Origin: Spirosoma sp. 48-14
Lineage (GTDB): Bacteria; Bacteroidota; Bacteroidia; Cytophagales; Spirosomataceae
Assembly: GCF_001898575.1 (NCBI RefSeq)
Contig: NZ_MKUD01000086.1
Span: 87,613-151,612, forward strand
DNA length: 64,000 bases
Reading direction: 5' to 3'
Shown here: in pieces, positions 1 to 64,000 of the stretch
How the letters are laid out: each line of letters begins with the position of its first letter
Position numbering within the stretch: position 1 is the first letter of the stretch
The notes under the pieces: generated by a model
Told to the model about the DNA's origin: nothing
What the model saw: the letters and a program-made list of their open reading frames with translations, nothing else
Database searches by the model: none
Translations under genes and position numbers: made by a program

Positions 1-1825
1 TGGCAGCATCGCCCGCCGAAGCTGTTACCTGCGAGCTAAGGGTTGGCTTTTTAGGCAGCCCTGTGTAATCCAGACGGATACCCGGCGACAGTTTGATCCG
101 GTCGGTAAGCTGGATATCGTCTTGTAAGTACAGGCTCAACAGGTTTACATTGAAATGAGCGTAGGGGTTGTTGAATTGGTTATCCAGATTGTTGGTGGCA
201 TCGCCAAATGGGTAACTACCCCGAACCCGGTTGGGTAGCTTGGCCAGAAATTCATCGACCGATCGGTACGAAATTCGTCCGTTGGGCGAATTAACAAAGC
301 CATAATCGATTGTGTACAATTCGTTGTGGGTACCCAGCGTGAAGGTATTCTTACCCAGATAGAACGTGAAGTTGTCGGTAACTTCAAACGTTTTCTGGCG
401 GAGATTGAACACAGACGCTTCCCGGTCATTACCCAGGAAAATGGTTCCGCCGTTGTAGCCAATTTCAACCTGTGGGAACGTCCGAATGTTGGAAAGCGTG
501 TTGCGGAAATCGTGTACGCTCGAATAACCAACGATCAGGCTGTTGGAGGCCCGGCCACTGAACTGGGTTTTCAATTCGGCTACGGTGCTGGTCTGGTTGT
601 TCGATTGTTTGAAATCGATGCTACCGAATCGGAAGTTAGCGGCATCGCGCTCCAGGTTCGTTGCTTCCGAAAACACCGTATTGTTCCGAATCGTCAACTG
701 ATTTTTGTCGTTGATATTCCAGTCCAGTCGGTTAAAGAATTTGGTGCTGTTGGAATAAATCGAATAGTTGCCAAACGAACCCGCGTCGAGGCCATAGTTC
801 GTTTTTACGAAATCGCTGATCTGCTGAGCCACCGCTGCATCTTTAATCAACGAGCTGGGCGTGCCTGCCTGAAACTGAACAGGATCTTGCCGACGGGTAA
901 TTTCTTCGTTGGTAAAGAAGAACAATTTGTTTTTGATAATCGGGAAACCAACCCGAACGCCCGTCTGGTATTCATAAAAGGAACTAGGGAGCTTTTCTTT
1001 TGCATCCGAAGCGCCATTCCACGAACCTGTCAGCGTGGCATTCCGGCCAAAGCCGTATACAGAACCCGTTACCTCGTTGGTACCGCTTCGGGTAACTGCA
1101 TTTACCGAACCGCCGAGGAAGTTACCAAGTCGAACGTCGAACGGTGCTACGGCCACCTGAATATCCTGAATCGCATCCAGACTAACGGGGTTGGTACGGG
1201 TGCTGGAACCCGGCTGCCCCGACGTACCGGTTGAGCCACCCAGCGAAGGGCTAAAGCCAATCGCGTCGTTGTTGATGGCTCCGTCGATGGTTACGTTATT
1301 ATACCGGAAGTTGGTACCGGCAAATGAGTTATTGTTATTGGCCTGGGGCGAAAGCCGGGTCATATCGGTCAGGCTGCGCGAAATAGTTGGTAACCGACGG
1401 ATGGCTTCGCTGTTGATGCTACTGCCTGCCCCCTGGCGTTCGCCTTCACGGCTGCCTTTGATTACAACTTCGGTAAGGGTTGAACTTGCATCCTTCAGGG
1501 TCAGATTCAGATTTGTGGTTTCGCCCAGACGAAGCACAACATCCGATATAGTTTCGGTACTATAACCCACATACGTGACAACCACCTGATAAGGACCTCC
1601 GGCATTCATGTTATTGATCCGGAAGCGACCTTCAATATCCGTTACGGCTGCGTACTTGGTGCCGGTTGGCGTATAAACAGCCTGGACGGTAGCGCCCGGC
1701 AAAACTTCTTTCTTGGCATCGGTGATAAGACCGCTAAGACCACTGGTTGTAACCTGCGCCCAGGACGCGGAAGCAGTGGCTATAAAAACTACTAGTACTA
1801 ATAAGGTAGATACGATTGACTTCAT
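1..1825 (-). CDS. TonB-dependent receptor, Oar-like (C-terminus beyond window)
   Basis: Outer-membrane active transporter or adhesin-like receptor; about 608 N-terminal residues are present and the barrel runs off the left edge. Reading the minus strand from the ATG at 1825 stays open to the window edge. It starts with a signal peptide (MKSIVSTLLVLVVF, cleavage likely after SWA near residue 23). A carboxypeptidase-regulatory-like beta-sandwich follows at about 27-110 (GLSGLITDAK, VTYVGYSTETI). A plug domain follows at about 115-240 (TEVVIKGSREGE, VTIDGAINNDAIGF, VTRSGTNEVTG), then strand-rich barrel sequence with many Asn and aromatic residues. The regulatory domain plus plug without a SusD partner is the Oar-type arrangement of Bacteroidota; the ligand cannot be told. 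An 11-bp-spaced direct repeat lies upstream. No gene is visible in the + frames; a long antisense frame here is a shadow. Confidence 0.93.
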   Translation of the reverse strand, partial: MKSIVSTLLVLVVFIATASASWAQVTTSGLSGLITDAKKEVLPGATVQAVYTPTGTKYAAVTDIEGRFRINNMNAGGPYQVVVTYVGYSTETISDVVLRLGETTNLNLTLKDASSTLTEVVIKGSREGERQGAGSSINSEAIRRLPTISRSLTDMTRLSPQANNNNSFAGTNFRYNNVTIDGAINNDAIGFSPSLGGSTGTSGQPGSSTRTNPVSLDAIQDIQVAVAPFDVRLGNFLGGSVNAVTRSGTNEVTGSVYGFGRNATLTGSWNGASDAKEKLPSSFYEYQTGVRVGFPIIKNKLFFFTNEEITRRQDPVQFQAGTPSSLIKDAAVAQQISDFVKTNYGLDAGSFGNYSIYSNSTKFFNRLDWNINDKNQLTIRNNTVFSEATNLERDAANFRFGSIDFKQSNNQTSTVAELKTQFSGRASNSLIVGYSSVHDFRNTLSNIRTFPQVEIGYNGGTIFLGNDREASVFNLRQKTFEVTDNFTFYLGKNTFTLGTHNELYTIDYGFVNSPNGRISYRSVDEFLAKLPNRVRGSYPFGDATNNLDNQFNNPYAHFNVNLLSLYLQDDIQLTDRIKLSPGIRLDYTGLPKKPTLSSQVTASAGDAA

Positions 1826-1911
1826 TTGCGATAGCGCATTGATTTCGGTGCAAAATTCATGGAAATCAGCGCGCTACGTGTTAACCAAATGTTATGATGA
1901 TAGTAGACATG

Positions 1912-1930
1912 GTTAAGAATTTGTTAAGAA
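1912..1930 (-). promoter_or_regulatory. 11-bp-spaced direct repeat upstream of the TonB receptor
   Basis: On the minus strand CTTAAC occurs twice, 11 bp apart, about 90 bases upstream of the receptor start. Two half sites one helical turn apart on the same face are the layout of boxes bound by OmpR/PhoB-type response regulators. A loose TAnnnTTTG element lies at 1886-1894, between the repeat and the gene. No binding protein can be named from the sequence. Confidence 0.3.
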
Positions 1931-2121
1931 AGTCTTCTGATAGATAATGTCCTGATTATACACGCTGGGCGAGAACACGAACGACTTGATTTACCCGGCA
2001 ACTAAAAATTAATCGGTTGATTCTGTTACTTATCAAAAAAGGTTCCGTCTAATACTCGACTAAGTCGATGAACTTTTGGGGTGTTTTCCAGCGTTCGGCA
2101 TAAAATGTGTAACGGCATTTG

Positions 2122-2152
2122 GTATTAAATGAAAAAATGAAATATTTAATAC
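2122..2152. promoter_or_regulatory. Candidate operator upstream of the Rrf2 gene
   Basis: Perfect 9-bp inverted repeat, GTATTAAAT at 2122-2130 and its complement at 2144-2152, 13-bp spacer. Rrf2 proteins are dimeric winged-helix regulators that often bind dyads near their own promoter. Assignment to this regulator rests only on position. Confidence 0.3.
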
Positions 2153-2270
2153 GAAGTTGGATTAGTTTTTGGCTGGTTGTGAATGACTTAGTAATTTGGT
2201 GCCTTGCAACATGTGAAGTGCTTCTCTGTAACTCCCTAATATATACGTTTACCCACTAACTACCGTAACA

Positions 2271-2738
2271 ATGATTTCCAAGAAAGCAAAATATGCGATC
2301 AAAGCCCTTAAGGTATTGACTGAAGAGTATGGAAAAGGCCCTGTACTGATTTCCTACATTTCAGCCAAAGAAAATATTCCGAAAAAGTTTCTGGAAGCCA
2401 TTCTGCTTGAACTCCGGAACCACGGTATTCTGCAAAGCCAGAAGGGCAAAGGGGGAGGATATCTTTTGCGCGTCGATCCGAGCCGTGTCAATCTGGCGCA
2501 GGTGTTACGGGTTATTGATGGCCCTATTGCACCAACTCCCTGCGTGTCGTTTAACTTTTACGTAAAATGTGACGACTGTGATGATGAGGTGACCTGTGCA
2601 CTCCGTCCAATCATGGAGCGCGTTCGGGACGCGAATCTGAGCGTCTACGAAAATACGTCGCTATTGACATTCCAGGCAAGGGGAGCCGTCGAAGCCGTTG
2701 GGGACGCTAGCCCCGAACTGGCTGAAGCGACGAAATAA
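2271..2738 (+). CDS. Rrf2-family transcriptional regulator
   Basis: DNA-binding regulator of 155 residues, the usual Rrf2 length. The N-terminal winged helix (residues 1-84) has the family signatures ISKKAKYAIKAL, the recognition region around PKKFLEAILLELRN and the wing GKGGGYLL. The next segment carries four cysteines (C91, C100, C103, C109) where IscR, NsrR and RsrR place Fe-S ligands, so an Fe-S or redox/NO-sensing role is possible. The spacing differs from IscR, and many Rrf2 members with cysteines are unassigned. It stands alone: the divergent neighbour is the TonB receptor and it converges on the DUF4301 gene across a strong hairpin. Its target is not evident. Confidence 0.9.
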   Translation: MISKKAKYAIKALKVLTEEYGKGPVLISYISAKENIPKKFLEAILLELRNHGILQSQKGKGGGYLLRVDPSRVNLAQVLRVIDGPIAPTPCVSFNFYVKCDDCDDEVTCALRPIMERVRDANLSVYENTSLLTFQARGAVEAVGDASPELAEATK

Positions 2739-2745
2739 ACAGTTA

Positions 2746-2805
2746 AAATAGCGTAGGGGTAACGGAGTTGTCAAACGTAACAACTCCGTTACCCCTACGC
2801 TATTT
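2746..2805. terminator. 25-bp perfect hairpin, probable bidirectional terminator
   Basis: Arms 2746-2770 and 2781-2805 are perfectly complementary over 25 bp with a 10-base loop, and runs of A and T flank both sides. It lies between the stop codons of the convergent rrf2 and DUF4301 genes, the right place to end both transcripts. Confidence 0.8.
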
Positions 2806-2822
2806 TTAATACGGTTGTTTGT

Positions 2823-4340
2823 CTATTCTTCGGCTGGCTGGTGTTCTTTCCGCAGCAAGTCGTTAACCGTTTTTACCGGGTTAAATGTAATCAGCGGAAC
2901 TTCTACGAAAATGGTGTTCCAGTCGGCCATCGCGCCATTCCACAGACCGGGCAATTCCTGCGCTTTCAAGTCTTTCCCATCTTTCGATTTTGCCGTAATG
3001 AAGCCTGTGAGTGGATCGCGGTAGGCGGGCAGATCATATTTTTTGCCATGGCGATCGTTCAGCCCACAAACTAAATCGACGGGGTTGAAGTGCGTCGCTT
3101 CGTCAAAAATGGCTTTTTGTGCCGGATTTTCCAGATCGATCTGGGCCGATTCAACCACTTGCAGCGAGACGGAGCCATCCTGATTTCTTGCCCAGAACGG
3201 TCCACCACCGGGTTCGCCAACATTTTTCACCATACCACATACGCGTACAGGACGATCCAGCTTCCGTCGGAAATAGGCTACTTTCTCTTCATTTGATAAG
3301 CTGTCAAACCCGTCGGGAGGGAGTGTGAACAGGGTTCGCCGGAACAATTCATCAGCTTCAGCCAGATAGCCCTCACTCACGTTTTCAGCGTCCAGAAGAT
3401 CCTGTAAACGAGCAATCTGCTGTTGGGCATCGAGCAATACAGCGGCTATTACTTTTTTATAGGTAATGGTTGGCTCCTTGATTTCGTCCGGCACTACGTT
3501 GTCGATATTCTTGATGAACACGATGTCGGCATGAATATCGTTGAGATTTTCGATCAAAGCGCCATGACCCGCCGGACGGAATAATAACGAACCGTCGGCA
3601 TTGCGGAACGGCGAATTGTCCATGTTGACCGAAATCGTATCGGTCGATTTTTTCTGTTCTGAGAAGCTTATGTCGAAGGTTACGCCAAGCCAGGCTTCAT
3701 AGTCAGCTTTCTGCTCATCGATAAGTTGCTCGAAGCGGGAGCGGTGTTCGGGTGAAACAGTGAAGTGAATTTTTACCAGCCCATCGGCATTGGCATAGGC
3801 GGCTCCTTCTACCAGGTGTTCCTCTACAGGTGTACGTGGTCCATCGATATACTGGTGAAATTTGAGCAACCCTTTTGGTAAACTCCCGTAATCCAAACCT
3901 TTGTCGGTCAGCAGATAGGTCAGTACGGTTTTCCGGTCGTTGTCGGTTACCGCTTTGTCCAGATCCAGGCCATCGGCGGCCATAGCCGCTTTCAGATCTT
4001 CATAGAACGCGAAATCTGCAATACGGGTAAAGAATTCGTCAACAGATTTGTCGGATTTACCATCTAGTGCAGCAAACAATGACTTAAACATCCGGGTAGC
4101 TGCTCCCGACGCGGGTACAAATTTGACCAGGTCGCGCTCATGGGCAGCTTCATCGAAACGGTGAATATAAGCCGTTATCTGGTCGTCGGGTACACGAACA
4201 ATGCCATCGCCAATGGTAGCGGCTTTAATGACGTTCAGGTATGGAAAGCCTTCTACGAAGTGCTGTATTTGCTGGTCAATCTGGTCGAGAGTTACCCCTT
4301 GTACCAGAATCTGGTCCTGATCCTGCTCAGTAAACTGCAT
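2823..4340 (-). CDS. DUF4301 family protein
   Basis: A 505-residue soluble protein matching the DUF4301 family, typical of Bacteroidota and of unknown function. Recognisable stretches include ASGAATRMFKSLF (about residues 79-91), GLLKFHQY, EGAAYANADG, the charged FRPAGHGALIENLND near residues 256-270, and the C-terminal GVKDRHG-like and PLTGFITAKSKDG regions. The glycine-rich loop and the acidic/His motifs look nucleotide- or sugar-related, but no reaction is established. No signal peptide or membrane segment. The ATG at 4340 gives the family-typical N-terminus. It is transcribed alone, convergent with rrf2. Confidence 0.87.
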   Translation of the reverse strand: MQFTEQDQDQILVQGVTLDQIDQQIQHFVEGFPYLNVIKAATIGDGIVRVPDDQITAYIHRFDEAAHERDLVKFVPASGAATRMFKSLFAALDGKSDKSVDEFFTRIADFAFYEDLKAAMAADGLDLDKAVTDNDRKTVLTYLLTDKGLDYGSLPKGLLKFHQYIDGPRTPVEEHLVEGAAYANADGLVKIHFTVSPEHRSRFEQLIDEQKADYEAWLGVTFDISFSEQKKSTDTISVNMDNSPFRNADGSLLFRPAGHGALIENLNDIHADIVFIKNIDNVVPDEIKEPTITYKKVIAAVLLDAQQQIARLQDLLDAENVSEGYLAEADELFRRTLFTLPPDGFDSLSNEEKVAYFRRKLDRPVRVCGMVKNVGEPGGGPFWARNQDGSVSLQVVESAQIDLENPAQKAIFDEATHFNPVDLVCGLNDRHGKKYDLPAYRDPLTGFITAKSKDGKDLKAQELPGLWNGAMADWNTIFVEVPLITFNPVKTVNDLLRKEHQPAEE

Positions 4341-4504
4341 AGCAATAAGATGAAATAGCGTTTAGAACGTTGGCAAATTGCGGATTTCGACAATAGGACG
4401 CAAATCAAATTATTGCAAAAAGACATAACTATATGCCAATTTTGTACCCCTTAAGTCATTTCTTGATCACGAACCTTTGCCGGGCTCTAAACTAATACAT
4501 TGCC

Positions 4505-5185
4505 ATGAAACTAATTGCTTTCGACGCCGATGATACGCTTTGGGTTAATGAACCCAACTATGTAGATGTAAAGCAAAAGTTATGCGACCTGCTGGCACAT
4601 CATATTGATGAGGAGACGCTCTCAAGCCGGTTTTATGAAACCCAGATGCGAAACATGAACCTGTTTGGCTACGGAGCAAAGAGTTTTATTCTGTCAATGA
4701 TCGAAACGGCGATTCAACTGACTGATGGCGCTATAACAGGTTCTGAAATTCAGCAGATTATTGATACCGGACGTCAGCTTATCAACTACCCGATTGATGT
4801 ACTGGACGGTATTCCTGAAGTACTGGAAACGCTTTCCAAAAACTTTGATCTGATGTTACTGACCAAAGGTGATCTGTTCGATCAGGAGAGTAAGATTGCG
4901 CGTTCGGGTCTGGGGCACTACTTCAGGCACATGGAAATCGTTTCGGAAAAGAACGAGCAGGCTTATCAGCGTGTATTGCAGAAATATAATGTAAAACCAG
5001 CCGACTTTATCATGATTGGCAACTCGTTAAAGTCCGACATTTTACCGGTTGTACATATCGGCGGACACGCGATTCACATTCCGTATTCCATCACCTGGAT
5101 TCATGAGCGGGTGGAAGACGAGCAACTGGTCGGTAAATCATTTACTACGCTGGAAAGCGCCCGTGAGCTACTGGCTTTGTTCTGA
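4505..5185 (+). CDS. HAD-superfamily hydrolase
   Basis: Cytosolic haloacid-dehalogenase-type phosphatase of 226 residues. Motif I is FDADDTLW with nucleophile D7 and acid/base D9. A helical cap follows at about 15-95. Motif II is LLTKGD with its Thr, the motif III lysine probably lies in VSEKNEQAY, and motif IV is MIGNSLKSDI with the Mg-binding acidic residue. The substrate is probably a small phosphorylated metabolite and cannot be set from sequence. The end overlaps the convergent downstream gene by 18 bp, with no terminator between them. Confidence 0.88.
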   Translation: MKLIAFDADDTLWVNEPNYVDVKQKLCDLLAHHIDEETLSSRFYETQMRNMNLFGYGAKSFILSMIETAIQLTDGAITGSEIQQIIDTGRQLINYPIDVLDGIPEVLETLSKNFDLMLLTKGDLFDQESKIARSGLGHYFRHMEIVSEKNEQAYQRVLQKYNVKPADFIMIGNSLKSDILPVVHIGGHAIHIPYSITWIHERVEDEQLVGKSFTTLESARELLALF

Positions 5186-5893
5186 GGGATGGCGCTTGTC
5201 GTATCGCACGAGGGCTTCGATTAGAACATCGTCGGTCAGATTCTGCGAATGGGCGGCAATAAAGTCGGCAAGTTCGGGGCCCATATCGGGTAACACCCGG
5301 CTGAGTGAATATTCGGTAGGAATGATAAAGCGGGGCCTATCCCCTGGTTTTTGTAGGTAGAGATCCTTCGATAGAATGTATTTTCCATCGAATCTGTCTT
5401 CAGGTGGGGTGCGCCTGGTGTACAGTTTGCGGTCAATCGGTCGGAACTGCTTACTCCATCGGCAAAACAATTTTGTAGGACCATCATACAAAACTTCGTA
5501 GTAGGTGACCCGCTGTATACCTAATACCTTGTAAGGATCGCTAATAAACCGACGACCTTCGAACAGAAACTCATCGGGTAAAGCCTGTACTATTGCCACA
5601 GAATCGCTTAGTCCGCAATAAATCTGATCGACAACCAGGTTATAAGCAATGGCAGCAGGCACTTTATGCTGATTTCTGTATACCAGATAGCCATAGTGCC
5701 AGACTTTGTCGTTTAAGTAAGGCGTTCCTAAATAGGTAGGAGAATACCAGGTGCCGCTGAAATTTTCTACAGTTACTAATCGCCCTTTTTCATCCTGCGT
5801 AATAACCCGGTACGGCCGTTGGCCCTGGGCCAAACTTATATGCTGACAGATTAAGCAGACCGTGATGCTGAGTAGATAGGCGAAGCGTTCCAT
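5168..5893 (-). CDS. Secreted protein of unknown function
   Basis: I do not recognise this 241-residue protein. It begins with a signal peptide (MERFAYLLSITVCLICQHISLAQG). The mature part is rich in Tyr, Arg and beta-strand patterns (TWYSPTYLGTPYLN, HYGYLVYRNQHKVPAA, YYEVLYDGPTKLFC) and has only two later cysteines. The pattern resembles many periplasmic or surface beta-rich proteins of Bacteroidota. Its C-terminus (RYDKRHPSE) overlaps the 3' end of the HAD gene by 18 bp. No lipobox and no T9SS sorting domain are seen. Confidence 0.75.
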   Translation of the reverse strand: MERFAYLLSITVCLICQHISLAQGQRPYRVITQDEKGRLVTVENFSGTWYSPTYLGTPYLNDKVWHYGYLVYRNQHKVPAAIAYNLVVDQIYCGLSDSVAIVQALPDEFLFEGRRFISDPYKVLGIQRVTYYEVLYDGPTKLFCRWSKQFRPIDRKLYTRRTPPEDRFDGKYILSKDLYLQKPGDRPRFIIPTEYSLSRVLPDMGPELADFIAAHSQNLTDDVLIEALVRYDKRHPSEQSQ

Positions 5894-6027
5894 GGCTGTG
5901 GTAGGTGGTAGTATTTATAGCATTCTGAGCGAATATAGTTACTGAACCAACCACAGGTACAGATGGGAAAAGGGAATAATTAAAATTAATCGCTTTTAAA
6001 TTCAGATTTTCCGCTACTAATGGAAGC

Positions 6028-6810
6028 CTACTGGATAGAAAATTGGTCTGCATCCAGATTGGCTGGAAACTTCTGGCGAAATGCCTGTAAATCATCCAGG
6101 GAAATCGTTTGCTGATGAACGGCTTCGGTATCGGTATGGCGGGCAAGTAGCTCCCCTTTGAAGTCGATAATGGCTGAGTCGCCGGAGTAGGGGTGTCCGT
6201 TTCCATCGGTACCCACGCGATTGACACCCGCCACATAGGCCAGATTTTCGATGGCTCGTGCCTGCAATAAGGCATTCCAGGGGGCTCGGCGAACGGCTGG
6301 CCAGTTAGCTACATACAAGAGTAAGTCATAAGCAAACTCATGCGATTGGCCATCGGTATTCCGGCTCCAGACCGGAAACCGAAGATCGTAGCAGATAAGT
6401 GGACAAATTCGCCACCCTTTCCATTCTTTGATAATTCGACGGGTTCCGGCCGTATAAATTTTTTCTTCGCCCGCCATGCGGAACAGATGCCGTTTGTCGT
6501 AGGTATCGAACTGCCCATCGGGCTGCATCCAGACGAGACGGTTAAAGTAGTTAATCCCTTCTTTTACCACATAACTTCCCGTAACTACAGCGCCCGTTTG
6601 GGCTGCCATCTGCTTGAGCCAACGAAAAGTCATCAAGTTCATAGGCTCGGCTACGGAAGCAGCATCCATTGTAAAGCCCGTTGTAAACATTTCAGGCAAT
6701 ACAATCAGGTCGGTAGGCTCTGGTAAACTGAATATACGCTCCTCCAGCATGGCGCGGTTCGCCACCGGATCTTGCCAGTATAGGCTGGTTTGGAGGAGCG
6801 TGATATTCAT
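6028..6810 (-). CDS. Nitrilase-superfamily amidohydrolase (omega-amidase-like)
   Basis: Carbon-nitrogen hydrolase of 260 residues, cytosolic. The catalytic triad is visible: E40 in LIVLPEMFTTGF, K106 in TYDKRHLF and C140 in CPLICYDLRFP. The FTTGF and YDKRHLFRMAGE signatures match the YafV/omega-amidase branch, which hydrolyses alpha-ketoglutaramate or ketosuccinamate from transaminase reactions; that substrate is a family inference. The gene ends 7 bases upstream of the start of def, in the same direction: def, starting at 7389, is transcribed first and this gene follows its stop at 6817, so the two are probably one transcript. Confidence 0.9.
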   Translation of the reverse strand: MNITLLQTSLYWQDPVANRAMLEERIFSLPEPTDLIVLPEMFTTGFTMDAASVAEPMNLMTFRWLKQMAAQTGAVVTGSYVVKEGINYFNRLVWMQPDGQFDTYDKRHLFRMAGEEKIYTAGTRRIIKEWKGWRICPLICYDLRFPVWSRNTDGQSHEFAYDLLLYVANWPAVRRAPWNALLQARAIENLAYVAGVNRVGTDGNGHPYSGDSAIIDFKGELLARHTDTEAVHQQTISLDDLQAFRQKFPANLDADQFSIQ

Positions 6811-6816
6811 TGTCTA

Positions 6817-7389
6817 TTACTTTGGAAACTTCATTTTATACTCTGCGTCGGTTTTGCCTTTTGAGATGTCGGTCAGTTTTTTCTTAATGAGCGTCCGGCG
6901 GATAGAGGGGAGGTAATCGGTAAACAGTTTGCCTTCCAGGTGGTCGTACTCGTGCTGAATAATTCGGGCCGCCATGCCATCATATTCTTCTTCGTGTTCG
7001 TTCCAGTCGGTATCAAAATAGCGAATAACCACAATTTCAGGTCGGAACACTTCGCCCCGAATTCCTGGAATACTCAGGCAACCTTCCTCAAAGCCCCAAT
7101 CATCGCCCGCTTCTTCAATAATCTCTGGGTTGATAAATACTTTTTTGAAGTCAATCAGGCTCTTATCGATTTCTTCTTCGGGCTCATCTTCATTCATTGG
7201 AGAGCCATCGACTACAAACATCCGAATACTTTGCCCAATCTGTGGGGCCGCTAAGCCAACACCCGAAGCCGCGTACATGGTTTCGAACATATTGTCGCTC
7301 AACGCTTTTACGTCGATGCTACCGGGTTCAATGTCTTTAGCCCGCTTCCGTAAAACGGGGTCGCCATAGGCAATTATTGGGAGTATCAT
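6817..7389 (-). CDS. def: Peptide deformylase
   Basis: Removes the formyl group from the N-terminal methionine of nascent proteins; metal-dependent and essential. At 190 residues it is of usual length. All three motifs are present: GVGLAAPQIG near residues 44-53, EEGCLSIPG with the metal-binding Cys near residue 104, and QHEYDHLEG with the HExxH metal ligands and catalytic Glu near residue 147. The ATG at 7389 gives the standard MILPIIAYGDPVLRK start. It lies downstream of ruvX in the same direction, with a 23-bp hairpin between the two genes. Confidence 0.98.
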   Translation of the reverse strand: MILPIIAYGDPVLRKRAKDIEPGSIDVKALSDNMFETMYAASGVGLAAPQIGQSIRMFVVDGSPMNEDEPEEEIDKSLIDFKKVFINPEIIEEAGDDWGFEEGCLSIPGIRGEVFRPEIVVIRYFDTDWNEHEEEYDGMAARIIQHEYDHLEGKLFTDYLPSIRRTLIKKKLTDISKGKTDAEYKMKFPK

Positions 7390-7402
7390 AAATTTAATGA
7401 AT

Positions 7403-7470
7403 AATGGATAATGGATAGTGAAAAACGGTTACAGGAAGTGTCATACATTTTTCATTATCCATTATCCATT
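7403..7470. repeat. Long inverted repeat at the ruvX-def junction
   Basis: Arms 7403-7425 and 7448-7470 pair over 23 bp with one G-T mismatch and a 22-base loop. The arms are built from the unit ATGGATA. The right arm runs into the ruvX stop codon (7469-7471) and the left arm ends 13 bases before the def start codon at 7389. It may act as a terminator or as an mRNA-processing hairpin. Confidence 0.8.
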
Positions 7471-7882
7471 ACTTTTTGCTTTCCATGTACGATTGTAGGA
7501 TGATGGCGGCACTTACTTTGTCGATATTACCTTTCTCGCGTCGGTCTTTTTTAGTACTTCCTCCGGCAATCATAGCTTGCAAAGCCATTACTGACGTGAA
7601 CCGTTCGTCGTGCCAGTGGACCGGAGTATCGGGGAATGCGTTCTGCAAATGCGTCACAAACTTCCGAACCCGGGCGGTATTGTCGGTATCGGCACCATCT
7701 AATCCTTTGGGCAAGCCCACTATATAAGCTTCGACGGGTTCGCGCTGCGTATATGCCTTTAAAAACTTCAATACTTCGTGGGAAGGCACCGTTTCTAACG
7801 CCGTGGCAATTAATTGCAGAGGGTCAGTAACAGCTATACCCGTTCGCTTCGAACCGTAATCGATCGCTAATAGTCTTGCCAT
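7469..7882 (-). CDS. ruvX: Holliday junction resolvase-like / RuvX (YqgF)
   Basis: RNase H-fold nuclease of 137 residues, linked in other bacteria to pre-16S rRNA 5' maturation and recombination. Motif ARLLAIDYGSKRTGIAV holds the first acidic catalytic residue. GLPKGLDGADTDNTARV and WHDERFTSVMA match the second and third conserved blocks, and the end KGNIDKVSAAIILQSYM carries the final Asp region. I chose the ATG at 7882 because it gives MARLLAIDYGSK and family length. An upstream in-frame ATG at 7942 would add 20 residues read from the neighbouring inverted-repeat DNA. Confidence 0.95.
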   Translation of the reverse strand: MARLLAIDYGSKRTGIAVTDPLQLIATALETVPSHEVLKFLKAYTQREPVEAYIVGLPKGLDGADTDNTARVRKFVTHLQNAFPDTPVHWHDERFTSVMALQAMIAGGSTKKDRREKGNIDKVSAAIILQSYMESKK

Positions 7883-7924
7883 TTCGGTAACAAAGGTACG
7901 AAGGCTAAAGGCAGGGTGCAAGAA

Positions 7925-8016
7925 GCGGGGTGCAGGGAGCAAGGAGCGGGGATATCGGGGGACGCTCTACACGTTTCAATCTATACTAACCCCGCTCCTT
8001 GCTCCCTGCACCCCGC
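7925..8016. repeat. 27-bp perfect inverted repeat between mocA-like gene and ruvX
   Basis: Arms 7925-7951 and 7990-8016 are perfectly complementary over 27 bp, G-rich on one strand (GGGTGCAGGGAGCAAGGAGC), loop 38 bases. The right arm encodes the last residues of the MocA-like protein (RGAGSKERG) and its stop codon at 7986-7988 lies next to it. A similar word occurs inside the nitrate reductase gene at 34633-34660. Confidence 0.85.
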
Positions 8017-8594
8017 CATTTCTCCACATCGGCCCACGTATCCAGGTCGATTGTGCCCAGATCAAAAGCGACTTCAGCACAATCATCCGGATGTTGTTGT
8101 ATGAGCTTACGGGCGCCTACATCGCCAGAGAGTTGCCTGAAAGCCGATTGGTAGCTCATTGAAAATAAGGCGGGTACACCTAAATGGCCAGGGTTGCCAT
8201 ACCGGCACGCCACTATGCCTTTGCCAGTCTGCTGCTGGGTAATGATAAGCTTTTGGAGTAAATCTACCGTAACGAAGGGCTGGTCGGTCAGGAGAACCAG
8301 AAAGGATTCTATTGTGGTGTCGGTCAGACTAGTCAAGCCAGCGTGTAAAGAAGAGGCCAACCCCTCCTGCCAGTTCGGATTGGTTACCAGCTGAACGGGT
8401 AGATGCTGAATTTCAGGCTGAATGAGCGATTGGTTGGCACCCAAAACGACACTAACTGGCCCGGCCTTTAGTGATAATGCGGTTTGAACAATACGTTGAA
8501 TCAGTGACGTACCGTCCTGTGTCAATAACTGTTTAGGCTGACCTCCGAGTCGGTTAGAAGCACCCGCTGCTAAGATGATCGTCGCAAGGTTCAT
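7986..8594 (-). CDS. mocA: MocA-like molybdenum cofactor cytidylyltransferase
   Basis: Nucleotidyltransferase of 202 residues. The N-terminus LAAGASNRLGGQPKQLL is the LAAGxSxRxG-PKQL signature of the MobA/MocA fold that binds the nucleotide. VLLTDQPFV holds the metal-binding Asp, and GNPGHLGVPALF fits the MocA branch. MocA makes molybdopterin cytosine dinucleotide, the cofactor form of xanthine-dehydrogenase-family enzymes, which agrees with the molybdenum hydroxylase genes upstream. It overlaps xdhC by 4 bases, so the two are translationally coupled. The last ~9 residues come from an inverted-repeat arm and are unlikely to be part of the ancestral protein. Confidence 0.85.
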   Translation of the reverse strand: MNLATIILAAGASNRLGGQPKQLLTQDGTSLIQRIVQTALSLKAGPVSVVLGANQSLIQPEIQHLPVQLVTNPNWQEGLASSLHAGLTSLTDTTIESFLVLLTDQPFVTVDLLQKLIITQQQTGKGIVACRYGNPGHLGVPALFSMSYQSAFRQLSGDVGARKLIQQHPDDCAEVAFDLGTIDLDTWADVEKWRGAGSKERG

Positions 8595-9778
8595 GCATCC
8601 AAGCCTACTGTACCTGCACTGATATCTTCTAAATCAATCGACGTACCGAGTCGGCCATAACCCGCTGCATTGCCCGAAACGCGCTCATGAATTGGCCCCG
8701 ATTTGTCTTTCAAAAAACTGCCCGTCCGTTTAGTGAAGAACGCTTTTATTTCGGCAATGATGGAAAGCGCAATTTCGTCTGGTGTTTCAGCGCCCAGATC
8801 CAGACCAATCGGTGAATGGACACGATCTAATTGCGCTTCCGAGAACGACAACCGATCTTTAGCAAACTCGTCCTGCATTTTATCGAACCGTTTGCGGGGG
8901 CCCAGCATACCAATATACGGCACTTCTGTTTTAAGAAGCTCCTGTAATACGGCACGGTCATAATTGAAATTATGCGACATCAGTACCGCTGCTGTGCGAT
9001 CCGTGATAGTCAGTTGATCGAGTACCACCTGTCGATCGGCATACAGAACACAGGTAGCAGCCGGGAATCGTTTGGGGGATAGGTGAGCAATGCAGTCGTC
9101 GGTAACGGTAACCTGCCAGCCTATTTCACGGGCGAGTTTGGCTACTGGAATCACATCGTACCCGGCTCCAAAAATGACCAATTCAATACCCGGATCGATG
9201 CGCTCAATAAATACTTCAACGGTTTCCAGTCCAACGGTATAGCCTTTTGTCAACGGTTTGCCCAGATCGAAGACCTCTTCCATGTCGGGCTTAAGCCAGG
9301 CCGGTACAGATTCGTCGGCTAGTCCTGTCAGCACAAACCGATTTCCGGGCAGTAATGTAGTGCCATCACTTTTCAGAATGGTAGCTAAAGCCCGGACATC
9401 ACGTTTCTGCGCAAATTCTTTCAGAAACGCGATTGGGTTTTGCGTATCTGTAGGTTGAATCGGTTCGATCAGTACGTCGATAATACCGTTGCAACCTAAA
9501 CCCACGCCAAAGCTGTTAGCGCCGTCGTCCATGGTATCGTAAGTAACCACAATAGGCTGGCCATCGAGCATCACCTGCCGGGCTTTCCGTAGGGCATCAC
9601 CTTCCAGACAACCACCACTGATTGCACCTTCCCAGCGCCCATCGTCTGTAATGAGCATACGGGCACCCGGACGCCGGTACGATGACCCTTCAACCCAGAC
9701 AACAGTTGCCAAAGCGGCTTTTCGTTGCGAAAAGTCAATCTGCTCAAAAACGTCGACGATACGGGTTATTTCCTTCAT
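8591..9778 (-). CDS. XdhC/CoxI family molybdenum cofactor maturation factor
   Basis: A 395-residue chaperone-like protein that in the family binds the molybdenum cofactor, supports its sulfuration and inserts it into molybdenum hydroxylases. The N-terminal XdhC_CoxI part has VVWVEGSSYRRPGARMLI and GAISGGCLEGDAL, with the conserved Cys near residue 57. The C-terminal XdhC_C part is a Rossmann fold (VIFGAGYDVIPVAKLA; MSHNFNYDRAVLQ; YIGMLGPRKR; SPIGLDLGAETPDEIALS). It lies between the hydroxylase subunit genes and the cytidylyltransferase. A 40-bp hairpin separates it from the hydroxylase genes. Confidence 0.93.
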   Translation of the reverse strand: MKEITRIVDVFEQIDFSQRKAALATVVWVEGSSYRRPGARMLITDDGRWEGAISGGCLEGDALRKARQVMLDGQPIVVTYDTMDDGANSFGVGLGCNGIIDVLIEPIQPTDTQNPIAFLKEFAQKRDVRALATILKSDGTTLLPGNRFVLTGLADESVPAWLKPDMEEVFDLGKPLTKGYTVGLETVEVFIERIDPGIELVIFGAGYDVIPVAKLAREIGWQVTVTDDCIAHLSPKRFPAATCVLYADRQVVLDQLTITDRTAAVLMSHNFNYDRAVLQELLKTEVPYIGMLGPRKRFDKMQDEFAKDRLSFSEAQLDRVHSPIGLDLGAETPDEIALSIIAEIKAFFTKRTGSFLKDKSGPIHERVSGNAAGYGRLGTSIDLEDISAGTVGLDA

Positions 9779-9869
9779 AATGTATGTTTTTCGGTGGCTT
9801 ACACGTCAGTTGATGTTGCATCAGCTACCGTAAACTGTGAACCGTAGGTAGATTGTTACAAATACATTA

Positions 9870-9967
9870 GGCTATTTTTTGTCATGCTGACGAAGGAAGC
9901 ATCTTCGGAGATGATCTTATGTATAGCCTCCGAAGATGCTTCCTTCGTCAGCATGACAAAAATAGCC
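9870..9967. repeat. 40-bp inverted repeat between molybdopterin subunit gene and xdhC
   Basis: Arms 9870-9910 and 9928-9967 pair over about 40 bp with a single extra T in the left arm; the loop is 17 bases. The core word GTCATGCTGACGAAGGAAGC looks like a REP-type sequence of Bacteroidota genomes. It sits in the 239-bp gap inside the molybdenum hydroxylase operon and could dampen expression of xdhC and mocA relative to the subunits. Confidence 0.9.
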
Positions 9968-10017
9968 CTTGTCGCATCCTCTAAACTATTTATACTCGGA
10001 TACTTATATCGAATAAA

Positions 10018-12222
10018 TTATACCTTCTCTAAATCAAACGGTAATTTACGGACTCGCTTGCCCGTGGCGGCAAATACCGCATTCGCCAGTGCAGGAGCCA
10101 GCGGGGGCAAACCCGGTTCGCCAACACCTTTGATCGTCGGTCCGCCTTCAGCCAGAATATGCACCTCAACTTCAGGCATTTCCTGGATACGTAGCATTCG
10201 GTTCGCGTCAAAATTTGTCTGTACCGTCCGACCGTTTGCGAACGTAATCCCGTCTTTGGTAGCGGCAGTCAGGGCCATCGCAATAGCGCCTTCTACCTGC
10301 GCTTTTACGGTGTCGGGGTTAACGACCGTACCGAGGTCAATGACACAATAGACTTTGTCAACGGTGATGCCGCCCGATTTGTTTTTCGAAACTTCGACCA
10401 CCTGCCCAGCCAGACCCGCAAAGAATTCCCACTGAGCTACACCCCGGCCTTTTCCGGCAGGCAGCGGCTTGTCCCAACCCGAAACCTCTTTCAGTTTGGT
10501 CATCATCCGTCTGGCGTCGGTATCCTTCGTTAGCAAGCTTAACCGGAACGCCATCGGGTCTTTCCCGGCTTTGTGGGCCATTTCGTCCAGAAAACACTCG
10601 TGAGCAAAGGCAACCGTCGAACTGGTCACCGACCGCCAGTAGGTGAGCGGAATGTGAATGTCTGAATGGACGTAGCGAGTGCTTAGGTTTGGAATCTCAT
10701 ATTTCTGTTCGCCCGTTCCTTCGAGCATGGTGCCGTCGGGTTTGGTTTTGTCGTACTTATCACTCATCGTCGCGTCGATGGAGGGCGAAATAACCTTATG
10801 CTGGAACGCAACCGCTTTTCCATCGGCCGACAAGGCTCCACGCATAGCCGAGAATGTGAGGGGCCGGAAAGGCCCCAGGCTCGTATCATCTTCGCGGGTC
10901 CAGACAACTTTTACGGGTTTGCCAACGGTTTTCGACAATAGAGCTGCTTCAGTAGCAAAATCCTGCGTGAGTCGACGGCCAAAACCGCCACCATTGAACA
11001 TGACATGCACCGTAACATTATCAGGCGATACCTTCAATACCTTCGCAACCTCATCTTTTACCAGATCGCCCCCTTGCGTCGATACCCAAAGCTCAATTTT
11101 GTCGTCTGGCTGGTAATGGGCCAGCGCGTTCATCGGCTCCATGGGAGAGTGGCTCACCATAGGGGTTTCGTAGAACGCTTCCAGTTTGGTTGGGGCTTCG
11201 GCAAAGGTTTTGTCAAAATCGCCTGCGTTATGGCCAACTACGCCATCGGCCTTTTCTAGATTACGAAGGCTTTTTTCGTAGTCGACCGAGTTGAACGTAT
11301 CGTGATGCTGATGATCCCACTGCACCTTGAGTGCTTTACGGCCCTGTAAAGCAGCCCAGTAATTATCAGCCAGAATGGCAACGCCTTCGTAACGGTTTTT
11401 GCCCATGACCCGCTCTACTTTCACCGCTTTCTGAACGCCCTTTACTTTCAGGGCTTGGGCCGCATCGAAGCTAACGAGTTTACTGCCCAGCACCGGACAC
11501 CGTTCGATGGACGCGTAGAGCATTCCGGCTACTTTAGCATCCATTCCAAACTTCGCCTGACCATTCACCTTCGTCGGTACATCGGGCCGGGGAATCGATT
11601 TGCCCAGCATCGTGAATTGCTTCGGGTCTTTCAGCTTCGGCTCTTTCGGTACAGGAAGTTTGGCCGCTGTTTCGGCCAGTTGCCCGTAGGTGAGTTTTTT
11701 GCCGGATGGTTTGTGAATTACCGTCGCATTTTCAGCGTAACATTCCTCGACGGGCACATTCCATTGACCACTAGCGGCTTTGATGAGCATCTCGCGGGCT
11801 GAAGCGCCCACTTTTCGCATCTGCGTATAGCCACCCCGAATAGAGCCGCTGCCGCCCACCGCCTGCGACCACATACCCCCATATTTCTTTTCGCCACCCG
11901 TTTGCCGGATAATGACTTTATCCAGTGATACTTCCAGCTCTTCGGCAATCAGCGCGGGCACCGACTGATAGGTTCCCTGTCCAATTTCGGGACGGGGGTT
12001 CATAAGGGTAATTTGCCCCGATTTGTCGATCAGTACGTAAGGGGTAAGTTCGGCCGCTTCAGCCTGGGCCAGTCCAGGCTGGGCACTCAGGTTGTGTACC
12101 GGGCTGGCCAGCAAATCGGTGCCCGATAAGCCCAGCGCAAACGTAGCCCCAGTTAGTCCTGCTGCTTTCAGAAAAGCCCGACGGGATGGGGTCAATTCGG
12201 ATTGTTTCGGGTTATGGCTCAT
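10018..12222 (-). CDS. Molybdenum hydroxylase large subunit (isoquinoline 1-oxidoreductase beta-like)
   Basis: Molybdopterin-binding catalytic subunit of 734 residues, hydroxylating an aldehyde or N-heterocycle with water-derived oxygen. A Tat signal is present ([20 protein letters not shown]), so export as a folded complex with its partner is likely. Cofactor regions include [23 protein letters not shown] and the C-terminal [18 protein letters not shown], whose Glu is the catalytic base position of the family. The single-chain architecture with a separate small 2Fe-2S subunit and no FAD subunit is the IorAB type, which passes electrons to a cytochrome rather than NAD. The true substrate is unknown. 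The start overlaps the stop of the 2Fe-2S gene by 4 bases. Confidence 0.93.
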
Positions 12223-12725
12223 CGTTCACCGATTTTAGGGGCTGATTTAGGCAATTTAGGGGCCGATGTCATCTCGGTCGATGCCGTATGAATGGCCTGG
12301 CGAATCCGATTGTAGGTGCCACAGCGGCAAATGTTTCCCTGCATAGCGGCATCAATATCCGCATCGGTTGGCTTGGGCGTTTGTTTCAGCAGGGCCAGCG
12401 CCGACATGATCTGGCCTGACTGGCAATAACCACACTGTGGGACCTGATGCTCGATCCAGGCTTTTTGAATCGGATGATCGCCATTCTTCGAAATTCCTTC
12501 TATGGTTGTGATTTTATGCCCTGCGGCCGCCGAAACCGGGAAGCTACAGGAACGGATCGGGTTGCCATCGAGATGGACGGTGCAGGCACCGCATTGGGCA
12601 ATACCACAGCCGAATTTGGTGCCCGTTAGGCCGACAACATCCCGAATGGCCCATAGTAAGGGCATTTGAGGATCAATGTCCAGCGTATGCACCTGATTAT
12701 TAATCGTTAGCTTTACCGCAGCCAT
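12219..12725 (-). CDS. 2Fe-2S subunit of the molybdenum hydroxylase (IorA-like)
   Basis: Electron-transfer subunit of 168 residues. The N-terminal plant-type ferredoxin domain binds one cluster through [15 protein letters not shown] and a later Cys (SCSFPV). The C-terminal four-helix domain binds the second through CGYCQSGQ and CRCGTY. It is longer at the C-terminus than usual by about 15 residues rich in Lys and Pro. It is the first gene of the operon running to the MocA-like gene, coupled to the catalytic subunit by a 4-base overlap. With no Tat signal of its own it probably rides with the large subunit. Confidence 0.95.
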
Positions 12726-12888
12726 AACGAATAAAGATAGGGTTTGAAAACTTGTTTATAGACGGAAAGATACAAATTATAGCTGAAATCTGCTCCGTTT
12801 TATAGGTACATGGTTGATTGGGGGTATAGATAGTAATTGTTATGCCCATGGAGTTGCCAAAATGCTGGAAAGCGCTTTAACTTTCCCC

Positions 12889-13653
12889 ATGACTTTTGCT
12901 GAACAATTAACGACCTACTTCCAGACCGTTGGCGAGGAGTGCATTTTGGGCCTTTAGCTCGATTGTGTCATCTTCGGCTTTCACGATACACGGCTGAAAG
13001 TTTTATTGCTACGCTGGAAAGACACAAACGAGTGGTGTCTGCCGGGTGGGTTTATTTACAAGGAAGAATCGGTCGATACGGCAGCCGAGCGTGTATTGCG
13101 CGAACGTACCGGATTAGGCCATATTTATCTCCAGCAGTTCCACTTATTTGGCGAAGCCGTTCGGTACGACTGGCAGGATACCTGGCAGCGGCAACAAATT
13201 CCTTTTCCATTTGGCAGTCGATGGCCAAAACGGACCATATCGGCAGGCTATTACGCATTGGTCGATTACACCAAAGTAACCCCTACCACCGATTTTATGT
13301 CGGACGAGTGTAGCTGGTGGGATATTAGTGAATTACCATCAATGCTTTACGATCATCGGAATATTGTTGATGTAGCCCTTAAAACGATCCGGCTTCAGTT
13401 AAACTGGCAACCTATTGGATTGAATCTGATGCCCGAAAAATTCACGATTCCCGAACTCCAGCGACTGTACGAAGCCGTACTGGACCGACCGCTGGATGCT
13501 CGCAACTTTCACAAAAAAATAACCGGACTAAACATTCTCAAACGACTGGACGAACGCCGAACGGGTGGTGCCCATAAATCGCCTTACCTCTACCAGTTCG
13601 ACGAGGACAATTACCAGAAAGCCCTCATTAATGGCAATCTGATTTTTATCTGA
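12889..13653 (+). pseudogene. NrtR-like Nudix regulator interrupted by in-frame TAG
   Basis: From the ATG at 12889 the frame reads MTFAEQLTTYFQTVGEECI, then a TAG stop at 12955-12957, then LDCVIFGFHDTRLKVLLLRW and the rest of the protein to 13653. Related proteins have a short Ser-containing loop before the DCVIFGF strand, so TAG most simply replaces a TCG Ser codon. No ATG or GTG follows before the TTG at 13006, which would omit the first Nudix strands. The Nudix box is degenerate (GGFIYKEESVDTAAE, then RVLRERTGL rather than REUxEE), as in NrtR/AraR-type regulators that sense nucleotide-sugars without catalysis. The C-terminus (IPELQRLYEAVL, FHKKITGL) is their winged helix. Without the TAG it would be 254 residues. 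Sequencing error, a recent null allele or read-through are all possible. Confidence 0.65.
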
Positions 13654-13752
13654 TCTATTCTCCTATGAATCAACTTATTTAATTCGTGACCCGACCGAGC
13701 CAACATTAACACCTTGTGCGCAGTTGTTTTCAGGAATGCAACATTTGATTCT

Positions 13753-14910
13753 ATGGACATGAATGCACAGTCTGCACAGCAGTTAGGCCTTGGCGTGATC
13801 GGAATGGGAGGGTTCGGTTTGTTTGCCGTTCAACAGTTTTTGCAGGTTGGTTTCCCCAACGGACTTCATGCAAAGCTGGTTGCCATTGCCGGATCGAAGC
13901 GGGAAGAAGCCGTTACAGTTGCCAAACGATTTGGGGCCGAACAGGTCGGAAGTCTGGAGGAACTAGTCAATCATCCTGATGTCGATATTGTTTACATCGC
14001 TACGCCCCCTTTTCTGCATTACGAGCAGGCTATGCTGGCGCTGAATGCGGGTAAGCATGTGATCTGTGAGAAACCATTGGCCATGAATCCGGAGCAGGGC
14101 CAGGAAATGATTGATACGGCCCGGCAAAAAGGCCTGTTGATGGTAACCAACCTGATGCAGCGCTATAATCCGATGTTTGCCCGGATTAAGCACCTGATCG
14201 ACAAAAAACTTTTAGGAGAGTTTCTGCACGGCTATTTCGAAAATTATGCGGGTGATGAAGGGCTGTCGCCAGAGCACTGGTTCTGGGACCGGAGCAAAAG
14301 TGGCGGCATTTTTATTGAACATGGCGTACATTTCTTCGACATGTTCGCTGGCTGGCTCGGTGAAGGTACGGTAAAGGCCGCTCAGCTACTAAAACGACCA
14401 AACAGCAACGACATTGAAGACCAGGTGCAGGCAACAGTCGAGTATGGGGACGATGAAAGCGGCCGTAAGCTGGTTAATTTTTACCACGGATTTACCCAGA
14501 CCGGCCGGATGGATCGTCAGGAAATGCGCCTTCTCTTCGAACGTGGTGATATTACGCTGTTTGAATGGGTGCCCACTCGGATGATCATGCGGTGTGCAGT
14601 CGACGAAGAAACGACTCGTGCGTTGATGGACTTATTTCCAGGGGCCCAACTGAATGTTACGGCTAATATTGGTGGGAAGGACAGACCCTTGCGGGGGCGG
14701 CACAAAACCTTCGATGCCTATCAACAGATCGAACTTCGATTCGGATTTGGCGACGAAAAGCAGCACATCTACAGTGAATTACTTCGGCTTATGTTTCGTG
14801 ACCAACTCCGGGCTATTCAGTATCCAGGGTCGCACCGTATTATTCAGGAAGACAACGGCCTGGAATCACTGAAAACGGCAATAATTGCTGATCAATTGGC
14901 ACGGAGCTAA
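13753..14910 (+). CDS. Gfo/Idh/MocA family oxidoreductase
   Basis: NAD(P)-dependent sugar or cyclitol oxidoreductase. The Rossmann domain begins LGVIGMGGFGLFAVQQF (GxGGxG). CEKPLAMNPEQGQEMI near residues 106-121 holds the conserved EKP lysine, and the C-terminal beta-sheet domain starts near residue 130. The substrate-side GGIFIEHGVHFFDMFAGWLG carries the His typical of the catalytic position. I use the ATG at 13753 (MDMNAQSAQQLG). A TTG at 13714 would add 13 residues without similarity, and the ATG at 13759 is also possible. The Nudix regulator just upstream on the same strand may have controlled it, as regulators of that family often sit beside sugar genes. Confidence 0.9.
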   Translation: MDMNAQSAQQLGLGVIGMGGFGLFAVQQFLQVGFPNGLHAKLVAIAGSKREEAVTVAKRFGAEQVGSLEELVNHPDVDIVYIATPPFLHYEQAMLALNAGKHVICEKPLAMNPEQGQEMIDTARQKGLLMVTNLMQRYNPMFARIKHLIDKKLLGEFLHGYFENYAGDEGLSPEHWFWDRSKSGGIFIEHGVHFFDMFAGWLGEGTVKAAQLLKRPNSNDIEDQVQATVEYGDDESGRKLVNFYHGFTQTGRMDRQEMRLLFERGDITLFEWVPTRMIMRCAVDEETTRALMDLFPGAQLNVTANIGGKDRPLRGRHKTFDAYQQIELRFGFGDEKQHIYSELLRLMFRDQLRAIQYPGSHRIIQEDNGLESLKTAIIADQLARS

Positions 14911-15047
14911 GATAACCCACTAATGATAAGGCGGTTTTAGTTATTAAAAAATTTAAAAAACTTTGCCTCGTGCCCTATAAGTGGTGCAAACTGCCTAAAT
15001 TTTTGCGACATTTGCGGCTCGCTAAACCATCTTTCTCCGCATAACGC

Positions 15048-17021
15048 ATGATCACGGAGTCAACTATTCTCGACAATACAGACGGCTTATTGTCGGGTGC
15101 ATCACCCTCAGGTGGCCCTATTCAATCGGCCATCACGTATGAAAAAATTCCAACCCATATCTACGCTGATGCCAAAGACGCATCGCGGGCAGTGGCGCAG
15201 GAAATTGCTGATTTGATTCGCCAGAAGCAAAGCGAAGGGAAACCCTGCGTACTGGGACTGGCAACCGGCTCATCGCCCAAAACGGTTTATGCCGAGCTGA
15301 TTCGGATGCACCGGGAAGAAGGACTGAGTTTCCGTAATGTGGTTTCATTCAATCTGGATGAATATTACCCTATGGAGCCTGATTCACTGCAGAGCTATTG
15401 GCGGTTTATGCGGGAACAGTTGTTCGATCATGTCGATATTCCACAGGGTAACTACCATGTTCCCGATGGTACTGTCCGTACCGACAAAGTGGCTGAGTTT
15501 TCGAAACAGTACGAAGCGACTATCGAAGCGGCAGGTGGTCTGGATTTTCAGTTATTGGGTATCGGCGGTAATGGCCACATTGGTTTCAATGAACCAGGGT
15601 CGCTCATTAACTCGCATACCCGTTTGATGATGCTCGATAACTCGACACGGGCTGCTGCATCGGTTGATTTTGGTGGTCTCGCCAAAACGCCCCGGAAAGC
15701 GATTACGATGGGGGTTGCGAGTATTTTGAGTGCCCGTCGGGTGGTACTGCTGGCCTGGGGTGAACGAAAAGCGCCCGTTATTCGAGGTGCCGTAGAAGGC
15801 CTCGTTACGGAGCTGAATCCGGCATCGTACCTGCAGACACATCCAAACTCCTTGTTTGTGATCGACGAAGCGGCTGCATCGGAGTTGACCCGTATGAAGA
15901 CACCCTGGCTGGTGGATTCGGTTGTTTGGGACAACAAAATGAAGAAAAAAGCTGTCACCCATCTGTCATTGACGTTAGGTAAGCCTGTTCTGAAACTGAC
16001 CGACCGGGATTACAACGATAATGGGATGAGCGACCTGCTGGCTCAGTATGGTCAGGCATACGACATCAATATCGACGTTTTCAACCAGCTTCAGCATACC
16101 ATTACGGGATGGCCCGGTGGCAAGCCCAATGCCGACGATACCAATCGTCCTGAACGGGCATTGCCGGCACACAAGCGTTGTCTGATTTTCAGCCCGCACC
16201 CCGACGATGATATTATTTCGATGGGTGGTACCTTCCAGCGTCTGCGCGATCAGGGGCATGAAGTTCATGTAGGCTATCAGACTTCGGGCAACATTGCGGT
16301 GGCAGATGATGAAGCCCTGCGTTTTGCGGATTATGTCGTTGATTTCAACGCGAAGTTTGGTATCAATAGCCCGGAAGCTACCCGGATTTTCCATGATGCG
16401 GCTGCTTCATTGCGCGAGAAGAAAGATAGTGAAGTCGATACCCCCGAAGTACGCTATGTAAAAGGGCTTATTCGGATGGGCGAGGCTAAATCGACCTGCC
16501 GATTTGTGGGGATTCCCGTTGAGAATGCCCACTTTATGAACATGCCTTTCTACGAAACCGGAACGGTAGCGAAAAAGCCAATCAGTGAGGAAGATGTTAA
16601 GATTACGATGGACTTAATTGAAAAAATTAAGCCACATCAAATCTACGCGGCTGGTGACTTGGCCGATCCACACGGTACGCACAAAGTCTGTCTGGATGCC
16701 GTTATGGAAGCGGTTCGTCGCTTAAAGCATAAGAATTTCATGAAAGACTGCTGGGTGTGGCTCTATCGTGGTGCCTGGGCCGAGTGGGATATTCACGAAA
16801 TCGAAATGGCTGTACCGATGTCGCCCGATCAGGTGATGAAAAAGCGGTTGGGCATTTTCAAACACCAGTCGCAGAAAGATGGCGTGGTGTACCAGGGTAC
16901 CGATTCGCGGGAATTCTGGCAGCGGGCCGAAGAACGGAACAGCGCAACGGCTGGTCTTTATAACCGACTCGGCCTTGCCGAATACGAAGCCATGGAAGCC
17001 TTTGTCCGCTGGCGGTTTTAA
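15048..17021 (+). CDS. nagB: Glucosamine-6-phosphate deaminase with C-terminal PIG-L deacetylase-like domain
   Basis: The N-terminal half (about 30-310) converts glucosamine-6-phosphate to fructose-6-phosphate plus ammonia. Its motifs are LATGSSPKTVYAEL, NLDEYYP with the catalytic Asp, and GIGGNGHIGFNEPGS with the Asp/His/Glu region. The C-terminal half (about 375-640) is a PIG-L/LmbE metal-dependent de-N-acetylase domain with HPDDDIISMGGTF and DPHGTHKVC. At 657 residues this matches the long NagB form known in Bacteroidota. The fusion suggests it may also deacetylate a GlcNAc-containing substrate. The N-terminal ~25 residues are Ser/Gly-rich and poorly conserved. A clear terminator follows. 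Confidence 0.94.
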   Translation: MITESTILDNTDGLLSGASPSGGPIQSAITYEKIPTHIYADAKDASRAVAQEIADLIRQKQSEGKPCVLGLATGSSPKTVYAELIRMHREEGLSFRNVVSFNLDEYYPMEPDSLQSYWRFMREQLFDHVDIPQGNYHVPDGTVRTDKVAEFSKQYEATIEAAGGLDFQLLGIGGNGHIGFNEPGSLINSHTRLMMLDNSTRAAASVDFGGLAKTPRKAITMGVASILSARRVVLLAWGERKAPVIRGAVEGLVTELNPASYLQTHPNSLFVIDEAAASELTRMKTPWLVDSVVWDNKMKKKAVTHLSLTLGKPVLKLTDRDYNDNGMSDLLAQYGQAYDINIDVFNQLQHTITGWPGGKPNADDTNRPERALPAHKRCLIFSPHPDDDIISMGGTFQRLRDQGHEVHVGYQTSGNIAVADDEALRFADYVVDFNAKFGINSPEATRIFHDAAASLREKKDSEVDTPEVRYVKGLIRMGEAKSTCRFVGIPVENAHFMNMPFYETGTVAKKPISEEDVKITMDLIEKIKPHQIYAAGDLADPHGTHKVCLDAVMEAVRRLKHKNFMKDCWVWLYRGAWAEWDIHEIEMAVPMSPDQVMKKRLGIFKHQSQKDGVVYQGTDSREFWQRAEERNSATAGLYNRLGLAEYEAMEAFVRWRF

Positions 17022-17039
17022 GTCAATAAAGTTTTAAAT

Positions 17040-17073
17040 AAAAAGCCCCTCACAGCAAAAGGAGGGGCTTTTT
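17040..17073. terminator. Intrinsic terminator after nagB
   Basis: Perfect 12-bp stem (17040-17051 with 17062-17073, AAAAAGCCCCTC arm), 10-base loop, followed by a T run. Symmetric A and T tracts allow it to serve also the convergent membrane-protein gene ending at 17100. Confidence 0.9.
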
Positions 17074-17099
17074 TATGCTCGCGGTAGTAAATGCTGTAA

Positions 17100-17684
17100 C
17101 TACGTCCAAAGAGGAGCCTTATCCGCCTGTTTCCTGGCTTGGGCGACCTCTATCGTAAGGCCAATTACCGTCAGCACGTAAAGCACAGAAACAAGTAGTG
17201 GAAGCAGGGTAAAGCGGAGACCAGGAAGTGTGTACCAGCAGGTAACGACAACGATTGTTCTGAGCAAGGCATGCAATTGGCACGCTTTACTATCATACAG
17301 CCAGCCAATAATAGGCCAGTGGATACTCATGCCAATTGCCAGGCACAAGGGTACTAGTGATTTATCGATGCTGCTGGCCGGGATAATGATTCCCCAGCTC
17401 AGCATCATGGAAAAAAGTGCGTAGGGAATAAGCCCTGACAACGGATTTTTTACCATCAAATTTGATTTGAATGGCTTTTGCAAGGCAAGACCCAATGGGA
17501 AAAGTAAACCACTGGTGCAGAAAGCCAGGAGTGTCCATTGGCTCGGTTTTAAATAAAAACCGGCAACGGCTAAGGCCACCCAGTAAATAGCACCCGCTAT
17601 TGGTAATGAAATACCAGCGTTTGCACTGATAAGAAATTGACGTTTCTGATTGACTAATTCCTGGTTAAAATCCATGTGATCCAA
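17100..17684 (-). CDS. Integral membrane protein, DUF7010-like
   Basis: A 194-residue inner-membrane protein with about six predicted hydrophobic segments (for instance LPIAGAIYWVALAVAGFYL, WTLLAFCTSGLLFPLGLAL, PYALFSMMLSWGIIIPA, TIVVVTCWYTLPGL). The N-terminus MDFNQELVNQKRQFLIS and the GLLFPLGLALQKPF motif resemble the DUF7010 family, of unknown function. A second Met at residue 4 is an alternative start. It converges on nagB across the shared terminator. No catalytic residue is apparent. Confidence 0.75.
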   Translation of the reverse strand: MDHMDFNQELVNQKRQFLISANAGISLPIAGAIYWVALAVAGFYLKPSQWTLLAFCTSGLLFPLGLALQKPFKSNLMVKNPLSGLIPYALFSMMLSWGIIIPASSIDKSLVPLCLAIGMSIHWPIIGWLYDSKACQLHALLRTIVVVTCWYTLPGLRFTLLPLLVSVLYVLTVIGLTIEVAQARKQADKAPLWT

Positions 17685-17939
17685 AAGCGCTATTACCTAA
17701 TGTATAGACAAAGATAGAACTGGAAAATCGTTTTCGGGGAATGATAACAGGCAGGGCAATCTAAACGGGTAGTGAAGTATCATTTACTCTAGTTGAGATG
17801 AATAGGCAATAACAGACAAGCTGTGGATGGCAGCGTGCCAAAAATTTAAATTGTGAAAGCAGTAGTTGTTATAATATAGTTTTTGAATATAATTGTAAAA
17901 TATATTGTACTTATATTATATTGGGTAATTACTAGAAAG

Positions 17940-18713
17940 ATGACCAGACAGAACAAACAGAAAACGCTTCGATTATTTGCCTTACATGAATTTATAGTTG
18001 ATCATTTTACAAAAGCCGACTGGATTAAAGTAGCCTACCTGACGGATAGCCTGGAACTGATCGAAGACCACCCTCGTCTGTTGCGTAGCCTGGATTTTAA
18101 AGATGATGATTATGAGGGGAATAGCCTACAGGTACTCTCTAAGTTGATGAGCGAAAGCGCAAGTAATTTATACGAAATTGAGCGATTCGTCGAAACCAAG
18201 AAGGCGCTGCTTGGCCGGGCTGCCCGTACAATTCCAGATTTTATTTCGACCATTCAGGCGAGTGTGCCCGACCGTGTCATAACCTTTGCGCCCGATGTGT
18301 TCCGAATTCCTGATAGGCCTGTAAGTAGTAATGCTCTGGCCGTTATGATGCCGTTCGAAAGCCGTTTTTCAGGAACCTATGCCGCCATTCGCAATGTATG
18401 TTCCAAACTTGGAGTTGATTGCCAGCGTGCCGATGATATCTGGGATAATAGCATTCTGATTCAGGATGTGTTCGATCTGATTTTTACGGCTCAGGCCGTT
18501 ATAACCGACTTCACCGACCGAAATCCCAATGTGTTTTACGAGACGGGCGTTGCCCATACGCTGGGTAAACTGGTTATTCCCATTACGCAATCGGTAAGCG
18601 ATATTCCGTTCGATTTACGGCATCACAGAGCACTAACCTATTTACCAAATGCGGAAGGGCTGTTGAAGCTGGAAAAAGACCTGGAAAAAAAGCTGGCAAA
18701 GGTATTTAGTTGA
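17940..18713 (+). CDS. Putative conflict-system effector: helical N-domain plus nucleoside-deoxyribosyltransferase/TIR-like domain
   Basis: A 257-residue cytosolic protein, function unassigned. The C-terminal half (about 130-235) has ALAVMMPFES, a central helix region, ITDFTDRNPNVFYETGVAHT (about 188-207, candidate catalytic E201) and PFDLRHHR. This is the pattern of nucleoside 2-deoxyribosyltransferase-like/TIR-like domains found in bacterial defence and other conflict proteins. The N-terminus (about 8-75: HPRLLRSLDFKDDDYEGNSL) resembles effector-associated adaptor domains, which tie effectors to signalling partners; no partner gene is adjacent. I chose the ATG at 17940. An upstream TTG at 17883 would add 19 residues of AT-rich sequence. 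The 100 bases upstream are unusually AT-rich. Confidence 0.75.
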   Translation: MTRQNKQKTLRLFALHEFIVDHFTKADWIKVAYLTDSLELIEDHPRLLRSLDFKDDDYEGNSLQVLSKLMSESASNLYEIERFVETKKALLGRAARTIPDFISTIQASVPDRVITFAPDVFRIPDRPVSSNALAVMMPFESRFSGTYAAIRNVCSKLGVDCQRADDIWDNSILIQDVFDLIFTAQAVITDFTDRNPNVFYETGVAHTLGKLVIPITQSVSDIPFDLRHHRALTYLPNAEGLLKLEKDLEKKLAKVFS

Positions 18714-18764
18714 TTCGTTCCGCATACTTGTTGTATCTTCGAGAGATTAGATTATACGAAGCTT

Positions 18765-19940
18765 ATGCAACCTTTTGTAGCGACCATTCCTGATACACAA
18801 TCACGTGCTGCAACTCCATCTGGTAGACTACTTTCGCTGGACTTTTTCCGTGGCTTAACGGTAGCCGCCATGATACTGGTGAACAATCCGGGTGATTGGG
18901 GGCATATCTATGCACCACTGGAACATGCTGCCTGGAATGGCTGGACACCCACCGATCTGATTTTCCCGTTCTTCCTGTTTATTGTAGGCGTTTCTATTAC
19001 GTTTGCTTTAGGCCGTCGGGATGAGCAAAAGGCGAAACAGGGCGTAATTCAGAAAGTAATAAAGCGAAGTGCAACGCTGTTTCTGCTGGGCTTGTTTCTG
19101 AATTTTTTTCCGAAGTTTGATATCTCGACGGTTCGAGTTCTGGGCGTTTTACAGCGGATTGCCATTGTGTATCTGGTCTGCTCGCTGATCTTTCTGAAAA
19201 CCAGTCCTCGCCAACAGTTTTACATCCTGATCAGTATATTAATTGGCTATTGGCTGGCTATAACGTTGATTCCCGTACCAGGGGTCGGTTATGCCAACCT
19301 GGAACCAGAGACTAACCTGGCGGCCTGGCTGGATCGCATCATTCTAACCCCTGCCCACGTCTATAAGCCTGCCAAAGTATGGGATCCTGAAGGGCTATTC
19401 AGTACAGTTCCGGCTATAGGGACGGGTATAGTAGGTATGCTGACTGGAACCTGGCTGCAAACGAATCGACCGTTTGCCGAAAAAGCGGCCTGGCTTTTCG
19501 CTGTGGGTTGTCTGACCCTGTTTGGTGGGTTAGTATGGAATGGGTTCTTTCCAATCAACAAAGCGTTATGGACCAGTTCGTATGTGCTCCTGGCAGGTGG
19601 TCTGGCTATGCTGGTTCTGGCGTTGTGTTACTGGCTGATTGATGGACAGGCTAAAGCCCAAAACTATCGCTGGATTATATTACCGTTTGTGGCTTTTGGG
19701 GTTAATGCCATTACTGTTTTCTTCCTGTCAGGGCTGATTCCACGCATCATGAATCTAATTCACGTGACCAAACCCGACAGAACAGAAGTTGGCCTTAAAG
19801 AATACCTCTATCGAACACTTATTGCTCCTCCCTTTACTAATCCGACCAATGCCTCACTAGCCGGAGCCTTGACCTTCGTGCTCATCTGGTTTGGGATTCT
19901 GTGGTGGCTCTATCGTAAGCATGTGATCATTAAAGTTTGA
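18765..19940 (+). CDS. HGSNAT-like / DUF5009 membrane acyltransferase
   Basis: Multi-pass inner-membrane protein of 391 residues related to heparan-alpha-glucosaminide N-acetyltransferase. The family start RLLSLDFFRGLTVAAMILVN is at about 21-40, followed by NNPGDWGHIYAPLEHAAWNG, whose His is the acetyl-carrying position in the human enzyme by family knowledge. WTPTDLIFPFFLFIVGVS and about ten more hydrophobic segments follow. It probably acetylates a cell-envelope sugar using cytosolic acetyl-CoA; the substrate is unknown. It is 51 bases downstream of the effector-like gene on the same strand and converges with the M43 protease, the stop codons 8 bases apart. Confidence 0.9.
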   Translation: MQPFVATIPDTQSRAATPSGRLLSLDFFRGLTVAAMILVNNPGDWGHIYAPLEHAAWNGWTPTDLIFPFFLFIVGVSITFALGRRDEQKAKQGVIQKVIKRSATLFLLGLFLNFFPKFDISTVRVLGVLQRIAIVYLVCSLIFLKTSPRQQFYILISILIGYWLAITLIPVPGVGYANLEPETNLAAWLDRIILTPAHVYKPAKVWDPEGLFSTVPAIGTGIVGMLTGTWLQTNRPFAEKAAWLFAVGCLTLFGGLVWNGFFPINKALWTSSYVLLAGGLAMLVLALCYWLIDGQAKAQNYRWIILPFVAFGVNAITVFFLSGLIPRIMNLIHVTKPDRTEVGLKEYLYRTLIAPPFTNPTNASLAGALTFVLIWFGILWWLYRKHVIIKV

Positions 19941-19948
19941 TCATGCGC

Positions 19949-22900
19949 TTATTGGTCTAGCTTTAATTGGGCGTTGGTGCCATAATTGAGCGTTTTACCA
20001 GCATCGAATCCGATGCGTAAAGCAGTACCAATTAGGCCAGACGGCATGTACACAGTATGCTTGATTTGTAGAATATCGCCGGCAGCTGGTATCCTACCAC
20101 ACGACCAGATAGATGCATCATTCCAGTTGCCATTATAGAGGGTATACATTTGTGGGCAAAGGGTGAATAAGGATGATGACGAAAAGGCCGAACTTTCAGT
20201 GGCCGAACAAAGTGTTCTGATCTGCCACTCATACTGTGCATCGCTGGTTAAATTGGTTAAGTCTGTATAGCCATATCCGTTCGTGGTGGTCAAATTACCA
20301 ACTAGTGCCCAGCTACCTGTTCCGGCAATCCGATACCGAATCTCGTATTGGGTGTCGCTGTTTGCGTAGTATAACGACCAGTTTAATCGAACAGCGGTAG
20401 CTGTCCGATTACTGACATATAAGCCATAGGGTGGAGTGCAGGAAAAGGTGGAGAAATAAATTGAACTGGTAAAACTACTATATACCCCATTGGTACATGA
20501 TGTTCGGCTTTGTACTTCAAATTGGGTATTGGTGGGGAGCCCAGTTAGCGATACACTCGTTGATGACAGATTGCTCAGGATGGTCCAATCGCTGACGCCC
20601 ACTTTTCGGTATCGTACTTCATAGACAACATCGGGGCCGGTTGCAGACCAGTATACGGAAGCAGATGTAAATTGTACCGTTATCCACATTGAAGGTTCCC
20701 GACATTGGGTTGTAAAGTTTTGGCTGGCTGTAAAGGCTGAGCTTTCCGTGTCGGAGCAGACTGACCGGACCTGACATTCATACTGAGTGGCATTGGTTAA
20801 GCCTGCGATCACGCAGGAGCCACTGCTAGCTGATGTTATGGTAATACTAGTTAGGGTTGCCCAGGTTGGACTACCAACGGGACGATAACGTACATCGAAT
20901 CGGGTACCACTGTCGAAAGTTCCATACCAGACCAGTTGGGCCGACGAGGATGATAGCTGGTTGATGTATAACGACGAGGGAACCGTACAGACAGGCGTAA
21001 ACGTAAAAATGGCTGAGTAATCGGATTGAGCCGTATCCGAGCATCTTGTCCGAACACGCCATTCGTAGGTAACGTTTGTTGTCAGGCCTGTGAGCGAATA
21101 AGCAGTAGTGGTTAGGCTGCTGATCGTAATCCAGTTGGTAGCGCCAGATGGCCTATATTGAAGATCATACGTGCTTCCCGCTTCCAGCGCATAATAGGAC
21201 GACCAGTATAATTGAGCGTTTGTTGCGGTCACGTAACTGGATAAATAGCTGGGTACGCGACAGGTTGTAGTAAAGGAATAGGACGAAGAAAAGGTAGAGC
21301 TTTGGGTAGGGGAACAATTACTTCTGATTTGCCACTCGTACGACGTATTATAGGTTAACCCGTTTATTAAATAAGAAGAACCAGATAAGATACTGATGGT
21401 TGTCCAGTCGGATGTTCCCACTGCCCGGTAGCGAATATCATACGTTTTGGTCGACTCCTGGTAAGTATCATACCAATACAGTCGGGCTGAAGTCGAGAAA
21501 ACATCGGGTGTATAAATGGTGTTCGGCAACTGGCATGATAATGTTGTAAACGATTGGGGCGAAGAGAAGGCGGTTGTATATTGAGGTGATGTGGTACAGG
21601 TGCCCTGAACCTGCCACTCATAGACAGTAGCAGGGGTTAAGCCTGTTAACGAATAGTAACCGCTAACTATGCCCGCTACCGATGTCCAGTCAGTATTACC
21701 CTGCGGGCGCCATTGCATTGTATAGGTTTGTCCGTTATAGCTGTTCCAGTACAGATAGGCTATGCTTTGGTACGTGTAACTGCTCAGGTTGGTCGGCGTT
21801 GGACAGGTGGTGGTAAAGCTGGCTGGTTGCGAGTACGTCGTTCCAGCGGATACCTTTACCCGCCATTCATAGGCGGTTTTCGTGTCGAGTCCATACAGGC
21901 TGAAATTTGTTGAATACAAATAGGTGTAGGTATACCAGCTTGCACTTCCTACGGCTCTCCATTGTAAGTCATAAGCAACATTAGTACCCAGGCTGTTCCA
22001 GTTCAATTGCGCACTATTAGCCGTGATACTGGTTGTCGTGAGCCCAGTGACTACGGGTGGAGTAACCGATAGACTTAACGTTGGGCTCAGGCTACCGGTA
22101 GTGGTATTGGAGGGGCGTATGCGATAATAATAAATGATCTGAGACTGGAATGAGACTTTTGTGTCCGTAAATGTCGTTCCGTTAGGTCCCACACCGCCAA
22201 TGGGTACAAAACCAGTTGTGGCTGCCGTAGAGCGCTCAATAAAGTAGCCCATTTCATTGCTGGCGTTATCCTGCCAGGTTAGTACGACAGAATTAACACC
22301 AATACTGCCCGTCAGATTGCTGGGTGCTGTTACAACCGTCGGAGGAGCCTTGAGTGTATAGGCTGTATGCGTTTGTCGTAAAGCTAATCCTGCCTGCATA
22401 CGATCATACTGACCAGCTGTAAAGTTGTGTATGCAGGGGAAGTAGTACGACATGATGTTGGTAATAGACGGCGAATAGGCATCGCCATTGGCATCTCGGG
22501 CTGTACTGCTGGGGTCATATTGTGGGCAGCCATTGACATAGAGCAAGTTGGCTCCCGATATATTATACGGATCAGCAGGCGTGTCGCAAACCAGATCACC
22601 GTCTGTTGTACAGTTGGCTCCGACGCCCCGCGTAACTAACTCTGTTGTTACTCCTGAACCAAGCGTACCATTACCAGGATTCTGACCGAACGTGTGAATA
22701 AGGTTAAAATTATGACCCAGTTCATGTGGAATTAGTCGGTTACCCAAGTCATCTTCCGTTTCAAAACCACCAACAGCAATGACCGAGCGAGTCGAAATAA
22801 GATCATTGGATGGATAATAAGCATAGCCTCCCGCTCCTGATGATATGAATGGTACATAATATTGGTTTAGGGCATTGGTGGCATTGCCATCTCCATAGAT

Positions 22901-23299
22901 GATACCGTTGTTATAGAGATAGTCATCATTGATGTTATCGGGAGTATCACCAGCGAAGTAAAACTGGATACCATATCCATTCTGTAAATAATAGCTGTTG
23001 GTGAGTGCCATTACCTGATTCAGACTGGCCATGCTGAACCCGCCGGTGCCATCGCTCCGACGAACAATATGCGGACGAATTGGAATATACGTTATCGTAT
23101 TGAAGACGGCTCCAGACGCGCGTTTTTTTTCAAGAGCCTGGTTCGCTTCTTTCGTGAGAGCCTGTGCCTGTTGAGGGGTAAGTTCTGTAATGCCACACAA
23201 AGGCAAGGTAGGCTGAGTAGTCGTTTGAGCAAGAGAGGAAATGCAGACGGTTAACAGCAACAGCCCACTCAATAGGAAATAGGTAAGCGTAAGCTTCAC
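19949..23299 (-). CDS. Secreted M43-type zinc metalloprotease with about eight FN3 repeats
   Basis: Exported protein of 1116 residues with a signal peptide (SGLLLLTVCISSLAQ). The catalytic domain (about 60-320) carries HELGHNFNLIH, with zinc ligands H192, H196 and H202 and Glu193, and NIMSYYF as the Met-turn, as in pappalysin/cytophagalysin M43 peptidases. From about 326 to 1045 there are eight fibronectin type III modules. Seven share a recurrent cysteine at the module edge (TTTC, TLSC, TPVC, TTQC, TFSC) and a YEWQVR-type strand, suggesting recent tandem duplication. The last ~70 residues (NWNDASIWSCGRIPAAGD) resemble a G8-like surface module. I see no T9SS C-terminal sorting domain. Confidence 0.9.
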   Translation of the reverse strand: MKLTLTYFLLSGLLLLTVCISSLAQTTTQPTLPLCGITELTPQQAQALTKEANQALEKKRASGAVFNTITYIPIRPHIVRRSDGTGGFSMASLNQVMALTNSYYLQNGYGIQFYFAGDTPDNINDDYLYNNGIIYGDGNATNALNQYYVPFISSGAGGYAYYPSNDLISTRSVIAVGGFETEDDLGNRLIPHELGHNFNLIHTFGQNPGNGTLGSGVTTELVTRGVGANCTTDGDLVCDTPADPYNISGANLLYVNGCPQYDPSSTARDANGDAYSPSITNIMSYYFPCIHNFTAGQYDRMQAGLALRQTHTAYTLKAPPTVVTAPSNLTGSIGVNSVVLTWQDNASNEMGYFIERSTAATTGFVPIGGVGPNGTTFTDTKVSFQSQIIYYYRIRPSNTTTGSLSPTLSLSVTPPVVTGLTTTSITANSAQLNWNSLGTNVAYDLQWRAVGSASWYTYTYLYSTNFSLYGLDTKTAYEWRVKVSAGTTYSQPASFTTTCPTPTNLSSYTYQSIAYLYWNSYNGQTYTMQWRPQGNTDWTSVAGIVSGYYSLTGLTPATVYEWQVQGTCTTSPQYTTAFSSPQSFTTLSCQLPNTIYTPDVFSTSARLYWYDTYQESTKTYDIRYRAVGTSDWTTISILSGSSYLINGLTYNTSYEWQIRSNCSPTQSSTFSSSYSFTTTCRVPSYLSSYVTATNAQLYWSSYYALEAGSTYDLQYRPSGATNWITISSLTTTAYSLTGLTTNVTYEWRVRTRCSDTAQSDYSAIFTFTPVCTVPSSLYINQLSSSSAQLVWYGTFDSGTRFDVRYRPVGSPTWATLTSITITSASSGSCVIAGLTNATQYECQVRSVCSDTESSAFTASQNFTTQCREPSMWITVQFTSASVYWSATGPDVVYEVRYRKVGVSDWTILSNLSSTSVSLTGLPTNTQFEVQSRTSCTNGVYSSFTSSIYFSTFSCTPPYGLYVSNRTATAVRLNWSLYYANSDTQYEIRYRIAGTGSWALVGNLTTTNGYGYTDLTNLTSDAQYEWQIRTLCSATESSAFSSSSLFTLCPQMYTLYNGNWNDASIWSCGRIPAAGDILQIKHTVYMPSGLIGTALRIGFDAGKTLNYGTNAQLKLDQ

Positions 23300-23435
23300 A
23301 GGTGTAGGTGTGATTAATTTTCTATTCGTATGCCCATGCTATTTAGATATGTTCGACTATTAAAATAACTTTTTTTACTAAAAGGTTACTATACTATACC
23401 ATCTAGTGGATAAATGGAATTTATACTAAACCTGA

Positions 23436-24110
23436 CTATCGGTTTTTGTCTTCCAGCGCGAGCCGGATCAGGTCAACGGTATTTTTTACCCCCGCCTTTC
23501 GAATGATACTTGCCCGCTGGTTGGCTACAGTGTTCGGGCTGATGCCGAACCGATCCGCAATTTCGGGGCTACTCATACCGTCGATCAGGCAAGTAAGAAT
23601 TTGAGCTTCCCGGGCCGTAATCCTGTTCCAGATCGACGGGCCTTTTGGGGTAGTGGCACTCACCTCATTTTTTCGTTGAATTGAATTGGGTAATACCAGA
23701 TGGCGGATGATAACCGATGATGCATTCGGTGGGTAGTACAGATCGCCATCGACTACGGTTCGTACCGCCTTCAAAATCTCTTCCTGCCCGGTATCTTTCA
23801 GTAAATAACCGGCGGCTCCATGCTGAACGGCTTTCAGAATATAGTCGGGATTGTTGTGCATACTGAACATCAGCGTCCGAACCCTGGGGTATTTTTCGGA
23901 TACAACTTTCAGCGTATCGATTCCCGACATACGGGGCATTGTAATGTCGAGCAGTAAGACATCTGTATCGACACCCGATAGCAGGGCAACAGCTTCATCG
24001 CCGTCGGAGGCTTCGCCAACGATCTGAATATCAGGTTCGTCTTCCAATAGCATTCGAATGCCTTTTCTGACTACAGAATGATCGTCGGTGACCAGAACGC
24101 GTATCGACAT
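23436..24110 (-). CDS. NarL/LuxR-family response regulator
   Basis: DNA-binding response regulator of 224 residues. The receiver domain (about 3-120) has acidic residues D9 and D10, phospho-acceptor D55 in LLLDITMPRMSG, and the conserved Lys in YLLKDTGQEE. A short linker leads to the LuxR-type helix-turn-helix (about 155-220: ITAREAQILTCLIDGMSSPEIA, ISPNTVANQRASIIRK). It lies 19 bases after the histidine kinase on the same strand, so the two form a cognate pair. The order nirB, nirD, kinase, regulator on one strand suggests it controls the nitrate/nitrite genes, by analogy to NarL. Confidence 0.95.
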   Translation of the reverse strand: MSIRVLVTDDHSVVRKGIRMLLEDEPDIQIVGEASDGDEAVALLSGVDTDVLLLDITMPRMSGIDTLKVVSEKYPRVRTLMFSMHNNPDYILKAVQHGAAGYLLKDTGQEEILKAVRTVVDGDLYYPPNASSVIIRHLVLPNSIQRKNEVSATTPKGPSIWNRITAREAQILTCLIDGMSSPEIADRFGISPNTVANQRASIIRKAGVKNTVDLIRLALEDKNR

Positions 24111-24129
24111 AGCGTTTGAGTTTATAGAT

Positions 24130-25599
24130 TTAGCTTAGTTCGTTGATGATTACTTCGACGATTGTTCCTTTTTTGGGTTTAGATTGAATCGTCAGGGTTC
24201 CGTTGAGAAGCTGGGCGCGGGTCCGCATATTCTCCAGGCCATTAACGATCAGCGACGATTTTTCCGAGGAACGAGCCGCTTTCAACATAAACCCCTTGCC
24301 ATCGTCCTGAACGGAAAGTGCTAATTTATGCCGATCCTGTTGAAGATTGATACGAATAGACTGGGCATTGGCATATTTTACGGCATTGTGTAAGGCCTCC
24401 TGCGCAATTCGGTACAATCCGATCTCCATGGTCGGGTTTAATCGGGCTGCATCGCGGGGGCCATTGAACGTAATATCGATGCCCGATGATCGGCTGGTTT
24501 GCTCGGCTAATAATTGCAGGGTTGGGCCTAAACCGAAATCACTCAGGGTAGAAGGCATCAGGTTATACGATACCTGGCGCGTGGTCTGAATAATATCGGC
24601 AATGAGGTCGCAAAGCTCAGCAAATCGCTGACGTTGTTTCTCATCGGCCAGTGAGATGGATTTCAGCTTTTCGGCATGGAGTTTTATGCCGGTCAACATC
24701 TGGCCAATGCCATCGTGTAGCTCGCGGGCAAATCGACGCCGTTCCTCTTCCTGGCCTTCCAGCAGGGCCGCCGACCGGACCCGATCTTCGGCGCGGATGA
24801 GCTGGTATTTTTCTTCGGTAGTACGAACCAGTTCCTGTTGAGTATCGAGTAACTTTTGATTGGTATAGGCCAGATTTTGGTTCGTTGCTTCCAACTCGTG
24901 ATTGGCGATTTCCAGCCGCTGGTTCGTTCGCTGTAACGACTGCTCGGACTTCGCCAATCGGCTGATAACGGCTTTTGTATGATTGACGACGGGCTGGAAA
25001 ATAAACAACCCCTCAATCAGCAGCGTCAATACGGTAGCAATGGTTAGTAGCCACTCAATGCGTTCGAGTGTGCGAACCCGCTGGAAGCTTTCGGTATCGA
25101 ACTGAAAAACAATTGCATCCATTTGCTGTAGAAACGAAAGCTCATTTTGCAGTATGATGGGTAACGCTTCCTTTCGGCCAATGGGTTCTGCTAAACTGAT
25201 GCGGCTGAAGCCCTGATACATCGCCTGAAAATAGGGCTCGATGTGGTTAAACATGCTGTCGAGGGTTGCACTTTTTCGAACAGCATATTCTTTTTCCATC
25301 TGGAGCTTTCCCTGCCGTAGCTGGTCGTGGGTCTGGTGCCAGTCGTATAGCAGTGAATCGAATGAAACCGTATCCGTTGCCGCTATTCCTTCTGCCCTGA
25401 GAATGGCCAGCTTGGTAAGTCGCTGGCTAAGCATTCGTTGTCGCCCGGCTACATTGACCACCCGCCCATCGTCGTAGTGATTGCTTAATGTGCGTTTGAT
25501 AAACCAAAGACCACCCAACGATAGCATGGCAATGACCGTGAGGGCGATCACATAAAACCGGGTTAATCGGCGGGCTACCTGTTGGTCGAGTTGGTACAT
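24130..25599 (-). CDS. NarX-like sensor histidine kinase (PilJ/NarX-type sensor, HisKA_3)
   Basis: Membrane sensor kinase of 489 residues. TM1 is at about 15-35 and TM2 at about 182-202, enclosing a helical periplasmic domain that starts RVVNVAGRQRMLSQRLTK (about 46-63). This matches the PilJ/NarX-type N-terminal domain, whose P-box helix binds nitrate or nitrite in NarX. A long coiled coil follows (about 215-275: repeated LEATNQNLAYTNQKL), then a HisKA_3 dimerisation domain with phosphorylated H295 in FARELHDGIGQML and a HATPase at about 390-485 (NAVKYANAQ, DDGKGF, GLENMRTRAQ). Ligand identity is inferred from the P-box likeness and the adjoining nirBD genes. Confidence 0.93.
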   Translation of the reverse strand: MYQLDQQVARRLTRFYVIALTVIAMLSLGGLWFIKRTLSNHYDDGRVVNVAGRQRMLSQRLTKLAILRAEGIAATDTVSFDSLLYDWHQTHDQLRQGKLQMEKEYAVRKSATLDSMFNHIEPYFQAMYQGFSRISLAEPIGRKEALPIILQNELSFLQQMDAIVFQFDTESFQRVRTLERIEWLLTIATVLTLLIEGLFIFQPVVNHTKAVISRLAKSEQSLQRTNQRLEIANHELEATNQNLAYTNQKLLDTQQELVRTTEEKYQLIRAEDRVRSAALLEGQEEERRRFARELHDGIGQMLTGIKLHAEKLKSISLADEKQRQRFAELCDLIADIIQTTRQVSYNLMPSTLSDFGLGPTLQLLAEQTSRSSGIDITFNGPRDAARLNPTMEIGLYRIAQEALHNAVKYANAQSIRINLQQDRHKLALSVQDDGKGFMLKAARSSEKSSLIVNGLENMRTRAQLLNGTLTIQSKPKKGTIVEVIINELS

Positions 25600-25619
25600 A
25601 GGGGAGTTGTTTTACAGGT

Positions 25620-25691
25620 TACGGTATTCGGTTTACGATAGATGGTGCGAAAGCAATGCTTGCGTCAGCCCATCGTAAACCGAATACCGTA
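25620..25691. repeat. 20-bp perfect inverted repeat between nirD and the histidine kinase gene
   Basis: Arms 25620-25639 and 25672-25691 match perfectly over 20 bp with a 32-base loop that itself can fold (GCGAAAGCAATGCTTGCG). The right arm stops 4 bases before the nirD stop codon. It could end or attenuate the nirBD transcript before the sensor genes. Confidence 0.85.
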
Positions 25692-25695
25692 CACT

Positions 25696-26049
25696 TCACA
25701 CACCAATATAGACAATGCCGTTTTCAACTTTTACCGGGAATGTGTTGATCCGGTATCCATCGTCGTTCAGGCATTGGCCGTTTTTCAGGGAGAATGTTTT
25801 TTTGTGAAATGGGCAGGCCACTTTAGGGTCGTCGCCCTGACTACCGATCATACCCCGCGAAAGAACCATCTGCTGACGGTGTGGGCATTCGTTATCGGTA
25901 GCGTACCATTCGCCCCGACGCGAAAAATTGAAAATGGCAATCTGCCGTCCGCCAATCAGGGCGCAAGCGCCCCCATCGGCCGGAATGTCCTCAACCCGGC
26001 AGGCAGCATGCCAGGTCTGTTTATCCTGATGTATTGAAATAGCTTCCAT
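25696..26049 (-). CDS. nirD: Nitrite reductase (NAD(P)H) small subunit, Rieske type
   Basis: Small subunit of the assimilatory NADH-nitrite reductase, 117 residues. It keeps a full Rieske 2Fe-2S ligand set: C55 and H57 in NECPHRQQ, C79 and H82 in ACPFHKKTFSL. Many NirD proteins have lost these ligands, so this one probably binds a cluster and feeds or receives electrons at NirB. It follows nirB by 62 bases on the same strand. Its 3' end adjoins a perfect 20-bp hairpin. Confidence 0.95.
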   Translation of the reverse strand: MEAISIHQDKQTWHAACRVEDIPADGGACALIGGRQIAIFNFSRRGEWYATDNECPHRQQMVLSRGMIGSQGDDPKVACPFHKKTFSLKNGQCLNDDGYRINTFPVKVENGIVYIGV

Positions 26050-26111
26050 TTTTTAAAAGTCATTAAGTGGTCATTAGGCGGTCTTTGCTATAAACGATAA
26101 ATGACAATTAA

Positions 26112-28646
26112 CTACACCCATTCTCGGGCTCGTTTCTGATCGCGCATGGACTCGAAGTGAACCGCCGGGTCTTTTTGTTCGGGCGCGTTGACGAAATGGG
26201 CGAAGCGTTGGCGGAGGTGAGGGTTTTCCACCACTTCGGTCCATTCGCACATAAACGTGTCGACCAACTGTTGCATTTCGCGTTCCAGATCAGCGGCAAT
26301 ACCCAGCACATCATCCACCACAACGGCTTTCAGGTACGAAATGCCGCCTTCCATTTTGTTGAGCCAGGTAGCGGTTCGGGTAAGTGGATCGGCCGTTTTG
26401 ATGTAAAACATCAGGAAGCGGTCGATGTAGCGGATGCAGGTTGCCTTATCGATATCGGATGCCAGCAGCAGGGCGTGTTGCGGTTTAATGCCACCATTAC
26501 CACATACGTACAAATTCCAGCCTTTTTCAGTAGCGATAATGCCGAAATCCTTGCTTTGGGCTTCGGCACACTCGCGGGTGCAGCCCGATACTGCCGATTT
26601 GAGTTTGTGCGGAGCCCGAATGCCTTTGTAGCGTTCTTCAACCTCTATAGCAAACGATACCGAATCCTGCACGCCAAACCGACACCAGGTGCTTCCGACG
26701 CAGCTTTTTACCGTTCGAAGGGCTTTGCCATACGCATGACCACTTTCAAAACCAGCCGCGATCAGTTCTTCCCAGATGTTCGGTAGATCGCCAACGTGGG
26801 CCCCAAACAGGTCGATCCGTTGTCCACCCGTAATTTTGGTATACAGACCATATTTCTTGGCTACCTGCCCAATTACAATCAGTTTATCCGGTGTGATTTC
26901 GCCACCCGGTATTCTTGGGACGACCGAATACGTACCGCCTTTCTGGATGTTGGCCAGATAGCGGTCGTTCGAATCCTGAATGGTAGCCCGGCCTTTTTCC
27001 AGGATGTTCTCGTTCCAAAGACTAGCCAGGATCGACGCCACCGCCGGTTTGCAGATTTCGCAGCCATCGCCATGTCCGAATAGATCCAGGACGGCATTAT
27101 ACGTTTTCAGGCCGTTGATTTTGATCAGGTCCAGCAACTCCTGACGGCTATACTCCAGGTGTTCGCACAGTACATTGCGGACGTAAACGCCCTGTTGCTT
27201 CAATACGCTCTGAATCAAGTCCTTTACCATTGGCGTACAACCCCCGCAACCCGTACAGGCTTTGGTTACTTTTTTGAGGCCATCGATTGAGGTATGACCG
27301 TTTTCAGCGATTTCGTGGCAAAGCATGCCTTTCGTAACAGCCTCGCAGGAGCAGATAAGCGCATCGTCGGGCAGGGCCATTACACCGGCGCCAGCTTCCT
27401 CGCCACCCCGCGAGCCCAGGATAAGGTCTTCGGGATCGGGAGGCAGAACGGTTTTATTCTTGCAGGTTTGCAGCAGCATATTGTACTGATCGGCATCACC
27501 CACCAGAATCCCACCCAGGAGTTCTTTGCCATCGGCCGAGATATTGATACGCTTATAAACGCCCTTAGCCTTGTTTTCATACACAATAGTCCGGCAGTTG
27601 GGGCCACTGGCAAACGGATCACCGAACGACCCAACGTCGGTACCAATCAGCTTGAGTTTGGTCGACATGTCGAAGGGCTTGAACTCCTTCTCGGTGCCCA
27701 TCAACCGCGAAGCGACTACCTCTGCCATTTCGTAGCCGGGCGCTACCAGACCATAAATCATATGGTGCGCTACGGCACATTCGCCAATGGCAAAAATAGA
27801 TGGGTCGGAAGTTTGCAGGAAATCATCGACCAGTATGCCTCCACGCGCATGCGTATCGATGCCCGACGCTTTGGCTAGTTCGTCGCGGGGACGGATACCA
27901 GCCGAAATGATGAGCATATCCACGTCCAGATGGGAGCCATCGGCAAACTGCATACCTGTAATGGCTTCATCACCCGTGATCTGTTGCGTGCTTTTCGACA
28001 GGTGAATGGTTAACCCCAGTGATTCCAGTTGCCGTTGCAGAACTCCCGATCCGGCGTCGTCAATCTGTCGGGGCATTAGTCGCGGGGCGAACTCCACCAC
28101 ATGGGCTTCGTCGAGACCAAGGTCGAGCAGAGCTTTAGCCGCTTCCAGACCGAGTAGTCCTCCACCTAATACGGCCCCTTTACGCGTCAGGCCAGCTCTT
28201 GCGTTACGGGCATACGACTGAATAAGGTCGAGATCTTCGATTGTCCGATACACAAATACGCCATCTTTCTCGACCCCTGCTACGGGCGGTACAAATGCAC
28301 CCGAACCCGTGGCGAGTACCAGATAGTCGTATGGTACTACAACGCCATGATGCGACCGAACTTGCTTACGCTCGCGGTCAATAGCCACGACAGGATCGGT
28401 CAGGAAGAGTGTAATACCGTTTTCGGCATACCAGTCGGTAGGCGCCAGGGTTAATTCGTCGGCTGTTTTGCCGTCGAAATAGGCGCTCAGATGCACCCGG
28501 TCGTAGGCAACGCGCGGTTCTTCCCCAAAAACCGTCAGCGTAAACCGATGCTCATTTTTCTGTTTGGCGATAAGCTTTTCGCAGAACTTATAGCCTACCA
28601 TGCCGTTGCCGATGACTACGACATGTTTAATTGTGTTTGTGTTCAT
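26112..28646 (-). CDS. nirB: Nitrite reductase (NAD(P)H) large subunit
   Basis: Siroheme enzyme of 844 residues that reduces nitrite to ammonium with NAD(P)H in the cytosol. Domains in order: FAD/NAD(P)-binding oxidoreductase (about 8-330, VVVIGNGMVGYKF and GGGLLGLEAAKALLDLG); BFD-type 2Fe-2S domain (about 425-475, ICSCEAVTKGM and CTGCGGC); a ferredoxin-like half domain (about 555-620); and the siroheme/4Fe-4S domain with C-x5-C in CVGSTWC and C-x3-C in CTREC. The length is normal. The start ATG at 28646 overlaps a palindromic motif shared with the cobA leader. CobA next door makes the siroheme precursor. Confidence 0.98.
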   Translation of the reverse strand: MNTNTIKHVVVIGNGMVGYKFCEKLIAKQKNEHRFTLTVFGEEPRVAYDRVHLSAYFDGKTADELTLAPTDWYAENGITLFLTDPVVAIDRERKQVRSHHGVVVPYDYLVLATGSGAFVPPVAGVEKDGVFVYRTIEDLDLIQSYARNARAGLTRKGAVLGGGLLGLEAAKALLDLGLDEAHVVEFAPRLMPRQIDDAGSGVLQRQLESLGLTIHLSKSTQQITGDEAITGMQFADGSHLDVDMLIISAGIRPRDELAKASGIDTHARGGILVDDFLQTSDPSIFAIGECAVAHHMIYGLVAPGYEMAEVVASRLMGTEKEFKPFDMSTKLKLIGTDVGSFGDPFASGPNCRTIVYENKAKGVYKRINISADGKELLGGILVGDADQYNMLLQTCKNKTVLPPDPEDLILGSRGGEEAGAGVMALPDDALICSCEAVTKGMLCHEIAENGHTSIDGLKKVTKACTGCGGCTPMVKDLIQSVLKQQGVYVRNVLCEHLEYSRQELLDLIKINGLKTYNAVLDLFGHGDGCEICKPAVASILASLWNENILEKGRATIQDSNDRYLANIQKGGTYSVVPRIPGGEITPDKLIVIGQVAKKYGLYTKITGGQRIDLFGAHVGDLPNIWEELIAAGFESGHAYGKALRTVKSCVGSTWCRFGVQDSVSFAIEVEERYKGIRAPHKLKSAVSGCTRECAEAQSKDFGIIATEKGWNLYVCGNGGIKPQHALLLASDIDKATCIRYIDRFLMFYIKTADPLTRTATWLNKMEGGISYLKAVVVDDVLGIAADLEREMQQLVDTFMCEWTEVVENPHLRQRFAHFVNAPEQKDPAVHFESMRDQKRAREWV

Positions 28647-28661
28647 AGTTATAAGTAACTA
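28645..28661. promoter_or_regulatory. Palindromic motif at the nirB start, shared with cobA
   Basis: ATAGTTATAAGTAACTA, with TAGTTA/TAACTA arms around TAAG, touches the nirB start codon. The same 17 bases with two changes occur at 28865-28881 before cobA. Shared dyads ahead of two divergent genes of one pathway suggest a common regulator site. Overlap with the nirB start also allows a role in translation. Confidence 0.4.
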
Positions 28662-28819
28662 CAGCATTGTGAAAACCCTGATTTATTGTTGTATTAATCT
28701 AAGAAATACTGCCTTTTTATCCCCACAAAGGCAAGTCAAAAGTAAAAGGTGTTTTTGTTAATTCCTAGCTTAATATTTTGATTTAAGGTTATTTTAAAAC
28801 ATATTTTTTGTAAAAAGAC

Positions 28820-28849
28820 TTGTTTTTAAGAATTTCATCTCTACTTTTG
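28820..28849 (+). promoter_or_regulatory. Candidate Bacteroidota-type promoter for cobA
   Basis: TTG at 28820-28822, 19 bases, then TACTTTTG at 28842-28849 fits the TTTG-N19-TAnnTTTG pattern used by the primary sigma factor of Bacteroidota, except that only TTG of the first box is kept. It would start a leader of about 65 bases before cobA that holds the two dyads at 28865-28905. Confidence 0.45.
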
Positions 28850-28864
28850 AAGCATAAATCGCAA

Positions 28865-28905
28865 ATAGTTGTAAATAACTATAAATAGTATAATACCACT
28901 ATTTA
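28865..28905. promoter_or_regulatory. Tandem dyads in the cobA leader
   Basis: First dyad: ATAGTTGTAAATAACTA at 28865-28881, 15 of 17 bases equal to the nirB-start motif. Second, directly abutting: perfect 8-bp inverted repeat TAAATAGT (28882-28889) and ACTATTTA (28898-28905) with an 8-base spacer. They lie just downstream of the predicted promoter, so a bound repressor, or an mRNA hairpin, could control cobA and the nitrate genes beyond it. Confidence 0.4.
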
Positions 28906-28919
28906 AGCCTAAAACGAAG

Positions 28920-29684
28920 ATGCAGATACAGCCAAAGCTAACACTCGTGGGGGCGGGTCCCGGCGACGGCGAATTGATTACCTTAAAAGGAATCAGGGCG
29001 CTTCGACAAGCCGACGTTGTCTTGTACGACGACCTTGCCAATCATTCTTTACTGGAGTTTGCACCTGAACGGGCCTTGACAATGTACGTAGGCAAGCGGG
29101 CTGGTAAGGTATCGTTCTCGCAGGACGAGATTAATGCCCTGATTGTACGGCTGTCGCAGGAGCATGGGCATGTGGTACGGCTGAAAGGGGGCGACTCCTA
29201 CGTGTTCGGGCGTGGGTATGAAGAGTGTGCGTACGTACGTCAGTATGGCATTAGCTGCGAGGTAGTGCCGGGGGTATCGAGTAGTATAGCAGTACCAGCT
29301 TCACAGGGTATTCCGGTTACGAGCCGGGGTGTAAGCGAGAGTTTCTGGGTCATTACCGGCACTACCCGCACCGGCGAGTTGTCCGACGATCTTCGGCTGG
29401 CAGTTCAGTCGAAAGCGACGGTTGTGGTGCTGATGGGCCTGAATAAAGTGAATGAAATCTGCGATATGTATTGCGAGGCTGGTCGGGGACATGTACCGAT
29501 GGCGGTAATACAAAACGGGACGCGTGCCGATGAGCATTGCGTAGTGGGTCAGGTCTGGAATATGCCGCAATTGATAGCTGAGCAAGGCGTGGGGGCGCCT
29601 GCTGTGCTGGTCATTGGCGATGTTGTCGCGTTGCATCCGTCCTATCTGGCGGAATGCCTGCATAACGTTTCAGTAGCCTACTGA
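28920..29684 (+). CDS. cobA: Uroporphyrinogen-III C-methyltransferase
   Basis: SAM-dependent enzyme of 254 residues that methylates uroporphyrinogen III twice to precorrin-2, the siroheme precursor. The conserved LVGAGPGDGELITLKGIRAL is at about residues 9-28. VRLKGGDSYVFGRGYEE is at about 81-97, and GVSSSIAVPASQGIPVTSRG covers the substrate/SAM region. There is no fused CysG oxidase/ferrochelatase domain, so those steps must be encoded elsewhere. It is divergent from nirB and first in line with the porin, transporter and nitrate reductase genes. It supplies the siroheme that NirB needs. Confidence 0.97.
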   Translation: MQIQPKLTLVGAGPGDGELITLKGIRALRQADVVLYDDLANHSLLEFAPERALTMYVGKRAGKVSFSQDEINALIVRLSQEHGHVVRLKGGDSYVFGRGYEECAYVRQYGISCEVVPGVSSSIAVPASQGIPVTSRGVSESFWVITGTTRTGELSDDLRLAVQSKATVVVLMGLNKVNEICDMYCEAGRGHVPMAVIQNGTRADEHCVVGQVWNMPQLIAEQGVGAPAVLVIGDVVALHPSYLAECLHNVSVAY

Positions 29685-29694
29685 GAACAAAAAA

Positions 29695-29731
29695 AGCCGA
29701 TCCGGTGTGGGGGCACCTTTGGACCGGCTTC
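29695..29731. terminator. Two-tier hairpin after cobA
   Basis: AAGCCGATCC (29695-29704) pairs with GGACCGGCTT (29722-29731) with one mismatch, and inside it GGTG pairs with CACC. It starts 11 bases after the cobA stop. There is no strong T run directly behind it, so it may be an attenuator or processing hairpin. Confidence 0.5.
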
Positions 29732-29815
29732 ACAGGGTTTTGTCCATGCGAAAACACAAACGTGTCAAAGAAAATGAAAAAACGCTCGTAAAGCAAATCA
29801 GCTGCTTCGCCAACT

Positions 29816-29908
29816 CAGGTACTCGTTGAGCCTTCGGGCCTCGCCAGGCGCCAGGTACCTGCTACCTCTCCGGTTATTGCCTACTCTTAACTCAGCGAAC
29901 AGGCTGAG
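29816..29908 (+). promoter_or_regulatory. Structured leader upstream of the porin gene
   Basis: CAGGTAC at 29816-29822 pairs with GTACCTG at 29855-29861, enclosing a GAGCC-TTCG-GGCCTC stem. A second hairpin CTCAG / CTGAG lies at 29891-29908. This GC-rich block contrasts with the AT-rich flanks and ends 54 bases before the porin start. It matches no riboswitch class I can recognise; an antiterminator-type leader is one possibility. Confidence 0.3.
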
Positions 29909-29962
29909 GTGAATTTGTTTTGTCAATTCCGTTCATTTTCTCGTCAAATCGACCACCTTCTG

Positions 29963-31513
29963 ATGAAATTCTATACAAAGCATATCCTGCTTACAGGCTG
30001 CTTGTTGCTTGCTCTATGCAGTTCGGTACAGGCGCAGTTTTCGTTGATCGGGCAATTGCGTACCCGCACCGAACTGCGCAATGGCGTGGGTAACCTGGCA
30101 CCTAAAGATGCCCCGGCTGCCTTTTTTACGTCGCAACGCGCCCGCCTGACCTTTGGCTATAAATGGGATCGTGTGCTCTTTCAAACCTCGGTGCAGGACG
30201 TTCGGGTGTGGGGTCAGGATGCATCGACCATCAACAATACCGATGGGAATCGTCTGATGGTACACGAAGCCTGGGCCGAAATTACATTGGTTAACAGCGC
30301 CGATACCACGATCAAATTCAAGCCTATTCAAAATCTATCACTGAAAATAGGCCGCCAGGAGCTAGTCTACGATGACGTTCGCCTGCTCGGAAATCTTGAC
30401 TGGCTCCAGCAGGGACGACGTTTCGACGCGGCATTGCTGAAAGCGCAACATCGGGGCTGGGCTCTTGATCTGGGCGTTGGCTTTAACCAGAATACGGATG
30501 CGTTTGGAACCGTCGGGGATTACTACACGGCCGGAAATGCACCAACAACTGCCTTATCGACCAAAAACGTAACCCTGGTGATTCCGGCCGGTTTTCTGCC
30601 CACATCAGGCAAAGGTGGAGCGCCCATACTGGCAACGCCATTGAGCACAAACGGGCAGAATCAGCAGTTTAAGTCGTTTCAGATGGCCTATCTGACGCGC
30701 AAATTCAGTACTCCTGCAACTGGCAGTACAAAATTCTCGGCCCTGCTTTTTAAAGACGATTTTCAGAAGTACCGGATCGACTCGCTAGGCAACGCTACGC
30801 AGGGTTACGTATATAGTCGCCGTTATGACGTTTCGGGCGTGAATTCGCGGGTAACCTACGGGGCTATGCTGGTTGGCCAACTGGGTAATCCGACCTCAAA
30901 ACGGGCTAAAGTACAGTGGCAGGCCTTTGCCTACGGTCAAAGCGGTAAAGACCGTGATGGCCTGACGATTAAAAAAGCTTATCACTATGGGGCCAACTTC
31001 ATGATCCAGAAAGGAGCGTTTAGTGTGGGACCAGGCTATGAAATTCTGTCGGGTAATGATGCCACAACGACTCAATCGGGCGAAACCAGCCGATTCGATC
31101 CGCTTTACGGTACTCCGCATCGGCATTGGGGCTACATGGACTATTTCTACGTCGGAACGGGGGCGCCTGCTGGGGGGCTGAACGATGCGTTCCTGAAGTT
31201 TAAATATACCGGAACTCGCCTGACGACTTCGCTGGATGCCCATTACTTCGCCCTTGCCAGCGCGACGTACAACAAAATGCCCGACGTTCCGGCTGGGATC
31301 TTATTACCTTCCAAACTGGGCATGGAATATGACTTTGTGGCGACCTATGCGCTCAACAAGTTTACCACGCTTGAATTTGGCTATTCGATCATGAATGGTA
31401 CCAATACGCTTGAGTATACCAAGCAGGGGACCATGGACGAAAAAAATAAGCTGGGTACCTGGTCATACCTGATGATCAACGTCCGCCCGGATTTTCTCGC
31501 TCCCAAAAAGTAA
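29963..31513 (+). CDS. Outer-membrane beta-barrel porin, alginate-export-like, in nitrate cluster
   Basis: A 516-residue outer-membrane protein with a signal peptide (HILLTGCLLLALCSSVQAQ). It then has alternating amphipathic strands throughout (IGQLRTRTELRNGVG, RARLTFGYKWDRVLFQTSVQ, LSLKIGRQELVYDD, TTLEFGYSIMNGTN), like the alginate-export (AlgE-type) barrel family. Such barrels in Bacteroidota are often misnamed; placed between cobA and the nitrate transporter it is more likely a nitrate/nitrite porin. I chose the ATG at 29963 since it begins the signal peptide; a longer frame from 29909 adds 18 unlikely residues. A 22-bp hairpin follows. Confidence 0.85.
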   Translation: MKFYTKHILLTGCLLLALCSSVQAQFSLIGQLRTRTELRNGVGNLAPKDAPAAFFTSQRARLTFGYKWDRVLFQTSVQDVRVWGQDASTINNTDGNRLMVHEAWAEITLVNSADTTIKFKPIQNLSLKIGRQELVYDDVRLLGNLDWLQQGRRFDAALLKAQHRGWALDLGVGFNQNTDAFGTVGDYYTAGNAPTTALSTKNVTLVIPAGFLPTSGKGGAPILATPLSTNGQNQQFKSFQMAYLTRKFSTPATGSTKFSALLFKDDFQKYRIDSLGNATQGYVYSRRYDVSGVNSRVTYGAMLVGQLGNPTSKRAKVQWQAFAYGQSGKDRDGLTIKKAYHYGANFMIQKGAFSVGPGYEILSGNDATTTQSGETSRFDPLYGTPHRHWGYMDYFYVGTGAPAGGLNDAFLKFKYTGTRLTTSLDAHYFALASATYNKMPDVPAGILLPSKLGMEYDFVATYALNKFTTLEFGYSIMNGTNTLEYTKQGTMDEKNKLGTWSYLMINVRPDFLAPKK

Positions 31514-31523
31514 TAGACTATTT

Positions 31524-31583
31524 GTAACGCGGGTGGAAACCCGCGCTATCTGGTTGCAAATCGCGGGTTTCCACCCGCGTTAC
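31524..31583. repeat. 22-bp perfect inverted repeat between porin and narK-like gene
   Basis: Arms 31524-31545 and 31562-31583 (GTAACGCGGGTGGAAACCCG core) are perfectly complementary over 22 bp. Each arm contains its own small GCGGGT/ACCCGC palindrome. It starts 11 bases after the porin stop codon. Confidence 0.9.
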
Positions 31584-31623
31584 TACACTACTCACAACTC
31601 TAAATCTTTAGACATATATAACC

Positions 31624-32928
31624 ATGAATACAATCACGAATAAACCACTCAGCTCTCTGAATGTACTGAATTTTAAAGGTGTTCAGATGCGGACGTTCCA
31701 CATCACCTGGTTTACGTTCTTTGTTTGCTTCTTTGGCTGGTTCGGTCTGGCTCCGCTGATGCCCGCCATCCGTGAAGATCTGGGCCTGACAAAACCACAG
31801 GTAGGTAACACCATTATTGCGGCTGTATCCGCTACCATTCTGGCCCGACTCATTATTGGTCGTCTGTGCGATACCTGGGGACCTCGTAAAACCTATACGG
31901 CTTTGCTGGTAATCGGCTCGTTGCCCGTGATGCTAGTGGGCCTGGCGCATGATTATACCACGTTTTTGCTGTTTCGGCTGGCGATTGGGATTATTGGAGC
32001 CTCGTTCGTAATCACGCAGTATCATACATCGGTGATGTTTGCGCCCGGTATCAAAGGTACGGCTAATGCGGTAGCGGGTGGATGGGGCAATCTGGGTGGT
32101 GGTATTACGCAATTGGCGATGCCGCTGATTATGGCAACCATCGTTGGGTTTGGTTATACGAAGCCCGAAGCCTGGCGGTTGGCTATGGTGGTGCCCGGTG
32201 TGCTGATGCTCATTATGGCCTATGTGTATTACCGCTTTACGCAGGATACGCCAGCAGGTAATGTCGATCAGATTGAACGGTCCGTTTCATTGGGTGAAAA
32301 AGTGAGTTTCTGGAAAGCCTGTGCCGATATTCGGGTGTGGGCACTGGCGCTGGCCTATGCCTGTTGCTTCGGTATGGAGATTACGTTTGATGGAGTCGCA
32401 GCGCTCTACTTCTTCGATAATTTCAAGATGGAGCAGACCGAAGCGGGCTTTTGGGCTATGTTGTTTGGCTTCATGAACATTTTCGCCCGTGCTCTGGGTG
32501 GTATCGTTGCCGATAGAGTCGGGAAGAAATACGGCATGCGGGGTAAAGGCGTTTTGCTGGCCGGTATGCTTCTGCTCGAAGGGTTGGGTATTATTCTGTT
32601 TGCCCAGGCTGGTAGCTTGCCGTTGGCTATTGCGTCGATGCTGACCTTCGCGCTGTTCCTGAAAATGTCGAACGGAGGTACTTATGCCATTGTGCCATTC
32701 GTCAATCCGAAAGCGATTGGGGTTATTTCGGGTGTTGTGGGGGCGGGGGGAAACCTCGGCGGTATGCTGATGGGCTTCCTGTTCAAGTCGCAGTCGATCT
32801 CCTATGGTCAGGCGTTCCTGTACATCGGTTGCGTCGTTGCCGTTATCGGCGCTGCTCTGTTTCTGGTGAATTTTAATAAAGCCGTCGTGGTCGAAGAAGC
32901 CCGCGAAGTGGAATTACAATTGAATTAA
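31624..32928 (+). CDS. Nitrate/nitrite MFS transporter (NarK/NasA family)
   Basis: Inner-membrane major-facilitator protein of 434 residues with about 12 transmembrane segments. The two nitrate signature glycine motifs are present: AVAGGWGNLGGGITQLAMP near residues 143-161 and GVVGAGGNLGGMLMGF near 374-389. Arg residues in FRLAIGIIGASFVITQ and FALFLKMSNGG regions fit the substrate-binding helices. It imports nitrate for the reductase encoded next, and possibly exports nitrite. It is separated from the reductase gene by a 99-bp gap filled by an inverted repeat. Confidence 0.95.
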   Translation: MNTITNKPLSSLNVLNFKGVQMRTFHITWFTFFVCFFGWFGLAPLMPAIREDLGLTKPQVGNTIIAAVSATILARLIIGRLCDTWGPRKTYTALLVIGSLPVMLVGLAHDYTTFLLFRLAIGIIGASFVITQYHTSVMFAPGIKGTANAVAGGWGNLGGGITQLAMPLIMATIVGFGYTKPEAWRLAMVVPGVLMLIMAYVYYRFTQDTPAGNVDQIERSVSLGEKVSFWKACADIRVWALALAYACCFGMEITFDGVAALYFFDNFKMEQTEAGFWAMLFGFMNIFARALGGIVADRVGKKYGMRGKGVLLAGMLLLEGLGIILFAQAGSLPLAIASMLTFALFLKMSNGGTYAIVPFVNPKAIGVISGVVGAGGNLGGMLMGFLFKSQSISYGQAFLYIGCVVAVIGAALFLVNFNKAVVVEEAREVELQLN

Positions 32929-32934
32929 CGGAGA

Positions 32935-33020
32935 AGGGAGAAAGGAGAAGGGACGAAAGAATGTTTCGACGAATGGACTTCTTTCCTCTTCCCATCCCTT
33001 TTCCCTTCTCCTTTCTCCCT
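32935..33020. repeat. 19-bp perfect inverted repeat ahead of the nitrate reductase gene
   Basis: Arms 32935-32953 and 33002-33020 (AGGGAGAAAGGAGAAGGGA) pair perfectly, loop 48 bases. The right arm ends 7 bases before the reductase start codon, so it forms the leader of that gene, and the left arm starts 6 bases after the transporter stop. Confidence 0.85.
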
Positions 33021-33027
33021 TTTTATC

Positions 33028-36000
33028 ATGCAAACGACCTGTTGTTATTGTGGTGTTGGCTGCGGAGTGGTGGTCAAACAGGAGCCGAACGGACGACTGA
33101 CCGTTGAGGGCGATAAACAACATCCATCCAATCGGGGCATGCTCTGCTCCAAGGGCATGAATCTGCATTATACGGTTATGGATCAGTCGGATCGGCTGCT
33201 GTATCCGCAGATGCGGTTCAACCGGGCGATGCCTATGCAGCGGGTGAGTTGGGATGCTGCGCTGGAGCGAACAGCCGCCGTTTTCAGAACGCTGATCCAG
33301 AAATACGGTCCCGATTCGGTAGCGTTTTATGTGTCGGGGCAGTGCCTCACGGAAGAGTATTACCTGGTTAACAAACTCATCAAGGGGTTTATCGGCTCCA
33401 ACAATATCGACACCAATTCACGCTTATGCATGAGTTCGGCCGTAGTCGGCTATAAACTATCGCTGGGCGAAGATTCGGTGCCGGTCTGTTACGACGACAT
33501 TGAGGAGGCTGATGTATTTCTTGTCGAAGGAGCCAATCCGGCCTGGTGCCATCCGATCATCTGGCGACGGATAGAAGCGCATAAAGCCGCCAATCCGAAC
33601 GTTAAAGTCATCTGCGTTGATCCGCGTAAGACCGACACCGCCCGCTCTGCTGATTTACATCTGGCTCTCCGACCCGGCACCGACATTGTCCTCAACAATG
33701 CGATTGGTCGATTAGTGATTGAGAATGGGGATATCGACATTGATTTTATTACCAATCATGCCGACGGATTTAGTGCCTACCGGGAGCAGGTGATGCAGCG
33801 GACAGTTGAGGAAGCGGCTGAACTCTGTGGCATTTCGTCCACTCAGATTCAGACCGTGGCCGACTGGATTGGTCGGTCGAAAGGGTTTCTGTCGCTCTGG
33901 ACCATGGGCCTGAATCAATCGGTCGTTGGCGTAAACAAAAACCTGTCGCTCATTAATTTACACCTGATCACGGGGCGCATCGGTAAACCGGGAAATGGTC
34001 CTTTTTCGCTAACCGGGCAACCCAATGCCATGGGGGGGCGCGAAACGGGTGGACTCGCCAACGTATTACCCGCCCACCGCGACGTAACCAATGCCATCCA
34101 CCGCGCTGAAGTTGAAGCGTTCTGGAATAGCCCCGTCAAGATTGCCGATAAACCCGGACTGACGGCTACCGAGATGTTCGAGGCATTGGCCAACGATAAG
34201 CTAAAAGCTATCTGGATTATCAATACGAATCCGATGGTGAGTATGCCCGATGTAAATACCGTTGAACAGGCGTTGAAAAAAGCCCGATTTGTGGTGGTAC
34301 AGGATGTATCGAATCGGGCGGATACCGTTCAATTTGCTGATGTGGTACTTCCGGCGGCTGCCTGGCTCGAAAAAGAAGGTACAATGACCAATGCCGAACG
34401 TCGGATTGCCTATCTGCTCCACGTACTCGATGCACCCGGCGAAGCCCTGCCCGACTCAGAAATCATTTGGCGATTTGCCCGAAAAATGGGCTTTACGGAT
34501 GCCTTTGCCTATAAAAACGTATCGGAGGTATATGACGAATACGCCCAATTGACGGCCAATACCAACGTCGATATTGCCGGCGTTAGTCATGAACTGTTGA
34601 AGCAGGTACGAACCGTGCAGTGGCCTTATCCGGCGGGGAGCAAGGAGCAAGGGGCAGGGGGGACAAAGCGGCTCTTTACCGACCATCAATTTTATACAGC
34701 AAACCAGCGGGCACAAATTCATGCCGTACCTGATGGTAATGCATCAGAACCTACCGATTCGGATTTTCCACTGGTGTTAACGACGGGCCGTATTCGCGAC
34801 CAGTGGCACACCATGACCAAAACAGGTCGGGTGGCTAAACTGAATCAGCATAGTCCACAACCGTTTCTACAAATTCATCCTGAGGATGCACGCGTTCGGG
34901 GTATTCAGGATGGTCAGTTGGTAGAAGTTCGCGGTCGGCGGGGGGAGGTTCGGGTAAAGGCGCAACTTACCGAGGATGTCCGGCAGGGTCTGTGCTTTCT
35001 GCCCATGCACTGGGGTAAAGTCTCGGCCGGCGCTCCGGGGAACAGCAACCTGAACCGGGCGAATAACCTAACCAATGCGCTGATTGATTCGCGTTCGAAA
35101 GAGCCCGATTTTAAGTTTACGGCTGTGGAGGTTGCACTATATCGGAAGGCGACTGAGAAAATCATTATTATCGGTGCGGGATCGGCTGGATTGGGTTTTA
35201 TCAATGCCTATCGAACGTTGACGGTCGACGATGAAATACATGTCTTCTCCAAAGAAATTTACCCGTTCTACAATCGCGTTCTTTTGCCCGATTACATCAG
35301 CGGAGCACAACCCTGGGAGCAGCTTGTCAAATTGCGTGAAGATCAGTTTGCCGAAGCGAACATCATCGTTCATAAAGGCGTAGGTATCGACCATATCGAC
35401 CGGAAAGCGAAAGTCGTGATCGACTCCAACGGCGTTGAGCATTCGTACGACAAACTCGTTTTGGGAACGGGAAGTAGTGCTTTCATGCCGAAAGGGATTC
35501 CACGGTTGCCGGGTATTTTCAACATGCGTTCCCGGCTCGACGCCGATTCACTAATGCCGTTCCTCAATCAGAAAGATCCGCATACGGTCATTGTGGGCGG
35601 TGGATTGCTGGGGCTGGAATTAGCCGCTTCGTTACGACAAATTGGTGTTCGGGTAACGGTCATTCAGCGGGCAGGGCGTTTCATGGAGCGACAACTCGAT
35701 CCACTGGCCAGCGAACTGCTTTATCTGGAACTTCTCGACCGAGGCATTGATGTCTATTTCAACGAAGAAGTTCAAACCTTCATGGGGACTGGTCGAGTCG
35801 AAGGCGTTCAGTTGAATTCGGGAAAACGAATCAGTTGCCAGGCCGTAGTGATCGCAATCGGTACAGTTCCCAGCATTGATCTGGCTCGCGAAGCCGGACT
35901 CGTCTGCAATCGGGGCGTGGTGGTAAACGATTACCTGCAAACCTCCGACCCCGACATTTTTGCGGCTGGTGAAGTGGCTCAGTGGAATGGGCAGATGTGG

Positions 36001-36717
36001 GGAATAACCCTGGCTGCCGAGCAACAGGCCGAAGCCGCTGCCCGGTTTATAGCCGGAGATATTTCGCAACCGTATCGGGGTAGTCTGGCTATCAGTATCC
36101 TGAAAATGGAAGGGCTGCATCTGTGTAGCATGGGGCTGACCGAAGTACCTGCTAATGCCGAAAACGAGTATGAAGAGATTGTGTTTATCGACAAGGCGAA
36201 ACGGTACTATAAAAAGTGCATTGTCCATCGCGATAAACTGGTAGGCGGCATTCTGGTGGGGGATAAAAATGAATTTGCGGAGTTCCGTGAACTGATTGCC
36301 AATGGCACTGAGCTATCCGAAAAACGGCTTCAACTGTTGCGGGCGAGCAAAAAAGTAGACCCCGTCGAAGGTAAGCTGGTGTGTTCCTGTAATACCGTTG
36401 GGCAGGGTAATCTGGAGCGGGCTATTCGGGCAGGCTACACGGACTTTCAGCAGCTTTGCCAGAAAACAGGTGCCGGAACAGGCTGCGGATCGTGCCGTCC
36501 CGAAGTGCGAAGTATTCTGGAAACAATGAGCGAAAGAGTGAAAGAGCGAAAGAGTGAAAGAGTGAAACCATCCGGTAGGCTCTTCGCTCTTTCATTCTTT
36601 CGCTCTTTCACTCTTTCACTCTTTAAAAATGCGCGACTATTATACTCTGAAAATCAATTTGCCCGCTGGTATCGTATCGCCAGCGTCGTTGCAAAATGTG
36701 TTGACGCTGGCTTATAA
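33028..36717 (+). CDS. Assimilatory nitrate reductase fused to FAD/NAD(P) oxidoreductase and BFD domain
   Basis: A 1229-residue cytosolic enzyme. Residues 1-55 bind a 4Fe-4S cluster (C5, C8, C12, C40). About 56-480 is the bis-MGD molybdopterin domain, with probable Mo ligand C134 in NSRLCMSS. About 580-700 is the molydopterin-binding cap (LTTGRIRDQWHTMTKTGR). A NirB-like FAD/NAD(P) oxidoreductase spans about 709-1040 (IIIIGAGSAGLGF, VGGGLLGLELA). A BFD-type 2Fe-2S domain spans about 1115-1165 (VCSCNTVGQG, TGCGSCRPEV). One chain thus carries NAD(P)H oxidation and nitrate reduction, functions split between NasA and NasB elsewhere. The last ~60 residues (after SILETM) are read from an inverted repeat and overlap the next gene by 89 bases. 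A short insertion near residue 538 looks like the same class of DNA. Confidence 0.93.
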   Translation: MQTTCCYCGVGCGVVVKQEPNGRLTVEGDKQHPSNRGMLCSKGMNLHYTVMDQSDRLLYPQMRFNRAMPMQRVSWDAALERTAAVFRTLIQKYGPDSVAFYVSGQCLTEEYYLVNKLIKGFIGSNNIDTNSRLCMSSAVVGYKLSLGEDSVPVCYDDIEEADVFLVEGANPAWCHPIIWRRIEAHKAANPNVKVICVDPRKTDTARSADLHLALRPGTDIVLNNAIGRLVIENGDIDIDFITNHADGFSAYREQVMQRTVEEAAELCGISSTQIQTVADWIGRSKGFLSLWTMGLNQSVVGVNKNLSLINLHLITGRIGKPGNGPFSLTGQPNAMGGRETGGLANVLPAHRDVTNAIHRAEVEAFWNSPVKIADKPGLTATEMFEALANDKLKAIWIINTNPMVSMPDVNTVEQALKKARFVVVQDVSNRADTVQFADVVLPAAAWLEKEGTMTNAERRIAYLLHVLDAPGEALPDSEIIWRFARKMGFTDAFAYKNVSEVYDEYAQLTANTNVDIAGVSHELLKQVRTVQWPYPAGSKEQGAGGTKRLFTDHQFYTANQRAQIHAVPDGNASEPTDSDFPLVLTTGRIRDQWHTMTKTGRVAKLNQHSPQPFLQIHPEDARVRGIQDGQLVEVRGRRGEVRVKAQLTEDVRQGLCFLPMHWGKVSAGAPGNSNLNRANNLTNALIDSRSKEPDFKFTAVEVALYRKATEKIIIIGAGSAGLGFINAYRTLTVDDEIHVFSKEIYPFYNRVLLPDYISGAQPWEQLVKLREDQFAEANIIVHKGVGIDHIDRKAKVVIDSNGVEHSYDKLVLGTGSSAFMPKGIPRLPGIFNMRSRLDADSLMPFLNQKDPHTVIVGGGLLGLELAASLRQIGVRVTVIQRAGRFMERQLDPLASELLYLELLDRGIDVYFNEEVQTFMGTGRVEGVQLNSGKRISCQAVVIAIGTVPSIDLAREAGLVCNRGVVVNDYLQTSDPDIFAAGEVAQWNGQMWGITLAAEQQAEAAARFIAGDISQPYRGSLAISILKMEGLHLCSMGLTEVPANAENEYEEIVFIDKAKRYYKKCIVHRDKLVGGILVGDKNEFAEFRELIANGTELSEKRLQLLRASKKVDPVEGKLVCSCNTVGQGNLERAIRAGYTDFQQLCQKTGAGTGCGSCRPEVRSILETMSERVKERKSERVKPSGRLFALSFFRSFTLSLFKNARLLYSENQFARWYRIASVVAKCVDAGL
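34633..34660 (+). repeat. In-frame repeat-like insertion within the nitrate reductase gene
   Basis: A 28-base G-rich word reading GGGGAGCAAGGAGCAAGGGG encodes AGSKEQGAG between the conserved QWPYP and GTKRLFT segments. It resembles the inverted-repeat arm at 7925-7951 (GCAGGGAGCAAGGAGCGGGG). It likely adds about 8 residues in a surface loop. Confidence 0.5.
36533..36616. repeat. Inverted repeat of 8-bp units (AAAGAGTG type), copy 1
   Basis: Left arm 36533-36564 and right arm 36585-36616 pair over 32 bp with two mismatches; each is four units of AAAGAGTG/AAAGAGCG or the complement, and one more unit follows to 36624. The left arm is translated as the tail of the nitrate reductase (ERVKERKSERVK) and the right arm ends just before the start of the next gene at 36629. 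The right arm is identical over 32 bases to the one at 50232-50263. Confidence 0.9.
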
Positions 36718-38083
36718 AGCTCATGTGCGAACGGTACGGTTTGGGGCACGTCAGCAACTGCTGATGACGGTGCATTATGAGGATATGCGTTTTCTGGAAA
36801 AAGACCTCAAACAACAGGCCATTGCTTATGAGGTTAACACGGAGCAGTTCCCGAACATTATCAGTTCCTATTGTGGCGAAGAGGTGTTTCGGACGGGAGT
36901 CTGGCTGCACGAAAGCGAATACCATACTGTACTGGACCAGTTCGACTACCAACCCCGGCTCAAGGTTAATCTGTCGGACTCGAATCAGAGTTTTACACCC
37001 TTTTTTACGGGTAACCTCAATTTTATTGCGTCGCCGGAGCCGCACTTCTGGTTTTTGTATGTACGACCGAAGCAATCCAATATCCTATTCCGCTGGCCAG
37101 AATTGATTTATACCAACGATATTGGCCGACTTGCCAAAGCTGTGGAAGAAGCGATGCTTGATCAGGGACACCGCGACGAGTCATCACTCTATCTGGCTGT
37201 TACCGACGGGCAATCATTTATTACGCAACGGGCTACGCAGGAGGTTGAGCTTCCCGAGTTTTCATTGCCGTATTATGAGGGATTCAACCGATATGGCCAG
37301 CGGTCGTGGCTAGGATTGTATCGGCGGGATGAAGCGTTTTCTATCCAGTTCCTGCTCGATGTTTGTGCTTTATGTTTGAAAACGCGCATTGGTGAATTAT
37401 GCGCTACGCCCTGGAAGTCGCTCATTATAAAGGGTATCGAGGAAAAAGATCGGGCTGCCTGGTCGTATGTACTGGGCAAGCATAATATCAATGTACGACA
37501 TGCTGCCAATGAACTGGCCTGGCAAACAGAGGACCATTCTGACGAAGGGACAGCCTTGAAAAAATACATCCTGGGCTATTTTGAAAAACAGGATACACGC
37601 ACCTTCGGGCTATGTTTTGGGATTCAGACCCGGCCAAAATCGGAGGTATTTGGCTCCGTACTGATTCGCCGACGGCCTCTATTCCAGATTGGACAATTGG
37701 CCTTATTCAGCCTGTACGACATTTATTATACCGAGAATTTTAACCCCAACAGCCGGGTATACCGTCGGTTCGAAAAAGGGCTCTTCAAAGTTCATCTGCC
37801 CAACCAGTTAAACCGCCTATGTCGAAAATTCAATACTGGACGATCGGAGGAAAAGCGGGAAATAGATCGTGTCGAAACCGAAAAGCCGGAACCGATCTCG
37901 CTAAATGAATATGTTGTTCATCAGTGCCCTCATTGCTTCACCACGTACGATGCTCAGTACGGTGATGAACGGCAGGGAATACCCGCTGGAACAACCTTCG
38001 ATAATCTCCCAGGCGATTATGTTTGTCCTACCTGCGATGCCCCAAAACGTGAGATGCGTGAGGTGGTACTGGAGCCTGTATAA
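36629..38083 (+). CDS. Nitrite/sulfite reductase-like protein with C-terminal rubredoxin domain
   Basis: A 484-residue protein. The first ~370 residues follow the two-lobed ferredoxin-like plan of nitrite/sulfite reductases (YYTLKINLPAGIVSPASLQN, RFGARQQLLMTVHYEDM, then a second lobe with ATPWKSLIIKGI). I cannot find the C-x5-C plus C-x3-C siroheme/4Fe-4S ligand set that is plain in the NirB of this window, so it is probably not catalytic. The C-terminus (about 430-476) is a rubredoxin with C433, C436, C466 and C469 (CPHC, CPTC, PGDYVCP). It likely carries electrons or acts as scaffold for the nitrate reductase upstream. The start ATG at 36629 follows the inverted-repeat arm by five bases. 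Confidence 0.85.
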   Translation: MRDYYTLKINLPAGIVSPASLQNVLTLAYKAHVRTVRFGARQQLLMTVHYEDMRFLEKDLKQQAIAYEVNTEQFPNIISSYCGEEVFRTGVWLHESEYHTVLDQFDYQPRLKVNLSDSNQSFTPFFTGNLNFIASPEPHFWFLYVRPKQSNILFRWPELIYTNDIGRLAKAVEEAMLDQGHRDESSLYLAVTDGQSFITQRATQEVELPEFSLPYYEGFNRYGQRSWLGLYRRDEAFSIQFLLDVCALCLKTRIGELCATPWKSLIIKGIEEKDRAAWSYVLGKHNINVRHAANELAWQTEDHSDEGTALKKYILGYFEKQDTRTFGLCFGIQTRPKSEVFGSVLIRRRPLFQIGQLALFSLYDIYYTENFNPNSRVYRRFEKGLFKVHLPNQLNRLCRKFNTGRSEEKREIDRVETEKPEPISLNEYVVHQCPHCFTTYDAQYGDERQGIPAGTTFDNLPGDYVCPTCDAPKREMREVVLEPV

Positions 38084-38200
38084 GTAGCAAAATTTTGCCT
38101 CCAGGGGTCTTTTGTCCGGCTTCGGCATCGGCCGTGCGGCTTCGTCAGCATGGTAAAAAATAACCTCACTAACCTGCTTGATTTAAAATGTTTATCCGTT

Positions 38201-38671
38201 ATGAAACCAGTCGCCGTAGTACCAACTTTCTTCGCATTTGAAAGCGATTTTGTCGATTCGCTTCGTTGCATTCCCATGATTGTCCGGTATAAACTCGATA
38301 CCTGCGGCATCAAACTAAAACTACCCGAATGGGTAAAGCTCACCGTTGACGAGAAAGCCCGGCTGGCCGAACAACCTTGTTATACTTCTGCCGAGATCGC
38401 GCAGTATCGACAGGATTTAATCGATCTGGTTCAACGTCGTTGCCACCATACCGTTAGCGAGTTGGGCGAGGTGAATCCAACCTGGGCATATCTGGGGGAA
38501 GTTCCAGACGAAGTACAGCTAAAAGCACAGGAATGGAAGTGTACACCTCTAACCCTCCAGCAATGGCTCCAACTCGATGTATTACAACGCTTTGCCCTAG
38601 TAAAGTTGAGCCGCTCAGGCCACGAAGGAGCGAATTTTCCGAGGGCAATACGGGAGTTTTTTATTGAGTGA
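38201..38671 (+). CDS. Nitrate reductase associated protein
   Basis: Small protein of 156 residues of the Nitr_red_assoc family, found next to assimilatory nitrate reductase genes and of unknown exact role, perhaps assembly or cofactor handling. Conserved stretches: TFFAFESDFVDSLRCIPMIVRYKLD, EWVKLTVDEKARL, GEVPDEVQLKAQEW and the end LSRSGHEGANFPRAIREF. I use the ATG at 38201, which puts the conserved FFAFE block close to the N-terminus; an upstream ATG at 38150 adds 17 residues without similarity. It ends the nitrate gene group on this strand, and a hairpin overlaps its stop codon. Confidence 0.9.
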   Translation: MKPVAVVPTFFAFESDFVDSLRCIPMIVRYKLDTCGIKLKLPEWVKLTVDEKARLAEQPCYTSAEIAQYRQDLIDLVQRRCHHTVSELGEVNPTWAYLGEVPDEVQLKAQEWKCTPLTLQQWLQLDVLQRFALVKLSRSGHEGANFPRAIREFFIE

Positions 38672-38739
38672 TTGAGTGGTTGAGTGATTGAAAAAGTATG
38701 CGTCAGCTTTTCACTCAATCACCAATCACTCAATAAAAA
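38658..38739. repeat. Inverted repeat over the stop of the nitrate reductase associated gene
   Basis: TTTTTATTGAGTGATTG at 38658-38674 is perfectly complementary to 38723-38739 (17 bp). The interior contains more TTGAGTGATTG units with bulges. It overlaps the stop codon at 38669-38671 and ends 16 bases before the next start, and may serve as the terminator of the nitrate operon. Confidence 0.8.
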
Positions 38740-38755
38740 TGCTTAGTATTAGCCT

Positions 38756-39148
38756 GTGGATCAGCAGGCACAGGAACTAAAACGACAAATCGAACGCATA
38801 CTGCATTGGGAGCCCTCGTCGCACTGGCGTCTGCGGGACTTCGTACACCTACGTGATCTCGTGTTCAGTCAGACTAATCACGAACTGAATGTCGACGATT
38901 TACAGGCGTTCTGGCAATTGTCGGAGATTCCGTCAAAAGCGTTTTTAGATACCCTCACACACTTTATTGAGTACGAAGGCTGGGATGATTTCTGCCACCG
39001 AAATCAGGTGAGTGAAATGGTTCCTGTCAGGCCCGATGCATTTCATGCCCGTAGTTGGGAAATTCCAACGCGGTGGATTATTATTATCTGCTGGTTATCA
39101 GCAATTGCTTCCATAATCGTTGCCATTTTGTTAATCAGGCATCGATAA
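38756..39148 (+). CDS. Small tail-anchored protein with helical N-terminal module
   Basis: A 130-residue protein starting at GTG 38756. Residues about 15-80 (HWRLRDFVHLRDLVFSQTNH, then LNVDDLQAFWQL, FLDTLTHFIEYEGWDDF) follow a helical module seen as the N-terminal domain of various Bacteroidota proteins (RDF...T...LS..TL..FWG....P...TLD.LA.F.GY..W.DF). Residues about 105-126 form one membrane segment (WIIIICWLSAIASIIVAILL) with a short basic tail. In larger relatives the module precedes receptor-like domains; here nothing follows the membrane anchor. The function is unknown and there is no evident link to the nitrate genes beyond position. Confidence 0.65.
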   Translation: MDQQAQELKRQIERILHWEPSSHWRLRDFVHLRDLVFSQTNHELNVDDLQAFWQLSEIPSKAFLDTLTHFIEYEGWDDFCHRNQVSEMVPVRPDAFHARSWEIPTRWIIIICWLSAIASIIVAILLIRHR

Positions 39149-39213
39149 ACGATTCAATCGCCTAACTCGTTATAGTTTAGTAATTAATTAACCCGCCTTC
39201 TACGGCCAACTAA

Positions 39214-42066
39214 ATGGTACGTTTTCCGATTTTACTTAACCTGCTATGTGGTGCATCGCTGGTCGTTGCTCAGCCTGCGCCAAAACCAAAAACCGTTACT
39301 AAACCAACAGAGTATCAGGCTGGTAGCCTTAACCTGAATAGCCCAATTCCGGTCGACCCAGCCGTGAAAGTGGGTAAGCTGCCCAATGGTCTGACGTATT
39401 ACATCCGTAAGAATGCCGAACCCAAAAACCGCGCTGAACTCCGGTTGGTGATTCGGGTGGGCTCGGTACTGGAAAATGATAACCAGCAGGGACTGGCCCA
39501 TTTCATGGAGCACATGGAATTCAACGGCACGAAGAATTTCCCCAAAAACGAACTGGTCAACTATCTGCAATCGGCTGGCGTTCGCTTTGGAGCCGACCTG
39601 AATGCCTATACAGGCTTCGACGAAACCGTTTACCAGCTTCCTGTTCCGACCGACTCCGCTAATGTATTCAACAAAGCTTTTCAGATTCTGGAAGACTGGG
39701 CGCACAACGCTACCATCGACCCAGCCGAAGTGAATAAAGAACGGGGCGTCGTGCTGGAAGAACGACGGCTCGGACGAGGAGCGGGTCAGCGGATGCGCGA
39801 CAAGTACTTTCCGGCGTTGCTCAATAACTCACAATACTCCAAACGACTGCCCATCGGTACAGAGCAAGTACTAACCACTTTCAAAACCGAAACCCTGCGG
39901 CAGTTCTACCATGACTGGTATCGCCCCGATCTGATGGCCGTTGTGGCCGTTGGTGATTTTGATGTGAAGCAGGTAGAAGGCATTATTCGGGAGAAGTTTG
40001 GCCGAATTCCAGCCGTTAAAAATCCAAAACCACGTACCGAGTACGACATCCCGTCGCACAAGGATACTAAAGTGGTTATCGTAACCGACCCCGAGCAACC
40101 TAATACGGTCATTCAGGTGATTTACAAACGTCCTGAAATCAAGGAGAAAACCCTGAACGATTTGCGGGAGAGCATTAAGCGTGGCCTGTTCAATACCATG
40201 CTCGGCAATCGGATTCAGGAATTAACCCAGCAGGCCAACCCGCCTTTTCTGGGAGGCTACAGTAACTATGGCGATTTTCTGGGTAATCTGGATGCGTTTA
40301 CCTCAATTGCTGTTGCCAAAGGGGGCAATGTGGAACAGGCCATCCGGGCTGTACTGAACGAAAACGCTCGTGTGAAGCAGTTCGGTTTTACGGCTACCGA
40401 ACTCGAACGGGCCAAACAGGAGTTCATGACCAGTGTGGAGCAGGCGTATAGCGAGCGGAACAAAACCCGTTCGTCCAGCTTTGTGAACGACTACGTGCAG
40501 AATTTCACGGAGAAAGAACCCTATACCAGCATCGAGTTTTATTATGACTTCCTGAAAAAGGAACAGCCGGGTATCAAATTAGCCGAAGTGAATGCGCTGG
40601 TCGATCAGTTTATCCACAACGACAACCGTGCCGTTATTGTAATGGCTCCTGAGAAAGAAAAAGACAAACTGCCTACCCAAGCGCAGATTCTAAGCTATAT
40701 CGACGATGCTGGTAAAGGGTTGACGGCTTATGAAGATAAAACGGTCGACAGCCCCTTGCTGGCGACCCAACCAACAGCTTCGCCGGTCGTGAACGAAAAG
40801 AAGATCAGCGATATTGGTGTAACCGAATGGACATTGAAAAACGGGGTGAAGGTGGTGTTGAAGCCTACCGACTTCAAAAACGACCAAATCCTGTTTTCGG
40901 CCAATAGCTTGGGTGGAACGTCTCTCTATGACCTCAAGGATTTTCAGTCGGCCCGGTTTTCCTCTACCCTGACGGCAATGGGGGGCACGGGCGCTTATAA
41001 CCAGATTCAACTGGGGAAATTTCTGGCGGGTAAACAGGTCAGCGTCTTTCCGTACGTGGGTGAGTTGAGCGAAGGCGTCAATGGCAGTGCGGCCCCGAAA
41101 GACCTGGAAACGGCTTTGCAGTTACTGTACAGCTATTTTACCCAGCCTCGCAAAGACCCTGACGTGGTAAAAGGCTTCCTGTCGAATCAACGCAGTGCGT
41201 TGCAGAATCAGATCAATACACCTACGCCACAAAAGGTATTTCAGGATACAGTATCGGTAACGCTGGGCGCTAACAATCCCCGTCGTCAGCCGCTGACACC
41301 TGATGATCTGGACAAAATTGATCTGGACCGGGCTTTGCAAATTTATCAGGAACGCTTTGCCAACGGGGACGACTTCCGGTTTTTCTTCGTCGGTAATTTT
41401 AAAGAGGAGCAAATAAAGCCATTGATCGAAAAATACCTGGGTGGACTACCCGCTTCCGATAAGCCTGAAAAATTCAATGATCTGGGTATTCGGATTCCGT
41501 CGGGGCAGATCAGCAAAACGGTGTATAAGGGCCTCGACCCAAAGGCATCGGTGCAACTGGTATACAGTGGCGATCTGACCTGGTCGACCGAAACAACCAC
41601 ACAGCTCGACGCGCTGGCCGAAGTACTGGAAATCAAATTAATTGAAAAGCTTCGGGAAGAAGAGAGTGGCGTTTATGGCGTGGGGGCCAGTGCCGCTTAT
41701 GCGAAATATCCAGTACCGCGCTATACATTCCGCATCAATTTCGGCTGCGCTCCCGAAAACGTCGAAAAGCTGATTGCCAAAACCCAGGAGCAAATCAATG
41801 ACTTAAAACAAAAAGGGGCTCTGCCTGCCGACATTGCCAAATTTAAAGCCGAAACTCGTCGCGAAACGGAAATTCAGTTGAAAGACAATCAATTCTGGCT
41901 CGGCTATTTGCAAAACCAGTATTACAACGGCGACGCCCCCGACGAAGTCCTGCACGAAAATGAACAGTTGGACAAAGTAACGGTGGAAAGTACAAAAGCT
42001 TCTGCCAATAAGTACCTGGGCCAAAACTTCATCCGGTTAGTATTGATGCCGGAAAAGAAGCAGTAA
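39214..42066 (+). CDS. M16 family zinc metallopeptidase
   Basis: Periplasmic or surface peptidase of 950 residues (pitrilysin/insulysin type) with a signal peptide (LLNLLCGASLVVAQ). The inverted zinc motif is HFMEH (H96, E99, H100) in GLAHFMEHMEFNGT, with the third ligand probably E176 in NKERGVVLEERR. The second half (about 535-945) repeats the fold without the zinc motif (EWTLKNGVKVVLKPTDFKND), as in full-length two-half M16 enzymes that close around peptide substrates. The length is normal for this double-domain form. A strong terminator follows. Confidence 0.95.
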   Translation: MVRFPILLNLLCGASLVVAQPAPKPKTVTKPTEYQAGSLNLNSPIPVDPAVKVGKLPNGLTYYIRKNAEPKNRAELRLVIRVGSVLENDNQQGLAHFMEHMEFNGTKNFPKNELVNYLQSAGVRFGADLNAYTGFDETVYQLPVPTDSANVFNKAFQILEDWAHNATIDPAEVNKERGVVLEERRLGRGAGQRMRDKYFPALLNNSQYSKRLPIGTEQVLTTFKTETLRQFYHDWYRPDLMAVVAVGDFDVKQVEGIIREKFGRIPAVKNPKPRTEYDIPSHKDTKVVIVTDPEQPNTVIQVIYKRPEIKEKTLNDLRESIKRGLFNTMLGNRIQELTQQANPPFLGGYSNYGDFLGNLDAFTSIAVAKGGNVEQAIRAVLNENARVKQFGFTATELERAKQEFMTSVEQAYSERNKTRSSSFVNDYVQNFTEKEPYTSIEFYYDFLKKEQPGIKLAEVNALVDQFIHNDNRAVIVMAPEKEKDKLPTQAQILSYIDDAGKGLTAYEDKTVDSPLLATQPTASPVVNEKKISDIGVTEWTLKNGVKVVLKPTDFKNDQILFSANSLGGTSLYDLKDFQSARFSSTLTAMGGTGAYNQIQLGKFLAGKQVSVFPYVGELSEGVNGSAAPKDLETALQLLYSYFTQPRKDPDVVKGFLSNQRSALQNQINTPTPQKVFQDTVSVTLGANNPRRQPLTPDDLDKIDLDRALQIYQERFANGDDFRFFFVGNFKEEQIKPLIEKYLGGLPASDKPEKFNDLGIRIPSGQISKTVYKGLDPKASVQLVYSGDLTWSTETTTQLDALAEVLEIKLIEKLREEESGVYGVGASAAYAKYPVPRYTFRINFGCAPENVEKLIAKTQEQINDLKQKGALPADIAKFKAETRRETEIQLKDNQFWLGYLQNQYYNGDAPDEVLHENEQLDKVTVESTKASANKYLGQNFIRLVLMPEKKQ

Positions 42067-42085
42067 TAAATTGTTAGATTGTACA

Positions 42086-42125
42086 AAAAAGATAAAGCCC
42101 GGTACGTACCGGGCTTTATCTTTTT
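42086..42125. terminator. Perfect 20-bp bidirectional terminator
   Basis: 42086-42105 and 42106-42125 form a perfect palindrome with the centre at GGTAC/GTACC, A-run on the left and T-run on the right. It separates the convergent M16 peptidase and VCBS lipoprotein genes. Confidence 0.92.
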
Positions 42126-42195
42126 CGTGGATTATTGCTGGTTGGAATATCGTTTACATGCCCTACAAAAACCCTTTTGCCAGGTAAGAGAGGGT

Positions 42196-45100
42196 TTATT
42201 TCACGATCTGCTCGCCCGGTAATAGCCAGACCCCCCGTGCCGATTGCCCGTAAAATGTATTGCCGAAAGGGATTTCCTGTCGACGGGTTTTGCCATTTTT
42301 CAGACGAAGGGATACCACAGTCGTTTTAGCATCGACGGGCGTAAACGTTTGTGGCTGTTGAACAGCAAACAGGCGTAATGGTCCACGGTTTTCAGTCGTT
42401 GCAATCCGGCAGTGGCCCTGCGCGTCAGGTAAACTCACCAAGGCTTTGGCGTTACCGGGAACATAAAAACCACTTCGGGCGATGGTTATCGGCTGAAAAC
42501 CGCCTTTACCGTCGCCTTTCAGGACGAGCCCATTGAAGGCATCCATCCGACCGGCTACCAGGTCGCTACCGTGTTCATTCCCGACCAGTACGGCATCCAG
42601 GTTTCCATCGCCATCAATGTCCTGAGCCAGCATACCAAAAACGGGGGCCGCCTGAGCCATGATCGGTAAGGGCTTAATCTCAAACTTGCCGTTGCCCTTG
42701 TTCTCAATATAGCTGGTTGATAAATAGGTGGCCGTAAGTTTTAGCGCCTGGCTGCGTTCGTCGTCAGTCAGGATCTGATTAATGGTTGCTTCGCCAAAAG
42801 GAGCGTATTTGAGGTAGCGTTTTTTGATTCCGATCATCTGCTTCACCATATCGTCCCAGCCAAAATAGGGGTATTCTTCATACTGGCCTTTGGCATTTTT
42901 GAAGTATACGGTTGGGAATGCGTCGTAAAAGCCATTGTTATCGAAGTCGCCCGCATAGATTCGAACAGGTCGTTCGGGAGTAGCGCGAAGCAGGTTGTTC
43001 TGCCCCAGATTTCCAGCCAGATAATCAATGTCGCCGTCGTTGTCGAAGTCGCCGGGTGTTAACGAGTTCCAGAAGCCTGATTTCTCGCTTAATCCACTGT
43101 TTTCGACGGGCGTAAGACGACCCTTTTCGTTATGGAGCATCAGTAAAGGTGCCCACTCTCCGGCTAATAGCAAATCAGCATAACCGTCATTGTCGTAGTC
43201 GGTCCAGAGTGCATCGCAGGTCAGGCTTTGCTTCGTAAGGGCCGGAGCCATCTGAGCAGTTGCGTCTGTAAAATGTGGTTTATCCTTGCTGCCTCCTTCG
43301 TTTCGTAATAGATAACTACGAACCCCCATCGGGTATTTGTACGGTTCGACGCGGCCACCGACAAACAGATCGAGATCGCCGTCTCGGTCAATATCAGCCG
43401 CTTTAACACATGAGCTATTCAGCCGAAAATTTGGTAAGGCCGTGGTAGACACCGTAAAATTTCCTTTGCCGTCGTTTACATACAGTCGATGGAGCAGGGC
43501 TTCGTCCAACTGATTTTGGCCAACTTCAGGGCTACCACTGGCTGCGTACAAATCGAGGTCGCCATCGCCATCGGCATCAAACAAAAGAATACCAGCGTCT
43601 TCCGATAGTTTGGCCGGAAACGATTTTCGGTCGAAATGACCGTTGGCTTGCTGAAGCAGCAAGTCGGTTGAGAATTTCGAGCTACCGCCCACTACCATAT
43701 CCATAAAGCCATCGCCATTTACATCGCCAACAGCCAAGGCAGGCCCATATTCGGTGAGCTTATGCAACAGAGTTTTCTGAAGATTGAAATCAATAATGTC
43801 GGTTTCCTCATGCCGGTAGGTGATGCCCAGTGCAGCTGTTACATCGTTCATCAAAGGGCTTGCAACCGGCTTTGGCTCCGTAACGGAGGTGCCGGGTTGG
43901 GCGTTGGCTGCTTTCAGAACCAATAGCTGATCGGCATTTACCGTTGGAATAATCTGCACCCGGCCACCGGGCCAGGTCACTTTCAGATTTTTGATCGTTT
44001 TCTCCTTACCTAGCCCAAAGTGAGCAATCGGATCTACGCTCGACAGGAAGCCTCGGTATAAGGTATGTTCGTAAAACTCTTTACGACCATCGGGCAATTC
44101 GTACTCAACCAGAGCGCCTAAACCCAGCCGGTTGGCCCCATCGCCCTCAAACTGAATGCGGAGGTAATGGGCGTTTTCGGGCTTACGGTCGTTGAGATTG
44201 TTCCGATAAACAAAGGCTTCGTCGTTGATATTGTTGATTACGTAATCGAGATCGCCATCGCCATCGAAATCAGCATAAGCAGCACCGTTCGAGAAACTGG
44301 GTTCAGTCATGCCCCATAGTTCGGTTACATTTTCGAAAGCTGGCGTTCCCGAACTGCCCCGATTGTGAAAGGCATAATTGCTGACTTTTACCTGCGGTAT
44401 TTTATCGGTCAGCTCTTTCCGCAACGCGTCGCTTAAGTAGGTGTTCACCGAACTATAATAGACGGTAAAGTCACGGTCGGTTACGTCGCGGGGAAAGCCG
44501 TTGGTTACGAGCAGATCACGATAACCGTCGTGGTCCAGATCGACCAGCAAGGGCGACCAGCTCCATTCGGTTTCGGCCACGCCCGCCAGCATACTGATCT
44601 CACTAAAAATCGGCATGTTGGCATGGGTTTTCGAGGTGTCGGTGGGTCGAACGCCCTGGTTCAGTTGGAGGGTATTTCGCGCGTACTGGTGTTCATAGCC
44701 TAATCGATCCCACTCCTGATAGGCAAAATAACTGCTTGGCCCCATCAGACTCTTCTTGCGAAGGTTATCTTCGGGCAGCATGTCCATGCATACAATGTCG
44801 GCCAGGCCATCGCCATTAATATCGGCCACGTCGTTGCCCATCGCCGACGAACTGGTGTGCTTAAAGGAGTCGTGAGCGCGGTTGGTAAACGTACCATCGT
44901 GATTGTTGATGTAGAGTACGTCGTTGCTCGCAAAGTCGTTGGTAACGTAAATATCTTTCCAACCATCGCGATTGATGTCACAGATATTTACACCCAGACC
45001 GAACCCTTCTGCAATGACACCCGCCTGTTTGGTAACATCGGTAAAGTAGGCGTGACCACGCTTAGTGTCGAAATCGTTGCGGTACAGTCGGTCGGTATTG

Positions 45101-45768
45101 GGCGATGTACCGTCGTCGATACGAATTTTCAGATAGCCGGGATTTTTTGGGTCGGCAATCTGATCGACTAACACAAACAGGTCTAAATCACCATCATTAT
45201 CGTAATCGAAAAAGGCCGAGTGAGTCGAGTAGGTCGTGTCGGCAATGCCATAGTCAACTGCCATCTCCCGGAATTTAGGATTTCCGTCGGTGTCATTTCC
45301 CTGATTGACATACAGCAGATTAGCCCGCTGTGCCCCTTTTTTATGAAGTGTATTGGAGACATATACGTCGAGCTTACCATCGGCATTGATGTCGACCACC
45401 GATACACCTGAGCACCAGCGTCCACCACCGCTAACCCCGGCCGACGAAGTGGCGTCTTTGAAGTGGAAACTACCACTACCCGTTTCGGTATCGTTGATAT
45501 ACAGTCGGTTGGGTACCTGGTTTCCGGCGAAGAAAACATCCGGTTTTTGATCGCCGTTAAAATCACCGACACCGACACCCCCACCGTTGTAGATGTATTG
45601 GTAGTTCAGGATATTGAGCGTATCACTATCGGTAATGTTGTTGGCAAACGTGATGCCGGTATCGGACGAGTCGAGCCGTTCGAACAAGGGTTTTTCGCGG
45701 CAGGAACTAAGGGCGAACAGACACAGTACGGGCAGGAACCAGGCCCCATGTGAGATGCTAAATTTCAT
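42196..45768 (-). CDS. VCBS/FG-GAP repeat lipoprotein with ASPIC/UnbV domain
   Basis: Surface or periplasmic lipoprotein of 1190 residues. The signal peptide ends in a lipobox LSSC with C23. Many FG-GAP/VCBS beta-propeller repeats follow, with calcium-binding loops of the form DFNGDQKPD, DINADGKLD, DYDNDGDLD and DINGDGLAD across about 65-500 and again 690-1120. Between them is an ASPIC/UnbV domain (about 545-640: GLGALVEYELPDGRKEFYEH, VTWPGGRVQ). Such proteins are abundant in Cytophagales and often travel with SusCD-type systems, but none is adjacent here. The role is probably in binding a polymer or in adhesion. Confidence 0.93.
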   Translation of the reverse strand: MKFSISHGAWFLPVLCLFALSSCREKPLFERLDSSDTGITFANNITDSDTLNILNYQYIYNGGGVGVGDFNGDQKPDVFFAGNQVPNRLYINDTETGSGSFHFKDATSSAGVSGGGRWCSGVSVVDINADGKLDVYVSNTLHKKGAQRANLLYVNQGNDTDGNPKFREMAVDYGIADTTYSTHSAFFDYDNDGDLDLFVLVDQIADPKNPGYLKIRIDDGTSPNTDRLYRNDFDTKRGHAYFTDVTKQAGVIAEGFGLGVNICDINRDGWKDIYVTNDFASNDVLYINNHDGTFTNRAHDSFKHTSSSAMGNDVADINGDGLADIVCMDMLPEDNLRKKSLMGPSSYFAYQEWDRLGYEHQYARNTLQLNQGVRPTDTSKTHANMPIFSEISMLAGVAETEWSWSPLLVDLDHDGYRDLLVTNGFPRDVTDRDFTVYYSSVNTYLSDALRKELTDKIPQVKVSNYAFHNRGSSGTPAFENVTELWGMTEPSFSNGAAYADFDGDGDLDYVINNINDEAFVYRNNLNDRKPENAHYLRIQFEGDGANRLGLGALVEYELPDGRKEFYEHTLYRGFLSSVDPIAHFGLGKEKTIKNLKVTWPGGRVQIIPTVNADQLLVLKAANAQPGTSVTEPKPVASPLMNDVTAALGITYRHEETDIIDFNLQKTLLHKLTEYGPALAVGDVNGDGFMDMVVGGSSKFSTDLLLQQANGHFDRKSFPAKLSEDAGILLFDADGDGDLDLYAASGSPEVGQNQLDEALLHRLYVNDGKGNFTVSTTALPNFRLNSSCVKAADIDRDGDLDLFVGGRVEPYKYPMGVRSYLLRNEGGSKDKPHFTDATAQMAPALTKQSLTCDALWTDYDNDGYADLLLAGEWAPLLMLHNEKGRLTPVENSGLSEKSGFWNSLTPGDFDNDGDIDYLAGNLGQNNLLRATPERPVRIYAGDFDNNGFYDAFPTVYFKNAKGQYEEYPYFGWDDMVKQMIGIKKRYLKYAPFGEATINQILTDDERSQALKLTATYLSTSYIENKGNGKFEIKPLPIMAQAAPVFGMLAQDIDGDGNLDAVLVGNEHGSDLVAGRMDAFNGLVLKGDGKGGFQPITIARSGFYVPGNAKALVSLPDAQGHCRIATTENRGPLRLFAVQQPQTFTPVDAKTTVVSLRLKNGKTRRQEIPFGNTFYGQSARGVWLLPGEQIVK

Positions 45769-45903
45769 GGATAAGTACGCGCCGTTTTGGGTGGCAGAGG
45801 AAATAAATTATCTTCAAATTTACCTATAAAAGCACCGATTAGTACAGGACATGGCTTTTTAGTGGAAATTTAACGTCTCTCATTCAGTTTTTTGCCGATC
45901 AGG

Positions 45904-47490
45904 TCAAGGCTGACCTTCGCTGGGGAATATCTGCTCAGGTTCGCTGGGAACCTGGGGCGTTTTAGGCTTTTGTTTTCGGATACGGGCCAGTACAGGCCGA
46001 AAGGTATCGCGCTCAATCACAGCAATTACAGCCAGAAACAGCCCGAACAAGCCAACATGTACAGGCACCGATACCCATAAGTTGGCGATAGGGAACTGCC
46101 AGGACAGGTAAATCAATAATCCTGCCCCTAGTATATAGCCCAAAGCGGAGCCTACCTGATAGGGCACTGGATAATATTTCTCGCCCAGCAGATAGCAGAT
46201 CGCCATCATAACGAAGCTGGATACCAGAAACGCTACTGCGCAGCCCATATACCCAATTACCGGAATCAGAAGAATATTACCCAAAATTGTAATAACAGCG
46301 CCCATAACTGTAATGAGGGTACCAAACTTTGTTTTATCGCTGAGCTTAAACCAGAACGATATATTATAATAAACTCCTAGGAATAAATAAGCAAGCAATA
46401 ATATAGGCACAATACCTAGACCGACTCGGTAGCGTTTGGAAACTAATAGTCCTAATATATCAAGATTTAGGCTTACTCCTACCCAAATTAGGACACAAAC
46501 AATTAGAAACCATTTGGTAGTCAACGCTAGTAGATCAGGTGCATTTTTATCTTCGGCCTTCGAAAAAAAGAATGGATCGGCTGCGAACTTGAAGGAATTG
46601 ATGGCCAAGGCCATAAAGACCGATAATTTGTAGCAATTACCGTAAATTCCCAACACATCAGCAGAGCTTAAATCGGTATAAAAGCCTTCGGGTAAAAAAT
46701 GTCGCAAAAAAATCCGGTCAGTTGTGTTATTGATTAAACCTGCCAGATTTGTGAGCATTAGTGGAAATGCATACACTAGTATTGTGTTAATTTCACTTCG
46801 GTTGATTCGGAATTGAAATCCTTTGAACGTATTTCGAATAAGTAAAAAATAAGAAGCATTAGCCAGTAAATTCGCCAGAAAGATGTAACCAGGACCAATA
46901 GCAGGATTATAAATTAGTTGAATGGCTGGCTGCAAAAAACGGGCGTATTTACCCGCTGAAATGTCTCGGCAAATGATTAGGAAGAAAATATTTAGAAATA
47001 CCACGAGCGCAATATTAATAAGCTTGGCCAGCACAAACTGACGAGCTTTGTTCTCTACTCGTAGCCGGGCAAACGGAATAGCTACAATGGCATCAATGGC
47101 AATTAGTAATGCCACCCATACAACAGATGATTGCTGTCCTGGATAATCTAGCCAAATAACTAATTGGGGAGTTAAGCCGATAATTAATGCGGACGCAAGC
47201 GTACTAACAATAATAACAATACTTAGAGTATCATTGAAAATTCGTTGACGTTCGGCCTGATTGTCTTTTGCTCGGGCGGCAAAACGAAAAAAAGCAGTTT
47301 CGAGCCCTAATGTGTATAGAGTTAACAAGACAGCTACATAGCTGTATAATTCGACATTAGAGGATAACTCTCCCGGCTTTTTAAACACATAAGTGTGTAA
47401 GGGGACCAACGCAAAATAGAGTAGTCTCCCTAAGATAGTACTGACCCCATACAGGGCGGTATCGCTCGCTAATTTTTTTACGGTGCTCAT
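45904..47490 (-). CDS. Polysaccharide/lipid-linked oligosaccharide flippase (Wzx-like)
   Basis: Inner-membrane protein of 528 residues with about 14 hydrophobic segments, of the MATE/Wzx polysaccharide transporter superfamily. The N-terminus MSTVKKLASDTALYGVSTIL followed by LGRLLYFALVPLHTYVF, FRFAARAKDN and IFNDTLSIVIIVSTLA is the usual family opening. It would flip an undecaprenyl-linked glycan to the periplasm. No glycosyltransferase genes flank it, so it acts with a glycan locus elsewhere. The last ~35 residues are a charged tail (ARIRKQKPKTPQVPSEPEQ). Confidence 0.9.
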   Translation of the reverse strand: MSTVKKLASDTALYGVSTILGRLLYFALVPLHTYVFKKPGELSSNVELYSYVAVLLTLYTLGLETAFFRFAARAKDNQAERQRIFNDTLSIVIIVSTLASALIIGLTPQLVIWLDYPGQQSSVVWVALLIAIDAIVAIPFARLRVENKARQFVLAKLINIALVVFLNIFFLIICRDISAGKYARFLQPAIQLIYNPAIGPGYIFLANLLANASYFLLIRNTFKGFQFRINRSEINTILVYAFPLMLTNLAGLINNTTDRIFLRHFLPEGFYTDLSSADVLGIYGNCYKLSVFMALAINSFKFAADPFFFSKAEDKNAPDLLALTTKWFLIVCVLIWVGVSLNLDILGLLVSKRYRVGLGIVPILLLAYLFLGVYYNISFWFKLSDKTKFGTLITVMGAVITILGNILLIPVIGYMGCAVAFLVSSFVMMAICYLLGEKYYPVPYQVGSALGYILGAGLLIYLSWQFPIANLWVSVPVHVGLFGLFLAVIAVIERDTFRPVLARIRKQKPKTPQVPSEPEQIFPSEGQP

Positions 47491-47593
47491 CTGTCAGAAA
47501 GAACGTTGGATTAGGTCGGCTTAGTTGCTAACCTACTCCAGAGTTCACCTTGCTGACTGCAAAGTTAAGACCTTTGGTTATCTTTGTGGCTCA

Positions 47594-47667
47594 GGCCGAA
47601 ACAGGCTCCCGGCTGTTTCGGATTACTTGCCATTTAGCTACTGAAACAGCCGGAGCCTGTTTTGGCC
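47594..47667. repeat. Imperfect inverted repeat abutting the purH start
   Basis: 47594-47621 (GGCCGAAACAGGCTCCCGGC...) pairs with 47641-47667 over about 27 bp with one extra base and two mismatches, loop 19 bases. The right arm ends 6 bases before the purH ATG at 47674 and would place the initiation region next to a very stable stem. Confidence 0.8.
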
Positions 47668-47673
47668 ATATTC

Positions 47674-49224
47674 ATGTCTCTGAAAATCTCCTCTGCTTTA
47701 ATCTCCGTTTACTATAAAGACGGTTTAGAGCCTTTAGTTCGGTTATTGCACCAGCAAAACGTCAAACTCTATTCGACGGGTGGTACACAGGCATTCATTG
47801 AACAACTGGGAATTCCGGTTACAGCCGTTGAAGACCTGACAGGCTATCCGTCTATTTTCGGTGGTCGGGTAAAAACGCTGCACCCCGCCGTGATGGGTGG
47901 TATTCTGTACCGGCGTAACATGCCCGAAGATCTGGCTCAGGCCGAGCGGCACCGGATTCCGCCAATTGATCTGGTCATTGTAGACCTGTATCCGTTTGAA
48001 GAAACAGTCGCATCGGGCGCATCGGACGAGGACATCATCGAGAAAATTGATATTGGCGGTATTTCGCTGATTCGGGCGGCTGCCAAAAATTATAACGATG
48101 TACTGATCGTATCGTCGCGGAGCCAGTATGCCGGTGTGGTCGAGTTACTGACCGAAAAATCAGGTACGACCGAATTGGCTGACCGGCGTCGGTATGCGGG
48201 AGAGGCTTTTGCTGTTACGTCGCATTATGACACCGCCATTCAGGCTTATTTTGCGGGCGAACAGCCGCAGGGAACCGGCTACGAAGGGGTTATTTATGAC
48301 TTCAAATCGTTACCTGCCAATCACCTTCGTTATGGGGAGAACCCGCATCAGCAGGCTAGTTTCTACGGCGATCTGGATGCGATGTTCGATAAACTGCATG
48401 GCAAGGAATTATCGTACAACAACCTGGTTGATGTAGATGCCTGTGTGGGGCTGATTGATGAATTTCCGGCTACGGAGGATTTGGCTGCGTTTGCCATTAT
48501 CAAACATACCAACGCCTGTGGAATTGCTACGGCACCGACGGCAAAAGAAGCCTATCTGAACGCGCTGGCCTGTGACCCGGTATCGGCCTTTGGGGGCGTC
48601 GTGATTACAAACGTACCTGTCAATCTGCAAACGGCTGAAGAGTTGAATAAACTCTTTATGGAGATTCTGATTGCACCCGACTATGCGCCCGAAGCATTGC
48701 AATTACTGAAGTCGAAAAAGAACCGGATTCTGCTAAAACGCAACCCGGTCGACTTGCCACCTGTGATGTTCAAAACGATTCTGAACGGGGTGCTGGAGCA
48801 GGATAAAGACAATGTGGCCGAAACAGCCAGCCAGTTTAAGACCGTTACGGACAAAGCGCCTACCGATAGTGAAGTTCGTGCGCTGGAATTTGCCCTGAAA
48901 GTGTGTAAACATACCAAATCGAACACCATCGTTCTGGCAAAGGAAGGACAATTGCTGGCAAGTGGCGTAGGGCAAACCTCACGGGTAGATGCGCTTCGAC
49001 AGGCTATCGAAAAAGCACACTCGTTTGGCTTCGATCTAAAAGGTGCTGTAATGGCTTCAGATGCCTTTTTCCCATTCCCTGATTGCGTAGAAATTGCCGA
49101 TAAGGCTGGTATTACCGCCGTTGTCCAACCCGGAGGTTCCATTCGCGATCAGGATTCAATCGATTATTGTAATCAGCACGGTCTGGCGATGGTCACGACG
49201 GGTGTGCGCCATTTTAAACATTGA
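47674..49224 (+). CDS. purH: Bifunctional AICAR transformylase / IMP cyclohydrolase
   Basis: Catalyses the last two steps of IMP synthesis, formylating AICAR with 10-formyl-THF and closing the ring. The N-terminal MGS-like cyclohydrolase domain has STGGTQAFIEQLGIPV and GGRVKTLHPAVMGGILYRR. The C-terminal transformylase has the catalytic Lys/His motif KHTNACGIA and ends with DAFFPFPDCVEIA, QPGGSIRDQDSI and TGVRHFKH. At 516 residues from the ATG at 47674 it is of normal length; an upstream TTG frame start at 47662 lies in repeat DNA and is unlikely. Confidence 0.97.
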   Translation: MSLKISSALISVYYKDGLEPLVRLLHQQNVKLYSTGGTQAFIEQLGIPVTAVEDLTGYPSIFGGRVKTLHPAVMGGILYRRNMPEDLAQAERHRIPPIDLVIVDLYPFEETVASGASDEDIIEKIDIGGISLIRAAAKNYNDVLIVSSRSQYAGVVELLTEKSGTTELADRRRYAGEAFAVTSHYDTAIQAYFAGEQPQGTGYEGVIYDFKSLPANHLRYGENPHQQASFYGDLDAMFDKLHGKELSYNNLVDVDACVGLIDEFPATEDLAAFAIIKHTNACGIATAPTAKEAYLNALACDPVSAFGGVVITNVPVNLQTAEELNKLFMEILIAPDYAPEALQLLKSKKNRILLKRNPVDLPPVMFKTILNGVLEQDKDNVAETASQFKTVTDKAPTDSEVRALEFALKVCKHTKSNTIVLAKEGQLLASGVGQTSRVDALRQAIEKAHSFGFDLKGAVMASDAFFPFPDCVEIADKAGITAVVQPGGSIRDQDSIDYCNQHGLAMVTTGVRHFKH

Positions 49225-49234
49225 GATAGTTTTT

Positions 49235-49450
49235 TGACAGGATTAACCGGATTGGCAAGATTTTCTTAGTCGTTTGCGTTCGTCAATTTACAGGGTTTTG
49301 TCCAGGTAGGATGAGGACGGATTCTCAAAACCGAATGGTCTGTCTGGCTCGGTTTTGAGAATCCGCACAAGGCAGGTTATAAGAACCTGCCCACACGAAC
49401 GCAAACAACTTCTTCAGCAATTAATCTTGTCAATCCTGTTAATCCTGTCA
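49235..49450. repeat. Nested inverted repeats filling the purH-plsC gap
   Basis: Outer arms 49235-49282 and 49396-49450 pair imperfectly over about 48 bp (TGACAGGATTAA... with its complement, and CGTTTGCGTTCG with CGAACGCAAACAA). Inside lies a perfect 17-bp pair, 49318-49334 with 49349-49365, and a perfect 8-bp hairpin at 49371-49391. Nearly the whole 240-bp intergenic region is palindromic. The ACAGGATT words recur at 55437-55510. Confidence 0.85.
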
Positions 49451-49464
49451 GAACATAGTAACGT

Positions 49465-50205
49465 ATGCGATTACTCTACACAATCTGGTGCGCTATTTGG
49501 TTCGTGGCGTTGTACCTCGTACTGTTCCCGTTTCAGTTTGTGTTTCTGCAACGGGAAAACTGGAAGCCGCTTGCCCACAAAGTCAATTACATTTGGGGCA
49601 TGCTGTTTTTCCTCGTGGCAGGTATGCCGGTGCGGGTCGAACGTCGGTTTCGTCCTGACCCTAAAAAAGTATATGTGTTTTGTGCGAACCATTTTTCGTA
49701 CCTCGACATTGCGGCTATGGGTGTTATCGTCAGAAACTACTATGCCTTTATCGGGAAAAGTGAGGTAAAACACATTCCATTGTTAGGGTATATGTTTGCC
49801 AAACTGCACGTACAGGTAGACCGGAGTCAGCCGAATAGCCGGGCGTATTCGCTGGCTAAATCCATACGAACGCTGGCATCAGGGCGAAGCATTATGATTT
49901 TTCCGGAAGGGGGTATCAAGGCCACTGAGCCACCGCAAATGGTCCCGTTTCGCGACGGAGCGTTTACGATGGCGATTCAACAGCAGGTGCCTATCGTGCC
50001 AGTAACCTTGTTGAACAATGATCTGATTTTGCCTGACAGAAGCCCAATCCGCTTTCATTGGCATCCATTACGGGCCGTCATTCATCCGCCCATCGATACA
50101 AAAGGCATGACTCAGGACAACCTGGAGCAGCTTAAAGAAGAAACATATAAAGTTATTGATAAAGAATTGATGAAAGCACGAAAGAGCGAAAGCGTGAACG
50201 AGTGA
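49465..50205 (+). CDS. plsC: 1-acyl-sn-glycerol-3-phosphate acyltransferase
   Basis: Inner-membrane enzyme of 246 residues in phospholipid synthesis that transfers an acyl chain to lysophosphatidic acid. An N-terminal membrane anchor (about 5-27) is followed by the catalytic HX4D motif in CANHFSYLDIAAMG, then YAFIGKSEVKHIPLLGY and the FPEGGIKATE phosphate-binding motif. The end of the protein (KARKSESVNE) is read from the left arm of an inverted repeat and overlaps the following frame by 4 bases. The order purH, plsC, gatC on one strand suggests a loose housekeeping cluster. Confidence 0.93.
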   Translation: MRLLYTIWCAIWFVALYLVLFPFQFVFLQRENWKPLAHKVNYIWGMLFFLVAGMPVRVERRFRPDPKKVYVFCANHFSYLDIAAMGVIVRNYYAFIGKSEVKHIPLLGYMFAKLHVQVDRSQPNSRAYSLAKSIRTLASGRSIMIFPEGGIKATEPPQMVPFRDGAFTMAIQQQVPIVPVTLLNNDLILPDRSPIRFHWHPLRAVIHPPIDTKGMTQDNLEQLKEETYKVIDKELMKARKSESVNE

Positions 50206-50263
50206 ACGCCAGTTGGCTAAGACACTCCTTTCGCTCTTTCATTCTTTCGCTCTTTCACTCTTT
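50173..50263. repeat. Inverted repeat of 8-bp units (AAAGAGTG type), copy 2
   Basis: The right arm 50232-50263 is identical over 32 bases to 36585-36616 in the nitrate cluster, about 13.6 kb away. The left arm (about 50173-50205, units AAAGAGCG, AAAGCGTG, AACGAGTG) is more diverged and encodes the plsC C-terminus. The right arm ends 4 bases before the gatC ATG. Confidence 0.85.
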
Positions 50264-50267
50264 TACC

Positions 50268-50552
50268 ATGAAAGTAGATCAGGAAACACTCTATAAAATA
50301 GCCCACCTGGCCCGTCTGGAAGTTCGGCCAGAAGAAGAAACGGACTTACTCAACAGCCTGAACGGTGTGCTGACCTGGATGGAGCAACTAAATGAGGTCG
50401 ACACGACGGGTGTGGAACCCCTGACGCATATTTCTGACGAAACCAACGTGCTGCGAGACGATGTCGTGGGCAACCACCTTCCTCGTGAACAAGCCCTGGC
50501 CAACGCCCCTCAACACGACGAACAATTTTTCGAAGTACCCAAGGTGCTGTAA
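50268..50552 (+). CDS. gatC: Asp-tRNA(Asn)/Glu-tRNA(Gln) amidotransferase subunit C
   Basis: Small subunit (94 residues) of GatCAB, which amidates mischarged Glu-tRNA(Gln) or Asp-tRNA(Asn). The sequence is typical: KVDQETLYKIAHLARLEV, LNGVLTWMEQLNEVDT, VEPLTHISD and the C-terminal LRDDVVGNHLPREQALANAP with EQFFEVPKVL. The ATG at 50268 is right; the longer frame from 50202 reads repeat DNA. gatA and gatB are not in the window. It converges on the DUF1501 gene with only 8 bases between stops. Confidence 0.96.
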   Translation: MKVDQETLYKIAHLARLEVRPEEETDLLNSLNGVLTWMEQLNEVDTTGVEPLTHISDETNVLRDDVVGNHLPREQALANAPQHDEQFFEVPKVL

Positions 50553-50560
50553 ATCCCGGC

Positions 50561-52063
50561 TCAGACAAGTATCGGTTTGATGACTTTACCGGCTACATCG
50601 GTCAGGCGGAAGGGGCGCCCCTGAAACTGGTAGGTTAGTTTGGTATGATCGAAACCGAGCAGGTGAAGGATAGTTGCCTGTAGGTCGTGGATATGCGTTT
50701 TGTCTTTCACGCCATAATACCCAATGTCGTCGGTTTCTCCGTACGAGAAGCCCCGTTTTACACCGCCCCCCGCCATCCAGACCGTAAACGCTTCGAGGTG
50801 ATGGTCGCGGCCCATGAAGGGTAACGTTTGCCCGTCCCGGTTTTCCTGCATGGGCGTTCGGCCAAATTCTCCGCCCCAGACTACGAGCGTATCGTCTAAT
50901 AAGCCCCGTTGTTTAAGGTCTTTCAGCAGAGCCGCTACTGCCTGATCCGATTCCTTGCATTTGTTCCGAAGCCCGATTTCGATGGCTCCGTCGGCACTGG
51001 TGCCGTGGGTATCCCAACCCCAGTCGAATAATTGAATAAACCGTACTCCTCGTTCGGCCAGACGGCGGGCTAACAGACAATTTCGGGCAAACGACCCTTT
51101 GGCGGGGTCAACACCGTAGCTATCGAGAATGTACTGAGGTTCGCTTTTGATGTCCATCGCATCGGGGACAGACATTTGCATACGGAAAGCAAGTTCGTAC
51201 TGGGCAATACGGGTCAGAATTTCCGGGTCTTTCACATCCTCGTACTGTTGCTGATTGATCTGGCTGATGGCGTCGATGGTTTGCTTGCGAATGTTCCGGT
51301 CCATGCCATTGGGATTTGAGGCATACAAAACAGGATCACCATCGGTACGGCATTGAACACCCTGATACACAGTCGGTAAAAAGCCGCTTCCCCAAACCGA
51401 TTTCCCCGCATCAGGTTGCTTTCCTCCGGACGCCAGGACAATGTAACCCGGCAGGTTATCATTCTCCGTACCCAAGCCATAGGTCACCCACGAACCAAGG
51501 CTAGGGCGGCCCAATCGAGCGCTACCCGTGTGCATGAGCAGTTGAGCAGGGGCATGGTTGAACTGGTCGGTGTACATCGCTTTCAGAAACGAAATCTCAT
51601 CGGCAACGCCCTGTAAATGGGGTAAATAATCAGACAGCCATGCTCCCGACTGACCATATTGGGCGAACTTACCCTGTGGCCCCAGCATCTTCGGAACGCC
51701 CCGGATAAAAGCGAACTTTTTCCCTTCGAGCAGGGCTTGTGGGCAGTCTTTGCCATTGTACTTGGCCAGTTCGGGCTTGTAGTCGAATAGCTCCAGTTGG
51801 CTTGGGGAACCGGCCATATGGATATAAATGACCCGTTGCGCTTTGGGCAGGTACTGGGATGGATGCGGGGCTGTTGGCTCCGAACTCAACGAGGGGGCAC
51901 CAACGGCATTGTTTTGCGATGACTCCTTGCCAAAAAATCCACAACTGCCCAATATAGAACTCAGGGCCATGGCCCCCAGACCTGTGGAGCAGGTATGCAA
52001 AAAGTGCCGCCGGGTTTCGCGTTCGGCTGCCGTCTGCTGGAGTTCGTTTAGTAATTTATTCAT
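50561..52063 (-). CDS. DUF1501 family protein (sulfatase-like fold, exported)
   Basis: About 500 residues. The N-terminus has a twin-arginine-like signal (RETRRHFLHTCSTGLGAM) followed by LGSCGFFG, so export and perhaps lipidation. Family motifs: VIYIHMAGSPSQLELFDYKP, GAWLSDYLPHL, MYTDQFNHAPAQLLMHTGS, VVWGGEFGRTPM, and the C-terminal HIHDLQATILHLLG. DUF1501 proteins pair with cytochrome-linked DUF1549/DUF1553 proteins, as here, but their reaction is unknown; a role in sulfated glycan breakdown is often guessed. I use the ATG at 52063 (MNKLLNELQQ); a GTG at 52078 lies in repeat DNA. A nuclease cassette separates the pair. Confidence 0.9.
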   Translation of the reverse strand: MNKLLNELQQTAAERETRRHFLHTCSTGLGAMALSSILGSCGFFGKESSQNNAVGAPSLSSEPTAPHPSQYLPKAQRVIYIHMAGSPSQLELFDYKPELAKYNGKDCPQALLEGKKFAFIRGVPKMLGPQGKFAQYGQSGAWLSDYLPHLQGVADEISFLKAMYTDQFNHAPAQLLMHTGSARLGRPSLGSWVTYGLGTENDNLPGYIVLASGGKQPDAGKSVWGSGFLPTVYQGVQCRTDGDPVLYASNPNGMDRNIRKQTIDAISQINQQQYEDVKDPEILTRIAQYELAFRMQMSVPDAMDIKSEPQYILDSYGVDPAKGSFARNCLLARRLAERGVRFIQLFDWGWDTHGTSADGAIEIGLRNKCKESDQAVAALLKDLKQRGLLDDTLVVWGGEFGRTPMQENRDGQTLPFMGRDHHLEAFTVWMAGGGVKRGFSYGETDDIGYYGVKDKTHIHDLQATILHLLGFDHTKLTYQFQGRPFRLTDVAGKVIKPILV

Positions 52064-52069
52064 TGTAGT

Positions 52070-52550
52070 TGACCCCACCCCTAGCCCCTCCCCTGAAATC
52101 AGGGGAGGGGAATTGAGAAGGAGCTTTAGTTGTTAAAATGAGCTTTGATTTTAGTAAGGACAGATTCTAAATCTGTCTCAACTTCTTCGTTGCTAACCCG
52201 TAGAGTTGTAATTCCCAATTGAGCTAATGTATGGTCGCGTTCCTGATCATGTATGATAGTCTCAGGATTTTGATGAATACTCCCATCGACTTCAATGGCT
52301 AATCGCTCGGCCGGACAATAGAAATCGAGTATGTACACACCTATGCTATGTTGACGACGAAATTTCCGTCCTTCCAATTGACTATCACGCAGTTTCTCCC
52401 AGAGTAATGTTTCGGATGATGTCGGATTTTTACGCAGTTCCCGGCGATATTCCTCCATTACTTTCCAATTATGAATTAATTGACTCATCCTAAATAGCGG
52501 TAGTGTTTAGCCCCTCCCCTGAAATCGGGGGAGGGGTTGGGGTGGGGTCA
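52070..52550. mobile_element. DUF559 cassette bounded by ~40-bp terminal inverted repeats
   Basis: The left end 52070-52110 (TGACCCCACCCC..., ending in palindrome CCCCTCCCCTGA-AA-TCAGGGGAGGGG in two parts) and the right end 52511-52550 are inverted copies, alike at roughly 37 of 41 positions. Between them is one gene, a DUF559 endonuclease. The 481-bp unit fits exactly between the start of DUF1501 (52063) and the stop of the DUF1553 gene (52554), two genes normally adjacent. This is the build of a small mobile or homing-type element. No target-site duplication is evident. Confidence 0.6.
52126..52488 (-). CDS. DUF559 (Vsr/restriction-like) endonuclease
   Basis: A 120-residue protein of the DUF559 family, a PD-(D/E)XK-type nuclease fold related to very-short-patch repair endonucleases. 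Conserved features are the N-terminal RRELRKNPTSSETLLWEKLR, KFRRQHSIGVYILDFYCPAE with the first acidic residue, and LAIEVDGSIHQ carrying the E-x-D metal-binding pair, then RDHTLAQLGITTLRVSN. The biological role of the family is not settled. Placement between terminal inverted repeats suggests it acts on, or spreads with, this repeat family. Confidence 0.88.
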   Translation of the reverse strand: MSQLIHNWKVMEEYRRELRKNPTSSETLLWEKLRDSQLEGRKFRRQHSIGVYILDFYCPAERLAIEVDGSIHQNPETIIHDQERDHTLAQLGITTLRVSNEEVETDLESVLTKIKAHFNN

Positions 52551-52553
52551 AAG

Positions 52554-55328
52554 TCACTCTTTCGTAACCACTTCGTCCAAGTTCATGATCGTATTCGCTG
52601 TAACCGTCAGGGCCGCTAGTTGCGGAGAAATGGCCGAACAGTCCATACCAGGGCGATCCAGTAAGTTTTCGGCCTGACCGGGCTGTTGCTGATAATAGTG
52701 TTCAGTGGTTTGATAGAGCCTGACCAGAACCGCCAGTTTTTTAGGAGATATCTCCCGCAGCATAAGCCGTTTGAAACCCGCCTGAATTTGCTGACTGGGA
52801 GAATGGCCGTGTTGACGCATATAGTCGGCTAAATGCTGGGCCGCTTCTACATAGACGGGATCGTTTAAGGTGACTAGGGCCTGTAATGGGGTGTTCGTGC
52901 GAAGCCGACGAAGCTGACAGAATTCACGGCTGGGGCTATCGAAGGTAACCATTGATGGATACGGGGCGGTTCGTTTCCAGTAGGTGTACAAGGCCCGGCG
53001 GTGCAGGTCTTCGCCCGTGCTTTGTTTCCAGGTTTCGCCATCGTAAGGCGACTGCCAGATGCCATCGGGTTGAACGGGCATCACACTGGGGCCGTATAGT
53101 TTTTGGCTAAGTAATCCACTGACAGCTAAGGCCTGATCGTGAACTGCTTCGGCCGAAAGCCGTACACGAGGGCCACGGGCCAGCAGTTTGTTGTATGGGT
53201 CTTTGGCCAGTAGTTCGGGGGAGGCTGTTGACTGTTGCCGGTAGGTTGCCGACATGACCAATTTTTTGAGGAGTTTTTTGACGCTCCAGTGGTCTGTATC
53301 CATGAAATCAGCCGCCAGATAATCAAGCAACTCGCGGTGCGTGGGCGGAATCCCCTGCGTACCCATGTCTTCAACGGTTTCAACAATGCCCGTACCAAAG
53401 AGTTGCTCCCAGAATCGGTTCACGGCTACCCGAGCGGTGAGTGGCTGATCCCGGCTGACCATCCAGCGGGCCAGACCCAGCCGATTTTTAGGCATCTCAG
53501 TAGTCATTTTGGGCAATGAGTTCGGAACGTCGGGTTTTACAAGTTTGCCTTTGACCAGCCAGTTGCCCCGCTCAAATACGTGCGTTTCGCGGAACAGATC
53601 GCCCGAGCCGTCGAGTAGGATGGGGGTTTGTTCGGCATCCGCATTCAGCAGATCAGTGAGAAGTTTGTCCTGTTCGCCAAGGGTATTCTGGGGCTGGCCG
53701 GGCAGGATTGGCGCAAAGGCGACCCACTTAATCTGCACCCACTCTTTCGGCTTCTTGGTACTATTGAGCGACAGATATAGATTATGGCGTCCCTGAACGG
53801 CAGGTAGCGAAATCATCTGAACCGTGTCTTTGCCGGGTTTCGGGGTAGGAATCGTTGCCAGAACGGGGCCATCCAGACGATCCTGATGCAGGGTAACGGT
53901 GGCATTTTCGGCTTTGGTCCCCCAGCGAATCAGCATTCGAGGCCGACCCGTGAGCGTAACTTGCTTGATTCGACATGAACCTTTGTCCTGAAAGCCAAAA
54001 TACTTGGCATCCAGCAGGGAGGCATTGACGTATTGGTCGAAATCGTGCGAATTGATTTTGGGTTCAATGGTACGAACCAGATGGATTACCTGATCGACGG
54101 TAGTTTGCGCCTGTTTTGGGTTAGCGACTGACTGGCGAATATACTGTTGCAGCGTAGCCAGTTTAGTGGAATCAGCAGGTTTTAGAAAGCGTAGGGTAGG
54201 CGTATCACTGGTGACGTCTTCGTCGCGGGTGTTATTGAAAAAGGCCAGGTATTTGTAGTATTCCTCGTTGGTAAATGGATCGTAGGGGTGGCTATGGCAT
54301 TGTACACAGCCGAAGGTAGTACCCTGAAAGACATCCCAGGTGGTATTGACCCGATCAATAACGGCTGCGGTACGGAACTCTTCATCCTGCGTACCCCCTT
54401 CGTCATTAGTCATCGTATTTCGATGAAAACCAGTGGCTACTAGCTGATCATCAGTAGGTTTGGGTAATAAATCGCCGGCGAGTTGTTCTACGGTAAATTG
54501 GTCGAAAGGTTTATCCGCATTGAACGCTTTGATGAGCCAGTCCCGATACCGCCAGATTTTTCGTCCGGGGTCACGTTCATAGCCTTTCGTATCGGCATAG
54601 CGGGCCAAATCGAGCCACATACCCGTCCAGCGCTCGCCATAAGCGGGCGATTGGAGCAATCGGTCGACTACTTTTTCGTAGGCGTTAGGATCGTTATCGT
54701 TTATAAAATCGGTTGCCTCTTTTTCGGTCGGTGGTAAACCTGTCAGGTCAAGCGAAACCCTCCGGATCAGTGTAGCCCGGTCGGCTTCGGGAGAGGGCTT
54801 CAGCTCGTTTTGCTTTAGTTTGTCAAGAACGAAGTGGTCGATTTCGTTTTTAGTCCAGTCCGTTTCCTCATCGTGCGTAATACCGAGTCGGCTCAGGAAC
54901 GTACCAATCTGGGGAACATCGGGTTTCTGAACAGGTTGATAGGCCCAGTGGTCGCCCCATTCGGCACCCTGATCGATCCAGTTGCGAAGCAGTTCTATTT
55001 CATCGGGTTTCAGGGCAGGATGATCGAGCGGCATTCGCTCATCGGGATCGGTCAGGGTAAGCCGTCGAATCATTTCACTGGCGTCGGCGTCACCTGGAAT
55101 AATAGCTGGTTTGCCAGATTTTGCCGGAGCCAGGGCTTCCTGTTTGAACAGTAGCGAAAAGCCCGACGCTTTTTTCACACCACCGTGACAGGCAATGCAG
55201 TTCTTATTGAGCAACGGTTTAACCTGTGTGTTATAATCGACTCGTTTCTCAAAAATGCCCAAAAACGACGATAGCGTGAAGGCTAATCCAACACCCATTA
55301 AGCCAACAAGTATCCATTGAGTTTTCAT
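52554..55328 (-). CDS. PSCyt1/DUF1549/DUF1553 protein (planctomycete-type cytochrome c)
   Basis: Exported protein of about 924 residues anchored by an N-terminal segment ([20 protein letters not shown]). A cytochrome-c motif CIACH occurs near residue 44 (PSCyt1 domain). The DUF1549 domain follows at about 155-370 ([40 protein letters not shown]) and DUF1553 at about 620-870 ([50 protein letters not shown]). It is partner of the DUF1501 protein downstream. The function is probably redox chemistry in the periplasm on an unknown glycan or small molecule. The ATG at 55328 is preferred to a TTG at 55340. Confidence 0.92.
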
Positions 55329-55436
55329 AAACCAATACAATCAAACATCACATGCTTCTAAAAGCACATGACCGGCTATTTGTACTATGAAAATCACTGA
55401 TTGCTTTGATTTTAACGTAGAAGAGTGATAGAAAAG

Positions 55437-55510
55437 TTTTCGACAGGATTTACAGGATGAACATGATTGCTATGAATAAATCATGTTCATCCTGTAAATC
55501 CTGTCGAAAA
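55437..55510. repeat. 31-bp perfect inverted repeat (ACAGGATT type)
   Basis: Arms 55437-55467 and 55480-55510 are perfectly complementary over 31 bp (TTTTCGACAGGATTTACAGG core), loop 12 bases. It lies 17 bases downstream of the esterase stop, in the gap before the DUF1549/DUF1553 gene. The ACAGGATT words match those of the purH-plsC repeats. Confidence 0.92.
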
Positions 55511-55526
55511 GCAGCCCTGTCAAAAA

Positions 55527-57917
55527 CTATCGGACTCGTACATCTACCTGTGCCGTATCGTCTTCGCCGTTAGTAGTACCGTTATTGGGCGTAGAATCTG
55601 GGTCGGCAACGCTGGAAGCTGTCAGTTGAGCTCTGCAAATACCCGTTCCTGAAGCAGTGGCCCGTGACCGGAAGATAAGCGTAACACTACTACCAGCCGC
55701 TAAACTACTTACTCCACTAACCAGATTACCGCCCGATGCGCCAAAGTCGTCGCCCGAAACAAACGCCTGTCCAGCGGGTAGTGTGGCCGCTACACTTAAC
55801 CCTGAAGCGGATAAGCCTCCCTGATTGGTAATGGTTAAGGAATAGCTAATAATATCGTTAATAATGGGCGTTCGGGTATTTGTCGCCAGCCGGATGCTAA
55901 TGTCGGCTTTGTTAGGGTCGGGAGTAGGTTGGCTGCTAAGGACCGTTGGTAACGGAACCTGATTGGGATTGGGCGATGCAAACAGACTAGCTCCTGGTTG
56001 AAACGTGCGGAAGTCTACCTGGGTGGCATCATCCTGGCCGTCGCCCGTACCGGAGTTGGGTTGGCTGTCTGGATCTGTACTCGTTGCCTGGGCGATCTCA
56101 GCGGCATTCTGGTAGTAGCCTGCGGTAGTTGGCTGAGCAACAAAACGGATTGTCTGGGTAGACCCCATCGCCAGATTGATGGCTGAACTAGTCAGGATTC
56201 CACTACTAATCGAGAAATCGGTAGACGAAACAAACGCTAGATTGGCAGGTAGTCGGTTTCTGACCACTACATTGGTGGCTTGCCCTGGTCCATCATTACG
56301 AACTGTCAGGCTGAAGGTGACAGGCGTACTCAGCGAAGGGCTCCGGGAGCTAATGGCCATGCTCAGGCTGACATCGGCCTGCGTTTGGGTTGTAATTTGA
56401 AAGGTATTGGACGGAACAGCTGGGATAGCTGGTGAACTTGCCACAACCCGAATCCGGTAATAACCGCTGGTTAATGAACTGGGTAAAGTCACCGGGATTG
56501 GGCTGGTGGTTCCACTACCCAGTACACTTTTGTACTGCCCCAGCGAGTCCAGAAGTTGAACCTGCCATTGATTCCCGCCGTTGAAGGGGCCAAGTGTTGC
56601 AAATGATACACTAAGACTGGCACCCGGTAGTACGGTATTAGCCAGATTGCCTGTTACAGCAAACTGAGTTGGCATAATCGGTTGCGCGTTCTGGAAAAAA
56701 GACGTGTTCAGGCTATTGTTCCAGTTCCGGGCCAGGTGCGATAGGCCCATATTGGTCGGAATCGATCCGGTATTCAGGTAATATTGAGGATTGGGGTAGG
56801 GGCGTTGGATATTTCGAAAATGTCCACCGTTGATTCCAGCGTTTCGTGCTGGTATTGTATCCGTGAGGGGCCCTTGAAATACGTTCAGACCGGGCGTATT
56901 GATGACTTGTAGCTGCTTATCGATAACCGGCTGACGAACTGGGTTTATAGAATCTCCATCGAACGAAACACGGGCTACCATCCAGGATACATTGCGACCG
57001 CCAAAATCCTGCCGTGATTTCTGAATCAGGTTGGTCAGGTTGGTGGCATAGGCAGGTATACTACCCGTTGTCGCGTCACCATACTCGGCTTCGCCCTGAT
57101 GCCAGAGTATGGCTCGTACACCTGCCATCGACAGGTAATAGCTCATGACATTCTTCAGGTTAGTGTAGGGCTGAAAATTAGGCCAGTTTTCAACGCACCA
57201 ATACCGATTACAGGCCGGAATCCCATTGGCGCTGTTAATCCAGTTCTCAACTGTGGAGCTGTCCCAGCCCGTTATGTAAAAAGCTACCGGCACATTATAC
57301 CGATTTACAATGTAGTCGCCCAGTTCACCCCAGCACCATGAACTTTCGGCCATTGGAAAGATACGCCTTCCAGCCGTGAGGGGTTTATAGACGGGTACTG
57401 GGAGTGGGTCGCCCGACGAATACAAGGCTTGAGCGCCCGGCGGATAGTAATGGTTGATGGAGTCGATGGTGCTGACCCGGTCGGTAAACGAGCCCAGATC
57501 ATTATCCCCAATACCCAACCCGCGAGAGTTCGATTGACCTGCCGAGACAAATATCTCACCGATACCTACCGGCTGTACAATAGCCTGAGATACTACGTTA
57601 TTATTGACAATGGTGCGGACAGTCAGGATATACCAGCCGCCCGCACCTGTGATGTAGCCTAGAAAAATATTGTTGGTGGGGCTGGTTTGTACGGTTTGCC
57701 AGCTTGTTGCGGTTCCCTGCCCAGCGACAGCAGGAGTAAGTTGAGCTTCTACGCGATCAACCGTACCCGTAAACCGGCCCGCTATGTATAGTCGCCCATT
57801 ACCATCCAGCCCTCGTTGCACCACAAAGCGCGCCATAGGATGCGAAATCTGGAGCTGTGCAACGGCCAGTAGTGGACAAAAAATGAGCAAAAGAAACCAT
57901 TTTATAAATGATGGCAT
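55527..57917 (-). CDS. Secreted SASA-type carbohydrate esterase with DUF11 repeats
   Basis: Exported protein of 796 residues with a signal peptide (WFLLLIFCPLLAVAQ). A beta-rich domain (about 25-120) precedes a sialate-O-acetylesterase-like SGNH domain (about 125-400) with IFVSAGQSNSRGLG, whose Ser is the expected nucleophile, MAESSWCWGELGDY and WHQGEAEYGDA. A sandwich domain (about 415-520) and two DUF11/CARDB-like modules follow (ADVSLSMAISSRSPSLSTPV and ADISIRLATNTRTPIINDI), each ending in an Asp-rich D(T/S)xPNxGT-GxDD tail. It probably removes acetyl groups from a glycan; the repeats may hold it at the surface. No T9SS tail is evident. Confidence 0.88.
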   Translation of the reverse strand: MPSFIKWFLLLIFCPLLAVAQLQISHPMARFVVQRGLDGNGRLYIAGRFTGTVDRVEAQLTPAVAGQGTATSWQTVQTSPTNNIFLGYITGAGGWYILTVRTIVNNNVVSQAIVQPVGIGEIFVSAGQSNSRGLGIGDNDLGSFTDRVSTIDSINHYYPPGAQALYSSGDPLPVPVYKPLTAGRRIFPMAESSWCWGELGDYIVNRYNVPVAFYITGWDSSTVENWINSANGIPACNRYWCVENWPNFQPYTNLKNVMSYYLSMAGVRAILWHQGEAEYGDATTGSIPAYATNLTNLIQKSRQDFGGRNVSWMVARVSFDGDSINPVRQPVIDKQLQVINTPGLNVFQGPLTDTIPARNAGINGGHFRNIQRPYPNPQYYLNTGSIPTNMGLSHLARNWNNSLNTSFFQNAQPIMPTQFAVTGNLANTVLPGASLSVSFATLGPFNGGNQWQVQLLDSLGQYKSVLGSGTTSPIPVTLPSSLTSGYYRIRVVASSPAIPAVPSNTFQITTQTQADVSLSMAISSRSPSLSTPVTFSLTVRNDGPGQATNVVVRNRLPANLAFVSSTDFSISSGILTSSAINLAMGSTQTIRFVAQPTTAGYYQNAAEIAQATSTDPDSQPNSGTGDGQDDATQVDFRTFQPGASLFASPNPNQVPLPTVLSSQPTPDPNKADISIRLATNTRTPIINDIISYSLTITNQGGLSASGLSVAATLPAGQAFVSGDDFGASGGNLVSGVSSLAAGSSVTLIFRSRATASGTGICRAQLTASSVADPDSTPNNGTTNGEDDTAQVDVRVR

Positions 57918-58029
57918 GAACAGTCGATCCGATAAGCTGGCAAAGATACAGACAAGTCGGCTTATCGTTGGCTAGTCGTATTGCTTTATCGAAGCTGTTA
58001 AACGTTTGCAAATGGAGCCAAAGCAGATA

Positions 58030-58082
58030 CGTTTTTGCCATTCCGGTCACCCCGCCGATGCGGATGAGGAATGACAAAAACG
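58030..58082. repeat. 15-bp inverted repeat downstream of uvrA
   Basis: CGTTTTTGCCATTCC at 58030-58044 pairs with GGAATGACAAAAACG at 58068-58082, one mismatch, loop 23 bases. It lies in the 223-bp gap between uvrA and the esterase, both on the minus strand, and may terminate uvrA. Confidence 0.7.
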
Positions 58083-58140
58083 CTGGCAAACAAAATGTTT
58101 AAACAGATTCAGCAGTAATTCACCACTTCTGAATAGGCCG

Positions 58141-61053
58141 TTACACTTTTCCCCGCAAATACTCTGCCGTATAGTTACCGTCGGTCAGCTTTACCATCTC
58201 TTCGGGAGTTCCCGTAAACGTCACATAGCCGCCGGTTTCGCCCCCTTCAGGCCCTAAATCAATGATATGGTCGGCATTTTTGATGACTTCCATGTTGTGT
58301 TCGATGATAATAACCGAATCGCCCTGATCGACTAATGCATTAATGGCCGAAAGTAATTTTCGAATATCATGGAAATGCAACCCAGTAGTAGGCTCGTCGA
58401 AGATGAAAAGCGTGCCGCCTTTGTTCGGATTTCCCTTGCCCAAAAACGATGCCAGTTTCACCCGTTGGGCTTCGCCACCTGAGAGTGTATTGGCCGATTG
58501 CCCAAGTCCAATGTAGCCCAGGCCAACGTCCTGCAAAGGCTGTAGTTTATCCGCCATTTTCGGATCGACCTCCCGGAAGAAGGTAATAGCCTCATCGACG
58601 GTCATGTCCAGAATATCCGACACGTTTTTGTCGCGCAGCATCACCTCCAGTACTTCCTGCTTGAACCGCTTGCCCCCACAACCTTCGCACTTGAGGTAAA
58701 TATCGGCCATGAACTGCATCTCGATTTTTACCTCGCCTTCGCCCTGACAAACTTCGCAGCGGCCACCGTCGACGTTGAACGAGAAATGGCTTGGTTTATA
58801 GCCGCGCGATTTCGACACGGGCTGATCGGCCATTACGGTTCGCAGGTAATCGTAGGCCTTAATATACGTGACGGGATTGGAACGGCTCGACTTCCCGATC
58901 GGGTTCTGGTCGATCATTTCAATGGATGTGATTCGATTGAGTGACCCTTCCAGCGATTCGTATTTGCCCGCTTCTTCGGCTGCTTCGCCTTTTTCGCGCA
59001 TCAGAGCCGGGTACAACACTTTGCGGATGAGCGTACTTTTTCCGGAGCCCGATACTCCCGTTACCACCGTTAGTGTATTCAGGGGGAAACGGACATCGAC
59101 GTTTTTAAGGTTGTTCTCGCGTGCCCCTTTCAGTTCGATAAAATTAGTTGCCTTCCGGCGGAATGGCGGTACAGGTACGGTTTCCTGGCCCGTCAGAAAG
59201 TCTATCGTGTGGGAGCGGGAGGCACTCTCATTCACCACGCCCTGCTCACTGCTCCGTGCGCCTTGCCCATTGATTTCGTCCCACGTTCCCTGAAATACCA
59301 GATGACCACCCAGTGAGCCTGCATCAGGACCAATGTCGATGAGTTGGTCGGCCGCCCGCATAACTTCTTCTTCGTGTTCGACCACAATAACTGTATTGCC
59401 CATATCCCGCAACGATTCCAGTACGCTAACCAGTCGTTTAGTATCGCGGGGGTGAAGCCCAATACTAGGCTCGTCCAGAATATACATCGAGCCAACCAGG
59501 GCCGAGCCGAGTGATGTGGCTAGTTTAATGCGCTGATATTCACCTCCAGACAGAGTGTTCGTTAGCCGGTTTAGCGTCAGATAGCCCAGGCCAACCCGCT
59601 CCATATAATCCAGTCGATTCCGAATCTCGATCAGAATCCGGTTGGCCACCTGCTGCTGTTGTGAAGGAAGTTCTAGGTTATGAAAAAATTCGGTAACCTG
59701 TGTAATGGGCATCAGAACGAGGTCGGTAATGGATTTACCACCTACTTTTACGTAGCTCGCATCTTTCCGTAGCCGCGATCCCCGACACTCGGGACAGTTC
59801 GTTTTGCCTCGGTAACGCGATAACATAACCCGGTACTGAACCTTAAATGTCTGGCTTTCAACGAAATTGAAAAAAGCATTCAAGCCGTCGAAGTAGCTAT
59901 TGCCTGTCCAGAGCAATTCCTGTTCGGCGGGAGTTAAATCTTTATAGGGGCGATGAATCGGGAAGTCGAAACGAATACCGTTTTTGAGCAAAGGGCGCAA
60001 AAACTCTTCGCTCATTTTTTCACTCCGCCAGGGCGCAATGGCTCCTTCGAAAACGGACAGGTTTTTATCCGGGATAACCAGGTCTGGGTCAATGCCCAGC
60101 ACTTTCCCAAATCCGTCGCAACGCCGACAGGCTCCGTACGGGTTGTTGAACGTGAACAGGTTGACGCTTGGCTCCTCGAATGCAATACCGTCGAGTTCAA
60201 ATTTATCGGAAAAGGTACGGGATTCCTGCCCGATAATATCGACCCGACAGGTACCTTCTCCTTCATTAAACGCTGTTTGTACCGAATCCGAAAAGCGATA
60301 CAGGTTGTCTTCGTCGGGTTTGCTATCCGTATCGTACAGCACCGTGCCCCGGTCAACAAGAATTTCCAGTAAGGAGGAATCGTGCGGCAGTAAGTCCTCA
60401 CGCACAGCTCCTAGCTCCACACTACTTTCCAAAACGTCTTCAATTTGCAGAACCTGGCCGTCGGCAACGATCCGGGTGTAGCCTTTCTGAAGCAGGATAT
60501 TCAGTTCATAAGCCAGTGTGCGCCCTTCGCGTATGCGCAAAGGGGCCATGATCATGATCCGTTGCCCTTCTTCGAACCCATAGATGTAGTTAACCACATC
60601 GGTCACGGTATCTTTCCGTACCTCATGGCCCGAAACCGGCGAATAGGTGATACCCGCCCGGGCAAAAAGTAGTTTCAGATAATCGTATATTTCGGTGGAG
60701 GTACCCACCGTAGAGCGTGGATTACGGGTCGATACTTTTTGCTCAATGGCAATAGCCGGTGATACGCCCTTGATGTATTCCACTTCGGGCTTCTCCATGC
60801 GGCCCAAAAATTGCCGGGCATAGCTGCTCAGGCTTTCGACATACATGCGCTGGCCTTCGGCAAATAATGTATCGAATGCCAGCGACGATTTGCCCGAACC
60901 CGACAAACCCGTCAGCACTACTAGTTTGTTGCGCGGTATGGCAACGTCAATTCCTTTTAGATTATGTACTTTCGCCCCTTTAATGATAATGAACTGTTTG
61001 GGGTCGAGCTGGTCAACGGAGCGTAAGTGTCCGGTTTCCGGAGTTTGAGTCAT
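58141..61053 (-). CDS. uvrA: Excinuclease ABC subunit A
   Basis: DNA damage recognition ATPase of nucleotide excision repair, 970 residues. Two ABC modules: Walker A GLSGSGKSSLAFDTLF (about 51-66) and GVSGSGKSTLIRKVL (about 665-680); ABC signatures NTLSGGEYQRIKLA and NTLSGGEAQRVKLA. Zinc-binding CxxC pairs are seen in CRRCDGFG, NCPECRGS, CEVCQGEG and KCEGCGGKRF. Near residue 600-617 there is a stretch (GARSSEQGVVNESASRSH) absent from what I know of the family, coded by DNA in the style of the local repeats. Otherwise complete. Confidence 0.97.
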   Translation of the reverse strand: MTQTPETGHLRSVDQLDPKQFIIIKGAKVHNLKGIDVAIPRNKLVVLTGLSGSGKSSLAFDTLFAEGQRMYVESLSSYARQFLGRMEKPEVEYIKGVSPAIAIEQKVSTRNPRSTVGTSTEIYDYLKLLFARAGITYSPVSGHEVRKDTVTDVVNYIYGFEEGQRIMIMAPLRIREGRTLAYELNILLQKGYTRIVADGQVLQIEDVLESSVELGAVREDLLPHDSSLLEILVDRGTVLYDTDSKPDEDNLYRFSDSVQTAFNEGEGTCRVDIIGQESRTFSDKFELDGIAFEEPSVNLFTFNNPYGACRRCDGFGKVLGIDPDLVIPDKNLSVFEGAIAPWRSEKMSEEFLRPLLKNGIRFDFPIHRPYKDLTPAEQELLWTGNSYFDGLNAFFNFVESQTFKVQYRVMLSRYRGKTNCPECRGSRLRKDASYVKVGGKSITDLVLMPITQVTEFFHNLELPSQQQQVANRILIEIRNRLDYMERVGLGYLTLNRLTNTLSGGEYQRIKLATSLGSALVGSMYILDEPSIGLHPRDTKRLVSVLESLRDMGNTVIVVEHEEEVMRAADQLIDIGPDAGSLGGHLVFQGTWDEINGQGARSSEQGVVNESASRSHTIDFLTGQETVPVPPFRRKATNFIELKGARENNLKNVDVRFPLNTLTVVTGVSGSGKSTLIRKVLYPALMREKGEAAEEAGKYESLEGSLNRITSIEMIDQNPIGKSSRSNPVTYIKAYDYLRTVMADQPVSKSRGYKPSHFSFNVDGGRCEVCQGEGEVKIEMQFMADIYLKCEGCGGKRFKQEVLEVMLRDKNVSDILDMTVDEAITFFREVDPKMADKLQPLQDVGLGYIGLGQSANTLSGGEAQRVKLASFLGKGNPNKGGTLFIFDEPTTGLHFHDIRKLLSAINALVDQGDSVIIIEHNMEVIKNADHIIDLGPEGGETGGYVTFTGTPEEMVKLTDGNYTAEYLRGKV

Positions 61054-61243
61054 CCTAAGCTTATGAGGTAGAACATGGACAGGTCCGATCTAACCGAAAA
61101 AACCGGATTCGGGACCTTACTAAATTCTGTGAAATGCTATCTAATTTTAACGGTTAATTTGCCAATATGGTTTCTCAGATTTGCCTTTCCTGGCAGTTAA
61201 ATCCGAGAGCTTTCCTAAACAATTTGATTGACGGATAAAACGG

Positions 61244-61873
61244 ATGAACTTTGCGGAAGAAGATCTGATTCGACTGGGTGTAGCGCTGATTGTAGGTGGC
61301 CTGATCGGCATTGAGCGGGAGTATCATGGGAAAGCCGCTGGGCTGCGAACCATGATTATGATTTGCGTTGGGTCGACGTTGTTTACGATTATTTCTGGTC
61401 GGATCGGTAATACCGGCGACCGTATTGCGGCTAATATTGTAAACGGTATTGGTTTTTTGGGGGCTGGTATAATTTTCCGGGAAGAGAATCGGGTGAAAGG
61501 CCTCACAACGGCTGCAACGGTTTGGGCCGTTTCTGCGTTAGGGATGTCGATAGGGGCGGGTCATTATGATATAGCACTCGTCGGATTTGTGTTCATTTTG
61601 AGTTCGTTGCTGCTGCTGGTTGGCTTCGCTGAACGGGTTCAGCGCATGAATCAGTTCCGGGATTATAAAATTGTGACGGCTTTTCATAATAAAACCTTGA
61701 ACCAATACGAACGCTTTTTCGAAGAATGCGGTCTATCTCCTAAACGGGGGCAACAACAACGGATTGGTACTGAAATTATTGGCCATTGGCGGGTATATGG
61801 CTCCGAAAGTAACCACGAGAAATGTATAAATCGGTTGTTGAATGACCCGGAAGTAAAAGAATTTACGTTCTGA
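61244..61873 (+). CDS. MgtC/SapB family membrane protein
   Basis: Inner-membrane protein of 209 residues. The N-terminal MgtC domain (about 8-125) has LIVGGLIGIEREYHGKAAGL, ICVGSTLFTIIS, RIAANIVNGIGFLGAGIIF and VKGLTTAATVWAVSALGMSI, the family signatures across about four or five membrane segments. A cytosolic C-terminal part of about 75 residues follows, shaped like an ACT-type domain. MgtC proteins modulate ATP synthase and magnesium/phosphate homeostasis in other bacteria; SapB-like members are less defined. It is divergent from uvrA. Confidence 0.92.
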   Translation: MNFAEEDLIRLGVALIVGGLIGIEREYHGKAAGLRTMIMICVGSTLFTIISGRIGNTGDRIAANIVNGIGFLGAGIIFREENRVKGLTTAATVWAVSALGMSIGAGHYDIALVGFVFILSSLLLLVGFAERVQRMNQFRDYKIVTAFHNKTLNQYERFFEECGLSPKRGQQQRIGTEIIGHWRVYGSESNHEKCINRLLNDPEVKEFTF

Positions 61874-61913
61874 TTTCGTTATTAGTATAATTTTCTTTCT
61901 TGTACAAAATACT

Positions 61914-62546
61914 ATGAATCATATTAGAAAGCTACTGTTTATCACGGCTTTACTGAGTAGCAGCCTTGCCTTCGGCCAACTTACTGAAGACCCGGAAGAT
62001 CGCCGGGATCAGGGCCGTGACCCGTTGCGGACACAAACACCCGAAGGTCGCCCTTTGCCGTTTGGCCAACGTCTTCGGTTTGGGGGAGGTATCAATGGCT
62101 TCCGCTTCGGAAATCCATTTAGTTTGGGTGTTTCGCCAGTTATTGCCTATCAGGCTACCGAACGCATGCTGATCGGGATTGGTGGGAGCTACACTTACAC
62201 GCGCTACAAGGCGTATACCAATACGGGCCAAACCGTTCCGTACCTGACCTATAACCAATATGGGGGACGGGGTTTTGTGATGTATGAGTTTATCCCGTCG
62301 ATTTTACCGAATCTGTACCTGCATGGTGAAATTGAAAGTACAACCATCCAGCAGCTCGAAAACCAGACAGGAGCAAAAACAAGTGCCGCATTGACGGCTC
62401 CGTTGGTAGGGGTTACGTATTCGCAACCTATTTCTCGTCGGTTTGGGGTTAACCTAACAGCGTTGTATAACCTGAATTACAACGATAATTCATTAGCCCG
62501 TACCATTTACGGTAGCCCGTTTGTACTCCGGTTGTCGTTCTTTTAA
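61914..62546 (+). CDS. Small outer-membrane beta-barrel protein
   Basis: Unknown 210-residue protein. It has a signal peptide (LLFITALLSSSLAFGQ), an acidic-basic linker (LTEDPEDRRDQGRDPLRTQ) and then eight or so amphipathic strands (FGGGINGFRFGNPFSLGVSP, LIGIGGSYTYTRYKAY, YGGRGFVMYEFIPS, LYLHGEIESTTIQQ), ending in aromatic FVLRLSFF as outer-membrane barrels do. It is 40 bases after the MgtC-like gene on the same strand. Function not predictable. Confidence 0.75.
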   Translation: MNHIRKLLFITALLSSSLAFGQLTEDPEDRRDQGRDPLRTQTPEGRPLPFGQRLRFGGGINGFRFGNPFSLGVSPVIAYQATERMLIGIGGSYTYTRYKAYTNTGQTVPYLTYNQYGGRGFVMYEFIPSILPNLYLHGEIESTTIQQLENQTGAKTSAALTAPLVGVTYSQPISRRFGVNLTALYNLNYNDNSLARTIYGSPFVLRLSFF

Positions 62547-62575
62547 CGGATAAGCCTAGGCTCGTGCCGGTGCGT

Positions 62576-62627
62576 AAAACGCTGGTCAATGATGATACGG
62601 ATCCTTATCATCATTGACCAGCGTTTT
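62576..62627. terminator. 22-bp perfect hairpin, bidirectional terminator
   Basis: Arms 62576-62597 and 62606-62627 (AAAACGCTGGTCAATGATGA core) are perfectly complementary with an 8-base loop. A-run left and T-run right. It lies between the convergent barrel-protein and GMC genes and touches the GMC stop codon at 62626-62628. Confidence 0.9.
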
Positions 62628-64000
62628 AATTTTTGTCATGCAGAATTAAATCAGCCGCTTTTTCGGCAATCATAATAACAGGCGCGTTGGTGTTGCCCGA
62701 CACAATTGTTGGCATAATCGACGCATCGACTACGCGTAAACCTTCCAGGCCCCGCACACGTAACTTATCGTCGACAACCGCTAATTCATCCGACCCCATT
62801 TTGCAGGTGCCAACCGGATGATATACCGTTTCCATAAACGTCTGGATGTGTGCCCAGAGGGCGTCGTCGGAACTGAAATCCAGCGGAATATTGATACCCT
62901 TACTGTAGGAGCCGAAGGCATCTGCCTGCATAACCTCAATCGCTTTTCGGATGCCACTGATCAGAACCAGCCGATCGGATTCTTCTGCCATGTAATTAGG
63001 TTGAATAATCGGTGCGTCGAGCGGGTTTTTCGATGATAGGCTCACATAACCACGGCTTTGGGGCTTCAATAGCGTTGGCAGCACTGTATAGCCATCTGTA
63101 AACGGGTAGGTACTTAAATCATAAAAATCTGTACTGCCGTCATTCCCGAAGTGAACAGGGGCAAAATGCAATTGCATATCTACAGCGTCGGAGGGATCTT
63201 GAGGAGACAGGTATTCGGTTTTCAGAAAAGCCACCGCTTCGAGCGGACTGCTGGTCATTGGCCCCGTGTGTTTCAGGAAAAACTGAGCAAGTCCTTTCAA
63301 TTGATTGAAAGGTTTCAGATGGAAATTGGCTGATGCTCCTTGCTGCGTACATAAACTGCTGACGCCTGTGAATAGGTGATCCTGTAAATTCTGACCAACA
63401 CCAGGGAGCTCTTTTTTTACTGGAACCCCAGCCGAACGTAGTGTATCAACTGGTCCAATGCCCGATAGCATTAACAGTTGGGGCGACTGAAAGGCACCTG
63501 CTGACAGAATAACTTCATTTCGGGCCTTAACCTGTTGCGTCTGGTTTTTTCCGGTTTTAAACTCAACTCCGATAGCTCGGTCACGCTGTATCAGAATCTG
63601 TTGGGTGTGTGCATGCGTAATGACCTTTAGGTTAGGTCGGTTCAAAATGGGCTTCAAAAAGGCTGAAGCCGTGCTGTGTCGCTGCCCATTTTTAGTCGTA
63701 AACTGAAAGAAACCCGTTCCGGTCTGTTGAGCCCCATTATAGTCTGGATTGCGTTGGATACCCACTTGTGTACAGGCTTCAACGAAGCAGCTGGCCAAGG
63801 GCGTCTGGAAACGGGTAGCGTACGTAACATTCAATGGGCCAGCATTTCCGTGATAACGCGGATCAAGTTGATCATACTGTTCATTGTGCTCCGAGCGGAT
63901 AAAGTAAGGCAAAACGTCGTCATAGCTCCAACCCTTATTGCCCAGCGAGGCCCATTCATCATAATCAAGTCGATTGCCACGAACATAAGCCATGGCATTG
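62626..64000 (-). CDS. GMC-family FAD oxidoreductase (N-terminus beyond window)
   Basis: Choline-dehydrogenase-like flavoprotein; about 458 residues are present and the FAD-binding N-terminus lies past the right edge. The visible frame begins within the family stretch NAMAYVRGNRLDYDEWA, so the Met there is not the true start. Later motifs: EVILSAGAFQSPQLLMLSGI (GMC signature 2), GVGQNLQDHL, the active-site HPVGTCKMG with catalytic His, and NTNAPVIMIAEKAADLIL. It oxidises an alcohol, probably choline- or polyol-like; the substrate is not determined. It converges with the barrel gene across a perfect hairpin. Confidence 0.93.
   Translation of the reverse strand, partial: NAMAYVRGNRLDYDEWASLGNKGWSYDDVLPYFIRSEHNEQYDQLDPRYHGNAGPLNVTYATRFQTPLASCFVEACTQVGIQRNPDYNGAQQTGTGFFQFTTKNGQRHSTASAFLKPILNRPNLKVITHAHTQQILIQRDRAIGVEFKTGKNQTQQVKARNEVILSAGAFQSPQLLMLSGIGPVDTLRSAGVPVKKELPGVGQNLQDHLFTGVSSLCTQQGASANFHLKPFNQLKGLAQFFLKHTGPMTSSPLEAVAFLKTEYLSPQDPSDAVDMQLHFAPVHFGNDGSTDFYDLSTYPFTDGYTVLPTLLKPQSRGYVSLSSKNPLDAPIIQPNYMAEESDRLVLISGIRKAIEVMQADAFGSYSKGINIPLDFSSDDALWAHIQTFMETVYHPVGTCKMGSDELAVVDDKLRVRGLEGLRVVDASIMPTIVSGNTNAPVIMIAEKAADLILHDKN

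What the first reader, a model, noticed from the sequence alone, without database searches (positions are those of the whole stretch)
52070..52550. DUF559 nuclease gene bounded by terminal inverted repeats and wedged into a two-gene operon
Seen directly: ~40-bp inverted copies at both ends, each with an internal CCCCTCCCCTGA palindrome, enclosing one nuclease gene and placed exactly between DUF1501 and DUF1553 genes that normally adjoin. This looks like a minimal selfish cassette in which a Vsr-like nuclease serves the palindromic repeats, comparable in logic to RAYT/REP or homing-endonuclease systems. As far as I know DUF559 has no accepted function.
Basis: partly seen in the sequence, partly recalled or inferred. 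Interest (0 to 1): 0.72.

Follow-up and report, generated by a model that had tools for sequence, protein, structure and literature searches.

The report
Nuclease gene paired with palindromic repeats
A small nuclease gene of unknown function (DUF559) is often bracketed by its own type of hairpin-forming DNA repeat in several bacterial phyla, travels with that repeat, and has even landed in frame inside housekeeping genes, so it looks like a small selfish mobile unit.

Summary
The DUF559 gene (52126-52488, minus) lies between inverted copies of a C-rich leader plus hairpin, in the gap between DUF1553 and DUF1501 genes. The orthologous gap holds the unit in 9 of 30 related genomes, is empty in 20 and holds a decayed repeat pair in 1. 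Of 109 DUF559 loci, 71 have inverted repeats on both sides, against 2 of 962 control windows. Repeat types differ between DUF559 lineages. In one genus, type A, C and D repeats are enriched in genomes holding the DUF559 of that type (p 8e-5, 0.003, 0.003) and not with mismatched types (p >0.27). Repeats also occur without the gene as head-to-head pairs. DUF559 units also sit in frame inside host genes such as metH, leuS and hsdR. The protein is related to homing endonuclease I-Bth0305I and to Vsr. Most likely it is a homing-type nuclease that maintains and spreads its cognate repeats, analogous to RAYT/REP but with an unrelated enzyme and unrelated repeats. Cleavage was not shown.

The parts
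52126..52488 (-). DUF559 gene, 120 aa, Vsr-like PD-(D/E)XK nuclease; invariant Q46 D55 F56 E66 G69 H72 D81 R84 R97, D68 nearly so
   Evidence: Pfam PF04480 E 7.8e-31; conservation over 64 sequences; model pLDDT 89 matching 3hrl, I-Bth0305I and Vsr
52069..52112 (+). repeat end at the 3' side of the gene: leader TTGACCCCACCCC (52069-52081), spacer TAG, hairpin 52085-52110
   Evidence: DNA fold z -3.75
52509..52551 (-). repeat end at the 5' side of the gene, inverted: hairpin 52511-52536, spacer AA, leader GACCCCACCCC (52539-52549 on the minus strand)
   Evidence: DNA fold z -3.24
50561..52063 (-). DUF1501 gene, downstream neighbour at the insertion site (not part of the unit)
   Evidence: PF07394 E 1.2e-154; orthologous gap in 30 genomes compared
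52554..55340 (-). DUF1549/DUF1553 (PSCyt1, PSCyt2, PSD1) gene, upstream neighbour at the insertion site (not part of the unit)
   Evidence: PF07583/PF07587

Best explanation
The unit is a minimal mobile element: a DUF559 nuclease gene between two inverted copies of a leader-plus-hairpin repeat. Inferred mechanism: the nuclease, a stand-alone relative of homing endonuclease I-Bth0305I and of Vsr, recognises its cognate repeat as an extruded hairpin or at the leader/hairpin border and cuts there or at hairpin-prone target sites. Repair of the break then copies in either the whole unit (gene plus two ends) or a gene-less pair of ends (REPIN/MITE-like, about 95-170 bp). The repeats therefore form a within-genome population served by one or a few nuclease genes, as REPINs are served by RAYTs. 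Shown here by sequence: bracketing, ends of the same type, travel of one repeat type with one DUF559 clade through several sites, type-matched copy number, gene-less head-to-head pairs, presence/absence at orthologous sites, in-frame landing in coding genes, a conserved set of nuclease residues. Inferred: that DUF559 is the agent, that it cuts at the repeat, and that repair copying rather than transposase-like strand transfer inserts new copies.
Against: 38 of 109 evaluable DUF559 loci miss the score threshold. Five of these (L022, L024, L027, L033, L040) carry repeats by eye, but others, such as L081 and L148, show neither inverted similarity nor strong hairpins. Some genomes have many repeats but no detected DUF559 of that type (type C: G008 13, G012 20; type D: G033 14, G007 13), which needs gene loss or trans-action; and the window's own genome has no further strict type A hairpin beyond the unit, only variants. 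No target-site duplication was seen. At the REPIN 2 site the relative without it keeps part of the leader, so loss is as likely as gain. The DUF1553-DUF1501 site has the unit in 9 species, so much inheritance may be vertical. DUF559 here is only a catalytic domain, without the long DNA-binding region of known EDxHD homing enzymes, and two of its four conserved acidic/His positions (D68, H72) face N and W in I-Bth0305I.
Confidence: 0.68

Rival explanations
1. DUF559 is a passenger. The repeats are moved by another enzyme, such as a RAYT tyrosine transposase, and sometimes carry a nuclease gene between two copies.
For: Repeats occur in genomes without a detected DUF559 of the matching type. REP pairs around an enzyme gene are known for RAYTs (PMC3733652, passages and the first part of the Results seen).
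Against: Type-matched copy numbers and no effect of mismatched types; the same enzyme family bracketed by different repeats in several phyla; repeats lack a conserved GTAG tag. Y1 transposases were not counted in these genomes.
Confidence: 0.13
2. DUF559 is a Vsr-like repair or methylation-dependent nuclease kept for its own function. The repeats are recombination sites or insulators that help the gene spread.
Against: No methylase gene adjoins the window gene. A host-serving function does not predict type-matched gene-less repeat pairs.
Confidence: 0.13
3. The repeats are ordinary intrinsic terminators or regulatory hairpins that any small inserted gene would gain.
For: They form stable hairpins and often lie between genes.
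Against: The unpaired leader is conserved and inverted at both ends, units lie in frame inside coding genes, and 0 of 13 UvrC-sized control genes have inverted flanking repeats.
Confidence: 0.03
4. Addiction: the nuclease harms DNA that lacks or has lost its repeats, and the repeats act as decoy or protected sites, so loss of the unit is selected against.
For: SOS damage linked to a DUF559 protein in Caulobacter (PMC12907096, passages).
Against: The unit is absent in many close relatives.
Confidence: 0.03

Closest known systems
RAYT / REP / REPIN systems (REP-associated tyrosine transposases, GTAG repeats)
   Same: One enzyme gene flanked by short palindromic repeats; repeats dispersed and often in head-to-head pairs; one repeat type per enzyme type.
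   Different: Enzyme is a PD-(D/E)XK (Vsr/EDxHD-like) nuclease, not an HUH tyrosine transposase. Repeat is a C-rich leader plus C-rich hairpin without a conserved GTAG tag.
EDxHD homing endonucleases (I-Bth0305I) and the wider Vsr fold
   Different: Not in an intron or intein, no long DNA-binding extension, D68 and H72 not shared; linked to a dispersed repeat family instead of one homing site.
Rickettsia palindromic elements (RPE) and other intragenic REPs
   Same: Palindromic elements inside protein-coding genes, translated as extra residues (PMC3733652 passages).
   Different: Those insertions are repeats alone (20-82 residues in that paper); here a whole nuclease domain comes along.
CGTC-tagged REPs
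   Same: Short dispersed hairpins mostly in head-to-head pairs, present in Bacteroidetes and Alphaproteobacteria (PMC3733652).
   Different: Sequence and tag differ. In this genus, TGTC-tagged repeats of that look surround small GIY-YIG genes.

Membership tests
RAYT/REP system | HUH (Y1) tyrosine transposase as the associated enzyme | tested here: not met
   The gene in the unit matches PF04480 and, below its cut-off, MTES_1575 only; fold is PD-(D/E)XK
RAYT/REP system | GTAG-type tetranucleotide at one foot of the hairpin | tested here: not met
   Leaders read ACCCCACCCC or similar with spacers AA, CGG, TGG or TAG; among the ends printed only L030 has GTAG near both leaders
RAYT/REP system | Enzyme gene flanked by its repeats, repeats dispersed and paired head to head | tested here: met
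EDxHD homing endonucleases | Homologous catalytic domain | tested here: met
EDxHD homing endonucleases | E, D, H, D active-site residues | tested here: inconclusive
   E66, H72 and D81 invariant and D68 at least 90% in 64 sequences; aligned to 3r3p, E66 and D81 meet E and D, but D68 and H72 meet N and W. Which residues name the family is recalled
EDxHD homing endonucleases | Extended DNA-binding region beyond the catalytic domain | tested here: not met
   120 aa; model shows an N-terminal helix and the catalytic fold only
EDxHD homing endonucleases | Cuts the empty site and homes into it | not testable with these tools
   Needs enzyme and empty-site DNA
Vsr very-short-patch repair | Vsr-like fold | tested here: met
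Vsr very-short-patch repair | Linked cytosine methylase and T:G mismatch nicking | not testable with these tools
   No methylase gene adjoins the window gene; activity cannot be tested here
Classical insertion sequence | Target-site duplication at insertion | tested here: inconclusive
   None seen by eye at the metH, DUF1553-DUF1501 and REPIN sites; target regions are divergent

The most novel reading that the evidence does not exclude
DUF559 is the dedicated enzyme of a third great class of bacterial REP elements, next to GTAG/RAYT and CGTC. It is a homing-type nuclease whose C-rich leader-hairpin ends (some also fitting a G-quadruplex motif) let the unit insert in frame into essential genes without inactivating them. 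A parallel GIY-YIG nuclease serves the TGTC/CGTC-tagged REPs, so REP elements as a whole would be populations served by several unrelated stand-alone nucleases, two of them of homing-endonuclease type.
Probability: 0.45. Interest if true: 0.93.

Novelty: new variant of a known kind. Interest (0 to 1): 0.84.

Why it matters
REP-like repeats are dispersed in many bacterial genomes. [quoted passage not shown] A testable enzyme-repeat partnership for a widespread gene of unknown function (126 of 296 sampled genomes of the phylum) gives DUF559 a likely role, and gives E. coli ycjD, with its neighbouring repeat at a median of 14 places per genome, a direct experiment. In-frame insertion of a whole nuclease domain into metH, leuS and methylmalonyl-CoA mutase, with no sign of splicing, is unusual in itself.

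Tried and rejected
Ordinary terminator: rejected because units lie in frame inside coding genes and the unpaired leader is conserved. Chance bracketing: rejected by control windows. Viral origin: one scan of viral contigs with the window protein confirmed no relative. Rfam: no match in 51800-52800. GIY-YIG genes were meant as a negative control; only the 13 large-frame (UvrC-sized) genes served as one, because 13 of 17 small GIY-YIG genes turned out to be bracketed by a different repeat. G-quadruplex as the general mark: a four-tract motif is in both flanks of 21 of 107 loci against 0 of 541 control windows, so enriched but not general. Empty-site search for REPIN 2 gave a remnant, not a clean empty site. 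Tree of the host site: single origin with losses and repeated gain are not separated; occupancy is not clearly clustered (39 of 500 shuffles as low).

A mistake found and mended: six loci cut short by contig ends (L026, L034, L093, L102, L106, L113) had wrong gene coordinates. One search repeats the counts with right ones: 71 of 109 and 2 of 962 instead of 70 of 111 and 7 of 997. Of 113 loci, 4 (L034, L102, L123, L146) have too little flank to be judged.

Papers. Passages only: PMC1189080, PMC12907096, PMC8836110, PMC9403480, PMC3943268. PMC3733652: passages plus the first part of its Results. PMC10969869: a search of its text for four terms gave no passage. Searches that could have shown a published link between DUF559 (or small GIY-YIG genes) and such repeats; I saw no such link in the listings or in the passages read, but most listed papers were not opened (of the 14 that name DUF559, three were looked into), and only open-licence PMC papers are held. 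I recall a paper on a G-quadruplex/hairpin switch in E. coli that may concern the ycjD-linked repeat; one search did not list it.

Limits of my own counts. The 40 loci were hand-picked from the places listed (a capped list, best scores first): one per genome, short open frames preferred. Repeat types A-E were assigned by eye; the own-flank numbers were typed from listings and lean to the conservative side; the 56 loci remain after dropping orthologous-site duplicates and loci under score 30. The Mantel test does not remove host phylogeny.

Full report
What is in the window. Between a DUF1553 gene and a DUF1501 gene on the minus strand lies a 363-bp ORF (52126-52488) that matches PF04480, DUF559, with E 7.8e-31. 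It is bracketed by inverted copies of one repeat: an unpaired leader (GACCCCACCCC), a short spacer, and a 26-nt hairpin (CCCCTCCCCTGAaaTCAGGGGAGGGG). The hairpin pattern occurs in the window only there, with 0.00 expected. The two ends differ in the spacer: AA at the 5' side of the gene, TAG at the 3' side.

The site in relatives. The best DUF1501 match of 30 of the 36 genus genomes was fetched and the gap to the gene before it was read. Nine hold the DUF559 unit, 20 have the two genes between 1 base overlapping and 84 bp apart without it (a few of these gaps hold other small hairpins), and one (G020, L066) has a decayed repeat pair without the gene. On a tree of the DUF1501 protein, occupancy needs at least 6 changes, 2 of them forced by well supported branches; for example G010 is occupied while its close relatives G027 and G007 are empty.

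The pattern is general. In the genus, 23 of 36 genomes have a DUF559 match, some only a fragment; in the phylum sample, 126 of 296 at E <= 1e-10. I compared the 300 bp on each side of the gene with each other in inverted sense. Of 109 evaluable loci 71 reach score 30 (63 of 93 stand-alone genes, 8 of 16 in long frames; 22 of 29 in the genus), against 2 of 962 windows from the same loci (the first count had six loci with wrong coordinates). All seven genus loci read again by eye carry repeats on at least one side, five of them loci below the threshold. Different lineages have different repeats: for example CCCCTCCCCTGA.. (A), ACCCCTAAATCCCCTAAAGGGGA (B), CCCTCACCCCAACCCCTCTCCC..GGGAGAGGGG (C), ACCACCCCCAACCCCCTCCT..AGGAGGGGG (D), TCCTCCCC..GGGGAGGGGGACC in Alphaproteobacteria, and GCCTTCCCCTTGAGGGGAAGGTGGC in a Lachnospiraceae genome. 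Eight plasmid loci, from eight genera, were fetched out of 39 plasmid records with a match: five score 30 or more (Pseudanabaena, Deinococcus, Sphingomonas, Azospirillum, Sinorhizobium), two are below it (Synechocystis 25, Picosynechococcus 29) with C-rich hairpins of the same look, one (Photobacterium) shows nothing. In Sphingomonas parapaucimobilis the unit sits between sufB and sufC, with a repeat much like that of the window but with hairpin and leader in the opposite order.

The repeat goes with the enzyme. In the genus the 27 loci considered fall into 13 groups by flanking DNA and equally by flanking proteins; one group, metH, holds two insertion points. Types B, C, D and E are each found at two or more sites. 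Across 56 loci with clear repeats, repeat similarity follows protein similarity (rho 0.26, 0 of 2000 permutations); this test does not remove host phylogeny. Counting strict hairpins in all 36 genomes (reversed pattern 0 in every genome) and removing the unit's own flanks, type A, C and D repeats are enriched in genomes with a DUF559 of that type (p 8e-5, 0.003, 0.003), and no mismatched combination is (p 0.28 to 0.90). Exceptions exist: G008 and G012 have 13 and 20 type C hairpins, and G007 and G033 have 13 and 14 type D hairpins, without a matching gene detected; the window's genome itself has no strict type A hairpin beyond the unit, only variants. In G010, G006 and G003 many of the listed dispersed copies share the loop letters of the unit in the same genome. 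The alphaproteobacterial hairpin was counted in the genomes of 7 of the 8 alphaproteobacterial loci: 5 to 40 copies each, own flanks included, and none in 3 other genomes. In E. coli the repeat next to ycjD, its DUF559 gene, has a median of 14 places per genome, in 5357 of 5426 genomes; there only one side of the gene has a clear copy.

Gene-less pairs. Many repeats form head-to-head pairs. In G016, 22 of the 49 intervals between the first 50 listed type D hairpins are 200 bp or less, 11 of them 49-51 bp. Nineteen fetched pairs show a conserved element, mostly with unrelated flanks; in 4 of 13 type D pairs (L227, L230, L232, L233) the flanks are themselves inverted copies, as if the element had entered a palindrome or an older repeat; none of 6 type C pairs shows this. 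One pair of the window's genome is present in G001 and reduced to a remnant in G015; at a second spot G015 has a pair of another type.

In-frame insertions. Sixteen DUF559 matches in long open frames were read. One (L041) is a large helicase-like protein without repeats; the other fifteen look like insertions in, or at the end of, other genes. Ten were checked with Pfam. Seven have host domains on both sides of DUF559: methionine synthase at two different places (L014, L022), methylmalonyl-CoA mutase (L036), leucyl-tRNA synthetase (L089), type I restriction HsdR (L094, L096) and a type ISP restriction enzyme (L087). Three have host domains before it only: HsdM (L108), another DNA methylase (L088) and a glutamine amidotransferase-domain protein with DUF559 at its end (L103). 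Five (L090, L092, L097, L100, L109) were judged by eye, and in L088 and L090 the frame after DUF559 does not look like host protein. Repeats are translated as linkers such as PTPGPSPLGRG and TPLPNGEGLGVG (L014). For metH, all 36 genomes gave matches. At the second insertion point, G029 alone has the insert; in 33 others the two parts of the protein are 25 bp or less apart in the table, G032 is broken elsewhere and G026 is incomplete; 8 of 9 loci queried could be read and show a short linker. At the first point, of 11 loci queried one is G012 itself, 6 (G029 among them) are uninterrupted, and 4 were not located.

Reading. The simplest account is a small selfish unit: a homing-type nuclease and its hairpin ends, with gene-less end pairs as its satellites. 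It works like RAYT/REP but is not a member, because the enzyme is not an HUH transposase and the repeats have no conserved GTAG tag. By sequence and fold it belongs to the Vsr/EDxHD-like nucleases. That the enzyme cuts at the repeats is inferred.

A second system seen in the control. GIY-YIG genes were taken as a control family. None of 13 genes in large frames (UvrC-sized) has inverted flanking repeats, but 13 of 17 small stand-alone GIY-YIG genes do, with another repeat, TTTTTGTCATCCCGACGATAGGAGGGATCTTCGG or similar. A motif for it occurs within 300 bp of 12 of those 17 genes, in five of them as a pair on each side, and 5 times in 581,633 bases of 160 other genus loci, some of which overlap. 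It resembles the CGTC/TGTC-tagged REPs, described in 2013 as apparently lacking a dedicated transposase (PMC3733652); the sequences in that paper's figures were not seen. One search found no paper in the library with both 'GIY-YIG' and 'extragenic palindromic'.

Noticed in passing
L195, L197-L207, L210 (small GIY-YIG genes in unnamed genus genomes): Small stand-alone GIY-YIG nuclease genes are bracketed by inverted copies of a TGTCATCCCGA..GGGAT repeat resembling CGTC-tagged REPs, a class described as lacking a dedicated transposase (13 of 17 small genes, 0 of 13 large-frame ones).
   Followed up: partly
L001 1316-1904 (G000:C70): The second DUF559 gene of the window's genome is bracketed on each side by a full inverted pair of a different repeat, ACCCCTAAATCCCCTAAAGGGGA.
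   Followed up: yes
L024 and L018 flanks: Near these DUF559 genes the repeats are piled up, nested in L024 (type D) and in tandem in L018 (type B-like), which suggests insertion of repeats into repeats.
   Followed up: no
L227, L230, L232, L233: DNA outside some gene-less type D pairs is itself an inverted repeat, so the pair lies at the centre of a longer palindrome.
   Followed up: partly
L226 about 2091 (G000:C10:473090) against L260 and L252 (G015): At one intergenic spot two related species carry repeat pairs of different types, as by replacement or repeated insertion.
   Followed up: partly
L072 2703-2745 (E. coli K-12, next to ycjD): The C-rich repeat beside ycjD is a dispersed E. coli family with a median of 14 places per genome in 5357 of 5426 genomes.
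   Followed up: partly
L279 (Sphingomonas parapaucimobilis plasmid): A DUF559 unit with a hairpin and leader much like the window's sits between sufB and sufC, with hairpin and leader in the opposite order.
   Followed up: partly
window 52072-52093 and 52528-52548: The G-rich strand of each end (for example GGGGAGGGGTTGGGGTGGGG) fits a four-tract G-quadruplex motif; such motifs lie in both flanks of 21 of 107 DUF559 loci and 0 of 541 control windows.
   Followed up: partly
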